64,000 bases of DNA. Origin: Sphingomonadales bacterium (GTDB taxonomy: Bacteria > Pseudomonadota > Alphaproteobacteria > Sphingomonadales > Sphingomonadaceae). Position 1 is the stretch's first letter. Each line of letters starts with the position of its first letter. Of this stretch, positions 1 through 64,000 are shown in pieces. The stretch is from positions 1-64,000 of the forward strand of contig CANIRZ010000004.1 in the NCBI GenBank assembly GCA_947470185.1. Reading direction: 5' to 3'. The notes beneath the pieces were generated by a model. That model was not told the origin of the DNA, did no database searches, and saw only the letters and a list, made by a program, of their open reading frames with translations. The translations under genes and the position numbers were made by a program.

Positions 1-1307
1 ATGCCATGTTCTTTGGTCGAACGGCCTGAGTTGATGTCGATTGATACCAACGCTTCGGTCGGGTTGATGACAATATAGCCACCTGATTTCAGCTGGACGA
101 TCGGCTGATACATAGCATTCAGCTGATCCTCTACATGGTAGCGCTGGAACAATGGCACCGGATCGGCATAATGCTGCACACGCTTTGCGTGGCTTGGCAT
201 CAGCAATCTCATGAAGTCTTTCGCGGCCTTGTAACCATCGGGCCCTTCAACAAAGACTTCGTCAATGTCCTTGTTATAGATATCGCGGATGGCGCGTTTG
301 ATCAGGTCGCTGTCGGTGTGGATCAGCATTGGAGCTGCACCGCGAAGCGTACGCTCCCGTATTTCGTCCCAAAGACGCGCCAAATAATCAAAGTCACGCT
401 TGATTTCAGGCTTCGTCCGAGCAAGCCCGGCAGTCCGGATGATACAGCCCATAGTATTGGGCAATGTGAGGTCCGAAATAATGGACTTCAAACGCTTACG
501 GTCGGCTGCGCTGTGGATTTTTCGGCTAATGCCACCACCATGCGACGTGTTTGGCATCAATACGCAATAGCGGCCTGCAAGACTCAAATAGGTTGTGAGC
601 GCAGCGCCCTTATTACCGCGTTCTTCTTTGACAACCTGAACCAGCAAAACCTGACGGCGATGAATAACGTCCTGGATCTTGTAACGGCGGCGCAAGTTCA
701 TGCGCTTTGCGCGCACTTCGTCGCTTGCCTTTGGTGCGCGACTTTCGCCGTTGCGGCCTCCGCGCCCACGGCGGCGGCGGTTATTGCGACCATTGTCGCC
801 GCCATTATCGCCACCTTCGTTTTCGTCTAAATCATCACCATTATTATTCAGGTCGGGTTCTTCACCCTCTGTCATGTCTATGGTGTCGACGCTGTCGTCG
901 CTGTCGACTTCGATAAAATCGTTTGCATCGTCGTCGCGTTCGGCAGAGCCCTGCATGATATCGGAAGGCTCATCGCTTTCCTCTTCTTCCTGCTCACGCA
1001 AAGCAGCTTCTTCCGCAGCAGCTTCGGCTTCCTCAGCCAACAACCGGTCACGGTCTTCCCGAGGGATTTGGTAATAATCAGGATGGATTTCGGCAAAAGC
1101 CAAGAACCCATGACGGTTGCCGCCATAATCAACGAAAGCCGCCTGAAGCGACGGTTCAACCCTGGTTACTTTTGCGAGGTAGATATTGCCTTTGAGCTGC
1201 TTGTGCTCGGCCGATTCAAAATCAAATTCCTCAATCTGGTTTCCTGTTACGACTGCGACCCGGGTTTCCTCCCGGTGACGCGCGTCGATAAGCATACGCG
1301 TTGTCAT
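1..1307 (-). CDS. rne: Ribonuclease E, N-terminal part (cut by the window edge)
   Basis: Endoribonuclease of mRNA decay and rRNA processing. About 435 codons are visible, read on the minus strand from ATG 1305-1307, with a GGAG ribosome site 8 bases upstream; the C-terminal part lies outside the window. The protein opens with MTTRMLIDARHREETRVAVV and an S1 domain whose halves (residues about 36-83 and 213-240, the latter with KEERGNKGAALTTY) match the RNase E/G family. Between them sits an insert of roughly 125 residues: acidic at about 91-166, then asparagine/glycine-rich and arginine/glycine-rich (RRRRGRGGR) at about 167-190. The catalytic domain continues with LSLAGRYCVLMPN, IIRTAGLAR and the DIN motif (residues about 425-427). 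An S1 insert is known in alphaproteobacterial RNase E; its exact make-up varies. Divergent from amiC. Confidence 0.95.
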   Translation of the reverse strand, partial: MTTRMLIDARHREETRVAVVTGNQIEEFDFESAEHKQLKGNIYLAKVTRVEPSLQAAFVDYGGNRHGFLAFAEIHPDYYQIPREDRDRLLAEEAEAAAEEAALREQEEEESDEPSDIMQGSAERDDDANDFIEVDSDDSVDTIDMTEGEEPDLNNNGDDLDENEGGDNGGDNGRNNRRRRGRGGRNGESRAPKASDEVRAKRMNLRRRYKIQDVIHRRQVLLVQVVKEERGNKGAALTTYLSLAGRYCVLMPNTSHGGGISRKIHSAADRKRLKSIISDLTLPNTMGCIIRTAGLARTKPEIKRDFDYLARLWDEIRERTLRGAAPMLIHTDSDLIKRAIRDIYNKDIDEVFVEGPDGYKAAKDFMRLLMPSHAKRVQHYADPVPLFQRYHVEDQLNAMYQPIVQLKSGGYIVINPTEALVSIDINSGRSTKEHG

Positions 1308-1835
1308 GTAATTTACTCCAGCGAGGCTGGCGCCCGGTTGTCAGCCAAAGGCCGCTCGCTTCATTGTTGATGCATTGCCAGGCAGGACGCACAGCGTTCC
1401 TGTCGGCAAAGCGATATGGTGGAAATGAAAGAATTGCGTCTGCTGCTTGTGCATGGCGGGCGTGTATCGCGCGCGCTTGATTTCCAACCGATGCGCCATG
1501 CCCAGTGTGGGCGGCGGTGGTGGAAATATCATGCCTCATGTAGCGTCAACCTGTTAAAATACCGAACGGAAATTGCTGTTCGGCGGACTGTCGGGGCGTT
1601 CGAAAAAATCCCAGTGGTCAACGGTTAGCACTCCCGCCCGTTATCGGCAAGAGCATCCCGCGAATTAGCTGTTTATTAGGGCTATTGTTGTCGGTTTTTA
1701 AAGGATTAACCTATTAGTAACCATTTCTGTTCACCATGACTTACGCTCGGATACCTAAGTGGGTTGGGGTTAAGAGGATGGAGCCGCTGTGTGGACCGAA
1801 TAAACTTCTGGACGACTAATTTTACGAGGTCACAT
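1308..1835. promoter_or_regulatory. Divergent intergenic region between rne and amiC
   Basis: No convincing gene is visible in these 528 bases; the open frames here lack family features. On the rne side, CCAGC-gag-GCTGG (1318-1330) forms a short hairpin whose arm includes part of the rne ribosome-binding GGAG. CCGAAC...GTTCGG (1562-1567 and 1578-1583) is a second dyad. On the amiC side, TTAA-N7-GTAA (1706-1720) is one base off the CtrA consensus TTAA-N7-TTAA. A long leader for rne would fit its known autoregulation, but the transcription start is not determined. Confidence 0.4.
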
Positions 1836-3050
1836 ATGCGAGGCATGATTCCTGCCATGCTTTTCGTTGCATTCCCTATTTGCGCGTCTCCGGCGATGGG
1901 AGGGACGGTTCAGAAAATATCCGCGCAGGACGGCGCTGTGATCGTGCAATTTGACGGTGTTGTCGACAGGGCGGATGTATTTACTCTCGCGGCACCTGAC
2001 CGCATTGCCATTGACGTATCTGGCGCGACGGCAGGTCAATCTGCATTTGCAGGGGGCTCGGTTCAAAACATTAGGCAGAGACAATTTAGCGCCGACACAG
2101 CGCGGATCGTCTTGGATCTCGCCGAACCCGCTGTTGTCACCAACGGCAATTTTTCCGCCGACGGAAAAAGCCTGCGCCTTAGCCTGCGGCCGGTGCCGCT
2201 GGCCGAGTTTTCTGGCACCGTCGCGCGCGGTAAAACCCAGATTATCCCTCCCGCCGCATTTCGCGCCGATCTGCCGAAGCGTCGGTATGAGGTTACTGCA
2301 CCCATTCGTGTAAATGTTGGCAAGGGCCTGCCACTGGTGAGTGGGCCGGCGGACGACAGCCTACCATTGGTGGTTATAGATGCAGGCCATGGCGGTCATG
2401 ACCCGGGTGCTATCAGTCCGCATGGCGGGCAGTTGGAAAAGGACGTGACGCTCTCCATTGCAAAGTCGGTCCGAGACGAAATGCTAAAAAGTGGACGCGT
2501 CCGTGTGGCCCTGACGCGCGATACGGACAAGTTTATAGTGCTGCAAGATCGCTTCCAAATGGCGCGTAAGTTACGTGCCGACCTGTTTATATCGATCCAT
2601 GCTGATAGCGCGGAAAGCCCAGAAGCAACGGGAGGGACGGTGTACACCCTGTCGGAAGTTGCTTCTGACCGCGAGGCGCAGCGGCTTGCAGCGCGTGAAA
2701 ACAAGGCCAACATTATTAACGGGGTGAATCTAGGCGGTGCCGACGCCAACGTTTCGTCGATCCTGATTGACCTTACCCAGCGCGAAACAATGAATGTCTC
2801 TGCGGACTTTGCAAAACTGTTGTTGCGGGAGGCAACGCCCAATATGCGCATTCCCGGCAATTCGCATCGGTTTGCTTCGTTTATTGTCTTAAAGGCACCG
2901 GATACCCCTTCGGTGCTCTTTGAAACGGGCTACCTCAGTAACGAAGCCGATGTCACTTTCTTGGCTTCCCAAAGCGGGCAGGGCAAGGTGGCGCGGGCGC
3001 TTGCCAATGCCATTCAAGTCCACTTTGCACGGCGGATTGCTTTGCGTTAA
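1836..3050 (+). CDS. amiC: N-acetylmuramoyl-L-alanine amidase (AmiC type)
   Basis: Periplasmic zinc amidase that cleaves the stem peptide from septal murein during daughter-cell separation. ATG 1836 is chosen over an upstream in-frame start because it follows GAGGT and opens directly with a signal peptide (MRGMIPAMLFVAFPICASPAMG); the product is 404 aa. An AMIN-like beta-rich domain occupies about residues 25-130. The Amidase_3 domain follows, with the zinc and active-site motifs VVIDAGHGGHDPGA, FISIHADS and VLFETGYLSNEAD in the expected order. The gene stands alone, 81 bases before the PBP gene in the same direction. Amidases of this type need a LytM activator; a fitting degenerate LytM lipoprotein is encoded at 29031-30047. 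Confidence 0.93.
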   Translation: MRGMIPAMLFVAFPICASPAMGGTVQKISAQDGAVIVQFDGVVDRADVFTLAAPDRIAIDVSGATAGQSAFAGGSVQNIRQRQFSADTARIVLDLAEPAVVTNGNFSADGKSLRLSLRPVPLAEFSGTVARGKTQIIPPAAFRADLPKRRYEVTAPIRVNVGKGLPLVSGPADDSLPLVVIDAGHGGHDPGAISPHGGQLEKDVTLSIAKSVRDEMLKSGRVRVALTRDTDKFIVLQDRFQMARKLRADLFISIHADSAESPEATGGTVYTLSEVASDREAQRLAARENKANIINGVNLGGADANVSSILIDLTQRETMNVSADFAKLLLREATPNMRIPGNSHRFASFIVLKAPDTPSVLFETGYLSNEADVTFLASQSGQGKVARALANAIQVHFARRIALR

Positions 3051-3131
3051 CGGGTAGTAGAAGCATTTTTGCGTCAATTTACTGATGAACTTTCTGGACC
3101 TGTTCGGCAAATCGGCTAGATAGTGCCCGCG

Positions 3132-5645
3132 ATGGATATAGTCCCCCCTCCTGCCGAAGTGCCAGATACGGTCAGTTACAGGCTGAAACGCAACGCCGAA
3201 GAATTTATCGAGCGTTGGCGGGGCTGGTGGCAAAGCAAGCGCTTTCGTTTGGCTACCTATGCAGTCGGCGCGCTTGTGGTCCTCTTCATTATATTCTGGG
3301 CGCTATTCGCGCGGAATCTTCCCGATGCGGAAGCGCTCGTTGAATATGAGTCGCCTTTGCCCACCGTGGTACGTGACGTTAACGGAGAACCATTTCACAG
3401 CTACGCCCGAGAACGCCGGGTCCAGTTGGAATATGCCGATTTTCCGAAGACTTTGGTGCACGCGTATCTTGCAGCCGAAGACAAAACATTCTTCAGCCAT
3501 GGCGGGATTGATTATCCCGGTATCGCGTCGGCCATTTTCGACAATATGTTCAGCAGTAAGCGATCGCGTGGTGCATCCACGATCACGCAGCAAGTTGCGA
3601 AAAACCTGCTTTTGACGAATGAATATAGCTACACCCGCAAAGTCAAAGAAGCGATTTTGGCAAAGCGGATCGAAAACGCGCTCACCAAACAGCAAATCCT
3701 GTCGCTATACCTTAACGAAATTGCGCTTGGACGTCAGTCATTCGGTGTCGAAGCTGCAGCGCAGGCCTATTTCGGCAAAAGCGTTAATCAACTCCAATTA
3801 CATGAAATGGCATTTTTAGCCATTCTTCCCAAAGCGCCCGAGCGCTATGGACGTGCTAAAAATGCGGCTGCTGCGATAGCGCGTCGTAACTGGGTTCTTG
3901 GTGAAATGCGCGCGAATGAATGGATTACCGAGGGGCAGCTTTTGGCTGCGCGCGCTCAACCCCTTGGCCTCGTGACGCAACGTGGCACGGGATATAAAAA
4001 CGTCGGCGGTTATTTCGCAGAAGAGGTGCGCCGCCAACTCATCGAAAAATTTGGTGAAACCGATGCTGCTGGTCCTTACAGCGTTTATTCCGGTGGTCTT
4101 TGGGTCCGGTCATCGATGAACCCGGAATATCAACTTCTTGCCACCCAAGCGTTGCGCGATGGGTTGTTGCGCTACAACGCCGGCAAGGCGTGGAAGGCAA
4201 ATCTTGGTAAAATTGACGTCAAAGATGATAATTGGGCAGCACGCTTTGCATCGAGCAACATTGGGATCGATTATGCAAACTGGCGCGCAGGCGTTGCCCT
4301 TGGCAAAGGTCGCGTCGGGTTTGCCGATGGCACCGTGGCCAAGTTGGATGGTGGACCCGCCGCAATGAAAGCAGGCGATGTCATTGCGGTTGCGCCCAAT
4401 GGCATAAACAGTTTTGCGGTCCGCAGCGTGCCTGAAGTCGGCGGCGGCATGGTTGTGCAAAATCCGCACAATGGCCGCGTGCTTGCTATACAAGGCGGTT
4501 TCGACAACCGTATTTCAAGCTTCAACCGGGCGACACAGGCGCAGCGTCAGCCTGGGTCTACGATCAAGCCCTTTGTCTACGCCGCCGCGCTGGACAATGG
4601 CATGACGCCCACATCAATCATCGTCGATGGTCCGTATTGCGTATGGCAGGGTGCCAATTTGGGCCAGAAATGCTTCCGCAATTTCGACGGCGGCGGGGCA
4701 GGGCCAAAAACCATGCGCTGGGGGCTTGAGCAATCACGCAACCTGATGACGGTGCGTGCTGCTACCGAAGCTGGTATGGACAATGTCACGGACACGTTCC
4801 GCGCAATGTCGATCGGCGATTATCCCGACTATCTCGCTTATGCACTTGGCGCAGGCGACACTACTGTGCTGAAAATGGTCAATGCTTATTCAATGCTCGT
4901 CAATCAAGGTCGCGAGCTTAAGCCAACGCTGATTGATTTTGCACAAAACCGAAAGGGCAAGGTAATCTGGCCAAGCAAATGGGCCCCATGCAAGGGTTGC
5001 CGTTCGGCGGATTGGAATGGCAAGCCCATGCCGCGATTTGCCGCGGCTGGTAAGCAGGTGATGGACCCCATCACCGCCTATCAAGTCGTGCACATGCTTG
5101 AAGGTGTCATTGAACGCGGAACAGCCGTGACGTTGCGTGAACTAAACCGGCCGTTATTTGGTAAGACGGGGACGACCACTGGGCCAACAAATGTTTGGTT
5201 CATTGGCGGATCGCCGCATCTTGTTGCTGGACTGTATTTGGGCTTTGACCAGCCACGCAACTTGGGCGGCTATGCGCAGGGTAGTTCAGTTGCTGCGCCG
5301 ATCTTTAAACAATTCGCGCGTGCGGCGATGGCCGATATGCCAAAAACGCCCTTCATTGCGCCTGCTGGAACGCGACTGGTGCGTGTTGACCGTAAGAGCG
5401 GTAAGCGCGTTTATGGCGCTTGGCCGGGCAACGACCCTCAGAACGACGTGATCTGGGAAGCGTTCAAGGCAGAAACTGAACCTAAGCGTTCTATCCGTCA
5501 GGAAGAATTGGCGGCGGGCGCTGAGAAACCAAAGAAAGAGGCTGAAACTCAGTCGAACATGGCCGGCGCAGTCAATGCGCCAAGTGCAAGTGTCGGCACA
5601 AAACGCGATCGAGAGTTTATCCAGCAAGAAGGCGGGATTTATTAG
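3132..5645 (+). CDS. mrcA: Penicillin-binding protein 1A, bifunctional transglycosylase/transpeptidase
   Basis: Inner-membrane class A PBP that polymerises and cross-links peptidoglycan. It has a short cytoplasmic N-terminus and one transmembrane segment (LATYAVGALVVLFIIFWALF). The GT51 transglycosylase domain follows, with EDKTFFSHGGID (catalytic Glu) and RGASTITQQVAKNL. The middle region contains a beta-rich OB-like insert characteristic of PBP1A. The transpeptidase domain has the SxxK serine in QPGSTIKPF, SRN, and KTGTT. The tail is charged and low in complexity. GTG 3123 is an alternative in-frame start three codons upstream; neither start has a strong ribosome site. At 837 aa the length is normal for the family. 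Confidence 0.94.
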   Translation: MDIVPPPAEVPDTVSYRLKRNAEEFIERWRGWWQSKRFRLATYAVGALVVLFIIFWALFARNLPDAEALVEYESPLPTVVRDVNGEPFHSYARERRVQLEYADFPKTLVHAYLAAEDKTFFSHGGIDYPGIASAIFDNMFSSKRSRGASTITQQVAKNLLLTNEYSYTRKVKEAILAKRIENALTKQQILSLYLNEIALGRQSFGVEAAAQAYFGKSVNQLQLHEMAFLAILPKAPERYGRAKNAAAAIARRNWVLGEMRANEWITEGQLLAARAQPLGLVTQRGTGYKNVGGYFAEEVRRQLIEKFGETDAAGPYSVYSGGLWVRSSMNPEYQLLATQALRDGLLRYNAGKAWKANLGKIDVKDDNWAARFASSNIGIDYANWRAGVALGKGRVGFADGTVAKLDGGPAAMKAGDVIAVAPNGINSFAVRSVPEVGGGMVVQNPHNGRVLAIQGGFDNRISSFNRATQAQRQPGSTIKPFVYAAALDNGMTPTSIIVDGPYCVWQGANLGQKCFRNFDGGGAGPKTMRWGLEQSRNLMTVRAATEAGMDNVTDTFRAMSIGDYPDYLAYALGAGDTTVLKMVNAYSMLVNQGRELKPTLIDFAQNRKGKVIWPSKWAPCKGCRSADWNGKPMPRFAAAGKQVMDPITAYQVVHMLEGVIERGTAVTLRELNRPLFGKTGTTTGPTNVWFIGGSPHLVAGLYLGFDQPRNLGGYAQGSSVAAPIFKQFARAAMADMPKTPFIAPAGTRLVRVDRKSGKRVYGAWPGNDPQNDVIWEAFKAETEPKRSIRQEELAAGAEKPKKEAETQSNMAGAVNAPSASVGTKRDREFIQQEGGIY

Positions 5646-5764
5646 CATTTGCGGATAGCCACTTTTTGTAAGGCGGCGTGCGTACTTTGGCATCGCTACC
5701 TTTGACTTGAGCGTCCAATCCGCTAAAGGGCGCGGCTGACCTTTTCATTCCCTTGGAGTTTCTT

Positions 5765-6892
5765 ATGCGCGCCGACGCAGAAGGCTATGTTGCCCGCATT
5801 GATGCCGCCCTGAACCTCGTCAAGATGTCGCTTGATTGGGACCGTGCATTGCGCCGTCTGGACGAGTTGAACGCAAAGGTTGAGGACCCGACCTTGTGGG
5901 ACAACCCTAAGGCCGCTGAAGAGGTTATGCGCGAACGTCGCCGTTTGGACGCGGCCATTGGCACTGTACGGGAAATTGATGCGGATAAGGCAGGCACCGT
6001 CGAACTTATAGAGCTTGCGGAAATGGAAGGCGATGCCGAGCTTTGTGACGAAGGCGCTGCGTCGTTAAAAGCGCTGGCCGACCGTGCCGATCGCGACAAG
6101 GTTGCAGCTCTGCTTTCCGGCGAAGCCGATAGCAACGACACTTTTATTGAAATTCATGCCGGCGCTGGCGGAACCGAGAGCCAGGATTGGGCCGAAATGC
6201 TTCAGCGCATGTATTATCGCTGGGCCGAACAGCGCGGATATAAGGTCGAGATGGTCGACTATCAGGCGGGTGATCAGGCTGGCATTAAGTCGGCTACCTT
6301 GTTGGTAAAGGGCGAGAATGCCTATGGCTATGCCAAGACCGAAAGCGGTGTTCATCGCCTAGTGCGTATTTCGCCATATGACAGTGCCGCAAAGCGCCAC
6401 ACCAGCTTTTCCAGCGTCTGGGTCTATCCAGTTATCGATGACAATATCGACATTGAAATCAACGAAGGCGATTTGAAGATCGATACCTACCGCGCGTCAG
6501 GCGCTGGTGGGCAGCATGTTAACACTACGGACTCTGCCGTGCGCATTACCCACAAGCCCTCGGGCATCGTCGTCGCCAGCCAGAATGACCGCAGCCAGCA
6601 CAAGAACCGCGCAACTGCTATGGGCATGCTTAAGGCGCGACTGTATGAAGCCGAATTGCGCAAACGTGAAGAAGTTGCGAGTGGCGAATATGCGGCAAAG
6701 ACCGAAATCGGCTGGGGTCACCAGATCCGTTCCTACGTGCTTCAGCCATATCAGATGGTCAAAGACTTACGTACAGGCGTCACATCCCCCACGCCTGGAG
6801 ACGTTCTTGATGGCGACCTAGACAACTTCATCGCCGCCGCATTGGCCCAACGCGTAACCGGCGAGGCGGTTTCGGTTGATGATGTAGATTAG
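5765..6892 (+). CDS. prfB: Peptide chain release factor 2
   Basis: Releases nascent chains at UGA and UAA. ATG 5765 follows GGAG at 5755-5758; a TTG at 5753 in the same frame lies inside that ribosome site and is unlikely. The 375-aa protein carries the GGQ catalytic loop ([17 protein letters not shown]). At the stop-codon recognition position it has SPY ([15 protein letters not shown]) instead of the E. coli SPF. The +1 programmed frameshift found in many prfB genes is absent: the corresponding position (KMSLDWD) reads CTT-GAT in frame with no internal TGA. Flanked by the PBP gene and acs in the same direction. Confidence 0.96.
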
Positions 6893-7077
6893 GCTTTTGC
6901 TCGTTTTTCCAATCCCCGGCAACGTCGACGAGCCGGCCAGTAAATCGCTATTGGGTGGATAGAGTTGCAGCATTTTTTGAGGTGTGTGAAGAGCGTTTGC
7001 ACGCTTTAGCCTTGAATCCCTCGACCTACTCCACTTATGCAGGGGCTAAGTAGACGCGGCGTTATGGGAGAAAGCAA

Positions 7078-9030
7078 ATGACTGAACATCAAGACTGGTT
7101 CCCGATTCCCGCAAACGCTGCGGCAAACACGCAGTGTAGCGCCGCCGATTACGACCGGATGTATGCGCAAAGCATTTCCGATGCTGACGCTTTTTGGGCA
7201 GAACAAGCCGAACGCATTGATTGGGTAACGCCGCCGACGAAGATCGCCAATTGGTCGTTTGATCCCGTCGATATCAAATGGTATGAAGACGGTGTTCTCA
7301 ACCTCTGCTACAATGCCATCGATCGTCACGTGAATGCGGGCAAGGGCGATGCGATTGCTTTTATCTTTGAGCCCGATGACCCAGCCAACCCTGCGCGGCG
7401 TGTCAGCTATTCGGAGTTGCTTGCCGAAGTGACGCGCATGGCCAATGCGCTCAAGAAACTTGGCGCTGGCAAGGGCGACCGTGTGACCATTTACATGCCG
7501 ATGTGCGTCGAGGGCGCGGTTGCGATGCTCGCTTGCGCGCGCATCGGGGCCGTGCACAGCGTTGTCTTCGGAGGGTTTTCGCCCGAAGCGATTGCGGGAC
7601 GGATTAAAGATTGTTCCAGCCGCTTTGTAATCTGCGCTGACAGTGGCCTGCGCGGGGGCAAATCCGTGCCGTTGAAAGCCAATATTGATGCCGCGCTTGA
7701 AAAAGTAAGCGGGGTCGAGGCAGTCCTTGTCGTGCGTCATACAGGTGCGCCTGTCACGATGGAGCGCGGTCGCGACCATTATTTTGACGAGATTGCGGTC
7801 TCGGGCGAATGCGCCTGTGAACCGATGCATGCTGAAGACCCGTTGTTCATTTTGTATACGTCTGGTTCAACTGGCAGCCCGAAGGGCGTGTTGCACACCG
7901 TCGGCGGCTACTCTGTGTGGACCGCGAGCACATTCCATTATGTGTTTGATTATCGGCCAGGGGAGGTTTTCTTTTGTTCTGCCGATATTGGCTGGGTCAC
8001 CGGGCATAGCTATGTCGTTTACGGTCCACTGCAAAATGGTGGAACGAGCCTGATCTTTGAAGGCATCCCTAGCTACCCAGATAGCGGACGTTTTTGGGAT
8101 ATCATTGACCGGCATCAGGTGAACATTTTTTACACCGCGCCCACCGCGCTTCGGGCGTTGATGCGCGATGGCGATGCGCCCGTTCAGGCACGGTCGCGCA
8201 AGTCGCTTCGCTTACTTGGCACAGTGGGCGAGCCCATTAACCCCGAAGCATGGCGTTGGTACCATGCGACGGTAGGTGAGGGGAAGTTGCCGATTGTCGA
8301 CACATGGTGGCAGACCGAGACTGGCGGTGTGATGATCACAACCTTACCCGGCGCGCATGGCATGAAACCCGGGAGCGCAGGCCGTCCGTATTTTGGCATT
8401 CAGCCGCAGTTGGTTGATGGCGAAGGCAATGTTCTTGCCGATGAACATATTGGCGGCGCGACCAACGGCAATTTGTGCATCACGCACAGTTGGCCGGGCC
8501 AGGCACGGACGCTATATGGTGATCACGACCGTTTCGTGCAGACGTATTTTTCGACCTATAAGGGCAAATATTTCACTGGCGACGGCTGCCGCCGGGACGA
8601 GGATGGCTATTATTGGATTACCGGTCGGGTCGACGATGTCATCAATGTTTCAGGGCATCGCATGGGCACGGCCGAGGTTGAAAGCGCCTTGGTACTCCAC
8701 GAATTGGTTGCTGAGGCGGCTGTTGTTGGGTTCCCGCACGATATCAAGGGGCAGGGCATTTATTGCTATGTCACGCTCAACGCAGGTGCTGACCCGTCGG
8801 ATGCTCTGCACGCAGAGCTTCGGTTACAAGTGCGTACAGAAATCGGACCAATTGCATCGCCTGACCATATCCATTTCACGCCAGCCCTGCCCAAGACACG
8901 CAGTGGCAAGATTATGCGGCGAATATTGCGCAAGATTGCCGAAAATGATTTCAGCGCTTTGGGTGATACCTCAACTTTGGCTGATCCTACTGTTGTGGAT
9001 GCACTGATCGAGGGACGGCAGAACCGTTGA
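7078..9030 (+). CDS. acs: Acetyl-CoA synthetase
   Basis: Activates acetate to acetyl-CoA through acetyl-AMP. The 650-aa length is standard. ATG 7078 follows GGGAGAAAG. The adenylation P-loop is [11 protein letters not shown], the hinge region shows [17 protein letters not shown], and the C-terminal SGKIMRR holds the catalytic lysine (residue 611), the usual target of regulatory acetylation. It heads a run of acyl-CoA genes but is separated from the next one by 137 bases that contain a palindrome, so it is probably a separate transcript. The 185-base gap before it shows no gene. Confidence 0.96.
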
Positions 9031-9073
9031 CCGTATCCTTGGTGTCGAACGAAACAACAGAGATCTGCTATGC

Positions 9074-9089
9074 TTGACGCTTGCGTCAA
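9074..9089. promoter_or_regulatory. 16-bp perfect palindrome upstream of the AMACR-thiolase-FadB genes
   Basis: TTGACGC-TT-GCGTCAA is a perfect 7-2-7 palindrome, 78 bases upstream of the CoA-transferase-family gene and downstream of acs. It has the shape of an operator for a dimeric regulator. Its length and its TT..ACG / CGT..AA arms recall sites described for LiuR-type MerR regulators of acyl-CoA catabolism, but this is a resemblance from memory. No regulator gene is adjacent. Confidence 0.45.
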
Positions 9090-9167
9090 CCTGCCGGAAC
9101 GACTAAAGAATTTCCGTTAATTGCACGATTAAACCCGTATCCTGCGTTATCGTAGTGGAAGGACCCG

Positions 9168-10325
9168 ATGACTGATTTACCGACCCAAAATGGGCCCTTA
9201 AGCGGCATAAAAGTTGTTGAACTCGCCGGTATTGGGCCTGGCCCTTACGCTGGCCAGCTGCTTGCGGATATGGGCGCGGATGTTATCGTGATCGACAGGC
9301 CGGGTGGCGCGCTTGTACCGAAAGCGATTGATGCGCGGGGCAAAAAGTCGATGGTTCTCGACCTCAAAAAACCTGAAGCCGTCGCTGCATTGTTAAAACT
9401 TGTTGAAACCGCTGATGTCCTAATCGAAGGTCTTCGACCCGGTGTGACCGAGCGGATGGGGGTTGGACCAGACGCCTGCCACGCCATCAATCCAAGGCTT
9501 GTTTATGGACGGATGACAGGTTGGGGGCAGACGGGCCCTTGGAGCCAAATGGCTGGGCATGATATCAATTATATTGGCATTACCGGGGTGTTGAACGCAA
9601 TTGGCAAGGATGGGCAGCCCCCCGTACCGCCGCTCAATATGGTGGGTGATTTCGGCGGCGGGTCGATGTTTCTCGTCAACGGTATCCTTGCGGCGCTGGT
9701 CGAGCGCGGCCGGACGGGTAAAGGTAATATAGTTGATGCAGCCATTGTCGATGGCACCAACAGTCTGATGAGCTTTGTCCATGGTATGGCGGGCCTTGGT
9801 CAATGGCGCACGAAGCGTGAGGCAAACTTGCTGGACGGGGCCATGCCTTTCTACCGCTGCTACATGACTGCTGATGGTAAGTTCATGGCAGTTGGGTGCA
9901 TTGAGCCGCAGTTTTTTGCCGCAATGATGGACCGCTTGCCCATCGACAAAGATGCTTATGGAGGTCAGCACGACCGAACCGCTTGGGCGAAGCAGCATGA
10001 GATGCTTGAGGATGTGTTTGCCACCAAGGCGCGCGACGCATGGGAAGTGATTTTTGCGGGTACTGATGCTTGCGTAACGCCTGTGCTGGATTATGTGGAG
10101 GCGGCGTCGCATCCCGCCAACGAGGCGCGGCAAGCATTTGTGCAGGACGGCCGTTGGTTGCACCCACAGGTCGCACCGCGGCTTGCAACACAGCCTTTGG
10201 CTACCCATTTTGAGATTGCAACAAAGGGCGGCGATTACGCCGCTATATTGGCCGAGGCTGGACTCGGTGATGACGAAATTTCCCAATTGATTGCGGCAGG
10301 CGCCGTGGTCGTAACGAAGGACTAA
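9168..10325 (+). CDS. CaiB/BaiF family protein, probable alpha-methylacyl-CoA racemase
   Basis: Class III CoA-transferase fold, 385 aa. Two sequence marks point to the racemase branch (AMACR/MCR) rather than a true CoA-transferase: the GHDINY motif with His131, and VGDFGGGS with Asp161, which match the His/Asp pair of MCR. The substrate would be a 2-methylacyl-CoA such as those from branched fatty acids or sterol side chains, epimerised so that beta-oxidation can proceed. It is followed after 2 bases by the thiolase gene and then the FadB-type gene, so it belongs to a beta-oxidation operon. The start has GGAAGGA upstream. A CoA-transferase role cannot be excluded. Confidence 0.8.
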   Translation: MTDLPTQNGPLSGIKVVELAGIGPGPYAGQLLADMGADVIVIDRPGGALVPKAIDARGKKSMVLDLKKPEAVAALLKLVETADVLIEGLRPGVTERMGVGPDACHAINPRLVYGRMTGWGQTGPWSQMAGHDINYIGITGVLNAIGKDGQPPVPPLNMVGDFGGGSMFLVNGILAALVERGRTGKGNIVDAAIVDGTNSLMSFVHGMAGLGQWRTKREANLLDGAMPFYRCYMTADGKFMAVGCIEPQFFAAMMDRLPIDKDAYGGQHDRTAWAKQHEMLEDVFATKARDAWEVIFAGTDACVTPVLDYVEAASHPANEARQAFVQDGRWLHPQVAPRLATQPLATHFEIATKGGDYAAILAEAGLGDDEISQLIAAGAVVVTKD

Positions 10326-10327
10326 AT

Positions 10328-11542
10328 ATGACCGAAGCCTATATTTATGATGCGGTGCGCAGCCCGCGTGGCAAGGGGCGCCCTGACGGTGCGCTGCATG
10401 AAATTACGCCCATCGATTTGGCATCGCAGGTATTGGCGGCCATCCGCGACCGCAATGGCCTTTCGGGCGCCGAAATTGAAGATGTGGCCTTTGGCTGTGT
10501 CTCGCCGGTGGGCGAACAAGGCGCGGTCATTACGCGCACGGCAATACTCGCTGCAGGCTATCCGCACACGACATCGGGCATTCAGGTAAACCGTTTCTGC
10601 GGTTCGGGCCTAGAGGCGTCCAACATCGCGGCTGCCAAGGTGAAGTCTGGCGAATGTGACTTGGCTGTAGGCGGCGGTATTGAATCGATGAGCCGCGTGC
10701 CCATGGGCTCTGACGGCGGTGCATGGCCAATTGACCCCCGCTCGGCAATTGCCAATTACTTCATCCCGCAAGGCATTTCTGCGGACCTTATCGCCACAAA
10801 ATATGGTCACAGCCGCGACGATGTTGATGCTTATGCCGTCGAAAGCCAGAGGCGCGCTGGCCGCGCATGGGCCGAAAAGCGTTTTGCGCGCTCGATCCTG
10901 ACAATTAGGGACGTCATTGGCGAAGTCGTGCTTGACCATGACGAATTGATGCGCCCGCAAACCGACATGCAGTCTTTGGGCGCATTGGCCCCGGCGTTCC
11001 AGATGATGGGCACGATGATGCCCGGTTTTGACGATATCGCTATCATGCGCTATCCAGAGGTCGAGAAAATCAACCACGTGCATCACGCGGGCAACAGCTC
11101 GGGTATTGTTGATGGTTCTGCGGCCGTGCTTATTGGTACCAAGGAAGCCGGCGAGAAATACGGGCTGAAGGCGCGCGCGCGTATCGTATCAATGGCCTCT
11201 ATCGGGTCTGAACCATCAATCATGCTCACGGGCCCAGAATTTGCCGCGCAAAAGGCGTTGGCGCGTGCTGGAATGGAGAAAAGCGACATTGACGTTTGGG
11301 AACTGAACGAAGCCTTTGCTTCGGTTGTCCTGCGCTTCATGGAAGCGATGCACATCGATCATTCGGACATCAATGTGAACGGCGGTGCTATCGCCATGGG
11401 CCACCCGCTGGGTGCAACTGGCGCGATGATCCTTGGCACTGTGCTTGATGAGTTGGAGCGGTCAGGCAAGTCGACCGCGCTAACCACATTGTGCATCGGC
11501 GCCGGCATGGGCACCGCAACTATCATCGAACGTGTGAATTGA
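10328..11542 (+). CDS. fadA: Acetyl-CoA acyltransferase (thiolase, FadA type)
   Basis: Thiolytic last step of beta-oxidation, partner of the FadB-type protein encoded next. 404 aa. Catalytic residues are in place: nucleophile Cys91 in [10 protein letters not shown], His359 in [11 protein letters not shown], and Cys389 in CIGAGMG; the NEAF motif is present (ELNEAFAS). The length and the downstream multifunctional partner favour a degradative FadA over a biosynthetic PhaA/AtoB, but sequence alone does not settle chain-length preference. Spacing to the upstream gene is 2 bases and to the downstream start 14 bases. Confidence 0.9.
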
Positions 11543-11556
11543 TTGGGACGGAAAAT

Positions 11557-13752
11557 ATGACTTATAAAACTTTCTCAGTCGATATCGATGCCGATGGTAT
11601 TGCGCTTTTGACGATTGATTTACCCGATGCCTCGATGAATGTGTGGAATGGTGCATTGATTGAAGAATTCGGCAAATGGGTTGACGATTTCACTACTAAT
11701 GAAGCCGTCAAAGGCGCGGTCATCACCTCGGGCAAGAAGTCTGGTTTCTTGGCGGGCGCAGACCTCACCATGTTGGGCGGTGCTAAAGCCGGCAGCACGA
11801 AAGAAGCCTTTGATCAGGCTTTTGCCTTGAACGCATTATTGCGCAAAATGGAAACGGGCGGTCAGTCTGCCAAGGACCTTAGTGCGGGCAAGGTTTCTGC
11901 AAAACCGGTTGCTTGCGCGCTCAACGGCCTTGCCTTGGGCGGTGGTCTTGAGCTTGCCTTGGCATGCCATTATCGCGTTGTCGCAGATCATCCTAAGATC
12001 CAGCTTGGCATGCCCGAAGTCATGATCGGATTGCTGCCCGGTGGCGGCGGAACGCAGCGGACGCCCCGCCTCATCGGCCTACAAAACGCGGCGATGATGA
12101 TCATTCAGGGTAAGGCGCTGGATCCCGCAACGGCGAAGGCGCAGGGGTTGGTGCACGAAGTTGCACCTGCGGCTGACCTGATTGCCAATGCCAAGGCATG
12201 GGTGAAGGCTAATCCAAAGGTGACAGCGCCTTGGGACAAGAAGGATTTCAAATTCCCCGGCGGTGCTGGCGCAATGGACCCTCGTGCGGTACAATTGTTC
12301 GTTGGCCTGAACGCGATGGCGCACAAGGAAAGCAAAGGCAATTTTGACGCGATTAAAGCCATTTTGTCCTGTTTATATGAAGGTTCCATTCTGCCGTTCG
12401 ACACCGCGCTTCGTGTGGAATCCAAATATTTCACAAAGCTGCTTTCGGGTAGCCAAGCGAAGAACATGATCCGCACCTTGTTCATCAACAAACAGGCTGC
12501 CGAAAAGGGCGCTGGCCGCCCTGCAGGCGTGCCACCGGTTGAGATCAAAAAGGTTGGTGTGTTGGGTGGCGGGCTCATGGGGTCGGGCATTACGCATGTC
12601 ACTGTTAAGGGCGGCATGGACGTTATCGTTCTCGACCGCAGCTTGGAAGACGCCAACAAGGCGGTCGATTACAGCCGCAAGATTATCGACAAGGCCGTTA
12701 GCCGTGGCAAGATGACCAAGGAAGCTGGCGATGCTTTCATGGCGCGCATCACGCCGACCGACAATTATGACGACCTAAAGGAGGTCGACCTTATCATTGA
12801 GGCTGTTTTTGAGCGCCCCGATGTAAAGGCGGATGTCATCAAGAAGGCCGAAGCCGTAATTGGCCCTGATGTCGTGTTCGCATCGAACACGTCGACATTG
12901 CCGATCACTGGCCTTGCCAAAAATTCAACACGTCCCGAATTGTTCGTTGGACTTCATTTCTTCTCACCCGTTGAAAAAATGCCTTTGCTCGAAATCATTC
13001 CAGGCGAATTGACGGGGCCACGTGCCTTGGCGGCAGCGTTCGATTATAATGCCAAGATCAAGAAAACGCCGATTGTGGTCAAGGACGTCCGCGGCTTCTT
13101 CACCAATCGCGTGTTCCCGCCCTATATGGGTGAGGCGATGAAGTTGGTTACTGAGGGCGTTAAGCCAGCTTTGATTGAAAATGCGGCCAAGTCGCTAGGT
13201 ATGCCGATAGGTCCTTTGGCGTTGCTTGATGAAACGACCTTGCAACTCGGGTATGACGTGATGCAGTCGACCAAGAAGGAGTTGGGCGACGCGTATCAGC
13301 CAAGCGGCACCGAAGACTTTATGGAGTTGATGGTAGTCAAGCTGGGCCGCAAGGGACGTCGTTTTGGCTCTGGCTTTTACGATTATGATGCCAAGGGCGA
13401 GCGCCTTGGTCTGTGGCAAGGCATGGCGGAGCATTATCCGCTCGCCGCTGATCAGCCTTCGGTTGAAGAGGTGAAGCAACGTTTGTTGTACATCCAGTTG
13501 ATTGCAACGGCGCAATGCTTTGAGGAAGATGTTGTCAAGGACCCGCAAAGCGCGGATTTGGGCGCGATCTTTGGTTGGGGCTTCGCGCCTTACACCGGCG
13601 GTCCAATGAGCTATATCGACACGGTCGGGCTGGAGAATTTCGTCCGCACCGCTGACAATCTGGCGCAGCGTTTTGGTAACCGGTTCGCGCCACCCAAAAG
13701 CTTCCGCGAGATGGCTGACAAGGGCGAGACCTTGTATAAAGCAGCCGCCTAA
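11557..13752 (+). CDS. fadB: Multifunctional fatty-acid oxidation protein: enoyl-CoA hydratase / 3-hydroxyacyl-CoA dehydrogenase
   Basis: Carries out hydration and NAD-dependent oxidation in beta-oxidation. ATG 11557, after GGAAAAT, is taken as the start because the crotonase fold begins at once; the product is 731 aa. The hydratase half (about 1-290) has both catalytic glutamates, Glu132 in GGGLELALA and Glu154 in [15 protein letters not shown]. The dehydrogenase half starts near 322 with the dinucleotide motif [12 protein letters not shown]. It goes on with ASNTSTLPI and the catalytic-His motif [13 protein letters not shown], then a C-terminal HAD domain. It ends the operon and is followed by a strong terminator. 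Confidence 0.94.
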
Positions 13753-13770
13753 ACTTAGAGCAATAGGCAC

Positions 13771-13810
13771 AAAAAAAGGGCGGCCTCCGGTTTGGAGACC
13801 GCCCTTTTTG
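13771..13810. terminator. Bidirectional intrinsic terminator between fadB and the TonB-dependent receptor
   Basis: An A-run, the arm AGGGCGGCCTCC, a short loop, the arm GGAGACCGCCCT and a T-run. The stem is long and GC-rich with one bulge. Poly-A on one side and poly-T on the other make it work from both directions, fitting the convergent genes. Confidence 0.9.
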
Positions 13811-13824
13811 TTTGTAATGTTGGC

Positions 13825-16419
13825 TTAGAACTTAGCGCGGACGGTCATACCGTACATGCGAGGTTCTTCCACGAAACCGATCAATGAGCGAGTTCCGGCA
13901 CCGCCGCGAAGTGGCGTGTTGGCCGTAATGCCGCGTGTGATTTCGTTCGTCAGGTTCGTACCCCAAAGCTCGAACGTGTAACGGTCATCCGGCGTGGTAA
14001 GCCCGATGCGTGCGTTCATCTTGAAGTAGTTTTCCTGACGTGCCAACGGAATTGGAAGATTGTTGGTATCAAGGTCAATCGTCCGGGTGGTCCGGCTGTC
14101 CGAGTAATTCATGTTGCCGTTAACCAACAAACCCCAACCTGAGCTATTCAGCGGACCATCATATGTCAGACCTATGACACCAGTGAACTTCGGTGCGTTG
14201 GTAAGGTCTTGTCCGCAGAGACGCACTACTGAGCCAAGAGCGCTTGCGGCAACGCCGTCTGCGCAATTGCTTGGGTAACGTGCATCGGCGTACGTCATGG
14301 CTACATTAGCACTCATATAGTTACCGAAGTCACCGAACAATTCAAGTTCTGCGCCGGTTGAACGCGCCGAATTGACGTTAAAGGTCAAGAATTGGATGCC
14401 AGTGAATTCAAGCACCTGGAAGTCGCTCATCTTCATGTCAAACAATGCAAGATTTGCCTTGATTGGGCCAAAGGTTGCCTTCACGCCAACTTCGATCTGG
14501 TTCACCTTTTCGGATTTGAACCGTGGGTCGGCGTAGACGGGGGCCGCACCAGTGGTCAGAACAGCGGTGGAGTTCATCAAGTTTGCTGCAGTCGGATCAA
14601 GGTTGAAACCGCCTGACTTAAATCCATGGCTGTATCCAGCATAGATCAGCAAATCTTCGTTCGCTTTGTAGCCAATCTGACCGGTGTAGGTGATCTCATC
14701 ATCCTTGAACTGGTTCGACCAAAGCCGTGGCATAGGCAGTTTCGAGCTCGCCAAACCGCCACCAGCTGCTGCTGGTGCAGTCAGATTAACTGGAACGGCA
14801 AATGGAAAGCAGTTCAATCCCACAAGTCCTGACGCAAGTGCGCCAGGAACGCGACCGGTCAGTACGCCGTTGACGCTGGCTTGGCATGCCGCGTTGCTTG
14901 CGCTGATTTGGTTGAATGCCGCATCCTTCGTTTCGGATACATAGCGTGCACCAAGTGTCAGGCTTAGCTTATCCGTCACGTTGAACACATTGTGGGTGAA
15001 GATTGAATAGCTTTCGGCATCTTGGGAAAACAGGTTGTTGCCAAAAGAATTGTTCGAATTGACCGGCGCACCAATTGTCGGAGCAGCTGCTGTTCCCCCA
15101 GATCCCAGAGCAGTCAGAGCAAATAGCGGGTTAACACCTGCGGCGTTGGCAAAGTTAAATGCGCTATTTGCTGCTTGATAGTCGGCACCGAAGGACATGG
15201 TTTGCTGAGCTGCAATCTTTTCCTTCGAATAGAAACCACCGATCAACCAATCCAGAGTGTCGTTAAGAGCCGTGCCTTGCAACCGCAGTTCTTGAGTGAA
15301 GGTTTTAATCCGGTCACCGTTTGGCAAGACGCCCGGTGCTTGGATTGAACCACCGACCCCTGTTGTGAAAATGTTCAGGCTCGTGAAATCGGACTCAGCC
15401 GTCGAACTGGATTTAAAGTCACGATAGGAACCGATGTACGTCAGCTTTGCGCCACCCAAATCCCACTTTACTTCACCAGAAACGCCCCATTGTTTGGCAC
15501 CATTGAAAAACGTCTGGCTGTTCGTTGCCAGATTTTTAAGCGCCGACTGGCCGGATTCGACAACGCCATCATTCGCCAAGCCATGGAATGCGGAGAACGG
15601 AGCGAGTTCTGTTTCGCGAACGATGACTGCATCACAGCAATTTTCGTCAACCTTAGAATAATCGCCGACAATGCGGATGCTGACATCGGCGTTTGGTTCA
15701 ACATATAGCTGTCCACGAAGCATGTAGCGGTCGCGGTTATTGCTTTCGGCGCCAGTTGAGCTTTTTAGGTAGCCGTCGCGCTTGCGCCATGTGCCTGAAA
15801 GGCGAATGGCTGCAACATCTTGGGCAACCGGAACGCTAACGCCACCTTGAACGTTCATGAAGTTGTAATTGCCGTAGCTTGCATTTGCAAAGCCTTCGAC
15901 TTGAGACAGGTTAGGACGTTTTGTCGTGATGTTCAGCGCGCCAGCCGAAGTGTTGCGGCCAAACAATGTACCTTGCGGACCACGCAGGATTTCGAGACGC
16001 TCCAGGTCGACAAGATCGCCCAATGCTACACCGGGACGTGATTGATATACACCGTCGATGAATACGCCAACCGAGCTTTCAAGTCCGGTATTGTTACCGG
16101 TGGTGCCGACGCCGCGGATTTTAATCGATGTGCCCTGCGTTTCGGTCTGCGATGACTGAATGTTAAAGCTTGGCGAAATGGATGCCAGGTTCTTGATGTC
16201 GTTGACACCCTGACGCTCCAAAGCTTCAGGCGCGACTGCTGTCACGGCAAGCGGAATGTCTTGCACGTCCATTGCGCGCAACGTTGCCGTCACGATGATG
16301 GGTTCATCACCGCTGTCGTCGCTGCTTTCGGCTGTCTGGGCGTAAGCTGCGGGCACCAGCATGGCGCTGCATATAGTGCTGCACAAAGCAGCGGTAATTA
16401 TACGATTAAAACGACGCAT
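13825..16419 (-). CDS. TonB-dependent outer-membrane receptor
   Basis: Energised outer-membrane import channel, 864 aa. The start at 16419 is fixed by a strong AAGGAGG ribosome site and a typical signal peptide (MRRFNRIITAAL...AAYAQ); an open frame upstream is dismissed. The plug domain begins after EPIIVTATLRAMDVQDIP and contains VFIDGVYQSRPG and LRGPQGTLFGRNTSAGALNI. The barrel has the C-terminal pattern ending in aromatic Phe (MYGMTVRAKF). The substrate is not readable. Convergence with a beta-oxidation operon and the abundance of such receptors in sphingomonads suggest a lipid, sterol or aromatic substrate (inference). Upstream lies the divergent E1 gene. Confidence 0.93.
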   Translation of the reverse strand: MRRFNRIITAALCSTICSAMLVPAAYAQTAESSDDSGDEPIIVTATLRAMDVQDIPLAVTAVAPEALERQGVNDIKNLASISPSFNIQSSQTETQGTSIKIRGVGTTGNNTGLESSVGVFIDGVYQSRPGVALGDLVDLERLEILRGPQGTLFGRNTSAGALNITTKRPNLSQVEGFANASYGNYNFMNVQGGVSVPVAQDVAAIRLSGTWRKRDGYLKSSTGAESNNRDRYMLRGQLYVEPNADVSIRIVGDYSKVDENCCDAVIVRETELAPFSAFHGLANDGVVESGQSALKNLATNSQTFFNGAKQWGVSGEVKWDLGGAKLTYIGSYRDFKSSSTAESDFTSLNIFTTGVGGSIQAPGVLPNGDRIKTFTQELRLQGTALNDTLDWLIGGFYSKEKIAAQQTMSFGADYQAANSAFNFANAAGVNPLFALTALGSGGTAAAPTIGAPVNSNNSFGNNLFSQDAESYSIFTHNVFNVTDKLSLTLGARYVSETKDAAFNQISASNAACQASVNGVLTGRVPGALASGLVGLNCFPFAVPVNLTAPAAAGGGLASSKLPMPRLWSNQFKDDEITYTGQIGYKANEDLLIYAGYSHGFKSGGFNLDPTAANLMNSTAVLTTGAAPVYADPRFKSEKVNQIEVGVKATFGPIKANLALFDMKMSDFQVLEFTGIQFLTFNVNSARSTGAELELFGDFGNYMSANVAMTYADARYPSNCADGVAASALGSVVRLCGQDLTNAPKFTGVIGLTYDGPLNSSGWGLLVNGNMNYSDSRTTRTIDLDTNNLPIPLARQENYFKMNARIGLTTPDDRYTFELWGTNLTNEITRGITANTPLRGGAGTRSLIGFVEEPRMYGMTVRAKF

Positions 16420-16637
16420 TTCTCTCTCCTCCTTGTAACCGACACCCCCGCTGCATTTGCTGCTTTTCATGGGATGGCGGCGCTTTAATACTTCTCGGTT
16501 AGGTAAATCCAAGAAGAAACTCTTTAACACTCCCCACCCTATCGCTGAAATTTGACAAATCCAGCAATTTAATTGTCCGATTGAAAATATCACTTTGCTG
16601 TGGCTTTTACACACTTAGGCGTTCATCAACTGACGCT

Positions 16638-18830
16638 ATGTTTGATCGCCCCACGATACTGGACGAGGCTTTCTCCCGCCGCGTCGCTGCGCATGATTTT
16701 CCAGATTCGCGCAACAACGCGGCATCCCAATCATTTGCCCCGCATGTGCTGGTCGATTTGTTTGATAGCCAGATTATGAGCCGCCATCTCGATCTTTGGG
16801 CGCGGCGGTCAAAGGGTAAGACATTTTATTCTATTGGTAGTTCTGGCCATGAGGGGACGGCTGCCATGGCGGCAGCAACACGTGCCAATGATATGGCGTT
16901 TCTGCATTATCGCGACGCCGCATTCCTGATTCAGCGCAAAAAGCAAGCGGGCGGGCTTACGCCACTGCACGACATGGCTTTGTCCTTTGCCGCGTCGGCA
17001 GATGACCCCATATCGGGCGGGCGGCATAAGGTATTGGGATGCGCAAACACTTTTGTGCCGCCGCAGACGAGCACTATTGCCTCGCATCTGCCCAAGGCAG
17101 TTGGTGCGGCGCATTCTTTGGGAATGGCACAGCGGTTGCAACTCGCCGATGCAGTCCTGCCGCATGACTCTATCATCCTATGTTCGTTCGGCGATGCGTC
17201 TGCCAATCATTCTACATCGCAGGGTGCATTCAACGCGGCATGCTGGGCCGCGTATCAGCATTTGCCCATGCCGATCGTCTTTCTGTGCGAAGATAATGGC
17301 ATCGGGATCTCTGTGCGCACCCCAGGCGGTTGGATTGCGGCCAATTTCGCCCATCGTCCTGCCCTGCATTATGTCAGTTGCGACGGCGCCGATTTGAATG
17401 ATGCGCTGCGCGGATGTGAAGAGGCGGTGACATATGCCCGTACGCGGCGTAAACCCGTTTTCCTGCATATGCAGACCATCCGCTTAATGGGGCATGCCGG
17501 CGCCGACGTTGAATTAAGCTATGCCCCCATCGCGCAGATTGAAGCTGCCGAGGCGCAAGACCCGTTGCTGCACAGCGCGCGCATTTTGCATGAACAGGCT
17601 GGGATGTCGGGCCTGGAGATAGTCGCCCGCTATGAAGATATGCGTGCACGGGTGGAGCGGGTCGCGATTGATGCATTGGCCAAGCCGCGTTTGGTGACCG
17701 TTGCTGAGGTAATGGCGTCGATTGAACCAGAGAAAGGTGCGAAGCCGTCGCCACCCTTGCCAGATGCCACTAGGCGCGATGTTATGTTCGCCAAGGAGGC
17801 GCGTAACTTGGCCAAGCCTGTTACATTGGCAAAAAGCATTAATTTTGCGCTCGCCGACATTATGCTGCAATATCCCAACGTAGCCGTTTTTGGTGAGGAT
17901 ATCGCGCGCAAGGGCGGCGTCTATGGCGTGACGCAAGGGTTGCAGGAGAAGTTCGGCGCGGCCCGCGTTTTCGACACATTGTTGGATGAACAAACGATTT
18001 TGGGGCTTGCCATTGGCATGGCGCATAATGGGTTCGTGCCGATCCCCGAAATTCAGTTTCTGGCCTATCTGCACAATGCGGAGGACCAGATCCGCGGCGA
18101 AGCGGCAACATTGTCTTTCTTTTCAAACCGGCAATATCGCAACCCGATGGTCATACGCATTGCAGGACTACCCTATCAAAAGGGTTTTGGCGGGCATTTC
18201 CATAACGACAATAGCCTGGCTGTTCTCACCGATATTCCCGGCATCATCGTGGCCTGTCCGTCGAACGCCGCCGATGCGCCTGCCATGCTGCGCGAGTGCG
18301 TTCGCTTGGCGCATGAAGACGGGCGCGTGGTGGTCTTTATCGAGCCGATTGCGTTATACCATAGCAGCGACCTGCATGCGCCAGACGATGGCGGGTGGAC
18401 CGCGCCCTATCTGGCGCCTGAGGCGGATACAGCGATAGCTCTGGGTACGCTGGGTCAATTCGGTAATGGAACTGAACTTGCGATTATAACATACGGAAAT
18501 GGTTATTTTCTTTCGCACCAAGCCATATCCGAATTAGAGGCGGAGGGCATCGATTTAAGGATCATTGATCTGCGCTGGTTGCACCCCCTTGAACCCGGCG
18601 CAATTGCGGCTGCTGTTGCCGATTGTCGGAATATCCTCATTGTAGATGAATGCCGTCGGTCGGGTAGTCTAAGCGAGAAGCTGATGACCATATTGACCGA
18701 GGCGGGTCGCGGGGATGTTACGAGCCGGATTACCGCCGAAGATTGCTTCATCCCATTAGGGCCAGCGGCTGAACTGGTCTTACCGAGCAAAGCCTCCATA
18801 ATAGAAGCGGCGCGGGCGGCGGTAGCATGA
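16638..18830 (+). CDS. 2-oxoacid dehydrogenase E1 component, alpha and beta subunits fused
   Basis: Thiamine-diphosphate enzyme that decarboxylates a 2-oxoacid. One 730-aa chain holds an alpha-type half (about 1-375) and a beta-type half (about 395-730). The alpha half has the ThDP motif GDASANHSTSQGAF...EDNGIGIS. The beta half has NVAVFGEDIARKGGVYGVT and the transketolase C-terminal domain (LHPLEPGAI). ATG 16638 is preferred over an upstream in-frame ATG. No E2 or E3 gene lies beside it; the next gene overlaps by 4 bases (ATGA) and encodes a FabD-like acyltransferase. The alpha half looks closest to branched-chain 2-oxoacid E1 proteins, but the substrate is unknown. Confidence 0.85.
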   Translation: MFDRPTILDEAFSRRVAAHDFPDSRNNAASQSFAPHVLVDLFDSQIMSRHLDLWARRSKGKTFYSIGSSGHEGTAAMAAATRANDMAFLHYRDAAFLIQRKKQAGGLTPLHDMALSFAASADDPISGGRHKVLGCANTFVPPQTSTIASHLPKAVGAAHSLGMAQRLQLADAVLPHDSIILCSFGDASANHSTSQGAFNAACWAAYQHLPMPIVFLCEDNGIGISVRTPGGWIAANFAHRPALHYVSCDGADLNDALRGCEEAVTYARTRRKPVFLHMQTIRLMGHAGADVELSYAPIAQIEAAEAQDPLLHSARILHEQAGMSGLEIVARYEDMRARVERVAIDALAKPRLVTVAEVMASIEPEKGAKPSPPLPDATRRDVMFAKEARNLAKPVTLAKSINFALADIMLQYPNVAVFGEDIARKGGVYGVTQGLQEKFGAARVFDTLLDEQTILGLAIGMAHNGFVPIPEIQFLAYLHNAEDQIRGEAATLSFFSNRQYRNPMVIRIAGLPYQKGFGGHFHNDNSLAVLTDIPGIIVACPSNAADAPAMLRECVRLAHEDGRVVVFIEPIALYHSSDLHAPDDGGWTAPYLAPEADTAIALGTLGQFGNGTELAIITYGNGYFLSHQAISELEAEGIDLRIIDLRWLHPLEPGAIAAAVADCRNILIVDECRRSGSLSEKLMTILTEAGRGDVTSRITAEDCFIPLGPAAELVLPSKASIIEAARAAVA

Positions 18831-19885
18831 AAAAGCGGGCCTTGGTCGTTTGCCCCGGACGCGGGACATATAATGCGGCCGAACTCGGGTATCTGCAAAC
18901 GCATCACGCGGCGCGTTCGGATGTGATAGCAACCGTGGATGCGGTCCGCGTGGCCAAGGGGCAAGTCCCCATCTCGCAACTTGATAGTGCAGCCAAATAC
19001 ACGCCATCGGTGCATATGACTGGCGATAATGCATCTCCCTTGATTTACGCCTGCGCGATGGCTGACTTCGCCGCGATTGACCGTGACCGATTTGATATTG
19101 TTGCGGTTACAGGCAACTCAATGGGATGGTATCTGGCGCTGGCGTGTGCCGGAATTCTTGACCTTGCTGGCGGAGCCCGACTCGTCAACAATATGGGCGG
19201 GTTAATGCATCAGCATGGCAACGGCGGTCAGATTGTCTGGTCCATTGTTGATGATGACTGGCGAATGCAGGAAAATAAAATATTATTTATCAAAAACTTG
19301 CTGGCCCAAGCGAAAACTATTTCTGAAATAAGAGTCTATGTGTCTATCCGGCTTGGCGGCATGATTGTTTTTGCAGCAGATGAAGCCGGTCTGAAATGGC
19401 TTATGGAGCGCCTTCCCAAAGACGACCGCTTTCCTTTGCGCCTCATGCACCATGCGGCTTTTCACAGTCCATTGTTGAACCACATCGTGCCGATAGCGCG
19501 CGCCGAAAATCAAGCCAGCGACTTTGGCAGAGGCGATATTCCTGCAATCGACGGGCAGGGGCGTATCTGGTCGCCCAGCGCGTTCAGCCGCGAAGCGATT
19601 TACGACTATACTTTTGGCGCGCAATTGACCGACAGTTATGATTTCACCCGTGCGGTTCAAGTCGCGGCGGCTGAATTTGCGCCTGATACAATCATAGTGT
19701 TGGGACCCGGCACATCATTAGGTGCGCCAACCATTCAGGCTCTGATTGCCTCTGGTTGGCGCGGGTTGTCTGGTAAAGCCGACTTCCAAGCGCGGCAACA
19801 GGATGCCCCTATATTGATATCCATGGGCATGGCTGATCAGCGTGCCTGGGCCGAGAGCGCAATGGTGCATACGAATAAGCGCTAG
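18827..19885 (+). CDS. FabD-like acyltransferase-domain protein
   Basis: 352 aa with the malonyl-CoA:ACP transacylase fold. The nucleophile is Ser98 in TGNSMGWY (the family usually reads GHSLGEY) and the partner His213 lies in AAFHSPLL. The arginine that holds the malonyl carboxylate in FabD (in MRGKFM) is replaced here (NNMGGLMH), so a malonyl substrate is doubtful and a mono-carboxylic acyl group is more likely (inference). The start codon overlaps the stop of the E1 gene, implying translational coupling and a shared task: possibly transfer of the acyl group made by E1, or priming of a lipid synthase. No ketosynthase or carrier protein is adjacent. Confidence 0.7.
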   Translation: MKKRALVVCPGRGTYNAAELGYLQTHHAARSDVIATVDAVRVAKGQVPISQLDSAAKYTPSVHMTGDNASPLIYACAMADFAAIDRDRFDIVAVTGNSMGWYLALACAGILDLAGGARLVNNMGGLMHQHGNGGQIVWSIVDDDWRMQENKILFIKNLLAQAKTISEIRVYVSIRLGGMIVFAADEAGLKWLMERLPKDDRFPLRLMHHAAFHSPLLNHIVPIARAENQASDFGRGDIPAIDGQGRIWSPSAFSREAIYDYTFGAQLTDSYDFTRAVQVAAAEFAPDTIIVLGPGTSLGAPTIQALIASGWRGLSGKADFQARQQDAPILISMGMADQRAWAESAMVHTNKR

Positions 19886-19963
19886 ACGCTCGGTCGCTTC
19901 AGGATAAAGGGAGAAGCGATTTTGCAAGGCGAACGCCTGCTGCCTTGCCAGGAGACTGATGGA

Positions 19964-21409
19964 ATGCGTGACCATAGTTCCAATTTGCTGCTGTTTGGGG
20001 CGACGGGAGATCTCTCGCGCCGCATGCTGTTGCCGTCCTTATACGCCTTGCATGCTGATGGTTTGATTGACCCGGACTTGCGCATATTTGGAACCGCTCG
20101 CAGCGCGCTGACGGACGACGCCTTCCGCGACATGGCCCGCGCGGCGTTGTGTGAATTCCTTCCAGATGACCGTAAGGCAGAAGGGTTGATCGATGCTTTC
20201 CTGCAACGCCTGCATTATGTACCGCTTGATGCATCAGACCCTAATGGCTTTGCGGCACTTGCTGCCCGGATTGGGGACATATCGGGCGGGTTGTCCATCT
20301 TCCTTTCGACCGCGCCGTCACTTTTTGAAGCAACGATTAAGGGCCTGCACTGCGCGGGGTTATCGGGCGAGAATGTCCGCATTGGCCTTGAAAAGCCGTT
20401 GGGCACTGATCTCGCCTCCTCCTGTCACATCAATGATGCCGTCAACGCGGTATTCCCCGAAAAGCGCACCTTCCGTATCGACCATTATCTGGGCAAGGAA
20501 ACCGTCCAGAACCTAATGGCGCTGCGCTTTGCCAATATGCTGTTCGAGCCGCTGTGGAACGCCAATGCTATCGCGCATGTGCAAATTACTATCAGTGAGA
20601 CTGTCGGGCTCGAGGGACGCGCTGGATTTTATGACGATACCGGCGCGTTGCGTGACATGGTCCAGAACCACATGTTACAACTGCTTGCGTTGATCGCGAT
20701 GGAGCCGCCGGCAAGTTTGGATGCGACTGCCATTCGCGATGAAAAGGTTAAAGTCCTTCGTGCGCTGCGTCCGGTGGTTGAGGGTGATGTTGTGACCGGC
20801 AAATATTCCGACGGCGCAGTGAATGGCGATGCGGTTAAAAGCTATGAAAGCGATCTTGGTAAACCGTCGGACACCGAGACCTTTGTCGCTATCAAGGCCT
20901 ATGTCGACAATTGGCGCTGGCAAGGCGTGCCTTTCTTTCTGCGCACCGGAAAGCGGCTCCCCGAAAGACGCAGCGAGATTGTTATCCAGTTCAAACCTGT
21001 CCCCCACAATGTGTTTAGGGATCGCGGCGGCAAGCTTGAGGCGAATACCCTCATCATCCGTTTACAGCCTGAGGAATATGTAAGGCTATTGGTTATGGCG
21101 AAAAAACCCGGTCTGGATCGTGGTGGTGTTACTTTACGCGAAGTGCCGTTGGACCTGTCGCTCACGGCAGCCTTTGCCGGATCGCGTCGGCGGATTGCGT
21201 ATGAACGATTGCTTCTGGACCTCATAGAAGGCGACCAGACGCTATTTGTGCGCCGGGATGAGGTTGAGGCCCAATGGGGTTGGGTTGATGCTATACGAGC
21301 CTTATGGGGCGTTACAGGACTTAAACCGAAAGCCTATGGCGCAGGAAATTGGGGTCCCAATGCGGCGATTGCACTTACCGAACGTGATGGAGTGAGCTGG
21401 CATGAGTAA
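19964..21409 (+). CDS. zwf: Glucose-6-phosphate 1-dehydrogenase
   Basis: Oxidises glucose 6-phosphate to 6-phosphogluconolactone, the entry to the Entner-Doudoroff and pentose phosphate routes. ATG 19964, ten bases after GGAG, is chosen over an in-frame TTG at 19922; the product is 481 aa. It has the NADP motif [10 protein letters not shown] and the active-site signature RIDHYLGKE. Just upstream an inverted repeat GCAAGGC...GCCTTGC (19924-19930, 19942-19948) could be a hairpin or operator. It is the first gene of a five-gene operon and overlaps edd by 8 bases. Confidence 0.96.
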
Positions 21410-23225
21410 GATGCACGCAACAGTTGAAGCCGTCACTGCGCGTATTGTCGAGCGGTCTAAGCGCGGACGTCAGGCCTATCTCGACCTGATCGCCAAACAA
21501 CGCGACGCTGGCGTCAACCGCCCTGTCTTAAGCTGCGGCAACCTTGCCCATGGCTTTGCTGCGAGCGGCGAGGATAAGGCATCTATCCGCGACGGTAAGG
21601 CGATGAACATCGGCATCATCAGCGCCTATAATGACATGCTGTCCGCGCATCAGCCTTATGGTCGCTACCCCGAGCAAATGAAGATCTTCGCGCGCGAGGT
21701 TGGCGCCACTGCGCAAGTCGCAGGTTCAACCCCCGCCATGTGCGATGGCGTGACGCAGGGGCAGGATTCGATGGAGCTGTCTTTGTTCAGCCGCGATGTC
21801 ATCGCCATGGCAACGGCGGTTGGCTTAAGCCATGGCATGTTCGAAAGCGTTGCGATGTTGGGCATTTGTGACAAGATTGTTCCCGGCTTGCTGATTGGTG
21901 CTCTTCGCTTTGGCCATTTGCCGACCATCCTTGTGCCAGCAGGCCCAATGCCATCGGGGCTTGCCAACAAAGAAAAGCAACGCGTTCGCCAGCTTTATGC
22001 GGAGGGTAAGGTGGGCCGCGCCGAATTGCTCGAGGCGGAGGCCGCGTCTTACCATAGCGCGGGCACCTGCACATTTTACGGAACGGCAAATTCCAACCAA
22101 ATGATGATGGAAGTCATGGGGCTGCATATTCCCGGATCTGCCTTCATCAACCCCGGAACGAAATTACGCACGGAACTGACACGCGCCGCCGTGCATCGTT
22201 TGAGCAAGATCGGCTGGGATGGGGATGATTATCGGCCCTTGGGGCTTTGTGTTGATGAGAAAGCGATTGTGAACGCATGTGTGGGCTTGCTTGCGACGGG
22301 GGGCTCAACCAATCATGCGTTACATATTCCCGCCATTGCACGTGCGGCTGGGATTATAATCGACTGGGAAGATTTGGACCAATTATCTTCGGCCGTGCCG
22401 TTGATTGCCCGAGTATATCCAAATGGATCGGGCGATGTGAACCATTTTCATGCTGCTGGTGGCATTGGCTATGTCATTCGGGAGTTGATACAAGCTGGCC
22501 TGCTACACCGCGATATAATGACCGTTGCTGGTCACGATTTGGCCGATTATGGCCGTGAGCCGGTGTTGGAGAATGACACGCTTGTGTGGCGTGATGCACC
22601 AGCGGTGACCGCTGACGACAGTATGTTGCGTCCGCCATCTGCCCCCTTCAGCCCCGATGGTGGGATGCGTCTGGTATCCGGCAATCTGGGTCGTGCAACG
22701 TTTAAGACGAGCGCCGTCGAACCCGCACGCTGGACGATAGAAGCGCCGGTGCGGGTTTTTGACGACCAGAATGAAGCCCTCGCCGCATTCAAGGCTGGCG
22801 AATTGGAGTGCGACGTCATCTTGGTCATCCGTTTTCAGGGGCCAGCGGCGAATGGCATGCCTGAATTGCACAAATTGACCCCACCCTTGGGCGTGTTGCA
22901 GGACAAGGGCTTTAACGTGGCGCTTATCACCGATGGACGGATGTCCGGCGCGTCGGGCAAAGTACCTGCCGCCATTCACTTGAGTCCAGAGGGTGCGCGG
23001 GGCGGCGCTATCGCCAAGCTTCAGGATGGTGACATCGTTCGCTTGTGCGCGAACACCGGCACGCTGTCGGTCTTGGTGGATGCCGACATTTGGTCTGCAC
23101 GTGCAGCGGCGCCAACACCAGCGCAGCATGTCGGCACGGGACGCGAGCTGTTTGCATTAATGCGGGCGGGTGCGGACGAAGCGGAGAAGGGCGGGTCGGC
23201 TATGTTGGCGGCGGCTGGACTATGA
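21402..23225 (+). CDS. edd: 6-Phosphogluconate dehydratase
   Basis: Entner-Doudoroff dehydratase giving KDPG; iron-sulfur enzyme of the IlvD/Edd family. 607 aa, the usual size. The motifs [32 protein letters not shown] and [10 protein letters not shown] provide the cluster cysteines, and [15 protein letters not shown] closes the C-terminal part. Its start lies inside zwf and its stop overlaps glk (ATGA), so the three are translationally coupled. Confidence 0.97.
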
Positions 23226-24193
23226 CTGCTATTGTCGCTGTCGATATCGGTGGAACCCACGCCCGTTTCGCAATTGCCGAAGTTCAAGACGGCCGCGTGA
23301 TTGACTTGGGTAAGGCCGTTACGCTCCAAACTGCCGAATATGGAAGTTTTCAGACCGCGTGGCAGGAGTTTAAGCGCCTGAACGGCGCGTCGCTCCCCCG
23401 TGCGGTGGCGATTGCCATTGCTGGGCCAGTAGACGCCGATGTTATAGAGCTTACCAACAATCCTTGGATTATCGACCGGTCGATGGTGTGCGAAAAATTG
23501 GACGTCGACCGCTTTGTTGTTGTGAATGATTTCGGCGCGGTCGGGCACGCAGTTGCGCACGCTGGGGCAGAGCATTTCCAATATCTGGCCGGGCCGGAGC
23601 AGGATTTTGCGCAGGAAGGCACTATAAGCATCATTGGGCCGGGGACCGGGCTTGGTGTTGCGCACCTATGGCGCCAAGGCAGTAATTATCATGTGCAGGC
23701 CACCCAAGGCGGACATGTTGATTTTGCGCCGCTGGATGCAATTGAAGACGCCGTTCTTGCGCGTTTACGCAAACGGTATCGCCGGGTGTCGATTGAACGC
23801 GTTGTGTCTGGTCCGGGGCTAGTCGATCTTTACGAAACGCTTGCCGCGATTGAGGGGCATGCGGTCCAACAATATGATGATAAGACATTGTGGCAAATGG
23901 GCATGTCCGGCCAAGACAGCCTTGCCGCCGCGGCAATATACCGTTTCTGCCTGTCGCTTGGCAGCGTGGCAGGGGACATCACGCTCGCGCAAGGCGGGTT
24001 TGCGGGCGTGGTCATTGCCGGTGGCCTCGGCTTGCGCATAAAGGACATTCTGATCAGTTCCGGTTTTGCAGAACGATTTAGGGCGAAGGGACGCTTTGAA
24101 GGCCTGATGTCCGCTATCCCCGTAAAACTGATCACGCACCCGCAGCCGGGCCTATTTGGTGCAGCGGCGGCTTATGCCCAGCAATATGTTTAA
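23222..24193 (+). CDS. glk: Glucokinase
   Basis: Phosphorylates glucose to glucose 6-phosphate, feeding zwf. ATG 23222 overlaps the edd stop codon; the longer upstream frame lies inside edd and is ignored. 323 aa. Opens with the ATP-binding phosphate-1 motif [12 protein letters not shown], then IAIAGPV, the active-site [20 protein letters not shown] and the glucose-binding EGH. Its place between edd and eda marks glucose as the main sugar for this operon. Confidence 0.94.
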
Positions 24194-24205
24194 GGATGCA
24201 ACCAG

Positions 24206-24820
24206 ATGAGCCCAGTTGAGACAATTATGCGAACCGCGCCCGTTATTCCGGTGCTGGTAATTGAGGATGCGGTTCACGCGCGGGCCATCGCCGAGGCGCT
24301 TGTTGCAGGCGGACTGCCAGTGCTTGAGGTTACGCTGCGCACCGCTGCTGCCTTAGATGCGATTGCAGAGATGAAGAGAGTTGCCGGTGCAATTGTAGGC
24401 GCAGGCACAGTCGTAGACGTGCCGGGACTCGATAGCGCCATAGCGGCCGGCGCGGAATTCATCGTCTCGCCAGGACTGACCGACAATTTGGGTAAGGCGG
24501 CTATTGCAAAAAATATTCCGTTCTTGCCAGGCGTTTCGAGCGCCGGTGATATCATGCGTGGTCTTGACCTCGGCCTTACCCATTTCAAATTCTTCCCGGC
24601 GGTGGCCAATGGCGGCCTCCCTGCACTTAAATCGCTCATTGGGCCTTTTGGCCAATGCAAATTTTGCCCCACAGGCGGCATAAAACAGGACACGGCGGCG
24701 GATTGGTTAACAGTTCCGGAAATTTTATGTGTTGGCGGTAGCTGGCTTGTTGGTAAAGGCGTTCCAGATGGTGCCGCGATTGAATCGGCAGCGCGTGCCG
24801 CATCGGCATTACGAAACTAA
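24206..24820 (+). CDS. eda: KDPG aldolase (2-keto-3-deoxy-6-phosphogluconate aldolase)
   Basis: Splits KDPG into pyruvate and glyceraldehyde 3-phosphate. 204 aa. The catalytic glutamate is in LEVTLRT, the Schiff-base lysine in HFKFFPA, and CPTGGI forms the phosphate-binding segment. 12 bases after glk and 15 bases before pgl, in the same operon. Confidence 0.96.
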   Translation: MSPVETIMRTAPVIPVLVIEDAVHARAIAEALVAGGLPVLEVTLRTAAALDAIAEMKRVAGAIVGAGTVVDVPGLDSAIAAGAEFIVSPGLTDNLGKAAIAKNIPFLPGVSSAGDIMRGLDLGLTHFKFFPAVANGGLPALKSLIGPFGQCKFCPTGGIKQDTAADWLTVPEILCVGGSWLVGKGVPDGAAIESAARAASALRN

Positions 24821-24835
24821 CGGAGACGAGAGCAC

Positions 24836-25543
24836 ATGGCTGAAGAAATCGAATGGTGGGATTTTGACGCTGCGGAAGATCTAATTGACGCCGTGGTCGG
24901 CGATGTCAGCTTTATCATTGAAAGCGCACTTGACGCCCGTGGACAGGCACTTGTTGCATTCCCCGGCGGTTCAACGCCAAAACCGATTTTGGAAAAGCTC
25001 GCTCAAGCCAATATACGTTGGAAGAGTGTCACGATTATTCCGACCGATGACCGCCTTGTTCCGGTCGACAATCCTCTGTCCAACGTTGCTATGATTGCCA
25101 AAATCTTTATCCCAAAGGGCGCACGGGTTTTGCCTATCGCAAGCGATGCGGCCGACCACAAGCTGGCCGGCAGCGCGGCAAATGCAAGATTGGCTGATTT
25201 GCATTGGCCGCCTGATTTGGTTTGGCTTGGCATGGGTACCGATGGTCATACTGCATCGATTTTCCCTGGACCTGATTTGGAATCGGCAATGGATGGAGGC
25301 AAAGATGTGCGCGCTGTCGGGGTTGCACCTGATCCGCTACCGCCAGAGGCGCCCGTTAACCGCGTAACGCTAACTGGTACCGCCATCGGTGCGGCGCGGA
25401 CTGCCATATTGGTAATCAACGGCGCACAGAAGCGCGAAGTGCTTGAAGCGGCAATTGAGCAGGGAAGTAAGTCGGCTTATCCAGTTGGCCGCGTTCTCGA
25501 CAAAATCGTCGTGCCGGTCGACATTTACTGTCTCGACGATTGA
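24836..25543 (+). CDS. pgl: 6-Phosphogluconolactonase
   Basis: Hydrolyses 6-phosphogluconolactone, linking zwf to edd. 235 aa of the DevB/Pgl type: ALVAFPGGSTPKPI at the N-terminal phosphate site, IIPTDDRLVP, GMGTDGHTASIFPG and RVTLTGTAI. It is the last gene of the operon, so the second pathway step is encoded last. It ends one base before the convergent PilZ gene. Confidence 0.95.
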   Translation: MAEEIEWWDFDAAEDLIDAVVGDVSFIIESALDARGQALVAFPGGSTPKPILEKLAQANIRWKSVTIIPTDDRLVPVDNPLSNVAMIAKIFIPKGARVLPIASDAADHKLAGSAANARLADLHWPPDLVWLGMGTDGHTASIFPGPDLESAMDGGKDVRAVGVAPDPLPPEAPVNRVTLTGTAIGAARTAILVINGAQKREVLEAAIEQGSKSAYPVGRVLDKIVVPVDIYCLDD

Positions 25544-25544
25544 G

Positions 25545-25931
25545 TTAAACGCGGCGTAGCTTGCCGGGTGCCGTTTTTTCGTTAAGTTTTTTGAGGTAAG
25601 GCGGGACGTCCAACTCGGAAACCCGAACTGGTATACGCGCGTCTTTGGGATTTATGACTTTATCAAAGGCAACGCCGATGCGCCCGTCGATCGCCCATGC
25701 CACATGACCGCCAACCCAGCCAATGTTCTGGATCTTAACATCTATACGATCACCACGCGAAAGGCGGTTCGGCACTTCAGCCATCAACCCGCCTGCGGAC
25801 AGATTGCGGATTCGCACTTCATGTTCTTCTTGTGCATTTGAAAAACGTAATACGGCCTTAAGTAACAAACTGTCGCGATTCATTTTTCGCTTTGCAGGGG
25901 AGAATGTTTCGTCGCGAATTGAGTCATCCAT
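25545..25931 (-). CDS. PilZ-domain protein
   Basis: 128 aa, essentially one PilZ domain. Both parts of the cyclic-di-GMP signature are present: RKMNR (RxxxR) near residue 15 and NLSAGG (D/NxSxxG) near residue 43. It is therefore likely a single-domain c-di-GMP receptor in the cytoplasm; the partner is unknown. It ends 1 base from pgl in convergent orientation and lies downstream of dksA on the same strand with a 126-base gap, so it probably has its own promoter. Confidence 0.85.
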   Translation of the reverse strand: MDDSIRDETFSPAKRKMNRDSLLLKAVLRFSNAQEEHEVRIRNLSAGGLMAEVPNRLSRGDRIDVKIQNIGWVGGHVAWAIDGRIGVAFDKVINPKDARIPVRVSELDVPPYLKKLNEKTAPGKLRRV

Positions 25932-26057
25932 GTTGCAAAACCCAGCACAAAGTTAGTTTTAGAGCAGTGCTGATCCGTGGCATGGAAAAATTGCCGATAG
26001 GTTAATGGCTGCAGATTTATGACTATTTTCTAACTTGTTATTAAAGGCATAGGATAA

Positions 26058-26522
26058 TTAGTCGTCGCGTGAAACCCGTTCCTGCCTCTCGTGACGCTCC
26101 TGGGCTTCAAGCGTCATCGTAGCAATCGGCCGGGCACGCAGGCGGGCCAAAGAAATAGGCTCTCCTGTAACTTGGCAATACCCATATTCGCCTTCGGTGA
26201 TGCGGCGTAACGCAGCCTCAATCTTTGCGATAAGTTTGCGCTGGCGATCGCGAGTACGAAGCTCAATACCCCAATCGGTCTCGCTGGATGCGCGATCGTT
26301 GAGATCTGGTTCACGCATCGGACCGTCCTGCAATTGATTCAGCGTACCCTGCGCCTCAACCAATATGCTGTTTTTCCAATCGACAAGCTGCTTTTCAAAG
26401 AAGCGCAGCTGCCGTTCGTTCATAAATGGTTCGTCGACAGTCGGAACATATGATTCATCCAAATCAACGTCAGAAGTTCTCATTTCGCTGGTCGCATCTT
26501 GAGGCTTGGCGCTTGGGCCCAT
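26058..26522 (-). CDS. dksA: DksA-family RNA polymerase-binding regulator, one-cysteine type
   Basis: Works with ppGpp in the secondary channel of RNA polymerase in the stringent response. 154 aa: a variable N-terminus, the coiled coil (about 36-105) with the tip region around DLNDRASSETDWGIELR, and the globular finger. The finger reads YGYCQVTGEPISLARLRARP: only one of the four cysteines that bind zinc in E. coli DksA remains. This form is known from alphaproteobacterial DksA and should fold without zinc. ATG 26522 follows GGTGGGGA. Confidence 0.92.
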   Translation of the reverse strand: MGPSAKPQDATSEMRTSDVDLDESYVPTVDEPFMNERQLRFFEKQLVDWKNSILVEAQGTLNQLQDGPMREPDLNDRASSETDWGIELRTRDRQRKLIAKIEAALRRITEGEYGYCQVTGEPISLARLRARPIATMTLEAQERHERQERVSRDD

Positions 26523-26972
26523 AGTAATTTCCCCACCTCTGGCCGGTCCTCCAAAATGAAGTAACCTGCGTCTAAATCTCTCTCGCCGGCGCTATAGACT
26601 TGGGCCAAAAGCGGCACAAGGGCCAAATGTTGGGGGTAATCTTCAATTTTGCAAAAGCTGTGGAAACGATTACATGCGACCAGTAGATATCTTTCACACA
26701 GTTCCCACGCATTGGTTTTTATGATTTAGCGTCTGAAAAATTGAGATATTTTTCGAATTAAGTTAATGATAGCACTTGATATCATTGCGTTTCGGTTACC
26801 GGTCTGCACTGTTCTCAGCATACGTTAGGTCAGTAAATGTTGGTCCGAACATATGTTTCGTTGCGGGAGAAGGACAAGGCAAGAGGTCCGGCGTAAGCGT
26901 TGTGCAAACAAGGCGTGCGCGTTCGCCCTTTTTCATTGCGAAACGGCGGCTTGCGCGGCATAGCGTGGCGCC
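26523..26972. promoter_or_regulatory. Intergenic region between dksA and serS with two AT-rich dyads
   Basis: 450 bases without a supported gene, holding the divergent promoters of dksA and serS. Two perfect 7-bp dyads lie close together: GAAAAAT-N6-ATTTTTC (26735-26754) and AATGATA-N8-TATCATT (26765-26786), about 190 bases before the serS start. They could be operators or a structured leader. The rest shows no recognisable RNA gene or riboswitch. Confidence 0.35.
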
Positions 26973-28253
26973 ATGCATGACCTGAAATATATCCGCGAAA
27001 ATCCACAAGACTTTGACGCTGCTTTGATCCGTAGGGGCGCTGCCCCCGTTGCTGCATCCATTCTGGCTTTGGATGAAAGCCGACGCGCGATCCTGACAGA
27101 AATGCAGAATGCGCAGGCCCGCAGAAACGAAGCGTCTAAAGCCATTGGCGCGGCCATGGGCAAAGGCGACACCGCTACTGCCGAGGCGTTGAAGGCAGAA
27201 GTAGCGCGGTTGAAAGATACATTGCCTTCGTTGGAAGAGCACGAACGCGCGGCTGGTGCCGAGCTTGACTCATTGCTTGCCGGGCTTCCGAATTTGCCCG
27301 CTGCAGACACGCCCGATGGCGCCGATGAAACAGACAATGTCGAAATCGCACGCTGGGGTTCGCCGCGGAACTTTGACTTTGAGCCCCGCGACCATGCCGA
27401 TGTCGGCCCCGCACTTGGCCTCGATTTTGAAACCGGCGTTGCTATTTCTGGCGCGCGTTTCACATTCATGCGGGGACAGATGGCCCGTCTCAACCGAGCG
27501 CTTGGTCAATTCATGCTCGATTACCAGACAGCACAGCGCGGCTACACAGAGTGCGCAACGCCTTATTTGGTGCGTCAGGAATCGCTATTTGGAACAGGGC
27601 AGCTGCCAAAATTTGCGGAAGACAATTTCCAGACTACTGATGGCCGCTGGCTCATTCCGACTGCCGAAGTATCGCTGACCAATAGCGTACGTGAACAGAT
27701 TTTGGAGGAGAGCGCACTGCCGATCCGGTTGACCGCACTGACCCCCTGCTTCCGTTCCGAGGCAGGCGCGGCGGGACGCGACACCAAAGGCCTGATCCGC
27801 CAGCATCAGTTTGAGAAAGTTGAACTGGTCTCCATCGTCCGGCCCGAGGACAGCGCCGCTGAACATGAACGCATGGTAGAAAGCGCCGAAGGCATATTGC
27901 AAGCGCTTCAGCTACCCTATCGTAAAATGCTGCTATGCACTGGTGACATGGGCGCCAGTGCGCGTCGGACATACGATCTTGAGGTCTGGTTGCCCGGCCA
28001 AGGTCTTTATCGCGAGATATCAAGCTGCTCAAACTGTGGCGACTGGCAGGCGCGGCGCATGAATACGCGATATCGGGCCGCTGAGACCAAAAGCAATGTG
28101 TTCGTCCACACGCTCAACGGCTCGGGACTAGCCGTAGGCCGCACGCTAGTCGCAGTTCTTGAAAATTATCAGCAGCCGGATGGCAGCGTCATCATTCCGG
28201 ATGCTTTGCTGCCTTATATGGGCGGTCTCACAAAATTGGAGGCAACAGCCTAA
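26973..28253 (+). CDS. serS: Seryl-tRNA synthetase
   Basis: Charges tRNA-Ser. 426 aa: an N-terminal long coiled-coil arm (about 1-105) that grips the long variable arm of tRNA-Ser, then the class II catalytic core. Visible core motifs are [11 protein letters not shown], motif 2 [21 protein letters not shown], and motif 3 [18 protein letters not shown]. It overlaps surE by one base (TAATG), so the two are coupled, an arrangement often seen in alphaproteobacteria. Confidence 0.97.
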
Positions 28254-29020
28254 TGCGTATATTGCTTACCAATGATGACGGCGTGAATGCGCCGGGTCTT
28301 AAGGTGTTAGAGGCGATTGCCCGCACAATTAGTGATGATGTCTGGATTGTTGCGCCTGCCGAGGAAAATTCGGGTGCAGGCCATTCCCTGACCCTGACCA
28401 AGCCTGTGCGTATTCGCCAGCATGGGGATAAGCATTATTCGGTCGCGGGCACTCCCACAGATTCCGTCATGCTGGGTATTGGCGTCATCATGAAGGATAT
28501 GAAGCCTGACCTGATTTTATCCGGCGTCAACCGGGGCGCCAATTTGGGCGATGACATCACCTATTCGGGAACGGTATCTGCCGCGATGGAAGGGGCGCTG
28601 GCTGGTATCCGCTCAATCGCGCTAAGCCAAGTGTATAGTAAGGAAGGCATGGCGGATGCTGTACCCTTTTCCGCGGCGGAGGCATGGGGCGAACGCGTGC
28701 TGCGGCCGCTGCTCAATATGCCATACACGCCGCGCACATTGACCAATATCAACTTCCCCCCGCTGCTGCCGCAAGACGTAAAAGGCATCAAAGTAGCGCG
28801 TCAGGGTTTCCATGATTACAGTCGGGGGTCAATTGTTAAGGGTACTGATCCACGCGGCTATGATTATTATTGGTTTGGACTGCACGGCATGTTGCACACG
28901 CCGGGACATAACACGGACCTCGAGGTATTGGAGGATGGCTATATAGCCGTCACGCCATTGCAACTTGATTTGACGCACCATGAATCTTTAGCCACATTGA
29001 ATCAAATATATAGCGGCTAG
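28253..29020 (+). CDS. surE: 5'/3'-nucleotidase SurE
   Basis: Metal-dependent phosphatase acting on nucleoside monophosphates. 255 aa. The metal site is intact: NDDG at residues 7-10, the ENSGAGHS serine, and SGVNRGANLG. The start shares a base with the serS stop. The next gene is an NlpD-like lipoprotein; the classical order surE-pcm-nlpD is kept except that pcm is missing. Confidence 0.96.
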   Translation: MRILLTNDDGVNAPGLKVLEAIARTISDDVWIVAPAEENSGAGHSLTLTKPVRIRQHGDKHYSVAGTPTDSVMLGIGVIMKDMKPDLILSGVNRGANLGDDITYSGTVSAAMEGALAGIRSIALSQVYSKEGMADAVPFSAAEAWGERVLRPLLNMPYTPRTLTNINFPPLLPQDVKGIKVARQGFHDYSRGSIVKGTDPRGYDYYWFGLHGMLHTPGHNTDLEVLEDGYIAVTPLQLDLTHHESLATLNQIYSG

Positions 29021-29030
29021 GGGAGCGATC

Positions 29031-30047
29031 ATGCGGTTACGGCTGATTGTAGTAAGTTCAACCTTTGTATTAGCCGCTTGTGTTCCCCGCGCTGGCACTG
29101 ATTATCCCGTGACTTCAAAGGCAGCGCCAACCACACAGAGCAATCCGCAAATTGTCGCAGAACAGGATTTGGTTATTGAACCTCCCAGTGGGAGCGCCGC
29201 AAATGTCGTGCGCAAAGCTCGGCAAATTTCTGCATCAGTATATATTGTGCAGGCCGGCGATAGCCTGCTGTTGATCGCAAACAAAACGGGAGCTGGCGCA
29301 ACCGCGATCGCCCAAGCCAATAATCTGACGCCGCCTTATGCAATGCGTCCGGGTACCCGAATGCAAATCCCCGGCGGCCTGTATCACCGCGTCGGCGCGG
29401 GAGAGACAGGTATTGCAATTGCGCGGGCGTATCGGCTGGTCTGGGCCAATATTGTCGCGCTGAATGCCTTGAAACCGCCTTACATCCTGCAAGTCGGGCA
29501 AAATTTGTTGCTGCCATCTAATGCCAATACAGTGAATGCTTCGCGTGCACTGACCCCAGAGGCGCGCGCGGAGGCGTTTAACATCAACATCGATGATATT
29601 GTGACTGGCGGAAGCCCAGCTGGAACTGCGTCAGTTCTGCCAGCAACCGCTGCCAATTTTGTTGGTCGCTTTGCTTGGCCGCTGCGCGGAAATGTTATCG
29701 GCAAGTTCGGCCCACAAGGCGGGGGTAGGGTAAACGATGGTTTGAACATAGCTGGGCAAAACGGCGATGCCGTCCGCGCCGCCGCACCAGGCGTTGTCGT
29801 ATATAGCGGCAATGAAATTGGCGTTTTTGGCGGGCTTGTTCTGATCGACCATGGCGCAGGCTGGATCACTGCGTATGGCCATCTTAGCCGGCTGGATGTT
29901 GCGCAAGGTGCACGCGTGTCAGTCGGGCAAGAGATTGGTGGCGTCGGAGAAACCGGCTATGTCAGTCAGCCACAGCTTCATTTTCAAGTGCGCAAAAACC
30001 GTCAGGCGGTTAATCCTTTAAGTTATCTGGAACCGTCTAACGGCTGA
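29031..30047 (+). CDS. nlpD: NlpD-like lipoprotein: two LysM domains and a degenerate LytM domain
   Basis: 338 aa. The N-terminus is a lipoprotein signal with lipobox LAAC. Two LysM murein-binding repeats follow (YIVQAGDSLLLIANKTGA..., YHRVGAGETGIAIARAY...), then a C-terminal M23/LytM domain. Zinc and catalytic residues are degraded: the usual HxGxD reads NDGLN and the usual HLHF reads QLHF, while YGH is kept. The same losses mark E. coli NlpD, which is not an enzyme but an activator of AmiC. Since amiC is in this window, a regulator-enzyme pair is likely (inference). 10 bases after surE. Confidence 0.88.
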   Translation: MRLRLIVVSSTFVLAACVPRAGTDYPVTSKAAPTTQSNPQIVAEQDLVIEPPSGSAANVVRKARQISASVYIVQAGDSLLLIANKTGAGATAIAQANNLTPPYAMRPGTRMQIPGGLYHRVGAGETGIAIARAYRLVWANIVALNALKPPYILQVGQNLLLPSNANTVNASRALTPEARAEAFNINIDDIVTGGSPAGTASVLPATAANFVGRFAWPLRGNVIGKFGPQGGGRVNDGLNIAGQNGDAVRAAAPGVVVYSGNEIGVFGGLVLIDHGAGWITAYGHLSRLDVAQGARVSVGQEIGGVGETGYVSQPQLHFQVRKNRQAVNPLSYLEPSNG

Positions 30048-30077
30048 GCTATTGGTGCCGTTCATGTCTTAAAAGCC

Positions 30078-30479
30078 TTAATGCCCTAGCAACAGGAAGA
30101 CCGAGCCCATCGCAGCATAGAAAGTTAGCCAATATCCCGCGTCAATGGCGAATAATTTGCCTGACTTGCGTGAGAACAGATAATTGGTGCCGATAGCAGG
30201 AATGATATAGCCCAGCGCAATACCGACCGAGATCATCAAGGTGGCCCGAGCACTGGTGTCAAAAAACGCAAGCAAATGGCCAAGAAACACCGCCGAAAGC
30301 ACTGAAAAGGCAAAGGTCAGGCCATAGATTTTGAGCATATTGCCGCTGCGCAATTGCTGTTCGGTAAATCCATGCTCCGCCATCCACGCTTTGCCGAATA
30401 ATGGCCCATACCAGATGCCACCAATCAAAAAGCCTGTCGCGGCAGCAACCAGTATTGCCAACAGATTTGCGTTTGCCAT
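30078..30479 (-). CDS. DUF1761 membrane protein
   Basis: Small integral membrane protein of unknown function, 133 aa, with about four hydrophobic helices and the family motif GGIWYGPLFGKAWM. The start at 30479 (MANANLL) is preferred to an ATG six codons upstream because AAAGGGA sits just before it. Convergent with the nlpD-like gene, divergent from rimO. Confidence 0.75.
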   Translation of the reverse strand: MANANLLAILVAAATGFLIGGIWYGPLFGKAWMAEHGFTEQQLRSGNMLKIYGLTFAFSVLSAVFLGHLLAFFDTSARATLMISVGIALGYIIPAIGTNYLFSRKSGKLFAIDAGYWLTFYAAMGSVFLLLGH

Positions 30480-30569
30480 CAATATCCCTTTTGTCATTTC
30501 GCACCCTAACCATGCGCTTGTTCACTGGCCGTGACAAGCGCACCGAAACCCGCTATGCGGCCCGTCATC

Positions 30570-31934
30570 ATGGCAACAGTAATAAAAGCAGCGCCCAAGG
30601 TCGGCATGGTATCGCTTGGCTGCCCCAAGGCGCTGGTCGATAGCGAACGGATTCTCACCAAGCTGCGTGCTGACGGCTATGGTCTGTCGCCGGATTATGC
30701 CGGCGCCGACGTTGTCCTAGTTAACACCTGTGGTTTTCTGGATTCTGCAAAGGAAGAGAGCCTGGAGGCAATTGGTGAGGCTATCGCTGAAAATGGCCGC
30801 GTGATCGTTACCGGTTGTATGGGAAATGAAGCTGATGTTATTCGCGCGCGCTTTCCTGATGTGCTGGCAATTACTGGCGCGCATCAATATGAAGCCGTTG
30901 TATCCGCAGTCCATGAAGCAGCGCCACCGACCCGCGGTGCATTTGTCGATTTGGTCCCAGAAGGCGGATTAAAGCTCACGCCGCGGCATTACAGCTATCT
31001 CAAAATTTCCGAAGGCTGCAACCACAGCTGCGCTTTTTGTATCATTCCGTCGCTTCGGGGAAAGCTTGCGAGCCGCCGGATAGATGCCGTATTGCGTGAA
31101 GCGGAAAAGCTTGTGTCTGCGGGCACCAAAGAGCTTCTGGTGATCTCACAAGACACCTCTGCTTATGGCGTCGACACGCGGCATGAACCGCGCGCGTGGA
31201 AGGGCCGCGAGGTGCGTGCGCATATGACCGACTTGGCGCGCGAGCTCGGTAGTTTGCGAACGAGCGATGGCATCGCACCTTGGGTTCGGCTGCATTATGT
31301 CTACCCTTATCCACATGTAGATAATGTCATTCCGCTGATGGCAGAGGGGTATTTGACGCCCTATCTGGACATTCCGTTCCAGCATGCGGCGCCCAATGTG
31401 CTGAAGGCGATGAAACGTCCCGCAAACGAAGCCAAGGTGCTTGAGCGAATCCGCAACTGGCGCAGCATTGCGCCCGATATCGCGATCCGTTCAAGTTTTG
31501 TGGTTGGATTTCCCGGTGAAACCGAAGCTGACTTTGAATATCTGCTCGATTGGCTTGATGAAGCGCAGCTTGATCGGGTGGGGGCGTTTCGCTTTGAACC
31601 TGTAGACGGGGCGCAGGCCAACAATTTGCCTAATCCAGTGCCGGAAGACGTTAAAGAAGAGCGGTTCCAACGTATCATGGCGAAAACCGCGGCGATCAGC
31701 GCGGCGAAGCTTGCCGCCAAGGTCGGGCGCAGCATGCCTGTCATCATTGATGAAATCGGCGATGCTGACGAAGACAGCAGCATTGGCGCCACCGGACGGT
31801 CGCAGGCCGACGCGCCAGAAATCGACGGCCATGTCTATCTGCGCGATGTTGCACCTACTTTAAAGGCCGGTGATGTCGTCATGGTCACCATTGAAGATGC
31901 GGACGAACACGACCTGTTTGGGGTAGTTTCCTAA
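30570..31934 (+). CDS. rimO: Ribosomal protein S12 methylthiotransferase
   Basis: Radical SAM enzyme that methylthiolates the conserved aspartate of S12. The N-terminal UPF0004 domain has cysteines in [17 protein letters not shown] and TGCMGNE. The radical SAM cluster is CNHSCAFC (CxxxCxxC) followed by [14 protein letters not shown]-terminal TRAM domain ends the protein. ATG 30570 ([10 protein letters not shown]) is the likely start, 454 aa; ATG 30555 and GTG 30531 are in-frame alternatives without better ribosome sites. SLGCPKxxVDSE favours RimO over MiaB. Confidence 0.95.
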
Positions 31935-32744
31935 CTATCTGCTTTTAGGCGGTAACGGGAAAAAACCAGAAGTCCGCGCAACATAATCGGCATATTCGGG
32001 CCGTGTTTTCTTCATGCCTTTTTCCAGCAACGGCTTGCCAGACCAGCGCGTAAGGGTGAAAGTCAGAAAGATCGGGCCAATGATGCTGATCCATCCCGGC
32101 AGTCCGGTTTCGCAGGCGATGAGCCAAATGCCCCACCACGTGCAAGCGTCGCCGAAATAATTTGGGTGGCGGGTGAAGCGCCACAATCCAGTATCAAGCA
32201 CCTTACCTGTATTAGCTGGGTTAGCACGAAACGCATTGAGCTGCGCATCGCCGATGGTTTCGAACAATATGCCGATGATAGCGATGGTCGCGCCAAGGAA
32301 GGCAAGTGGACCCAACACATTACGGCCACCTTCGCTTGCCCAGATACCAAGCTGCGCAGGAAGGCAGGTGATGAACAGCAATGGGGCCTGTGTCAAAAAC
32401 ACCGACAGAAGCGATGTCTTGCTCCAACTCCAACCCTTTTTCTCCATCACGCTGCCCATGATTTTTGCATAACGCGGGTCCTCGCCATGTGCGCGCCAGC
32501 GCGTCCATAGATGTAGCGTAAGGCGAAGCCCCCAAAAGGCCGTCAATCCAAGCAGTAAATGCGACCGGGCGCCCGGGGACGCAGATTGCGCCCATGTAGC
32601 ACATGCCAGAAGCACCATGCCAAATGCCCAAAATGCGTCAATGAATGACACGTCCCTTATTTTGACTGAATAGGCCCACAACGCCAGTATGACGGCGAAC
32701 AGCGCAGCCGCGTTTATAAGTATAGTCGAACCGAGATCAGTCAT
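31935..32744 (-). CDS. DUF1295 membrane protein (steroid-reductase/ICMT-like fold)
   Basis: 269 aa with about six to seven hydrophobic segments. The C-terminal motif GLWRFTRHPNYFGD is typical of DUF1295 proteins, which are related to steroid 5-alpha-reductases and isoprenylcysteine methyltransferases, so an NADPH- or SAM-using membrane enzyme on a lipid is plausible. Its start overlaps the stop of the acyltransferase gene by 4 bases (both on the minus strand), implying coupled expression of two lipid-acting membrane proteins. It abuts rimO tail to tail with no gap. Confidence 0.8.
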   Translation of the reverse strand: MTDLGSTILINAAALFAVILALWAYSVKIRDVSFIDAFWAFGMVLLACATWAQSASPGARSHLLLGLTAFWGLRLTLHLWTRWRAHGEDPRYAKIMGSVMEKKGWSWSKTSLLSVFLTQAPLLFITCLPAQLGIWASEGGRNVLGPLAFLGATIAIIGILFETIGDAQLNAFRANPANTGKVLDTGLWRFTRHPNYFGDACTWWGIWLIACETGLPGWISIIGPIFLTFTLTRWSGKPLLEKGMKKTRPEYADYVARTSGFFPLPPKSR

Positions 32745-33346
32745 GCGTCATCCCTTGCAAATATCTCTGTCATGCCCTTTGCGGGGTGCTTTGGTTGCAC
32801 TTTAGCGTATATTTTGGCAACTTCCGCCATATCTGCTTTATAATCGCCGGTCGGCCAGATGGCAGGTCCAAGCCCACCTGTTTTTGAGCCATAATCCATC
32901 ATGCCCAAGACCAAGGGCACGCCAGCGCCCACCGCGATATGATAAAATCCTGTCTTCCAAGCTTTGACCGTTCCACGCGTGCCCTCTGGCGCGATGGTCA
33001 GCATAAATTCGTCGCGGCGGCCGAATTCTTCGATCATCTGCTGCACATAATTTTTGTTCGACGTCCGGTCCACAGGAACGCCGCCCATATCGAGCATGAA
33101 GTTTGTAAACGGCCAGCGGAAAAGCGATGTTTTTGCCATAAAATGCGGCTTGATACCTAAATCATCCGTTAGCCCAAGAAAATAGACAAAGTCCCAATTG
33201 CTGGTGTGCGGCGCTGCGATTAGGACGAATTTGCGCGGTTCTGGCACCACGCCATGCGCGCGCCACCCGCCGCTCTTATACATTCCGACCAGCACCCGCC
33301 TGAATAGCCGAGATAACCAGCTAGGCTGGCGTTCAGTCAACGACAT
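32741..33346 (-). CDS. 1-acyl-sn-glycerol-3-phosphate acyltransferase-like protein
   Basis: PlsC-family acyltransferase, 201 aa, smaller than typical PlsC. Motif I is HTSNWD (HX4D) and the phosphate-binding motif III is EGTRG. The start at 33346 (MSLTERQPSW) is chosen because it has GGGGGAGG upstream; longer in-frame starts lack this. It is probably a membrane-associated enzyme making or remodelling phospholipid or another acylated lipid. First gene of a two-gene unit with the DUF1295 gene, divergent from the KAS III-like gene at 33464. Confidence 0.85.
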   Translation of the reverse strand: MSLTERQPSWLSRLFRRVLVGMYKSGGWRAHGVVPEPRKFVLIAAPHTSNWDFVYFLGLTDDLGIKPHFMAKTSLFRWPFTNFMLDMGGVPVDRTSNKNYVQQMIEEFGRRDEFMLTIAPEGTRGTVKAWKTGFYHIAVGAGVPLVLGMMDYGSKTGGLGPAIWPTGDYKADMAEVAKIYAKVQPKHPAKGMTEIFARDDA

Positions 33347-33463
33347 CAGTATTTTCCTCCCCCATCTCCACATAACGCCGTTGTAATGCATTTCAAACGG
33401 CTTGTTTCGCAAATACGCAACCGCTAGGCAATCGCTTGAACAAAAACCAACGCGGGAAATAAC

Positions 33464-34603
33464 ATGTCGCAACATGGGCACGGCGCCACTCCAGTCATCT
33501 CATCCACGGGATTGTTTACGCCATCTGATGTCATTACCAACGAAGAGTTGGTCGCAAGCTTTAATGCCTATGCCGACCGATACAATGCAGCCAACCCTGA
33601 CGCAGAACCACTGACGCATAGCTCAGTTGAGTTTGTGGAGAAGGCGAGTGGCATCAAGTCGCGGCACGTCATGGATAAACGCGCAATCGTGGACCCAGAC
33701 ATCATGGAGCCTCGTTATGCCGAGCGACCCAATGAACAGATTTCGTTGATGGCCGAGATTGGTGTTGCTGCTTGTCGAGACGCCTTGGAGCGTGCGGGTC
33801 GTGACATTGAGGATGTCGACGCAGTGTTGTGCGCAGCGTCCAACATGCAACGGGCCTACCCGGCTATGGCGGTTGAAATCCAGCATGAATTGGGCATGCA
33901 GCGCGGCTTTGGCTTTGACATTAACGTGGCGTGCTCATCTGCTACCTTCGGTATTCAGACTGCTGCAGACTATATTCGCAGCGGAAACGCGCGCTCGGTT
34001 CTGGTGGTGAACCCTGAAATCACATCAGGACATTTAAACTGGCGGGATCGGGACAGCCACTTCATTTTCGGTGATGTTGCCACTGCCATTTTGGTGGAAG
34101 CGAAAGAGTTGGCGCCGGCCCAACATTGGGAAATTTTAGGCACGCGTTTGAAAACGCAGTTCTCGAACAATATCCGGAACAATTTCGGATTCCTCAACCG
34201 CGCACATGGACAGGGGGCGGTTGACCAAAGCGGACCGCGCAACGACAAGTTGTTTGTCCAGGAAGGCCGAAAAGTCTTCAAAGAAGTTGTGCCCATGGTT
34301 GGCCAAATGATACTGGAGCATGCTGAAAGCCTTGGGCTGTCGGGTTCAGATTTGCGCCGGCTGTGGTTGCATCAGGCGAACACGGGTATGAACCGGCTTA
34401 TCGCCCAAAAAGTATTGGGGCATGAAGCGTGTGAGGACGAAAGCCCCACCGTGCTTGATACCTACGCCAATACCTCAAGTGCCGGGTCAATCATTGCGTT
34501 TCACAAGCATAATGAAGACCTTACTGCGGGGGATGTTGGCTTAATATGCTCGTTCGGCGCGGGATATTCTGCGGGCTCGGTATTTGTGCGGAAAGTGGCT
34601 TAA
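33464..34603 (+). CDS. 3-oxoacyl-ACP synthase III-like protein
   Basis: Thiolase-fold condensing enzyme, 379 aa, longer than ordinary FabH (about 320). The KAS III triad is intact: Cys157 in NVACSSATFG, His in LHQANTGMN, and Asn in YANTSSAG. The residue pattern resembles, from memory, the Pseudomonas PA3286 group, which draws medium-chain acyl-CoAs from beta-oxidation into fatty-acid synthesis. That would suit a genome rich in acyl-CoA genes, but it is an inference. Divergent from the acyltransferase gene and followed by a strong hairpin. Confidence 0.82.
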   Translation: MSQHGHGATPVISSTGLFTPSDVITNEELVASFNAYADRYNAANPDAEPLTHSSVEFVEKASGIKSRHVMDKRAIVDPDIMEPRYAERPNEQISLMAEIGVAACRDALERAGRDIEDVDAVLCAASNMQRAYPAMAVEIQHELGMQRGFGFDINVACSSATFGIQTAADYIRSGNARSVLVVNPEITSGHLNWRDRDSHFIFGDVATAILVEAKELAPAQHWEILGTRLKTQFSNNIRNNFGFLNRAHGQGAVDQSGPRNDKLFVQEGRKVFKEVVPMVGQMILEHAESLGLSGSDLRRLWLHQANTGMNRLIAQKVLGHEACEDESPTVLDTYANTSSAGSIIAFHKHNEDLTAGDVGLICSFGAGYSAGSVFVRKVA

Positions 34604-34614
34604 TCCATTGGGCT

Positions 34615-34637
34615 GCGGGTTTACGAGGTAAACCCGC
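34615..34637 (+). terminator. Perfect 10-bp hairpin after the KAS III-like gene
   Basis: GCGGGTTTAC-gag-GTAAACCCGC forms an uninterrupted 10-bp stem with a 3-base loop, 12 bases past the stop codon. No T-run follows, so it may be a weak terminator or an RNA 3'-end stabiliser rather than a full intrinsic terminator. The ~100 bases beyond it hold no gene. Confidence 0.6.
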
Positions 34638-34745
34638 TCGCCAGTTGACGTCAGTTACTAGTTCTCTGCGCAAGCCGGTTTATGATGGGTTGTTCAAGTC
34701 TATCTTGTTTGCCCTACAAGCGCGCTGGCGTGGGCTTTGTGCGAT

Positions 34746-34922
34746 TTAGTCGAGTATCATGGCCAGCAAGATATAAATCAAAATTGGCGAGCCAATGCCG
34801 ACAACCGTCGCGGCGGCGAAAATCAGGCGTATTATCATGGCATCAATGCCTGTCCAGTTGGCAAGTCCTGCACATACGCCAAGAATTTTCTTGTTGGTTT
34901 TATCAAGTGCCAGTCGTGACAT
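34746..34922 (-). CDS. Minimal PspC-domain protein
   Basis: 58 aa, too short for most gene callers. The sequence has the PspC-domain pattern: KILGVCAGLANWTGIDA, then IIRLIFAAATVVGIGSP and a hydrophobic IYILLAMIL end. PspC proteins sit in the inner membrane and sense or relay envelope stress; this one is only the domain, without leucine zipper or other parts. GGGAGAAATTT precedes the ATG. It is 32 bases downstream of the 39-aa gene on the same strand, probably in one transcript. No pspA or pspF was found in the window. Confidence 0.85.
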   Translation of the reverse strand: MSRLALDKTNKKILGVCAGLANWTGIDAMIIRLIFAAATVVGIGSPILIYILLAMILD

Positions 34923-34954
34923 TAAATTTCTCCCTAAGTTTCAAGCGCAGAACG

Positions 34955-35074
34955 TTAAGCAGTGATCGCTGCGACAGGCGCAACAGCGGGTGCGACGCTC
35001 ATCCCGATGGCGATGAAAGCGCAGATTATGGCTGCAAAAGTAGATAAAATTTGTGTGCGTGCATATTGGGTCAT
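34955..35074 (-). CDS. Small membrane protein, 39 aa, upstream of the PspC gene
   Basis: An open frame with a good ribosome site (AAAAGGAATTCAAC before ATG). It encodes a polar N-terminus (MTQYARTQIL) and one hydrophobic stretch with small residues (IICAFIAIGMSVAPAVAPVAA). It could be a membrane peptide or a short secreted protein. Its position between a sigma54-like promoter and the PspC gene suggests a role in the same envelope response. I do not recognise the family beyond recalling similar short hypothetical proteins in sphingomonads. Confidence 0.65.
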   Translation of the reverse strand: MTQYARTQILSTFAAIICAFIAIGMSVAPAVAPVAAITA

Positions 35075-35123
35075 GTTGAATTCCTTTTCGGGCCACCGGA
35101 CCACTCCGGCTATGCGAGGTACT

Positions 35124-35140
35124 TTGCACGGACCGTGCCA
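35124..35140 (-). promoter_or_regulatory. Sigma54-type (-24/-12) promoter candidate
   Basis: On the minus strand the sequence TGGCACG-N4-GTGCA matches the sigma54 consensus TGGCACG-N4-TTGCA except for one base, with exact GG-N10-GC spacing. The expected start would lie near 35112, about 38 bases before the 39-aa gene. The same bases form the palindrome GCACGG-A-CCGTGC (35126-35138), so a repressor site is the alternative reading. Confidence 0.5.
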
Positions 35141-35157
35141 AAATGGACGTAACCCAC

Positions 35158-35239
35158 AAATACCGTATGTTATGGTATTTTTGGCTGCAAATAAGCATTA
35201 GAATATTTTCACTTATTGGGAAATAACACCAATAATTGG
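35158..35239. promoter_or_regulatory. Two dyads upstream of the PspC operon and recF
   Basis: AAATACC-N9-GGTATTT (35158-35180) is a perfect 7-bp inverted repeat, and CCAAT-A-ATTGG (35229-35239) a perfect 5-bp one. Relative to the sigma54-like promoter they lie near -57 and -122, positions that would suit an enhancer-binding activator. They also lie upstream of recF in the other direction. Confidence 0.4.
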
Positions 35240-35300
35240 GATGGGTAGATATCCATTACCGGCTTGACCAAAAATAGTCATGCTATAGCAGGCACAGATT

Positions 35301-36359
35301 ATGGCTTTGTCCCGACTTACTTTGCGTGATTTTCGTAATCATGGCATGCTGGAAATTCGTCCGCAGGCCCAATTTATCGCGCTTCATGGGTCCAATGGAG
35401 CCGGCAAAACGAATATTCTGGAGGCTATATCACTTCTTGTGCCAGGTCGCGGGCTACGCCGTGCCGCCATGTCTGATATGGTTAGAAATGCTGGAGACGG
35501 GGGTTTTGCGATTGTCGCAGAGGTCGCTGGTAATGTGATTGGTACCGGGGTCACCGCTGAGCAGCCTGAACGGCGCAAGGTGCGCGTTAATGAGAGCGAT
35601 GCCGCAATTAACAGCCTTGGCGAGTGGTTGTCGGTGATTTGGCTGACGCCAACTATGGACCGACTGTTTGCAGATGGTGCTGCTGCCAGGCGCAGGTTTT
35701 TAGACCGTTTGGTACTCGCATTGAACCCCGGCCATGCGCGACACAGCAGCCGCTACGAAAAGGCAATGCAGCAGCGGAACCGCCTGCTGTCCGGTGCTAT
35801 GCCTGCCGATCCACTTTGGTTGGATGCCCTCGAAGCGCAAATGGCGGAGAGCGGGAGCGCTATTCAGGCTGCGCGCATTTGGGTCGTCCAAGCGTTAAGT
35901 GAACAACTGCTTGCCACTCCATCCGGACCATTCGCTATGCCGCGGATTAATTTGGTCGATAAGGCTCCAGCCGTGGACGGCGAACTTGCCTCCATGTGGC
36001 GCAAAGGGCGCAGCCGTGATGCCGCCGCTGGGCGCACCTTGGCCGGTCCGCACCGTGCCGACTTGGAAGTCGTGCACAGCGCGTCAGGGCAGGTCGCTGA
36101 GCAATGCTCCACTGGCGAACAGAAAGCTTTACTGCTGTCGCTTATATTGGCGCATGCAGCGCTTGTGTCTGCGCAACGCGATGCACCGCCAATCTTACTT
36201 TTGGATGAAATAGCGGCACATCTGGACCCATCGAGACGGACCGCGCTTTTTGCGTTGCTTGAAGTTACGGGTGCTCAGGTTTGGATGACGGGAACCGAGC
36301 CGGAATTGTTTCACGGCATCGGTTCATCCGCTCAGTTGCTTGCCATCGGGCCGTCTTAG
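35301..36359 (+). CDS. recF: DNA replication and repair protein RecF
   Basis: SMC-like ATPase that helps RecO/RecR load RecA at gaps. 352 aa. Walker A is GSNGAGKTNILEAI; the signature region includes STGEQKALLLSLILAHA and Walker B LLLDEIAAHLD. Its usual partners dnaA, dnaN and gyrB are not next to it here. It ends 12 bases from clpA in convergent orientation. Confidence 0.95.
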   Translation: MALSRLTLRDFRNHGMLEIRPQAQFIALHGSNGAGKTNILEAISLLVPGRGLRRAAMSDMVRNAGDGGFAIVAEVAGNVIGTGVTAEQPERRKVRVNESDAAINSLGEWLSVIWLTPTMDRLFADGAAARRRFLDRLVLALNPGHARHSSRYEKAMQQRNRLLSGAMPADPLWLDALEAQMAESGSAIQAARIWVVQALSEQLLATPSGPFAMPRINLVDKAPAVDGELASMWRKGRSRDAAAGRTLAGPHRADLEVVHSASGQVAEQCSTGEQKALLLSLILAHAALVSAQRDAPPILLLDEIAAHLDPSRRTALFALLEVTGAQVWMTGTEPELFHGIGSSAQLLAIGPS

Positions 36360-36371
36360 GTCTTAATCGTC

Positions 36372-38717
36372 CTAGCCAGCCTTGGTAACTTTTTTAGCTA
36401 CGGCCTTTTTCTTTGGCGGTTTGGGTTTAACCGTCTTGGGTGCGGCAGGCGTAACCTCAAACGCCGGTTCATTGTCCTTGATACGCACGGCCACCTCGCC
36501 GCCATGCACAAGCTTGCCAAACAATAATTCTTCCGCAAGCGGCTGCTTAATCTTCTCTTGGATCAACCTACCCATGGGGCGTGCGCCGTATAGCCTGTCA
36601 TATCCACGTTCCGTCAACCATGCACGCGCCTCGTCATCGAGCTTGATGTGCACATTCTGGTCAGCAAGTTGCAGTTCCAGTTGCAGAATGAACTTATCGA
36701 CAACGCGCGCAACAACTTCTGGTGGCAGATATGAAAATGGCACTGTTGCATCGAGACGGTTGCGGAATTCTGGCGCAAACATCTTCTTGACGGCTTCGTC
36801 GCCGGCATCTTCCTTGCTGATGTTGTTGCCGAAACCGATGCCGTCTTTGGCCATATCGCTGGCACCTGCATTGGTGGTCATGATCAATATGACATTACGG
36901 AAGTCGACAGTCTTACCGTGATGGTCGGTTAGGCGGCCATTATCCATCACCTGCAACAATATGTTGAACAGGTCAGGATGCGCTTTTTCGATTTCGTCGA
37001 GCAACAACACGCTGTGCGGGCTTTGGTCAACGGCATCCGTCAGAAGCCCGCCTTGGTCAAACCCGACATATCCCGGGGGGGCACCAATCAGGCGGCTGAC
37101 GCTGTGGCGCTCCATATATTCCGACATATCAAACCGCTTCAGCGGAATGCCAAGGATGGATGCAAGTTGCCGAGCGACTTCGGTCTTGCCGACGCCTGTT
37201 GGGCCGCTGAACAGATAGCTGCCGATTGGCTTTTCGGTGTCACGCAGACCTGCACGGCTAAGCTTTATGGCGCTCGCCAATACGCCAATGGCCTTGTCCT
37301 GCCCGAACACGACGCGCTTAAGATCTGCCTCAAGCGTGCCAAGTGCAGTCTTGTCGTCGCTCGAGACCTGCTTTGGCGGGATTCGCGCGATAGTGGCAAT
37401 GACTGCCTCGATCTCGCGCGCTGTAATCAGCTTGCGCCGCTTTGAAGGCGCAACAAGCATTTGCATGGCGCCAACCTCATCAATCACGTCGATGGCCTTA
37501 TCTGGCTGCTTACGGTCGTTGATATAGCGTGAGGATAGCTCCACCGCGGCCTTGATAGCATCAGGGGTGTATTTCACCTTATGATGCGCTTCAAATGCAC
37601 TGCGCAAACCAGCAAGGATTTTGATCGTGTCCTCAATGCTTGGTTCGTTGACATCAATCTTCTGGAACCGGCGCAGCAACGCGCGGTCCTTTTCGAAATG
37701 ATTGCGGAATTCCTTATAAGTGGTCGACCCGATGCAACGGATAGTTCCGCCAGACAATGCAGGCTTCAGCAAGTTCGACGCGTCCATGGCCCCGCCGCTT
37801 GTGGCACCTGCGCCGATAACAGTGTGAATTTCGTCGATAAACAAAATCGCATCTGGCAATTTCTCAAGTTCGGAGACGACAGCTTTCAACCGTTCTTCGA
37901 AGTCACCACGATACCGTGTGCCCGCGAGCAACGCACCCATGTCGAGCGAGTAAATGACAGCAGGCAGTAACACCTCAGGAACCTGATTTTCAACGATGCG
38001 ACGGGCCAGACCTTCTGCAATCGCAGTCTTACCAACACCCGGTTCGCCAACATAAAGCGGGTTGTTCTTAGACCGCCGGCACAGGATCTGAACCGTGCGG
38101 TCAACTTCGGCGGTGCGCCCGATCAACGGGTCAATGCGACCCTGTTTCGCTTTTTCATTTAGGTTGACGGTGAACTGGTCAAGCGCGCCTTCCTTCTTAT
38201 CCTTTTTCGACTTGGTGTCTTCAGGCTCTTCGCTCTTGGGTTCGGTGCCACTGACTGGGCGCGGCTCGGCCAGCTTGCCATCCTTGCCAATGCCGTGACT
38301 GATAAAAGAAACGGCATCAAGCCGGCTCATATCCTGCTGTTGCAGGAAATATACGGCATAACTCTCGCGTTCAGAGAACAATGCGACCAGCACATTTGCG
38401 CCAGTAACCACATCCTTGCCCGAGCTTTGCACATGAAGAATGGCGCGCTGGACTACACGTTGGAACCCGCTTGTCGGCGACGGGTCGACCTTGCCTTCGA
38501 CACGCAAGCTTTCCAGTTCAGTGTCCAGGTAAGTGATAATGATGTCCGAAAGCTCGCCCACATCAACACCGCAGGCCTGCATAACCTTGGCTGCATCGGC
38601 ATCGTCTATCAGCGCCAAAAGGAGATGCTCGAGCGTCGCATATTCATGCGCGCGGTCGCCAGCATGTTTCAACGCGTTGTGAAGGGTTGCTTCCAGCGAC
38701 TCCGCAAATGATGGCAT
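36372..38717 (-). CDS. clpA: ATP-dependent Clp protease ATP-binding subunit ClpA
   Basis: AAA+ unfoldase feeding ClpP. 781 aa: an N-domain with paired Clp_N repeats (1-145), then an acidic/lysine-rich linker. D1 has Walker A GEPGVGKTAIAEGL and D2 has Walker A GPTGVGKTEVARQL. The absence of a long middle domain identifies ClpA rather than ClpB. The C-terminus carries an unusual lysine/proline/alanine tail (KPKPPKKKAVAKK). clpS, commonly next to clpA, is not adjacent. AAGGAGA precedes the start at 38717. Confidence 0.96.
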   Translation of the reverse strand: MPSFAESLEATLHNALKHAGDRAHEYATLEHLLLALIDDADAAKVMQACGVDVGELSDIIITYLDTELESLRVEGKVDPSPTSGFQRVVQRAILHVQSSGKDVVTGANVLVALFSERESYAVYFLQQQDMSRLDAVSFISHGIGKDGKLAEPRPVSGTEPKSEEPEDTKSKKDKKEGALDQFTVNLNEKAKQGRIDPLIGRTAEVDRTVQILCRRSKNNPLYVGEPGVGKTAIAEGLARRIVENQVPEVLLPAVIYSLDMGALLAGTRYRGDFEERLKAVVSELEKLPDAILFIDEIHTVIGAGATSGGAMDASNLLKPALSGGTIRCIGSTTYKEFRNHFEKDRALLRRFQKIDVNEPSIEDTIKILAGLRSAFEAHHKVKYTPDAIKAAVELSSRYINDRKQPDKAIDVIDEVGAMQMLVAPSKRRKLITAREIEAVIATIARIPPKQVSSDDKTALGTLEADLKRVVFGQDKAIGVLASAIKLSRAGLRDTEKPIGSYLFSGPTGVGKTEVARQLASILGIPLKRFDMSEYMERHSVSRLIGAPPGYVGFDQGGLLTDAVDQSPHSVLLLDEIEKAHPDLFNILLQVMDNGRLTDHHGKTVDFRNVILIMTTNAGASDMAKDGIGFGNNISKEDAGDEAVKKMFAPEFRNRLDATVPFSYLPPEVVARVVDKFILQLELQLADQNVHIKLDDEARAWLTERGYDRLYGARPMGRLIQEKIKQPLAEELLFGKLVHGGEVAVRIKDNEPAFEVTPAAPKTVKPKPPKKKAVAKKVTKAG

Positions 38718-38848
38718 ATTTTCGTCTCCTTGGAATTGAGTCGCTGTATCGATTATTCTCTATATCGGGGCGGCCTTCAGTGCTTTCAAGCGTGTTGAGT
38801 TAGATAACGGTTCGGTGCCCAGCTTTCTTAACATCGCTGCGCTATAAT

Positions 38849-39046
38849 TCACTTCTTGAACAACGCGTCAGCGACACTGCGGTGCTTGCTTGCAAACGCA
38901 ATCTTGCCCTCGCAACGGGCGATTTCGGCTCTCAGTGCCGCGATGCGGGCTTCGAGTTCCGCCACGGAAAGGGCGTCAATATCCTGTTTGACGAGATTGG
39001 CCAAAGGGTCGTCGCGGCGGAGCGGCAAATTATCATCGATATCCAT
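38849..39046 (-). CDS. DUF1192 family protein
   Basis: 65 aa; begins MDIDDNLPLRRDDPLANL and continues with a short coiled coil (LSVAELEARIAALRAEIARCE), the pattern of the small alphaproteobacterial family DUF1192. Function unknown. ATG 39046 is preferred to an in-frame TTG six codons upstream. Divergent from the quinone oxidoreductase gene, a pairing often seen for this family. Confidence 0.82.
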   Translation of the reverse strand: MDIDDNLPLRRDDPLANLVKQDIDALSVAELEARIAALRAEIARCEGKIAFASKHRSVADALFKK

Positions 39047-39128
39047 GCCGCATATTTTACCCAACAGCAGTTGCTGTCAATATGAAGCTTCCTTAGAAGG
39101 ACCGAAATTCATCGGGGATATGTTGCGC

Positions 39129-40127
39129 ATGGCAAAGCTACCAGAGTTAATGACTGCAATCGAAATTTCGACGCCAGGCGGACCCGAGGTGTTGATTGCA
39201 TCGCATCGACCTTTACCAGTGCCCCGCGCAGGAGAGGTGCTGTTGAAAGTAGCCTATGCTGGAGTAAACCGGCCGGACGTAATCCAACGAAAAGGGCTTT
39301 ATCCTGCACCCCCCGGCGCGAGCGACCTACCCGGTCTTGAAGTGTCCGGCACAGTTGTGGCGGTTGGCGACGATGTTGACCCGACTGTGATTGGTTCGCG
39401 TTACTGCGCTTTAGTATCGGGCGGTGGATATGCGGAATATTGTCTGGCCCGCATGGACGTCTGTTTGCCGGTGCCAGCGGGTATGGAGATGGTGGAAGCA
39501 GCGGCGTTGCCCGAAACCCTGTTTACAGTGTGGCATAATGTCTTTGAGCGAGGTTTCGCTGCTCCTGGAGAAGCCATACTTATTCACGGCGGCACCAGCG
39601 GCATTGGCACAATGGCCATAAAACTTGGTAAACTGTTCGGCCTAACTGTGATTGTGACCTGTGGTTCGGACGATAAATGTGCCGCTGCGATAAAAATCGG
39701 TGCCGATCACGCAATCAATTACAACAGTTCGGATTTTGTCGAGGGCGTCAAAGCAATCACTAATGGCGAGGGCGTTCACCTCGTGCTTGATATGGTCGCG
39801 GGCGGATATGTATCGCGTAACTTGCAATGCTTGCGTGAAGATGGGCGCCACGTGACCATCGCGGTGCAGGGCGGAATGACCGCCGAAATCAACATGGCCT
39901 ATGTCATGTCCCGCCGTTTGATGCTCACGGGGTCAACGCTTCGTCCGCGGACGGCGGAGTTCAAGGCATCGCTGGCGCAAGAAATATCAGCAACGGTCTG
40001 GCCAATGGTTTGCGATGGCGCCCTTCGCCCGGAAATGGACAAAATTTTCCCGCTAGCCGAGGCGGCTGCTGCGCATAGCTATATGGAATCAGGTGCACAT
40101 GTCGGGAAAATCATGCTGGCGGTTTAA
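39129..40127 (+). CDS. NAD(P)H quinone oxidoreductase, PIG3 type
   Basis: Zinc-free medium-chain dehydrogenase that reduces quinones with NAD(P)H. About 332 aa with the GroES-like half (VAYAGVNRPDVIQRKGLYP...PGLEVSGTVVAVG) and a Rossmann half with ILIHGGTSGIGTMAIKLGKLFG. The conserved LPETLFTVWHNVF segment points to the PIG3/TIGR02824 branch. Starts at 39120, 39129 and 39150 are all possible; the frame upstream lies over the DUF1192 gene and is not coding. Confidence 0.88.
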   Translation: MAKLPELMTAIEISTPGGPEVLIASHRPLPVPRAGEVLLKVAYAGVNRPDVIQRKGLYPAPPGASDLPGLEVSGTVVAVGDDVDPTVIGSRYCALVSGGGYAEYCLARMDVCLPVPAGMEMVEAAALPETLFTVWHNVFERGFAAPGEAILIHGGTSGIGTMAIKLGKLFGLTVIVTCGSDDKCAAAIKIGADHAINYNSSDFVEGVKAITNGEGVHLVLDMVAGGYVSRNLQCLREDGRHVTIAVQGGMTAEINMAYVMSRRLMLTGSTLRPRTAEFKASLAQEISATVWPMVCDGALRPEMDKIFPLAEAAAAHSYMESGAHVGKIMLAV

Positions 40128-40152
40128 GCCGAAGCGGTCGAACGGACGGGCC

Positions 40153-41124
40153 TTACGACTTTGGCTTGTCCGCCGGCAAACCTTCCAGCCAAGCCCCTAC
40201 ATCAGCAGCGCTTTTCTCGGGAATCTCCTCCATCGGGATATGCCCAACTGCAGGGTAAATGATCAGCCTTGCTTGCGGCATGGCGTCCGCAAACCACTGG
40301 GCAGCACTTACTGGGATCAAATTGTCTTCAGCCCCCCATAAAATCAAAACCGGCACTTTGATTCCCGCGAGCCGCTCTTTTGTACCGGGTGTCATGCTCT
40401 TGAAGTTGGCAAACCGTTGCATCGTTGCTTCGCGGTTGCCGGGGTATCGGTTGAGCTCCGAGTATCGATCAATAAGCTTGTCATCAATTTTGGACTGCAC
40501 GCTCATGGACGTTTTGACGCTTGATTCAAAAACGCTTCGCGGAGCGATGAAACGTGCGGCTTCTTTAAGGACTGGCATGCGCATCAGGCGAAAGCCAAGA
40601 GGTGTGTTCCCGGATTTTGCATAAGGTTGCCCGCTTGCATCGACGAGCAACATGGCATCAACTTTTTCGGGATGCCTGAGTGTATACAGCCAAGTAACGC
40701 CGCCGCCCATGGAGTTACCGCCGATGACGGCTTTATTGATTTTCAGTTTTACCAAGAGGCGGTCGACCACGCTAACATAAGATGCATTATCATAAACGCC
40801 TGCGGGGTTCTTTCCGGTAAGGCCGTGGCCCGGAAGATCTAGTGAAATTACGCGATAATCCTTACCGAGAATTTTGACCCATGGTTCCCATGTGTGCAAC
40901 GATGCATTTGAACCGTGAATGAGGACGAGAACGCGCCCATCGGCCTTGCCTTCATCGCGATAATGCACACGCAGGCCAGGCTCCAATTCCGCAAAGCGCG
41001 ACGTAGCGCTGCTATATTTGCTTTCCATCTGCGCGGCATCTGTGTCGGGCGCATAGCCCCAGACAAAGATCCCGGCGACTGCAACCAGCAACAGGATAAC
41101 AAGCCATTTGATTAGACGTTTCAT
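40153..41124 (-). CDS. Alpha/beta hydrolase, membrane-anchored or secreted
   Basis: 323 aa. The N-terminus is a hydrophobic anchor (LIKWLVILLLVAVAGIFVWGY). The hydrolase core has the oxyanion region VLIHGSNASLHTW, nucleophile elbow GGNSMGGG, acid in ILWGAEDNLIP and histidine in AVGHIPMEE. The start at 41124 has GGGGGAAG. It could be an esterase, lipase or epoxide hydrolase-like enzyme; the substrate is unknown. Divergent from trcR, with 162 bases between them. Confidence 0.85.
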   Translation of the reverse strand: MKRLIKWLVILLLVAVAGIFVWGYAPDTDAAQMESKYSSATSRFAELEPGLRVHYRDEGKADGRVLVLIHGSNASLHTWEPWVKILGKDYRVISLDLPGHGLTGKNPAGVYDNASYVSVVDRLLVKLKINKAVIGGNSMGGGVTWLYTLRHPEKVDAMLLVDASGQPYAKSGNTPLGFRLMRMPVLKEAARFIAPRSVFESSVKTSMSVQSKIDDKLIDRYSELNRYPGNREATMQRFANFKSMTPGTKERLAGIKVPVLILWGAEDNLIPVSAAQWFADAMPQARLIIYPAVGHIPMEEIPEKSAADVGAWLEGLPADKPKS

Positions 41125-41286
41125 ATCTTCCCCCAAAACTCTTACTCGGGAATGCACATGTGGCGGTAAGCGCGCAAGTCCCAATACGCATTGCCGCTTG
41201 CCGATGCAGCAAAGTTCGCCTAACAAAGCTCCCAACACATTCAGGCCGTTCCGTAAGGGGCGGCCCTTATTATTGGAGCAAATGAC

Positions 41287-41988
41287 ATGGCCACCCCTTT
41301 GATGCCACATGCGACCGCAGCTTGGCTGGTCGACAACACAGGTTTGAGCTTCTCACAAATTGCTGACTTTTGTGGAATTCATATCCTTGAAGTACAGGCG
41401 ATGGCCGACGACATGACTGGCTCGAAATATACGGGTCGGGATCCCGTGCACGCCGGTGAATTGGCGATGGACGAAATCGAAAAGGGACAGGCAGATGAGG
41501 ATTATGTTCTCAAAATGTCGAAGGGTCCGGATCAGGTCCGTCGCACAAAAGGTCCCCGTTATACGCCAGTATCAAAGCGTCAGGACAAGCCAGACGGTAT
41601 CGCGTGGCTTCTGCGAAACCACCCCGAAATTTCGGATGGCGCTATCTGCAAGTTGATCGGTACGACGCGCAATACAATTGCGGCCATTCGTGAGCGGAGC
41701 CACTGGAATATTGCAGAAATTCAGGCGAAGGACCCTGTCACGCTTGGCCTGACTTCGCAGCGTGAGCTGGACGCCATTGTTAATCGTGCCGCGAAGAAGG
41801 CTGGTATCGATAACACTGCCGCTAATGATGCACGTCTTGGAACAGATCGCGATGCGTTGATCGAAGAACTTCGCGCTGAGCGTACTGAGGCTGCGCGTCG
41901 CGCCGAAGCTGCGTTGAATGGTGAAGACGAAAATGTGGGCAAGGCAGAATTGACCGCCGACACATTATTCAAAAAAGCAGGCGAATAA
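41287..41988 (+). CDS. trcR: DUF1013 cell-cycle transcription regulator (TrcR family)
   Basis: 233 aa, a conserved alphaproteobacterial family now named TrcR in databases (from memory). It begins MATPLMPHATAAWLVDNTGLSFSQIADFCGIH-type sequence, a helix-turn-helix-like segment. A second HTH-like part is GAICKLIGTTRNTIAAIRERSHWN, and the tail is charged and alanine/glutamate-rich. It probably acts as a DNA- or RNA polymerase-bound factor. It stands alone; the next gene follows after 49 bases. Confidence 0.88.
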   Translation: MATPLMPHATAAWLVDNTGLSFSQIADFCGIHILEVQAMADDMTGSKYTGRDPVHAGELAMDEIEKGQADEDYVLKMSKGPDQVRRTKGPRYTPVSKRQDKPDGIAWLLRNHPEISDGAICKLIGTTRNTIAAIRERSHWNIAEIQAKDPVTLGLTSQRELDAIVNRAAKKAGIDNTAANDARLGTDRDALIEELRAERTEAARRAEAALNGEDENVGKAELTADTLFKKAGE

Positions 41989-42037
41989 TCGTCACGCCAT
42001 CATTGCCTTAATCGCTTGATTAAGGCACGGCGGGGGG

Positions 42038-43138
42038 ATGGCATCTAACACACCCCCCGCGTATGACGCGTCGCTAGCCGACCACGGATTTGAAGCAAAA
42101 GAGCTAAAAGGGCTTACATATCCTTTGGGCGAGCATGCCCCGCAATATGGTGAAATATACCCGATTGCGCCCGACATGGGCTGGACGCGTATGCCGGTTC
42201 CGGGCAATTTAGCACATATCAATTTATGGCTGCTCGATGAAGCCGATGGCGGATATGCCATTGCGGATACCGGCTTGTTCATGCCGCCAACCATCGAAAT
42301 GTGGAAGGCGATGTTTGCAGGCGCATTGGCTGACCGACAGCTAAAGCGAATCTTTGTAACGCACTTTCATCCCGATCATGTCGGTTGTGCTGGCTGGTTG
42401 GCGAACAAGTTCAAGGTTCCAATCTGGATGAACCGGACCGAATGGTTGATGGCGCGGATGTTGATCGCTGAACAGCTAGAGCATCCTCCAGAAGACGTCC
42501 TCAGCAACCGGCGATTCTCAGGCTATGACGAACAGCGTATCGACACGATGCGTCAAGCTGGCTGGGGCGGTTTTGCGCGCGCAGTGTCGCGGCTGCCCAC
42601 TGGACATGTGCGCATGGACGATGGGCAAGTCATTCGGGTCGGTCAACGCGATTGGACGGTAATGACGGGTGGTGGGCACACGCCCGAACATGCGAGCCTT
42701 GTGGATTTTACCAACAATATGATCATCGCGGGTGACCAGATTTTGCCGCGCATTACATCCAATGTGTCGGTCATGGATAGCGAGCCGGAGGCCGACCCGC
42801 TGGGTGAATGGCTAGCATCGATTGCGAAATTCCGGGAGGCGTTGCCTGCAGATATGCTCGTTTTACCAGCGCATGGGGAACCTTTTACGGGCGTGCATGT
42901 CCGATTGGACAAGCTTGCATCTGGACATCACGAACGACTTGACCGACTTGAGTTGGAACTGCGTACAACCGAAATGCGTGCCGTCGATACGTTCACTCTC
43001 TTATTCGAACGCGAAATTGACGATACTGTTTACGGACTCGCGACAGGCGAGGCGCAAGCACATTTGCGGCATTTGCATTTTGCGGGACGGATAAAATGTG
43101 AAATTCGCGATGGCGTTGGCTGGTATCACGCGGCATGA
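42038..43138 (+). CDS. MBL-fold metallo-hydrolase
   Basis: 366 aa with the metallo-beta-lactamase metal ligands: THFHPDHVG (HxHxDH), His in GGGHTPEHASL, Asp in IAGDQIL, and His in LPAHGEPF. Members cleave thioesters, lactones and other esters. The fadD gene begins 7 bases after its stop, so acyl-CoA or hydroxyacyl thioester chemistry is a sensible guess. The C-terminal 90 residues form the helical region typical of this subgroup. Confidence 0.88.
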   Translation: MASNTPPAYDASLADHGFEAKELKGLTYPLGEHAPQYGEIYPIAPDMGWTRMPVPGNLAHINLWLLDEADGGYAIADTGLFMPPTIEMWKAMFAGALADRQLKRIFVTHFHPDHVGCAGWLANKFKVPIWMNRTEWLMARMLIAEQLEHPPEDVLSNRRFSGYDEQRIDTMRQAGWGGFARAVSRLPTGHVRMDDGQVIRVGQRDWTVMTGGGHTPEHASLVDFTNNMIIAGDQILPRITSNVSVMDSEPEADPLGEWLASIAKFREALPADMLVLPAHGEPFTGVHVRLDKLASGHHERLDRLELELRTTEMRAVDTFTLLFEREIDDTVYGLATGEAQAHLRHLHFAGRIKCEIRDGVGWYHAA

Positions 43139-43145
43139 TGTGGGC

Positions 43146-44828
43146 ATGACGCAGAGTATCTGGAACCGTAATTACCTGCATCCCGTCAAGTGGGATCAGC
43201 AATTTCCCGCATTGGCGCTGCACGATATGTTTTTCCAATCGGCAGAACGCATGGGCCGTGCGGCGATGGCAGATTTCATGGGCCGCAAATATAGCTATGC
43301 TGAAATGGCAGCAACTGTCCGGCGGGTTGCGCGCGGACTGCAAGACAAAGGCATTGGCAAGGGCGACCAAATTGGCCTCTTCTTGCCCAATGTGCCGCAG
43401 TATATCGCGGCGTATTACGGGGCGCTGGCCGCAGGGGCGACGGTGGTCAATTTCTCACCGCTATACACAGTTGACGAACTGGCGCATCAGGTAGCCGACA
43501 GCGGCACGTCGATCCTGATCACGGTATCGGCGGCTGCTTTGCTGCCTACCGCCATGAAGGTGTTAGACAATAGCAGCCTGAAAGAACTTATTGTCGGAAG
43601 CGTATCTGAAGCCCTGCCAAAGGCCAAAGGCTGGGCATACCGTTTGTTCAAACGGAACGAGATTGCCGCGCTTCCTTCGGACAGCCGCGTTTCGTCCTAT
43701 GCCGAATTGGTAGCTAACATTGGCGATTATGCGGTTCAACCTTGCATGCCCGAAAAAGACATCGCACAGTTGCAATATACAGGCGGAACGACGGGCACGC
43801 CGAAAGGCGCCATGCTGAGCCATCAAAATATCACCGCCAACGCTCGGCAAATCAACATGCTTGATCCCCATAGCCGAAACAATCAGCCTAACGAACCATT
43901 GGACGACCGTATCTTAGGTGTGCTGCCCTTTTTCCATGTTTTCGCAAATGCTACTGTTTTGAACCGTACGGTTGAAAACGGCGGTGAAATTGTGATGCTT
44001 CCCCGATTTGAGGCAAAAGCGGCTTTGGCGGCGATTACGCGGACCAAAGTGACATCACTTCCGGGCGTGCCAACGATGTATCAGGCTTTGCTGGATTGCC
44101 CTGACCTAGGAAAAACTGACTTCACGAGTTTGCGCGCCTGCATATCCGGGGGCGCGCCATTGGCGGCTGAATTGAAAGAGCGATTTGAAACGCTTACCGG
44201 AGCTGTAGTTATTGAAGGCTATGGCTTGACCGAAAGCTCTGGCGTCGTGTCCTGCAATCCATATGAAGGCAGAAACAAGATTGGCAGTATCGGGCAACCT
44301 GTGCCCGGAACCAATATCAAACTTGTCGATAAGGAAGACCCAAGCAAGCCGGCACCCAAAGGCGAACCCGGCGAACTTACATTTTCGGGTCCGCAGGTCA
44401 TGTGCGGTTATTGGAACCGGCCTGATGCCGACGCTGAGGTGTTTCTTGGTAAGTTTCTGCGCACGGGTGATGTTGCGACAATTGACGATGACGGCTTCAT
44501 CCATATCGTAGACCGATTGAAGGATATGATTGCTGTCGGCGGGTTCAAGGTATTCCCAAGTCAGGTCGAAGACATTCTCTACAAACATCCTGCGGTTAAG
44601 GAGGCCCTCGTCATTGGCGTCGCTGATGCCTATCTCGGCGAGATACCGCGCGCGTTCGTTACTTTGCAGGACGGTGCTACCGAAGATGGCGCGGCGCTTA
44701 CCGTTTGGCTCAACCCGAAGCTTGGCAAGCATGAGCGTGTCCAAGGCGTCACTATCATGGATGATTTGCCAAAAACGATGATCGGTAAACTTGACCGTAA
44801 GGCGTTGCGGTTGGCGTTAGGGTCTTAA
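43146..44828 (+). CDS. fadD: Long-chain fatty-acid--CoA ligase
   Basis: AMP-forming acyl-CoA synthetase, 560 aa. The P-loop is QYTGGTTGTPKGAMLSH. The motifs GYGLTESSGV, RTGDVATIDDDGF and the C-terminal IGKLDRKALR with its lysine are all present. ATG 43146 is used; the longer frame lies inside the upstream gene. Chain-length preference is not readable, but the closest pattern is FadD. In an operon with the MBL gene; dinB follows 13 bases later. Confidence 0.9.
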   Translation: MTQSIWNRNYLHPVKWDQQFPALALHDMFFQSAERMGRAAMADFMGRKYSYAEMAATVRRVARGLQDKGIGKGDQIGLFLPNVPQYIAAYYGALAAGATVVNFSPLYTVDELAHQVADSGTSILITVSAAALLPTAMKVLDNSSLKELIVGSVSEALPKAKGWAYRLFKRNEIAALPSDSRVSSYAELVANIGDYAVQPCMPEKDIAQLQYTGGTTGTPKGAMLSHQNITANARQINMLDPHSRNNQPNEPLDDRILGVLPFFHVFANATVLNRTVENGGEIVMLPRFEAKAALAAITRTKVTSLPGVPTMYQALLDCPDLGKTDFTSLRACISGGAPLAAELKERFETLTGAVVIEGYGLTESSGVVSCNPYEGRNKIGSIGQPVPGTNIKLVDKEDPSKPAPKGEPGELTFSGPQVMCGYWNRPDADAEVFLGKFLRTGDVATIDDDGFIHIVDRLKDMIAVGGFKVFPSQVEDILYKHPAVKEALVIGVADAYLGEIPRAFVTLQDGATEDGAALTVWLNPKLGKHERVQGVTIMDDLPKTMIGKLDRKALRLALGS

Positions 44829-44841
44829 GCGTCCGGCGGTG

Positions 44842-45939
44842 ATGGAAAGCGATCCCGCTGTCATCCGTAAGATTATCCATGTCGATATGGATGCGTTTTA
44901 CGCCAGTGTGGAACAGCGCGATAACCCCGACCTGCGCGGCAAGCCAGTAGCTGTAGGGGGCTCGTCCAAACGTGGCGTTGTCGCCGCAGCGAGTTACGAG
45001 GCCCGGGCGTTCGGTGTGCGCTCGGCCATGCCCTCGGTGACAGCGCAGCGACAGTGCCCCGACCTTATTTTCGTCAAACCAAGGTTTGAGGCTTACAAAG
45101 CTGTCTCGCAGCAAATCCGCGACATATTTGCGCGGCACACGGACCTAATTCAGCCGCTATCGCTTGATGAGGCTTATCTTGATGTTACCCATGACAAGCA
45201 AGGCATTGGATCGGCAGTGCAGGTAGCCAAGGCTATTCGCGCGGCTATTCGCGAGGAAACGGGTCTAACCGCGAGTGCGGGGGTAAGTTACAACAAATTT
45301 ATCGCCAAGCTGGCGAGCGACCAGAATAAGCCAGACGGTATGTGCGTCATCCTGCCAGACCAGGGCCCGGACTTTGTTGCCAGCTTGCCGGTCCGCCGCT
45401 TCCATGGTGTCGGTCCCCGTACCGCCGAGAAGATGGCAAAGCTTGGCGTAAACAGCGGCGCTGACCTAGCGCAAAAGGATGAAGCTTGGCTGACGCAGCA
45501 TTTTGGCAGTTGGGGCGGCTATCTCTTTTGGGCAGCGCGGGGTGTCGATCATCGCCCGGTAAATGCAAACGCGGTGCGCAAATCCATCGGTGCAGAAAGT
45601 ACGTATTCCGAAGATAAGCGCAGTGAAGCCGAACTTCGTGCTGCGTTGGACGAAATTATCGACATTGTTTGGGACCGCATCAATCGCCACCAAGCGCAGG
45701 GCCGGACTTTGGTGCTTAAGGCGCGCTACTCGGACTTTCGTACAGTGACCCGGTCGCGCACCACGGGCCAATTAATTGCGGACCGCAGGGCTGTTGCGCA
45801 GCTTGGCCATGTGCTGTTGGATCAGATTTTGCCAGTTGAGATGGGGGTCCGGCTGCTTGGCTTGACGCTGTCTGGACTCGTGGACCAAAACAATGCGGCC
45901 ATTGATGAAACACCCCAAGGGCGCTTTACATTTGATTGA
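44842..45939 (+). CDS. dinB: DNA polymerase IV
   Basis: Y-family translesion polymerase. 365 aa with the catalytic acidic residues in HVDMDAFYASVEQ and SLDEAYLDVT, the steric region YEARAFGVRSAMP, and thumb/little-finger domains (VGPRTAEKMAKLG; LGLTLSGLVDQ). No beta-clamp QLxLF tail is obvious at the very C-terminus (ends PQGRFTFD), although related short clamp motifs vary. It follows fadD closely; the pairing may be only positional. Confidence 0.95.
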   Translation: MESDPAVIRKIIHVDMDAFYASVEQRDNPDLRGKPVAVGGSSKRGVVAAASYEARAFGVRSAMPSVTAQRQCPDLIFVKPRFEAYKAVSQQIRDIFARHTDLIQPLSLDEAYLDVTHDKQGIGSAVQVAKAIRAAIREETGLTASAGVSYNKFIAKLASDQNKPDGMCVILPDQGPDFVASLPVRRFHGVGPRTAEKMAKLGVNSGADLAQKDEAWLTQHFGSWGGYLFWAARGVDHRPVNANAVRKSIGAESTYSEDKRSEAELRAALDEIIDIVWDRINRHQAQGRTLVLKARYSDFRTVTRSRTTGQLIADRRAVAQLGHVLLDQILPVEMGVRLLGLTLSGLVDQNNAAIDETPQGRFTFD

Positions 45940-46004
45940 TTGAAAATTGAAATAATCTGTCATATATCATAAAACTGTTATGCACATGTAATACAGGAAC
46001 TGAT

Positions 46005-46649
46005 ATGGCCCGCCCCCATACTGATATTGAAGCCGGACGAAATGCGTTGCTTGAGGTGGTAGACGATTTGGTCCGCAAGCGCGGCGCCGTAGACATCTCC
46101 ATGACAGATTTGGCCGCGGCTGCAGGCATGTCCGCGTCCAACCTGTATCGATTTTTCGACAACAAAGAAGCTTTGCTTGAGGCTGTAGCCGAACGTTTCT
46201 TTGCTGAAAAAATACGGATCATGGTCGAAGTTACGGAATCCGACTTGCCGGTTCGCGACAAAATGTACCAATATTTTGCACGACGTTATCTGGCGAATGT
46301 CGAACAATATGAGTCGGAGCCTGACCTGCTGAAAAGCTACCTTGAAATCGGTCAGCAATATTTTGAAGTGGTACGCGGCTATGTTGACCTTGGAGATCAT
46401 TATCTGTCGCTGATAGTTGCAGAGGCAATGGAGCAAGGCTACTTTGAAGGCCATTCGATCGACGAGACCGTGTCCATCATCAATCAAATGGTTCAATGCT
46501 ACACCAATCCAGACGCACTTTTTTACATTGGTACGGCAAAGCTAAAAATTGAGAAGCTGGCATTAATTGTAGATACGATTTTTGCGGGGCTTCGCAAAAT
46601 GTCGGTACCGAGAACCGCCGGCCAACCGCATATCAAAATCGTTTCGTGA
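46005..46649 (+). CDS. TetR-family transcriptional regulator
   Basis: 214 aa. The N-terminal HTH is clear: VDISMTDLAAAAGMSASNLYRFFDNKEALLEAV. The C-terminal ligand domain is helical with many aromatic residues. A short dyad CATAA-N5-TTATG (45968-45982) lies 22 bases upstream and may be its own operator. Likely targets are itself or nearby catabolic genes (inference). ATG 46005 follows AGGAA. Confidence 0.9.
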   Translation: MARPHTDIEAGRNALLEVVDDLVRKRGAVDISMTDLAAAAGMSASNLYRFFDNKEALLEAVAERFFAEKIRIMVEVTESDLPVRDKMYQYFARRYLANVEQYESEPDLLKSYLEIGQQYFEVVRGYVDLGDHYLSLIVAEAMEQGYFEGHSIDETVSIINQMVQCYTNPDALFYIGTAKLKIEKLALIVDTIFAGLRKMSVPRTAGQPHIKIVS

Positions 46650-46651
46650 AT

Positions 46652-46679
46652 TGTGCCAATTTCTGTGCTGTCTGGCACA
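46652..46679. repeat. Inverted repeat downstream of the TetR gene
   Basis: TGTGCCA-N14-TGGCACA is a perfect 7-bp inverted repeat directly after the tetR-type stop codon and 23 bases before the tRNA. No T-run follows. It may end the tetR transcript or be a regulator site. Confidence 0.4.
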
Positions 46680-46702
46680 TGCCCGCATCTGTCTTAACCG
46701 AG

Positions 46703-46774
46703 GGGTGATTAGCTTAGTGGTAGACCACATCCTTGATACGGGTGGGGCCACAAGTTCAAACCTTGTATTGCCCA
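46703..46774 (+). tRNA. tRNA or tRNA-like gene with anticodon GAT on a valine-like body
   Basis: A full cloverleaf can be drawn. The acceptor GGGTGAT/ATTGCCC has two G-T pairs. The D arm is GCTT/GACC with one C-C mismatch, the anticodon stem is CATCC/GGGTG around loop TTGATAC, the variable loop has 5 bases, and the T arm is perfect ACAAG/CTTGT with loop TTCAAAC. Discriminator A46774 is followed by CCC, not CCA. The anticodon (46735-46737) reads as isoleucine. The body, however, resembles from memory alphaproteobacterial tRNA-Val(GAC), one base away in the anticodon, and differs strongly from the usual tRNA-Ile(GAT). Either a diverged tRNA-Val copy, a pseudogene, or a recoded tRNA. Confidence 0.65.
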
Positions 46775-46853
46775 CCCTTCCAAGCATAATCACTTTTACA
46801 ATGTCTTGATGCTGATTTAAGCATACGATTAAATCTAAGGGGGAGAGCTTTTG

Positions 46854-47267
46854 ATGCGTATAGAAAACGCAATGTTTCCAACAATGGAGCAGGCGACATC
46901 ATTTTTCGGTGGCGCCGAAAATGGGCCGTTTGTCATGACCAATTTGCTGAAATTCAAAGACAAAGCGGAATATGCTGATGGCAGTGATGCCGGCCTGTCG
47001 GGCGCAGATGCTTATGCTCGTTATGGTAAGGGGATTCAGGCCTGCCTTGCGGCCGTGGGTGGCCGGCAGGTTTACGCCGGACCAGTCACTGGACTGATGA
47101 TTGGAGATGTTGAAGAGCTATGGGATATGGTCGCTTTGGTCGAATATCCATCACTTGCTGCCATGCAGAAAATGGTGTCTTCACCGGAATATCAGGCCAT
47201 CGAAATCCATCGCAAAGCAGGGCTGTCCGGTCAACTTAACATCCGCACCAGCCAGATTGGAAACTAA
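46854..47267 (+). CDS. DUF1330-like small protein
   Basis: 137 aa. The pattern FVMTNLLKFKDKAEY...GADAYARYGKGI...VYAGPVTGLMIG...WDMVALVEYPSLAAMQKMVSSPEYQ matches the ferredoxin-like dimeric alpha/beta barrel fold of DUF1330. Function unknown; relatives occur in catabolic clusters. GGGGGAG precedes ATG 46854; a TTG three bases upstream is not needed. The next gene starts 2 bases after its stop. Confidence 0.78.
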   Translation: MRIENAMFPTMEQATSFFGGAENGPFVMTNLLKFKDKAEYADGSDAGLSGADAYARYGKGIQACLAAVGGRQVYAGPVTGLMIGDVEELWDMVALVEYPSLAAMQKMVSSPEYQAIEIHRKAGLSGQLNIRTSQIGN

Positions 47268-47268
47268 T

Positions 47269-48210
47269 ATGAAACCGATAAACAACCGCATGACTGAGCT
47301 GCTTGGTGTCGAATATCCTATAATCCAGGCGCCCATGGGTTGGATCGCGCGCGCGCAACTTGCGTCCGCCGTTTCCAACGCGGGCGGCCTTGGCATCATC
47401 GAAACATCATCGGGGCAGTTAGATGAAGTGCGCGCCGAAATCATCAAGATGCGTGAGCTGACCGATAAACCTTTCGGCGTGAACATCGCCCAAGCCTTTG
47501 TGCGGGACCCCGGCATTGTGGATTTTGTTGTCGACCAAGGCATAAAGTTTGTGACCACCTCAGCCGGCGATCCTAATAAATATTGCGGTCCGCTAAAGGC
47601 CGCGGGGCTTACCGTATTCCACGTTGTCCCAACGCTTGCTGGCGCATTGAAAGCCATCGACGCGGGCGTAGATGGCCTTGTTGTTGAAGGCGGCGAAGGC
47701 GGCGGTTTCAAAAATCCCAAGGATGTGGCGTTGATGGTTTTGCTGCCGCTCATCCGAAGCAAAGTCGATGTGCCAATCGTCGCCGCTGGCGGCATTGTCT
47801 GTGGACGGACAATGGCTGCGGCTTTCGCGCTCGGCGCAGAGGCGGTGCAGATGGGTACACGCATGGTCAGCGCGGCGGAATCGCCGGTGCATCAGAACTG
47901 GAAAGACGCCATCATCAACGCGAAAGAAACGGACACGCTGTTCTTGAATCGCCACGGTCCCGGTCCAGCATTGCGCGCATTGCGCACGGAACGGACGACG
48001 AAGTTGGACATGGAGCCTTCAGACAATATCATGGGTGAAATGCGCGGCGTGCTCGATCTGTATTTCGGCGGCGACATGGAGGCGGCGATTGCGCTTTCGG
48101 GGCAAGTTGCCGGACGCATTGATACAGTAAAACCCGCCAAGCAGATCATCGACGAAGTGATGGACGAGTTTTATGCTGTCATGAACGATTTGCGGCACGG
48201 TTATCTTTAG
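47269..48210 (+). CDS. Nitronate monooxygenase family flavoprotein
   Basis: 313 aa FMN-binding TIM barrel of the 2-nitropropane dioxygenase/NMO type: YPIIQAPMGWIARAQLASAVSNAGGLGII, VDGLVVEGGEGGGF, and PIVAAGGIVCGRTMAAAFALGAEAVQMGTR. Such proteins oxidise nitronates or act as FabK-like or acyl-CoA reductases, and family names are often over-assigned. ATG 47269 directly follows the DUF1330 gene; the longer frame into that gene is not used. Confidence 0.85.
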   Translation: MKPINNRMTELLGVEYPIIQAPMGWIARAQLASAVSNAGGLGIIETSSGQLDEVRAEIIKMRELTDKPFGVNIAQAFVRDPGIVDFVVDQGIKFVTTSAGDPNKYCGPLKAAGLTVFHVVPTLAGALKAIDAGVDGLVVEGGEGGGFKNPKDVALMVLLPLIRSKVDVPIVAAGGIVCGRTMAAAFALGAEAVQMGTRMVSAAESPVHQNWKDAIINAKETDTLFLNRHGPGPALRALRTERTTKLDMEPSDNIMGEMRGVLDLYFGGDMEAAIALSGQVAGRIDTVKPAKQIIDEVMDEFYAVMNDLRHGYL

Positions 48211-48218
48211 GAGCTGAT

Positions 48219-48614
48219 TTGGACCCTGTCCTTGAAGCCTTTTTGAGCGATCCAGCGGCGGATGTTTCGGCGTTGCATGATGTTGCGCGGATCAAAGGGA
48301 TATTGGAGCAATGCGGCCGCGAAGGCCGCGCGATTAGCTATTCTGAGCTTTTGTTGAACCTTGGTTTTCGTTTTACGCGGCCCAAAATGCGGGCGGTGTG
48401 CAAGACGCTGGATAAAATTGACCAGAGGACGCTCGAAGAAGGCAGGCCTGCGCTTGCGGTCCTCGTGGTGCGCGAAGGCGATGGCCTGCCCGGGCAGGGT
48501 TGGTGGACCGGGCGGACGGATTATCAAGGTGAATGGATTGGGCCGCAAGCCCACGCCCATATCCGTAAGTTACAGGACGCCGTATTTGGATATTGGCAAG
48601 AAGGGCCATTTTGA
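48219..48614 (+). CDS. Uncharacterised 131-aa protein with a TTG start
   Basis: No family recognised. The frame begins TTG (48219) with AGGAG five bases upstream, overlapping the preceding stop codon, and contains no early ATG, so a TTG start is well supported. The layout GRAISYSELLLNLGF...RPKMRAVCKTLDKID...PALAVLVVREGDGLPGQGWW is loosely like the winged-helix DNA-binding part of alkyltransferase-like proteins, but no catalytic PCHR is present, so this is only a hint. It overlaps the next gene by 4 bases. Confidence 0.7.
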   Translation: MDPVLEAFLSDPAADVSALHDVARIKGILEQCGREGRAISYSELLLNLGFRFTRPKMRAVCKTLDKIDQRTLEEGRPALAVLVVREGDGLPGQGWWTGRTDYQGEWIGPQAHAHIRKLQDAVFGYWQEGPF

Positions 48615-50014
48615 CAGACTTTACCACCTTGGTTTCTGCGTTTGTACGGCGGATATTTGGCGGGTCCGCCGAGGTTGAAAACCTGATGCGGCTGACTGGC
48701 GGTGCCAATATGGAAAGTTGGTCATTCGACTATGCAGGGCATGGTTATGTACTTCGTCGCTCCCCCTCGGCTGAGATGATGGCCGGTCGCGTTTACGGCC
48801 ATGACATTGAAGCTGCGGTTGTGCGTGCGGCGTTTATGGCCGGCGTAAAGGCACCTGAAATTATCGCCGAGGTCGAGGCAGTAGATAATCTTGGCACTGG
48901 ATATATGATGCGCAGAGTCGAGGCCGAGGTTAACCCGGCAAAGATACTGGCTAGTCCACCGTCGTCATTGATCAATGATTTTGCACGAGAATTGGCGGCC
49001 ATTCACGCCGTGCCGCGGGACACTTTGCCAGCTTTGCCTGAGGCAGGGGCAGCGAGCTTGCTGACGGACCTCAAAGCACGCTTTCTCCTCTTCGGCGGCA
49101 ATCGCCCTGTCATGGCCCTCGCGTTCAGATGGCTGGAGGATCATTTGCCCGCACCGGTAGACGCTGTCCTGCTTCACGGCGATTTTCGGATGGGCAATAT
49201 CATGGTCGACACCGATGGCCTTGCCGCCGTGCTGGATTGGGAGCTGGCCCATCTGGGGGACCGACATCAGGACTTGGCGTTTGGGTGCATCAACAGCTGG
49301 CGCTTTGGATATATTGATCGGCCAGCATTTGGCATTGGGCAAATGGACGCATTCTTCGCCGCTTATGCCCGCGAAAGCGGTCATAATGTCGATGCTGGGC
49401 GCTTTCAATGGTGGCTGGTTTATGCGACATTATGGTGGGGCGTGTGCTGTCTCCAAATGACCGACATTTGGCGGAGCGGAGCAGACTCTGGTTTAGAACG
49501 CGCAGTCATCGGTCGGCGTGCTTCAGAAACCGAGGTCGACTTGCTCATGTTGCTTGAGGAAGACGCGCCGATCGCCGAACAAAACCGCCACCCTGAACAT
49601 CGCTCACCTCTGGCGGCTGCCGTTCCAGAACCCTATTCCAAGCCACCACCTGCGGCTGAGATGCAGGCATGGATGCTGAAAAGTGAAGCTCATTATGTGG
49701 GCGAAACGTCTGCTGCCGAACTCCTGAACGCCTTAGCCAGTTGGATTGAAACGGACATCAAACCGCACGCAAAAGGTCGCGACCGGTTCATGGCTGCCGT
49801 CGCAATCAACGCGCTGGGCATACTCAAACGCGAAACAGAAGGTGGCACTTCCATTCATGACAAGCTGCTGTCTGAAGAACTCTTATCAGGTCGCAAATCC
49901 CTCGCCACGCCGAATTTGCTGGCGCAATTGAAAGCGCAGTCGCTGCAAAAACTGGCTGCAGACCAACCAAAATATTCCGCACTGGCGGTCGCCCAACAGA
50001 AATGGATACATTGA
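48611..50014 (+). CDS. APH-fold kinase with C-terminal LvaB/DUF6285-like domain
   Basis: 467 aa from TTG 48611, which overlaps the previous TGA and has AAGAAGGG upstream. The kinase part (1-345) has the APH catalytic loop HGDFRMGNIM and metal motif LDWELAHLGD. The last 110 residues (around AAELLNALASWI, MAAVAINALGILKRE) resemble the small protein LvaB/DUF6285. In Pseudomonas levulinate catabolism, LvaA (APH-type) with LvaB phosphorylates 4-hydroxyacyl-CoA, and an acyl-CoA dehydrogenase-like enzyme, LvaC, then removes the phosphate. Here both kinase parts appear fused and the dehydrogenase gene follows at once. Drug phosphorylation is unlikely. Confidence 0.8.
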   Translation: MTDFTTLVSAFVRRIFGGSAEVENLMRLTGGANMESWSFDYAGHGYVLRRSPSAEMMAGRVYGHDIEAAVVRAAFMAGVKAPEIIAEVEAVDNLGTGYMMRRVEAEVNPAKILASPPSSLINDFARELAAIHAVPRDTLPALPEAGAASLLTDLKARFLLFGGNRPVMALAFRWLEDHLPAPVDAVLLHGDFRMGNIMVDTDGLAAVLDWELAHLGDRHQDLAFGCINSWRFGYIDRPAFGIGQMDAFFAAYARESGHNVDAGRFQWWLVYATLWWGVCCLQMTDIWRSGADSGLERAVIGRRASETEVDLLMLLEEDAPIAEQNRHPEHRSPLAAAVPEPYSKPPPAAEMQAWMLKSEAHYVGETSAAELLNALASWIETDIKPHAKGRDRFMAAVAINALGILKRETEGGTSIHDKLLSEELLSGRKSLATPNLLAQLKAQSLQKLAADQPKYSALAVAQQKWIH

Positions 50015-51279
50015 TGCTGTTTGAAATCCCCTCGGATATATTGGACTATCTGGCCGAACTTGACGCATTCATTGAACGCGAGATCAAGCCGATTGAAGCG
50101 CGCGATGACAATATCCGCTTTTTCGACCACCGCCGCGAACATGCGCGTACCGATTGGGACAATGACGGCCACCCGCGTGCAGACTGGTGGGCACTGCTTG
50201 CCGAAATGCGTCAGGTGGCGGACAAAGCTGGACATTACCGCTTTGCAATTCCGGCCGAATATGGCGGTAAGGACGGCTCGAATTTGGCCATGGCCGTCAT
50301 CCGCCACCATTTGGCGCATAAGGGATTAGGGTTGCATAACGACCTACAGAACGAAAGCAGCATCGTTGGCAACCTTGTGCAGGTGTTGATGTTGCGTGAT
50401 TTCGGCACAGCTGAGCAAAAGGCAGAATTTATCCCACCAATGCTGCAAGGCAAAATGGGCTGGAGCTTTGGCCTGACCGAAGAAGATCACGGTTCGGACG
50501 CCACGCATATGGACACATCTGCGGTCCCCGAAACGCGAGATGGTGTCGCTGGATACCGGATTAACGGCAACAAGATGTGGACGACTGGCCTGCCGTACAC
50601 CAGCCATGTGATGACTTTTGCCCGCACCAGCGGCGATAATGGCAAAGCGCGGGGTATCACCTGTTTCGTTGTGCCAACGGACGCACCCGGTTTCGAAATC
50701 GGGGAATATATGTGGACATTCAACATGCCCACCGACCATCCCAAGGTGAAATACACCGACGTTTGGGTGCCCGAAAGCGCGATTTTGGGGGCGCTCGATA
50801 ACGGCCTTGCCGTCGCACAGCATTTTGTTCACGAAAATCGTATCCGGCAAGCCGCAAGTTCACTTGGCGCGGCGCAATATTGCATCGACGAAGCGGTGAA
50901 ATATGCCCGTGAGCGCAAGCCTTTTGGCAAACCGCTTGCTGTGAACCAAGCAATCCAGTTTCCATTGGTCGAGCTTCAAACGGATGCAGAAATGTTGCGG
51001 TTGTTGATTTACAAAACCGCTGCCGAAATGGACAGCATGTCTAAACCAGAGGTGGCTCTGCGTCTTTCCGATAAGGTGAGTATGTGCAACTACAAAGCCA
51101 ATCGGTTGGTTTGCAACGCTGCAGATTTTGCAATGCAAGTTCATGGTGGCATTGGCTATTCGCGGCACAAGCCTTTTGAACATATTTATCGCCACCATCG
51201 CCGCTATCGCATCACCGAGGGTGCTGAAGAAATCCAGATGCGCAAAGTGGCGGGGCATCTTTTTGGGTTCATGGGATAA
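50014..51279 (+). CDS. Acyl-CoA dehydrogenase family protein, LvaC/ACAD10-11-like
   Basis: FAD-dependent acyl-CoA dehydrogenase fold, 421 aa from ATG 50014, whose A is shared with the preceding TGA; ATG 50002 is an alternative. Motifs: GWSFGLTEEDHGSDATHM (flavin/substrate region), KMWTTGLPYTSH, RKPFGKPLAVNQAI, and a C-terminal RITEGAEEIQM with a glutamate at the usual catalytic place. Mammalian ACAD10 and ACAD11 join an APH kinase to this kind of dehydrogenase in one chain; here the two are adjacent genes. Substrate inferred: a phosphorylated 4-hydroxyacyl-CoA. Confidence 0.85.
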   Translation: MLFEIPSDILDYLAELDAFIEREIKPIEARDDNIRFFDHRREHARTDWDNDGHPRADWWALLAEMRQVADKAGHYRFAIPAEYGGKDGSNLAMAVIRHHLAHKGLGLHNDLQNESSIVGNLVQVLMLRDFGTAEQKAEFIPPMLQGKMGWSFGLTEEDHGSDATHMDTSAVPETRDGVAGYRINGNKMWTTGLPYTSHVMTFARTSGDNGKARGITCFVVPTDAPGFEIGEYMWTFNMPTDHPKVKYTDVWVPESAILGALDNGLAVAQHFVHENRIRQAASSLGAAQYCIDEAVKYARERKPFGKPLAVNQAIQFPLVELQTDAEMLRLLIYKTAAEMDSMSKPEVALRLSDKVSMCNYKANRLVCNAADFAMQVHGGIGYSRHKPFEHIYRHHRRYRITEGAEEIQMRKVAGHLFGFMG

Positions 51280-51302
51280 TCTTTTTTGGGACGGGTAAAT
51301 TA

Positions 51303-52106
51303 ATGCAGCAGGCAACGGATTTTTTGGATGAAAGCATGGCTCTTGATGGGCTTCTTGCATCTTTGGCCGAGGACGATTTTGACACGCCGACCCAGTTCAA
51401 GGGTTGGACGATCAACAACATTATGCGGCACCTGCACGTATGGAACATAGCGGTCGATTTATCTTTGTGTGACGAGGCAGCCTTTGGCGCGTTTGTTGCC
51501 GCTATGATGGCCGGTGTCCGTGGCGGTAAGTTGCCGGAGTTTGAAGCATCTTATCTGGATGGTCTCTCCGGCCATGCATTGCGTAAGGCTTGGATGGATC
51601 GTGCCGCAGTAACTGCGGCGGCATTTGCGGCAGCCGAGCCGAAACTTCGCCTCAAATGGGTTGGCCCCGAAATGAGCGCGTTGAGCTCAATTACCGCGCG
51701 ACTGATGGAAACTTGGGCACATGCACAGGCCATATATGATGCCCTTGGCGTGGAGCGGCGAGATACCGACCGGATTGGCAATATTGTTCGGCTGGGCGTT
51801 ATCACCTGGGGCTTCACGTGGAAGAACCGACGCATGGAGCCGCCCGGCCCGATGCCGCAGTTACGCCTTAACGCTCCGTCTGGCGCGATTTGGGAATATG
51901 GTGAGCCATCGGACAGCGGGATGATTTCCGGGAACGCGACCGCCTTCTGTCAGGTCGTGACGCAATGCCGCCACGTCGCCGACACTTCACTTGAAGTCAC
52001 TGGCGAAGTCGCGCATCAGTGGATGTCAGTAGCACAATGCTTCGCAGGGCCACCACAGGACCCGCCAGAACAAGGCGCACGGCATCGCGCCGATAAGGGA
52101 GTTTAA
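51303..52106 (+). CDS. TIGR03084-type metal-binding protein (DinB/MDMPI fold)
   Basis: 267 aa. The N-terminal four-helix bundle of the maleylpyruvate isomerase/DinB fold has likely metal histidines in MRHLHVWN and METWAHAQ. The C-terminal part holds GAIWEYGEPSDSG and a region like the sterol-carrier-type tail. The molecular function is not known. It is 23 bases after the dehydrogenase gene and 5 bases before the amidohydrolase gene, apparently in the same operon. Confidence 0.8.
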   Translation: MQQATDFLDESMALDGLLASLAEDDFDTPTQFKGWTINNIMRHLHVWNIAVDLSLCDEAAFGAFVAAMMAGVRGGKLPEFEASYLDGLSGHALRKAWMDRAAVTAAAFAAAEPKLRLKWVGPEMSALSSITARLMETWAHAQAIYDALGVERRDTDRIGNIVRLGVITWGFTWKNRRMEPPGPMPQLRLNAPSGAIWEYGEPSDSGMISGNATAFCQVVTQCRHVADTSLEVTGEVAHQWMSVAQCFAGPPQDPPEQGARHRADKGV

Positions 52107-52111
52107 AGATC

Positions 52112-53416
52112 ATGAAGAAAATCGTTTTCATTTCGATCAGCGCGCTTTTGCTTGCGGGTACGCCTCTGGCGGCGCAAACTGTTGATCAAGTCACGGTGGT
52201 TCATGCAGGAAGGTTGCTCGATAAGCCCGGCAGTGCACCGAACGGTCCATCCACCGTGATCATCCGCAATGGCAAGATTGTCGAAGTCTTGTCTGGCTAT
52301 CAACCCGGCCCAACAGGCGCGACGCTCATCGACCTTAAGGACAAGTTTGTTCTCCCGGGCCTTATCGATAGCCATGTGCACCTTGATAGTGATGCAGGCG
52401 GCGATGCGGCCTTGATCGAATCGTTCACCGATAGTCCGGCCCGTGCAGCCTATCGCACCGCTGGCAATGCCAAGAAGACATTGATGGCTGGCTTTACGAC
52501 CGTCCGCAATTTGGGCGACGGTAGTGGCGCGACATTGGCATTGCGCGATGCCGTCGCTGCCGGCGAATTGCCGGGCCCCCGCATCATTGACGCCGGTCGC
52601 TCTATTTCGACCACTAGCGGCCATATGGACGCAACCTTGTCGGTTTCGGAGGATCTTCATGGCAGTATTGGTCAGGAGAATCTGTGTGATGGTGTGGAAA
52701 GCTGCCGTCAGGCGGTGCGCAAGCAAATCCGACGCGGTGTCGACGTCATCAAAATCGCGACGACGGGCGGTGTAAACAGTCGTATCGGGTCGGGCTTAGG
52801 TCGTCAGATATTCGATGATGAGGTCAAGGCGTTGGTCGACACTGCGCATCTTTATGGCAAGAAAGTTGCCGTGCATGCGCATAGCGACGACGGCATCAAC
52901 GCCGCGCTTGCGGTGGGCGCAGACTCGATTGAGCATGGCACCATGCTGACCGATGAAAGTATCAAATTGTTCAAAGCGGCAGGCGCATATTATGTCCCAA
53001 CACTGTCGACGGTGAACGGCTACATTGAGAGGCTTGCGGCGAACCCCAATGCCTATCCACCCGATGTGCTTGCCAAAGTAAAATGGCGGATTGGCGTTAC
53101 GGGCAAAAGCCTTGCTAAAGCCTATCCAGCTGGCGTGAAGATTGCCTTTGGAACCGACGCAGGCGTTTCGAAGCACGGCAAAAATGCCGATGAATTTGAA
53201 CTGATGGTCAAATACGGTATGCCCGCCAGCGCCGCCATTCAAGCTGCAACGATGAACGCTGCAACGCTTTTAGGCGTCGATAAACAGGTCGGCTCGCTGG
53301 AGCCCGGCAAAGCTGCTGACTTGATAGCAGTCGCGGGTGACCCAATCGTGGATATCACAACCTTAAAATCCGTACGTTTTGTCATGAAGGATGGGCGGGT
53401 CTTCAAGGCCGAATGA
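52112..53416 (+). CDS. Secreted amidohydrolase-family protein
   Basis: 434 aa with a signal peptide (MKKIVFISISALLLAGTPLAAQ). The TIM-barrel metal site shows LIDSHVHLD (HxH), the lysine in DVIKIATTGG, AVHAHSDDGI, SIEHGTM and the aspartate in AFGTDAGVSKHG. The closest pattern is the imidazolonepropionase-like/prolidase-like periplasmic group, whose substrates are often peptides or cyclic amides. Its 3' end overlaps the convergent DUF2855 gene by 14 bases. Confidence 0.88.
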   Translation: MKKIVFISISALLLAGTPLAAQTVDQVTVVHAGRLLDKPGSAPNGPSTVIIRNGKIVEVLSGYQPGPTGATLIDLKDKFVLPGLIDSHVHLDSDAGGDAALIESFTDSPARAAYRTAGNAKKTLMAGFTTVRNLGDGSGATLALRDAVAAGELPGPRIIDAGRSISTTSGHMDATLSVSEDLHGSIGQENLCDGVESCRQAVRKQIRRGVDVIKIATTGGVNSRIGSGLGRQIFDDEVKALVDTAHLYGKKVAVHAHSDDGINAALAVGADSIEHGTMLTDESIKLFKAAGAYYVPTLSTVNGYIERLAANPNAYPPDVLAKVKWRIGVTGKSLAKAYPAGVKIAFGTDAGVSKHGKNADEFELMVKYGMPASAAIQAATMNAATLLGVDKQVGSLEPGKAADLIAVAGDPIVDITTLKSVRFVMKDGRVFKAE

Positions 53417-54491
53417 TGATCCCTTTTTGCGGATCCGTTTTGCCTTGAAGTGTCTCAATAAAGGCCGTCGTAGCCGATTGAAGGCCTTTGTGTTCTTCTA
53501 CCTCGACAATGCCGTGCGCCGCGGCAAGGAAACTTTTCCAGCTGCGGCCGACAGCTTCGCCAAAACCTTTTGGTCCTAATTCTTGGATCGTAGCGACCGC
53601 GTGGTCGGGGGCGAAGAACAGAACGGGTTTTGGCCCCGGCATGGTCTCGCCGCTTGCACCCGCACTATTTGGACCACGCGCGTCAACATGGGTGGCCCCT
53701 ACAAGGCAGCTATACGCTAGGTTGCCTGCTAGAGTGTAATGGATCGAGCGCAGCAGTGAAGAGTTGCCGGCGAAGTCGACGCAAACAGACGCGCTTTGGG
53801 GCAGGGCACTGACGTCGTCATAGGCCATGACGTCATCATATAGTCCAGTGCCCTTCACGAAACCTAAATTGCCTTTCGACGTCAGGCCAATACGCTTGAT
53901 ATCGGGCGACAGGTCTCTCGCTACGCTCGCAAGCCCCATTGCGGTTTTTGATGACGCGCTCGTAATGACCATGTTTTGCGCGCCGAACCAGCGTTCACGG
54001 CGGAGCATCGCTTCAATAAGGAAACCGGTTTTGAACAAAGGTCCGAAAAGCATCCGCTCTGCCTCTTTGGCTGGGTCATGTTCGGGGTCTGCGGCAAGGC
54101 GGCTATATTGATTGTATATGGGGCTCATCGGTTGCCGGTGCGCGGCCATGTCCGTAAAGCCACTTTGGTTCACTTTACCGGGTAAAACATCAAGATGCGT
54201 CCCCATAGGCAGATAGCCATAGACGCGCTCGCCGACTGCGATATCCGGGTGGCGCGATTCTTCGACAATCGCGTGCCCCCACATCGGCACAACGCCAAAA
54301 TCACCTTCCGCAGGAAAGAAATTCCAATAACCGAACACGTCGCCAATGACGGCGTACGTTATATTGTTTGCAGTGACGGAGAAACTTTCGATTCGCAAAC
54401 GGACAGCGCCCTCGCTTAACATGGGCATTGGCGCCTCATTAACATGCGTTTGCGTCAAAGCCTGTTTATGTACCCAGATAGTCGATGCCAT
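53403..54491 (-). CDS. DUF2855 family protein
   Basis: 362 aa; related in layout to medium-chain reductases but assigned to DUF2855: RLRIESFSVTANNITYAVIGD, YWNFFPAEGDFGVVPMWGHA, then a Rossmann-like segment VITSASSKTAMGLASVARDL. Function unknown; homologues appear beside acyl-CoA and aromatic degradation genes. It is transcribed away from ribB, so its promoter shares the 130-base gap that contains the ribB operator. Confidence 0.8.
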   Translation of the reverse strand: MASTIWVHKQALTQTHVNEAPMPMLSEGAVRLRIESFSVTANNITYAVIGDVFGYWNFFPAEGDFGVVPMWGHAIVEESRHPDIAVGERVYGYLPMGTHLDVLPGKVNQSGFTDMAAHRQPMSPIYNQYSRLAADPEHDPAKEAERMLFGPLFKTGFLIEAMLRRERWFGAQNMVITSASSKTAMGLASVARDLSPDIKRIGLTSKGNLGFVKGTGLYDDVMAYDDVSALPQSASVCVDFAGNSSLLRSIHYTLAGNLAYSCLVGATHVDARGPNSAGASGETMPGPKPVLFFAPDHAVATIQELGPKGFGEAVGRSWKSFLAAAHGIVEVEEHKGLQSATTAFIETLQGKTDPQKGIIIRP

Positions 54492-54558
54492 GATTGATCC
54501 TCCAGACTAGGGCTTAACCGCGTGCCTATGCGCTTTCAATGGCGGACTTTATCATCGC

Positions 54559-54586
54559 TTGCGCGCTCCGATGTGATTTGTATCTT
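54559..54586 (+). promoter_or_regulatory. ribB: Candidate promoter of the ribB operon
   Basis: TTGCGC (54559-54564), 16 bases, then TATCTT (54581-54586) give a moderate sigma70-type promoter. The start would be near 54593, inside the palindrome described in the next entry, leaving a leader of about 30 bases. No FMN riboswitch fits in this short leader. Confidence 0.45.
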
Positions 54587-54608
54587 TGACAATCACATCA
54601 GGATGTGA
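54570..54608. promoter_or_regulatory. ribB: Operator-like array of three half-sites before ribB
   Basis: Half-site GATGTGATT (54570-54578), its exact inverse AATCACATC (54591-54599), and GATGTGA (54602-54608). The last two form the perfect palindrome TCACATC-AG-GATGTGA. The first and third copies are 32 bases apart, about three helix turns. The array covers the promoter spacer and expected start site, 13 bases before the ribB ATG: the place for a repressor. The obvious candidate regulator is the HTH-like segment of RibB itself. Confidence 0.7.
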
Positions 54609-54621
54609 AAATAGGCGAATC

Positions 54622-55923
54622 ATGAGCATTCAACTGATCACTAAACTTCGCAGCCTCGTCAACGACGGCGGCCTTTCACGGTCCGGCCTTGCACGCGCGG
54701 CGGGCCTTCATGCCAACACTTTGCGTGATTTGGATGAGCCGGGCTGGAACCCGACTGCGGAAACGCTTCGTAAGCTGGAAAGCTACTTATTTTCCAATGA
54801 TGACACGCCTGCGCTGGTGTCGATTGAGGAGATCATTGAAGAGGCGCGCAACGGACGGATGTATATTCTTGTCGATGATGAAGATCGAGAGAATGAAGGG
54901 GACTTGATCATTCCGGCGCAAATGGCGACGCCAGATGCGATTAATTTTATGGCAACACATGGTCGAGGCTTAATCTGTCTTTCCATGACCAAGGCTCGAT
55001 GCGAGCAGCTTGGCCTAACGCCTATGGCGCGGGAAAACCGCGAAAGCATGCAGACCGCGTTCACGGTGTCCATAGAAGCCCGTGAGGGCGTTACGACCGG
55101 CATCAGCGCCGGTGACCGCGCACGCACCATTTCTGTCGCTGTGGATGCGTCCATGGGGCCTGACGACATTGTTTCGCCCGGTCATGTCTTCCCGCTCACC
55201 GCACGCGATGGTGGCGTTCTGGTGCGTGCAGGCCATACGGAGGCTGCGGTCGACATTAGCCGGCTTGCAGGACTCAATCCTTCCGGCGTGATCTGCGAGA
55301 TCATGAAGGATGATGGGACGATGGCGCGGATGGACGACCTTGTCGCCTTCGCCCGCATGCACAACCTGAAAATGGGAACAATCCGGGACCTAATCGCCTA
55401 TCGCCGTAAGCATGATCATTTGGTCGAAAAGCGGGCGGAGATGAAATTCAACAGTCGCTGGGGTGGCGATTGGACGGCCATGACCTTCTACAATAAGGCC
55501 ACCGGCGACGAGACCATCGCATTGGTCAAGGGACGCATTGATCCTGAAAAACCGACATTGGTTCGTATGCACACCATGTCCATGTTCGTTGATGTATTTG
55601 GCGAAGAAAACGAACGATCGGGTTTGCTGTCACGGTCGATGGACGCAATAGCCGCCGAAGGCACTGGCGTGATCGTGGTCATCAACAAGCCGATGAAGGG
55701 CGTTGTCTCGCGCTTCATGCAGTTGCGCGCGGAAGGCAAGCAAGCCGGCGCGCCAGAGATAGAAGAGCTGCGCGACTATGGCGGCGGCGCGCAAATCCTG
55801 ACCGAACTTGGTGTGCAGGACATGATATTGCTGACCAACACACATCACACGCTGGTCGGGCTTGAAGGCTACGGCCTTTCCATTGTAGGCGAGCGGCCTA
55901 TTCCCGGCACCGGAGGCGAATAA
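54622..55923 (+). CDS. ribB: HTH - DHBP synthase (RibB) - GTP cyclohydrolase II-like fusion
   Basis: 433 aa from ATG 54622 with AGGCGA upstream. Residues 1-57 form a lambda-repressor-like [23 protein letters not shown], then [14 protein letters not shown]. Residues about 65-265 are a complete 3,4-dihydroxy-2-butanone-4-phosphate synthase: the acidic metal loop [41 protein letters not shown]. The last 165 residues follow the GTP cyclohydrolase II fold to its end ([29 protein letters not shown]) but lack the zinc cysteine cluster, so that activity is probably lost. RibB supplies the four-carbon unit of riboflavin; ribH follows with one-base overlap. The HTH suggests self-regulation. Confidence 0.9.
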
Positions 55924-56342
55924 TGGCAAAGTTCCTTATAGTTGAAGCACGATTTTATGACCATCTGAACGACATGCTCGTTTCAGGCGCTAAGGCCGCG
56001 TTAAAGGCCAAGGGTCATGAGGTTGAGGTTATCACTGTGCCCGGCGCGCTTGAAATACCAGGCACTATTGCCATGGCTGCAGAAGCGCAAATATATGACG
56101 GATTTGTCGCCATTGGTGTTGTTATTCGCGGTGAAACCTACCATTTTGAGATTGTTGCAGGTGAAAGCGCGCGGGGTATCATGGCCTTGACGATGGATGG
56201 CATCGCAATCGGTAACGGCATATTGACCGTCGAAAACGAAGAGCAGGCGATTGTGCGCGCTGATCCTAAGCAGAAAGATAAGGGCGGCGAGGCTGCTGTT
56301 GCTGCGATGGCCTTGCTAAATCTGCAAAATCGTTTCAACTGA
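55923..56342 (+). CDS. ribH: 6,7-Dimethyl-8-ribityllumazine synthase
   Basis: Joins the RibB product to the pyrimidine to form lumazine, the penultimate step to riboflavin. 139 aa. Substrate-site motifs: [36 protein letters not shown] (catalytic His) and [12 protein letters not shown]. Shares a base with the ribB stop and lies only 4 bases before mccB, tying flavin synthesis to the carboxylase genes. ribD, ribE and a full ribA are not in this window. Confidence 0.95.
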
Positions 56343-56346
56343 AAAG

Positions 56347-57948
56347 ATGAGCGCACCAACCTTATCGAGCCAGATCAACCCCGAAGCCGAAGAGTTTAAG
56401 GCGCGCAGTGCCCATAATCGGGCGCTGCGTGACGACCTTTGGGCGAAAGTCGCCGAAGCCGCGTTAGGTGGTAATGAGAAGTCGCGTGAGCGCCATGCTT
56501 CGCGTGGAAAATTGCTGCCGCGTGAGCGCGTCGAACGCCTGCTTGATCCCGGATCTCCTTTCCTAGAAATCGGCCAGCTTGCAGCGTGCGACCTGTATGA
56601 TAGCGAAATTCCCGGTGCAGGCTTGATCACGGGTATTGGCCGCGTTTCGGGTCGTCAGTGCATGATTGTTTGTAATGACGCGACGGTAAAGGGTGGCACT
56701 TATTACCCGATGACCGTCAAAAAGCATTTACGTGCGCAAGAAATTGCTGAGGCCAACCGGTTGCCGTGCATCTATCTGGTCGACAGCGGCGGCGCCAACC
56801 TGCCGCATCAGGACGAGGTCTTTCCTGACCGCGACCATTTTGGGCGGATCTTTTTCAATCAAGCAAATATGAGCGCCAAGGGCATCCCGCAAATCGCCTG
56901 TGTCATGGGAAGCTGCACCGCGGGCGGCGCTTATGTGCCCGCCATGTCAGACGAGAGCATCATTGTCCGCAATCAGGGTACGATCTTCTTGGCAGGCCCG
57001 CCCCTAGTAAAGGCCGCAACGGGTGAAGAGATTAGCGCCGAGGATTTGGGCGGCGGCGACTTGCATGGTCGCAAATCGGGCGTGGTCGATCATGTGGCCG
57101 AAAATGACGAACATGCGTTGACCATTGTGCGTGATATCATCTCGCATTTAGGTCCAATCTACAAACCGGACATTGACTTAAAAGAGCCTCGCCCGCCAAA
57201 GTTTGACACCGAAGAGCTTTACGGCGTCATCCCCGACGATGTGCGTGCGCCCTATGATGTTCATGAAGTTATCGCGCGGCTGGTCGATGGCAGCGAATTT
57301 CACGAATTTAAGGCGCTGTATGGCACGACCTTAGTCTGCGGCTTTGCACATATCTGGGGGATGCCGGTCGCGATCCTTGCCAACAATGGCGTGCTGTTTT
57401 CGGAAAGCGCGGTCAAAGGCGCGCATTTCATCGAGCTTGCTTGCCAGCGGCGGATACCGCTCTTGTTCCTCCAGAATATCAGCGGCTTTATGGTGGGCGG
57501 CAAATATGAGGCGGAGGGTATCGCCAAGCATGGCGCGAAACTCGTCACCGCCGTCGCCACCGCGAGCGTACCCAAGATCACAGTCCTCATCGGCGGCAGC
57601 TTTGGCGCGGGCAATTACGGCATGTGTGGGCGGGCTTATTCCCCACGTTTTCTTTTCACTTGGCCCAATGCGCGCATTTCGGTGATGGGTGGAGAACAAG
57701 CGGCCTCGGTGCTCGCCACCGTCCACCGCGATGCGGAAAAATGGACGCCGGAGGAAGCCGAAGCCTTCAAGTCCCCAATCCGTCAGAAATATGAGGATGA
57801 AGGCAACCCCTATTACGCGACCTCGCGGCTTTGGGATGATGGTATCATTGACCCGGCGCAGACGAGGGATGTTCTTGGATTGGCGTTTGCGGCCGCACTA
57901 AACGCACCCGTCGAGGAGGCACCCCGCTTTGGGGTGTTCCGAATGTGA
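56347..57948 (+). CDS. mccB: Methylcrotonyl-CoA carboxylase, carboxyltransferase (beta) subunit
   Basis: 533 aa. It carboxylates 3-methylcrotonyl-CoA in leucine breakdown, using biotin on the alpha subunit. The acyl-CoA and biotin crotonase-like halves are intact. The segment [18 protein letters not shown] and the run [19 protein letters not shown] are characteristic of MCC beta rather than propionyl-CoA carboxylase. Other motifs are [16 protein letters not shown] and [16 protein letters not shown]. The stop overlaps the GTG start of mccA. Confidence 0.93.
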
Positions 57949-59813
57949 CCCAGATGATCCAATCTCTCCTCATTGCCAATCGCGGCGAGATTGCTTGCCG
58001 GATTATCCGTACCGCGCGCGACATGGGCATTCGCACGGTTGCGGTCTATTCGGATGCCGATGCCACGGCGCTGCATGTACAGGAAGCCGATGAGGCGGTG
58101 CATATCGGGGCGTCGCCGGCGCGTGAGAGTTATTTGGTGGGGGATAAGATTATCGCTGCTGCCAAAGCCACGGGCGCAGAAGCAATCCATCCCGGCTATG
58201 GCTTCCTCTCCGAAAACGCGGAATTTGCGCAGGCGGTGATTGACGCCGGCCTCATCTGGGTCGGGCCAACACCTGCGAGCATTTCGGCAATGGGCCTGAA
58301 AGATGCGGCCAAGAAGCTGATGGCCGAAGCCGGCGTGCCCGTTACCCCGGGCTATATGGGCGAGAACCAAGACTCTGCGTTCCTTGGCGAACGTGCCGCA
58401 GAGATCGGCTATCCCGTGCTCATCAAGGCGGTCGCGGGCGGCGGCGGCAAAGGCATGCGAAAGGTTGACGACGCGGCCGACTTTGCCGATGCGCTCGCCT
58501 CTTGCCAGCGTGAGGCCAGCGCCTCATTCGGCAATGCGCATGTGTTGATCGAGAAATATATTCAGCGCCCGCGCCACATTGAGGTGCAGGTTTTTGGCGA
58601 CACCCATGGCAACATCGTTCATTTGTTTGAACGCGATTGCTCACTGCAACGCCGCCACCAAAAGGTAATCGAGGAAGCCCCCGCACCGGGCATGGACGCG
58701 GCAACGCGCGAGATACTCTGCGCCACGGCGGTGAAGGCGGCAAAGGCGGTCGACTATGTCGGCGCAGGCACGATCGAGTTCATCGCCGACGCCTCCGAAG
58801 GTCTGCGCGCCGACCGCATCTGGTTCATGGAAATGAACACGCGGTTGCAGGTCGAACATCCCGTCACCGAGGAAATCACTGGGGTCGATCTGGTGGAGTG
58901 GCAACTGCGCGTGGCGAGCGGGGAAGCGTTGCCGAAGCGGCAGGACGAACTTAAGATTGACGGCTGGGCCATCGAAGCGCGGTTGTATGCAGAAAATCCT
59001 GCGACGGGTTTTCTGCCGAGCATCGGGACGCTCGATCATCTGGAGTTTCCAGACGAACTGCGCATCGACACAGGCGTCGAACAAGGCGGCGAAGTTTCGC
59101 CCTTCTACGATCCCATGATCGCCAAGCTCATCGCTTGGGGCGAAGCCCGAGACGAGGCGATTGACCTTTTGCGTGACGGAATTGATGGCACCGAAGTCTG
59201 GCCCGTGAAAACGAACGCCGGATTCCTGGGTCGGTTGCTTGATCTCGATGAATTTGGGCTAGGGGACGTCGATACCGGCCTGATTGCGCGCGAAGTCGAT
59301 GATCTTGTCCATCCATCCGAACCGGAGCCTGAAGAGCTTGCTGAAGCTGCGGCATTGTTGTGCGCCAGCCCCGGCGACGGGCCAGTCAGTGCAATGCTAG
59401 GTTTTCGTTTGAATGCACCGTCGCGGGCTGAGGCACGCCTCTTGGACGATGCCGGCAATATCCATGTCGTCGCGTTCGATGAAGTTGAGGCCGACGAACC
59501 CACGGCCGACGTGCTGGCCTTTGCCGATGGTTTTGCGCGTCGCTATGTTCTGGATGAACCGCGTGGGTCTGGGCACAGTGCCGCCAGTGATGGGGCTATC
59601 TTGTCCCCGATGCCTGGCCGCATCATCGCGGTCGAGGTAGCGGCGGGTGATAGCGTCACCAAAGGGCAAAAGCTTGTGACGCTCGAAGCGATGAAGATGG
59701 AGCACAGCCTCACCGCGCCGTTCGATGGGACAGTGGCGGAGCTGAATGCCGAGGTTGGTGCCCAAGTGCAGGTTGAGGCGTTGTTGGTGCGGATAGAGGT
59801 AGTGGAAGTGTAA
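57945..59813 (+). CDS. mccA: Methylcrotonyl-CoA carboxylase, biotin-carboxylase and carrier (alpha) subunit
   Basis: 622 aa. The biotin carboxylase domain (1-450) has [29 protein letters not shown], the glycine-rich ATP loop [12 protein letters not shown], and [15 protein letters not shown] linker follows, then the C-terminal biotinyl domain with EAMKMEH (biotin Lys584). The GTG at 57945 overlaps the mccB stop; ATG 57954 is a possible shorter start. Its stop overlaps the MaoC start (TAATG). Confidence 0.94.
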
Positions 59814-60259
59814 TGGCAGGCAAATATTTCAACCAATGGCAAATCGGCGACAGCATCATTCATGAAATTCGCCGCACGGTAACCGAGACGGATAATCTGC
59901 TTTTTTCGGTCATGACCCACAATCCGCAGCCGCTGCATATCGACGCGGAGGCGGCGAAGGCCAGTGAGTTTGGGCAAATCCTCGTCAATGGCACCTTCAC
60001 CTTTGCCCTGATGGTCGGGCTTTCGGTGGGCGACACCACGCTGGGCACGTTGGTTGCGAACCTTGGTTATGACAAGTTGGTGATGCCCAAACCTGTATTT
60101 ATTGGTGATACGCTGCGCGCGGAAACCGAGGTCATTGCGCTCAAGGAAAGCAAGTCGCGGCCAGATGCCGGCGTTGTGACTTTCCTTCACCGCTGCATCA
60201 ACCAGCGCGACGAAATTGTATGCCAGTCCGAGCGCGCAGCATTGCTGAAGAAGGCTTAG
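59813..60259 (+). CDS. MaoC-family enoyl-CoA hydratase
   Basis: 148-aa hot-dog hydratase. The active-site segment VMTHNPQPLHIDAEAA (cf. D/N-x4-H) is followed by GQILVNGTFTFALMVGLSV. Closest in style to methylmalyl/mesaconyl-CoA or itaconyl-CoA type hydratases. Located right after MCC and before a CitE-type lyase, it may hydrate 3-methylglutaconyl-CoA in place of the crotonase-type LiuC (inference). Confidence 0.85.
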   Translation: MAGKYFNQWQIGDSIIHEIRRTVTETDNLLFSVMTHNPQPLHIDAEAAKASEFGQILVNGTFTFALMVGLSVGDTTLGTLVANLGYDKLVMPKPVFIGDTLRAETEVIALKESKSRPDAGVVTFLHRCINQRDEIVCQSERAALLKKA

Positions 60260-60295
60260 ATTGCGTTCAGAATGGACGAAGGCCATAAAGGCGGC

Positions 60296-61147
60296 ATGAA
60301 ACTACGCTCGCTCCTTTTCGTCCCGGGTGACCGGCCTGACCGTTTTGCAAAGGCCGCTGCCAGCGGTGCTGATGCGATCATCATTGATCTTGAAGACTCG
60401 GTTGCTGCCAATCGGAAGATTGAAGCGCGCGAGGCGACGGCCGAGTATCTGTCGGGCGACCGCCCCATTCCAGTGTTCGTGCGCGTCAACCCGCAGGATA
60501 GCCATCTAACACATGACGATCTCGCGTCAGTGTTGCCCTACATGCCCGATGGCATTGTCTTGCCCAAGGCAGAGGGCGCGCGCTCAGTCAACTGGCTGCG
60601 CGCGGAGGCCGCGGCGGTGGCGGACAGTCAGGATGGCGAAGCCCCGCCGATTTTGCCGATAGCGACTGAAACCCCCGGAGCAGTATTTGACCTTGGCACC
60701 TTGCGTGAGGTCGCCCATTATCTGGTTGGCGTAAGCTGGGGCGCAGAGGACCTGCCCGCCGCGATAGGGGCCGCAACCGCGCGCGAAGCGGATGGCCGTT
60801 ACACAGCGCCATATGAATTGGTGCGGTCGCTTACGCTTTTTGCCGCGCATGCCGCGGGGGTTGCGGCAATCGACACGGTGTTTCCGAACATAAAAGACGA
60901 GGCCGGCCTTACCGCTTATGTCGGCCGCGCCGCGCGGGACGGTTTCAGTGGTATGCTCGCCATTCACCCGTCGCAGGTGGCCGCAATCAACGCAGGCTTT
61001 ACGCCTTCCGCCGAACAGCTTGCGCATGCGCAATCAGTTGTAGACGCCTTCGCTGCCAACCCCGGCGCAGGGGTGCTGCAAATGGATGGTAAAATGATCG
61101 ATGCGCCGCATTTGAAAGCGGCGCTATCGATCCTCGCAAGGGCTTAA
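60296..61147 (+). CDS. CitE-like CoA-ester lyase (HpcH/HpaI family)
   Basis: 283 aa from ATG 60296, which has AAAGGCGG upstream; ATG 60272 would add 8 residues. TIM-barrel lyase with [36 protein letters not shown], the metal/glutamate motif [24 protein letters not shown] and [11 protein letters not shown]. Family members cleave malyl-, citramalyl- or related hydroxyacyl-CoAs. Its stop and the acnA stop share a TTAA, the genes being convergent. Confidence 0.88.
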
Positions 61148-63819
61148 GCAGCCAATTTCCTCAGCACATAATGTAGAATTCCGCCGTTCATGAAATATTC
61201 GACTTCGTTCGCGGTATCGATGCGGCACAAAGTGTCGAAATTGAACGTCGAGCCATCCTTGCGCGTAACCATCACGGTTACCGTCTGGCGCGGCTGAAGC
61301 ATTCCTACGCTGGTGATTGTAAAGCTGTCATCGGCAGTCAGGCCAAGCGTTGTCCGGCTTTCGCCTTCTAGGAACTGCAGCGGCAATACGCCCATGCCAA
61401 CAAGGTTGGAACGGTGGATACGTTCGAAGCTTTCGACGATCACCGCGCGGACGCCCAGAAGGTTGGTGCCCTTGGCGGCCCAATCTCGTGACGAACCTGT
61501 GCCATATTCCTTGCCTGCGATGACAACTAAGGGTGTGCCGTCGGCTTTATGCTTCATGGCGGCATCATAAATTGCCATGACTTCGCCTTTATAGCTGCTC
61601 ATGCCGCCTTCGATGCCGGGGACCATTTCGTTTTTGATCCGGATGTTGGCAAAGGTTCCGCGCATCATGACATCATGATGCCCGCGCCGCGCGCCATAGG
61701 AGTTGAAGTCAGCTTTGCTAACCTGATGCTCTAAAAGGAATTTTCCTGCCGGGCTGTCCGCTTTGATGCTGCCAGCAGGAGATATGTGGTCGGTGGTAAT
61801 CGAGTCACCCAAAATCGCCAGTGGCCTTGCCTCGATAATGTCCATTACGGGCGCTGGCGTCATGCTCATCCCCTCAAAATAGGGCGGATTTGCGACATAA
61901 GTCGACCCAGCGCGCCATTGATAGGTGTCCGAACCTTCGACCTGTATCTTCTGCCAATGCGCGTCGCCTTCATAGACCTTTGCATAGCGCGCGGTGAACA
62001 TCGAACGGTCGATGTTTGCGGTCATGACATCATGCACTTCTTGATTGGTGGGCCAGATATCGCGCAGATATACATCGCTGCCGTCTGTTGCCTGACCAAT
62101 GGGCGTGGTTGTGAAGTCTTCGGTCACTGTGCCCTTAAGCGCGTAGGCGACAACCAAGGGCGGCGACGCAAGGAAGTTGGCGCGCACATCGGGCGACACG
62201 CGGCCTTCAAAGTTGCGGTTACCCGAAATGACGGAGGCGGCAACAATATCATGGCCATTAATCGCCGCCGAAATCGGTTCCGCCAATGGGCCAGAGTTCC
62301 CGATGCAGGTCGTGCAGCCATAGCCGACCAAGTTAAAGCCAACCGCGTCCAAATCCGCGGTTAGGCCCGCACGATCGAGATAATCGGTCACAACCTGTGA
62401 CCCCGGCGCAAGTGATGTTTTTACCCATGGCTTGGGGCGCAAGCCAAAGGCATTGGCCTTGCGCGCAACCAGCCCAGCGGCAACGAGCACGCTTGGGTTC
62501 GAGGTGTTGGTGCAGCTTGTAATCGCCGCAATCACAACGTCGCCATCGCCAATGTCATGCGTCTTGCCCTCAACCGCGACGCGCTTTGCGCTGTCATGCT
62601 TGTAGACGTTGAGGAGATCGTCGTTGAACACATTGTCGACTTGCGTGAGGATCACCTTGTCCTGCGGACGCTTTGGCCCTGCTAGCGATGGAACCACGCT
62701 GCCCATGTCGAGCGAAAGCGTGTCGGTGAAAATCGGGTCCGCCATATCGGCATAAGCCCACAGGCCTTGTTCTTTGGCATAAGCCTCAACGAGCGCAATC
62801 TGGTCTTCATCACGGCCGGTCAGGCGCAGATATTCGATGGTCTTTTCATCAATGCCAAAGAAACCACAGGTCGCACCATATTCAGGCGCCATGTTGGCAA
62901 GCGTCGCACGGTCGGCAAGCGACAAGGACGCAAGACCGGGGCCATAATATTCCACAAAGCGGCCAACAACCCCCTTTGCACGCAGCATTTGCGTTGCGGT
63001 CAACACAAGGTCGGTCGCGGTTACGCCCTCGGCCAACGCGCCGGTCAGTTTGAAGCCAACGACTTCGGGGATCAACATCGATACCGGCTGGCCAAGCATT
63101 GCGGCCTCGGCCTCAATCCCGCCAACGCCCCAACCCAACACGCCAAGACCGTTGATCATCGTCGTGTGGCTGTCTGTGCCGACGCAGGTGTCGGGGTAGG
63201 CGATTGTCGCGCCATCTTCGCCAACGCTCGTCCATACCGCCTGCGCGATATGCTCCAGATTGACCTGATGGCAAATGCCAGTGCCCGGAGGAACCGCCTT
63301 AAAATTGTTCAGCGATTTTGAACCCCATTTCAAAAAGTCATAGCGTTCGGCATTGCGTTGATATTCGATTTCGACATTCTGTTCGGCTGCCTTGGGGTGG
63401 CCGAATTCGTCGACCATGACGCTATGGTCAATGACCAGATGCACGGGGACGAGCGGATTGATCTTCGACGGATCCGCCTTCAACGCGGTCATCGCGTCGC
63501 GCATCGCGGCCAAGTCGACAACGCAAGGAACGCCGGTAAAATCCTGCAACAAAACGCGGGCAGGGCGATATTGAATTTCGCGGTCCGACTTGGCGTCCTT
63601 CTGCCAATCGATCAACGCCTGCACATCCTGCACCGAAACCGTGAAACCGCCATCTTCAAAGCGCAGCAGATTTTCGAGCAATACCTTCATCGAAAACGGC
63701 AGACGCGACACATCGCCCAATTTCTCCGAGACCTTTTTGATCGAGAAATAATCCACCGTCTTGCCGCCAGCGGTCAAGGTGGAACGGGTTTGCAGGCTGT
63801 CTAATCCGATTGCGGTCAT
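61144..63819 (-). CDS. acnA: Aconitate hydratase A
   Basis: TCA-cycle iron-sulfur enzyme converting citrate to isocitrate, IRP/AcnA type. 891 aa from ATG 63819; the frame upstream of it is not coding. The cluster cysteines are in [12 protein letters not shown] and [14 protein letters not shown]. The swivel domain contains [13 protein letters not shown] and [21 protein letters not shown] lies upstream of the start. Confidence 0.97.
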
Positions 63820-64000
63820 TTTATCACTATCCCTTAAAATTTGGGCTTTTGGCCGGATGGGGAAGACAACACGGTCACCGCTATCTGCGGCCACTGAACG
63901 CGCGTCAAACCAGCGTAAAAGCGGGAGATTCGTTTGCTGGCCGCGCCTTAGCGCTTATGGGGTGGGGGTGCAAGATACGACTGTGACCCTATCGACCCCA
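63820..64000. other. Region upstream of acnA to the window edge
   Basis: Holds the acnA promoter region. A plus-strand frame beginning GTGGGGGTGCAAGATACG near 63961 runs off the window end without a stop (MQDTTVTLSTP from the inner GTG). It could be the first codons of a divergent gene, but too little is visible to support it. Confidence 0.2.

Follow-up and report, generated by a model that had tools for sequence, protein, structure and literature searches.

In most Sphingomonadaceae genomes searched, the riboflavin enzyme RibB is preceded in the same chain by a helix-turn-helix (HTH) domain of the Cro/C1 type, and, in the loci and genomes examined for it, the promoter of its gene bears a matching inverted repeat with hardly any other copy in the genome. 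It is therefore very likely that the enzyme regulates its own synthesis. We propose, with good confidence, that this protein, HTH-RibBX, is a single-target trigger enzyme repressing its own ribB(-ribH) unit. The gene lies in a 64,000-nucleotide stretch of DNA, here called the window (Table 1), and presumably forms one transcription unit with ribH. The architecture of the protein, its conservation, the site, the near-uniqueness of that site in the genome and the way HTH and site are present or absent together were computed directly.

Table 1. Features of the ribB region in the window
Feature	Position	Strand	Basis or remark
DUF2855 gene, divergent from ribB	53403-54491	-	130-bp intergenic stretch to ribB
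O2, half-site GATGTGA (54570-54576) in register of a second site	54561-54576		32 bp upstream of O1; 5 of 14 mismatches
-35-like TTGACA	54586-54591	+	One base before O1; read from sequence
O1, operator-like site TCACATCAGGATGTGA	54593-54608		Perfect inverted repeat, arms 7, spacer 2; 13 nt before start codon
-10-like region AAATAG after O1	54609-54614	+	Weak here; read from sequence
HTH-RibBX gene	54622-55923	+	433 codons and stop, single open frame; ORF reading
HTH domain, Cro/C1-type, residues 1-61	54622-54804	+	Pfam, model, Foldseek, conserved motif
RibB domain, residues 69-260	54826-55401	+	Pfam PF00926, E 4.6e-85; 12 motif residues checked
GCHII-like X domain (residues 271-425) lacking the zinc cysteines	55432-55896	+	Pfam PF00925, E 8.8e-35; no Cys in 265-433; best PDB sequence match 6mnz
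ribH (lumazine synthase)	55923-56342	+	PF00885, E 1.1e-42; 1-bp overlap with ribB stop codon

A Cro/C1-type head on a RibBX protein

The HTH is absent from a Pfam scan of the whole 433-residue protein, and the fragment 1-61 falls short of the curated cut-offs (HTH_3, 18.4 bits where 23 are needed; HTH_31 and HTH_26 likewise). Among 24 homologous N-termini at E <= 0.1, HTH_26 matched 19 and HTH_3 matched 17. The full-length AlphaFold model was modest (38 rows, pLDDT 73.5), so the head was modelled alone: residues 1-65 (51 rows) gave a pLDDT of 83.6 and helices at 2-15, 20-27, 33-36 and 46-60. Most of the 50 Foldseek matches listed for this model were Cro/C1-type regulators (CapH, HipB, SinR, DdrO, C proteins), with probabilities mostly near 1 and, among the matches listed, none with E < 0.1. 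Helix layout and fold thus place the head in the Cro/C1 type, with Foldseek E values above 0.1 and Pfam scores below the gathering score. A preliminary description, made from the window's sequence, had proposed an N-terminal HTH and suggested HMM searches and structure prediction; the four-helix model, the Cro/C1 fold matches and the Pfam matches of homologues uphold it. Its more exact expectation, that residues 1-57 would form an HTH in prediction, held for the head modelled alone but not for the full-length model, in which DSSP assigned no recognition helix (helix 33-36 was missing).

Homologue alignments place a strongly conserved sequence motif in the head, in two blocks of 15 and 12 residues. 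Selection on the HTH codons is purifying: of the 15 pairs computed, with a 16th left out, none had a dN/dS above about 0.31; dN of the HTH exceeded that of RibB in most pairs.

Behind the head, the RibB domain is intact by its PF00926 score and its motif residues. The 12 residues checked were kept throughout 129 aligned rows, except that E87 was D in 4, and the earlier statement that all RibB motifs are present stands.

The tail (residues 265-433) contains no cysteine, as had been noted before. When aligned with Mtb RibBA (4i14), its three zinc positions read S320, E331 and S333, and the protein lacks the GCHII zinc site of a bifunctional RibBA. Tail cysteines were absent from 64 of the 88 HTH-bearing rows and one or more were present in 24; a cysteine stood somewhere in the tail of 16 of 27 rows from other families and of none of the 14 rows within the family that lack the HTH. 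Since some rows have tail cysteines and the HTH-less rows have none, no conserved cysteine set exists elsewhere in the tail. The zinc positions held no cysteine in the 27 other-family rows either (one position covers 25 of the 27). H317, D324, G387 and G389 were invariant in 129 of 129 rows, and K took the place of R384 in 12 of the 27 rows from other families.

Because the 14 HTH-less rows also lack the zinc cysteines, the head and the cysteine loss are not linked, and we rejected the co-occurrence that the preliminary description had wanted surveyed. Its picture of a dead GCHII tail survives as far as the missing zinc cysteines go, but the feature is found beyond the HTH protein, since this tail is what the known RibBX family carries as its X domain. 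Judged by domain content, RibB with a zinc-less GCHII-like domain is RibBX, and the HTH is the new part.

RibBX is said to have been described by Brutinel in 2013. The closest PDB entry by sequence, 6mnz, is titled A. baumannii RibBX in the Foldseek table; it aligns from its own residue 3 to residue 65 here and therefore has no such head. In the portion available to us, one paper names RibBX fusions, which lack the zinc-binding residues, in Shewanella, Aeromonas and Bradyrhizobium; it reports that an E. coli ribA mutant gained no GCHII activity from the Aeromonas protein, and that in Shewanella the X domain regulates RibB activity by a mechanism given as unknown (PMC10012899). As would suit a RibBX, a second, better-scoring GCHII was found in all 14 near-complete relatives examined; in the window's own genome (63% complete), the sole GCHII found was the one in ribB. 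Unlike RibBX elsewhere, the protein here has a 60-residue HTH ahead of RibB and an operator-like site at its promoter.

An operator-like repeat at the ribB promoter

Comparison of the 130 nt upstream of 88 HTH-bearing genes gave a consensus site, the 16-bp inverted repeat TCACATTNNAATGTGA. We scored it over 14 positions in the 150 nt before the start codon at 102 loci, 88 HTH-bearing and 14 HTH-less, of which 30 came from the homology search itself and 72 were picked from its score-ordered rows for genus spread; the 14 of 102 are no frequency, because 11 of them were fetched on purpose. Start codons were chosen by script and are approximate for the HTH-less loci. All 88 HTH-bearing loci had a site with 4 mismatches or fewer out of 14 (0 mismatches in 20, 1 in 34, 2 in 25, 3 in 7 and 4 in 2), versus none of the 14 HTH-less loci, where the best match had 5 to 8 mismatches. 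Control stretches 750-900 nt upstream of the 88 genes held a 3-mismatch site in 2 and no better than 5 mismatches in 86. With 200 shuffles per stretch, the observed score was reached at four loci (L003, L010, L030 and L077), 1-4 times each.

All 14 HTH-less ribB genes sit directly behind ribE, and the loss of the site may therefore follow the loss of a separate promoter. Among loci in that position, however, the site was present at all 19 with the HTH and at none of the 14 without it. These 14 loci, all lacking the site, are the family's HTH-less rows in the protein tree (below), where the HTH-less label takes 7 changes by parsimony, a point in favour of autoregulation. In a second, partly overlapping sample of named genomes, all 79 loci with upstream DNA had the site within 110 nt at no more than 3 mismatches; this set of 80 includes one locus with just 9 upstream bases, one cut by a contig end and one with a broken frame.

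Whole-genome searches placed the site at ribB. Exact TCACATYNNRATGTGA occurred in 16 of 40 genomes, once in each and always at ribB, and the reversed control nowhere. Exact TCACATNNNNATGTGA, sought in 46 genomes (31 with the HTH, 14 without and one from another family), had 19 places, all at ribB and none in the 14 HTH-less genomes, versus one place for the reversed control; 12 of the 31 HTH-bearing genomes have inexact copies alone. With one mismatch to TCACATTNNAATGTGA allowed, 30 genomes (25 with the HTH, 5 without) gave 21 places, 19 of them at ribB, and the reversed control one; the other two were G005:C1:2782741, in an HTH-less genome, and G131:C4:43146. No further target gene appeared at exact stringency in the 46 genomes, and at that stringency the site, as a candidate operator, serves ribB alone. 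In the window, the divergent DUF2855 gene shares the 130-bp intergenic region with ribB, so the site might affect that gene here as well.

These results bear on the earlier proposal of a riboflavin enzyme that also binds DNA. The part that comparison can reach, the presence or absence of the site together with the HTH, is strongly supported; taken as a whole, the proposal is supported in part. Enzyme and putative DNA-binding domain stand in one chain by sequence and model, and a conserved operator-like site accompanies them. HTH-RibBX thus very likely binds DNA at its own promoter.

Mode of action and its alternatives

The best site starts at -25 to -32 in 61 of the 88 loci. In these 61, CACA and TGTG are invariant or nearly so, site position -6 is T in 47 (a TTGAC-like -35), and positions +16 and +17 are T in 42 and A in 50 (the start of a -10). 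Of the best sites of all 88 loci, 54 have TTG near -35, 45 have TA at the -10 position and 29 have both. Often the site appears to take up the spacer that separates the -35-like from the -10-like element, and a transcript would then start near the ATG. In 43 of the 88 loci, a second site with no more than 5 mismatches was found at 21-45 bp upstream of the best one, with 39 of the 43 at 29-33 bp; a null window yielded such a site in 1 of 88.

This second site gives some weight to activation, with HTH-RibBX binding the site and switching on its own promoter, either in a MerR-like manner or through contact with RNA polymerase from O2. The second site, about 32 bp upstream of O1, stands in a position that activators often use, and at some loci (for example, L024, L038, L046, L063 and L073) the upstream site is the better or the sole one found. 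However, the best site in 61 of 88 loci falls in or next to the promoter spacer, and a spacer position is typical of repressors. We regard activation as unlikely and repression, overall, as probable.

The association of head and site comes from sequence comparison, which would also accommodate an unlinked transcription factor on the repeat, with the RibB HTH doing something else (protein contact, or membrane or RNA binding). That HTH and site come and go together, also among the loci behind ribE, argues against such a factor, and the exact site, present at no other place in 46 genomes, would be odd for a general regulator.

Relatives of the HTH outside RibB argue the same way. Two are free-standing: L202 (94 residues), from another family of the order, and L215 (about 72 residues), from another family of the class, the latter 49% identical to the ribB HTH over 53 residues. 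Both have palindromes before their own genes, CGCATTAAAATGCG at -27 and CGCATAGTTATGCG at -56 for L202, and CGCATAAAGATGCG at -25 and the related TCGCACTGAAGTGCGA at -75 for L215, counted from the chosen ATG. The palindromes at -27 and -25 share a like half-site, CGCATNNNNATGCG (CGCAT...ATGCG), which matches the ribB site in half-site and spacing except for A to G at one position (CGCAT versus CACAT). Unlike HTH-RibBX, these proteins have no fused enzyme, and they may form a family of autorepressors that share one operator plan. With these relatives considered, an unlinked factor is quite improbable.

A third relative, L201 (491 residues; family f5, another family of the order; G034:C1:1171500-1175500, minus strand), joins an HTH 48% identical to that of ribB over 54 residues to CoaBC (Pfam Flavoprotein and DFP). 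Like HTH-RibBX, it sets the same kind of HTH ahead of a cofactor-pathway enzyme, but the pathway is that of coenzyme A, and no like palindrome was found upstream. From the three cases, the HTH-operator module seems older than its fusion to RibB.

Least credible, and very improbable, is an RNA hairpin in the ribB leader exerting translational control: an inverted repeat near a start codon would suit it, but pairing-breaking C-A combinations occur at two inner pairs (in 11 and 12 of 88 loci), compensatory changes do not exceed the expectation under independence at any pair, the repeat, with a -35 just before it, would precede the expected transcript start, and apart from a tRNA the window has no Rfam match. 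Across the 88 loci the two arms show no more covariation than independence would give, so the argument from symmetry rests on conservation.

We therefore return to repression of the unit by its own enzyme. Once RibBX had gained its Cro/C1 HTH, probably a single time near the base of the Sphingomonadaceae, a RibB-type homodimer would place two HTHs on the 16-bp repeat at its own promoter, often helped by the second copy, some three helical turns farther upstream. Since the -35/-10 spacer tends to be occupied by the repeat, binding would exclude RNA polymerase and hold down expression of ribB(-ribH). We infer binding, dimer geometry and repression rather than activation from the comparisons above. 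That ribulose 5-phosphate in RibB, or GTP or a flavin in X, changes DNA binding is a guess to which we give about even chances. The preliminary description's idea of the tail as a nucleotide or flavin sensor would fall under the same guess.

Spread of the head and riboflavin control

An HTH profile matched 246 of 298 Sphingomonadaceae genomes, in 72 of 91 genera, and all the matches listed lay in open frames of 417 codons or more; among the 246, at least two were weak (G687, 2.2e-4; G804, 5.6e-5). A peculiarity of one genome was thereby rejected. The named sample comprised the best 80 of 589 confirmed stretches; among these 80 were Sphingopyxis, Novosphingobium, Sphingomonas and Chakrabartia, and the nearest named was Sphingorhabdus; from these names we took the family to be Sphingomonadaceae. 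The 28 full-length RibBX rows found in 26 genomes from the order's other families all begin at query residue 60-69, without the HTH, and no HTH match at RibB was found in those 26 genomes. A set of 60 genomes (58 from other families of the order, 2 Sphingomonadaceae) yielded 3 HTH matches, none of them RibB. Across 385 genomes of the class, 13 had an HTH match: 4 were the fused form in Sphingomonadaceae and 9 were other frames, none of them RibB when read by eye.

In a tree of 129 RibBX rows (quick method, no bootstrap, midpoint-rooted), 102 Sphingomonadaceae rows and L219, an HTH-less row from another family, formed one supported group. Parsimony counted 9 changes for the HTH label (4 forced by starred branches) and 7 for the HTH-less label (2 forced). 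These label changes would fit one HTH gain, probably near the base of the Sphingomonadaceae, and several losses. L219 (G054, family f8) comes from a genome with three full-length RibBX rows; no operator was found upstream of it (best match, 6 mismatches within 200 nt), and a horizontal transfer without the head is possible.

Two Sphingomonadaceae genomes of genus g3, G157 and G243, both listed as 100% complete, had neither a RibBX nor an HTH match; they are possibly riboflavin auxotrophs, or RibB has been replaced. At another locus, L004, a gene for an EamA/DMT-type transporter (2807-3643; Pfam was run on L004 alone) lies between ribB and ribH; L020 and L021 have frames similar to it, and in L005 ribH stands at the same distance. 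Some transporters of the EamA/DMT superfamily carry riboflavin (RibN).

Riboflavin genes are controlled, according to the part of a review available to us, by FMN riboswitches, RibR and fungal factors, and the term 'DNA-binding' is absent from its main text (PMC12542839). Under strict filters, with which weak matches are lost, no FMN riboswitch was found in 47 Sphingomonadaceae genomes, HTH-bearing or not; the same search found one in 7 of 14 control genomes. Such a riboswitch at the ribB-ribH unit was rejected, there being none in the window and none in the 47 family genomes, and HTH-less members must therefore use something else or express the genes constitutively. The sole FMN riboswitch found in 65 genomes searched (G004:C1:1016625-1017534) belongs to a different family of the order and is next to a short, second copy of RibB.

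Enzymes that regulate through a DNA-binding domain of their own are known. Archaeal RbkR joins an HTH to riboflavin kinase; HTH-RibBX resembles it as a flavin-pathway enzyme fused to an HTH and differs in the enzyme and in the domain of life. For E. coli, the portion available to us of a paper on trigger enzymes lists PutA, BirA and NadR as having a DNA-binding domain, with PutA reported as a single-target regulator of its own locus (PMC8249747). HTH-RibBX would work as PutA does in that description, its built-in DNA-binding domain acting on one target, the locus that encodes it; unlike PutA, BirA and NadR, it combines another enzyme, of an anabolic pathway, with a Cro/C1 HTH, and its binding is predicted from sequence. 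In titles and abstract openings among the best matches in open-licence PMC literature, we found no paper on an HTH-fused RibB.

Across most of the Sphingomonadaceae, we think it fairly likely that HTH-RibBX is a dedicated single-target repressor of its own gene, derived by fusing an autorepressor's HTH and operator type to RibBX, with HTH-CoaBC as a second, independent use of the same type. If true, a vitamin biosynthetic enzyme would join the short list of trigger enzymes. The finding suggests a portable HTH-operator module that has been attached to cofactor enzymes, and the question of how these bacteria set their riboflavin supply is directly testable with the protein named here, its candidate 16-bp site and relatives that naturally lack the HTH.
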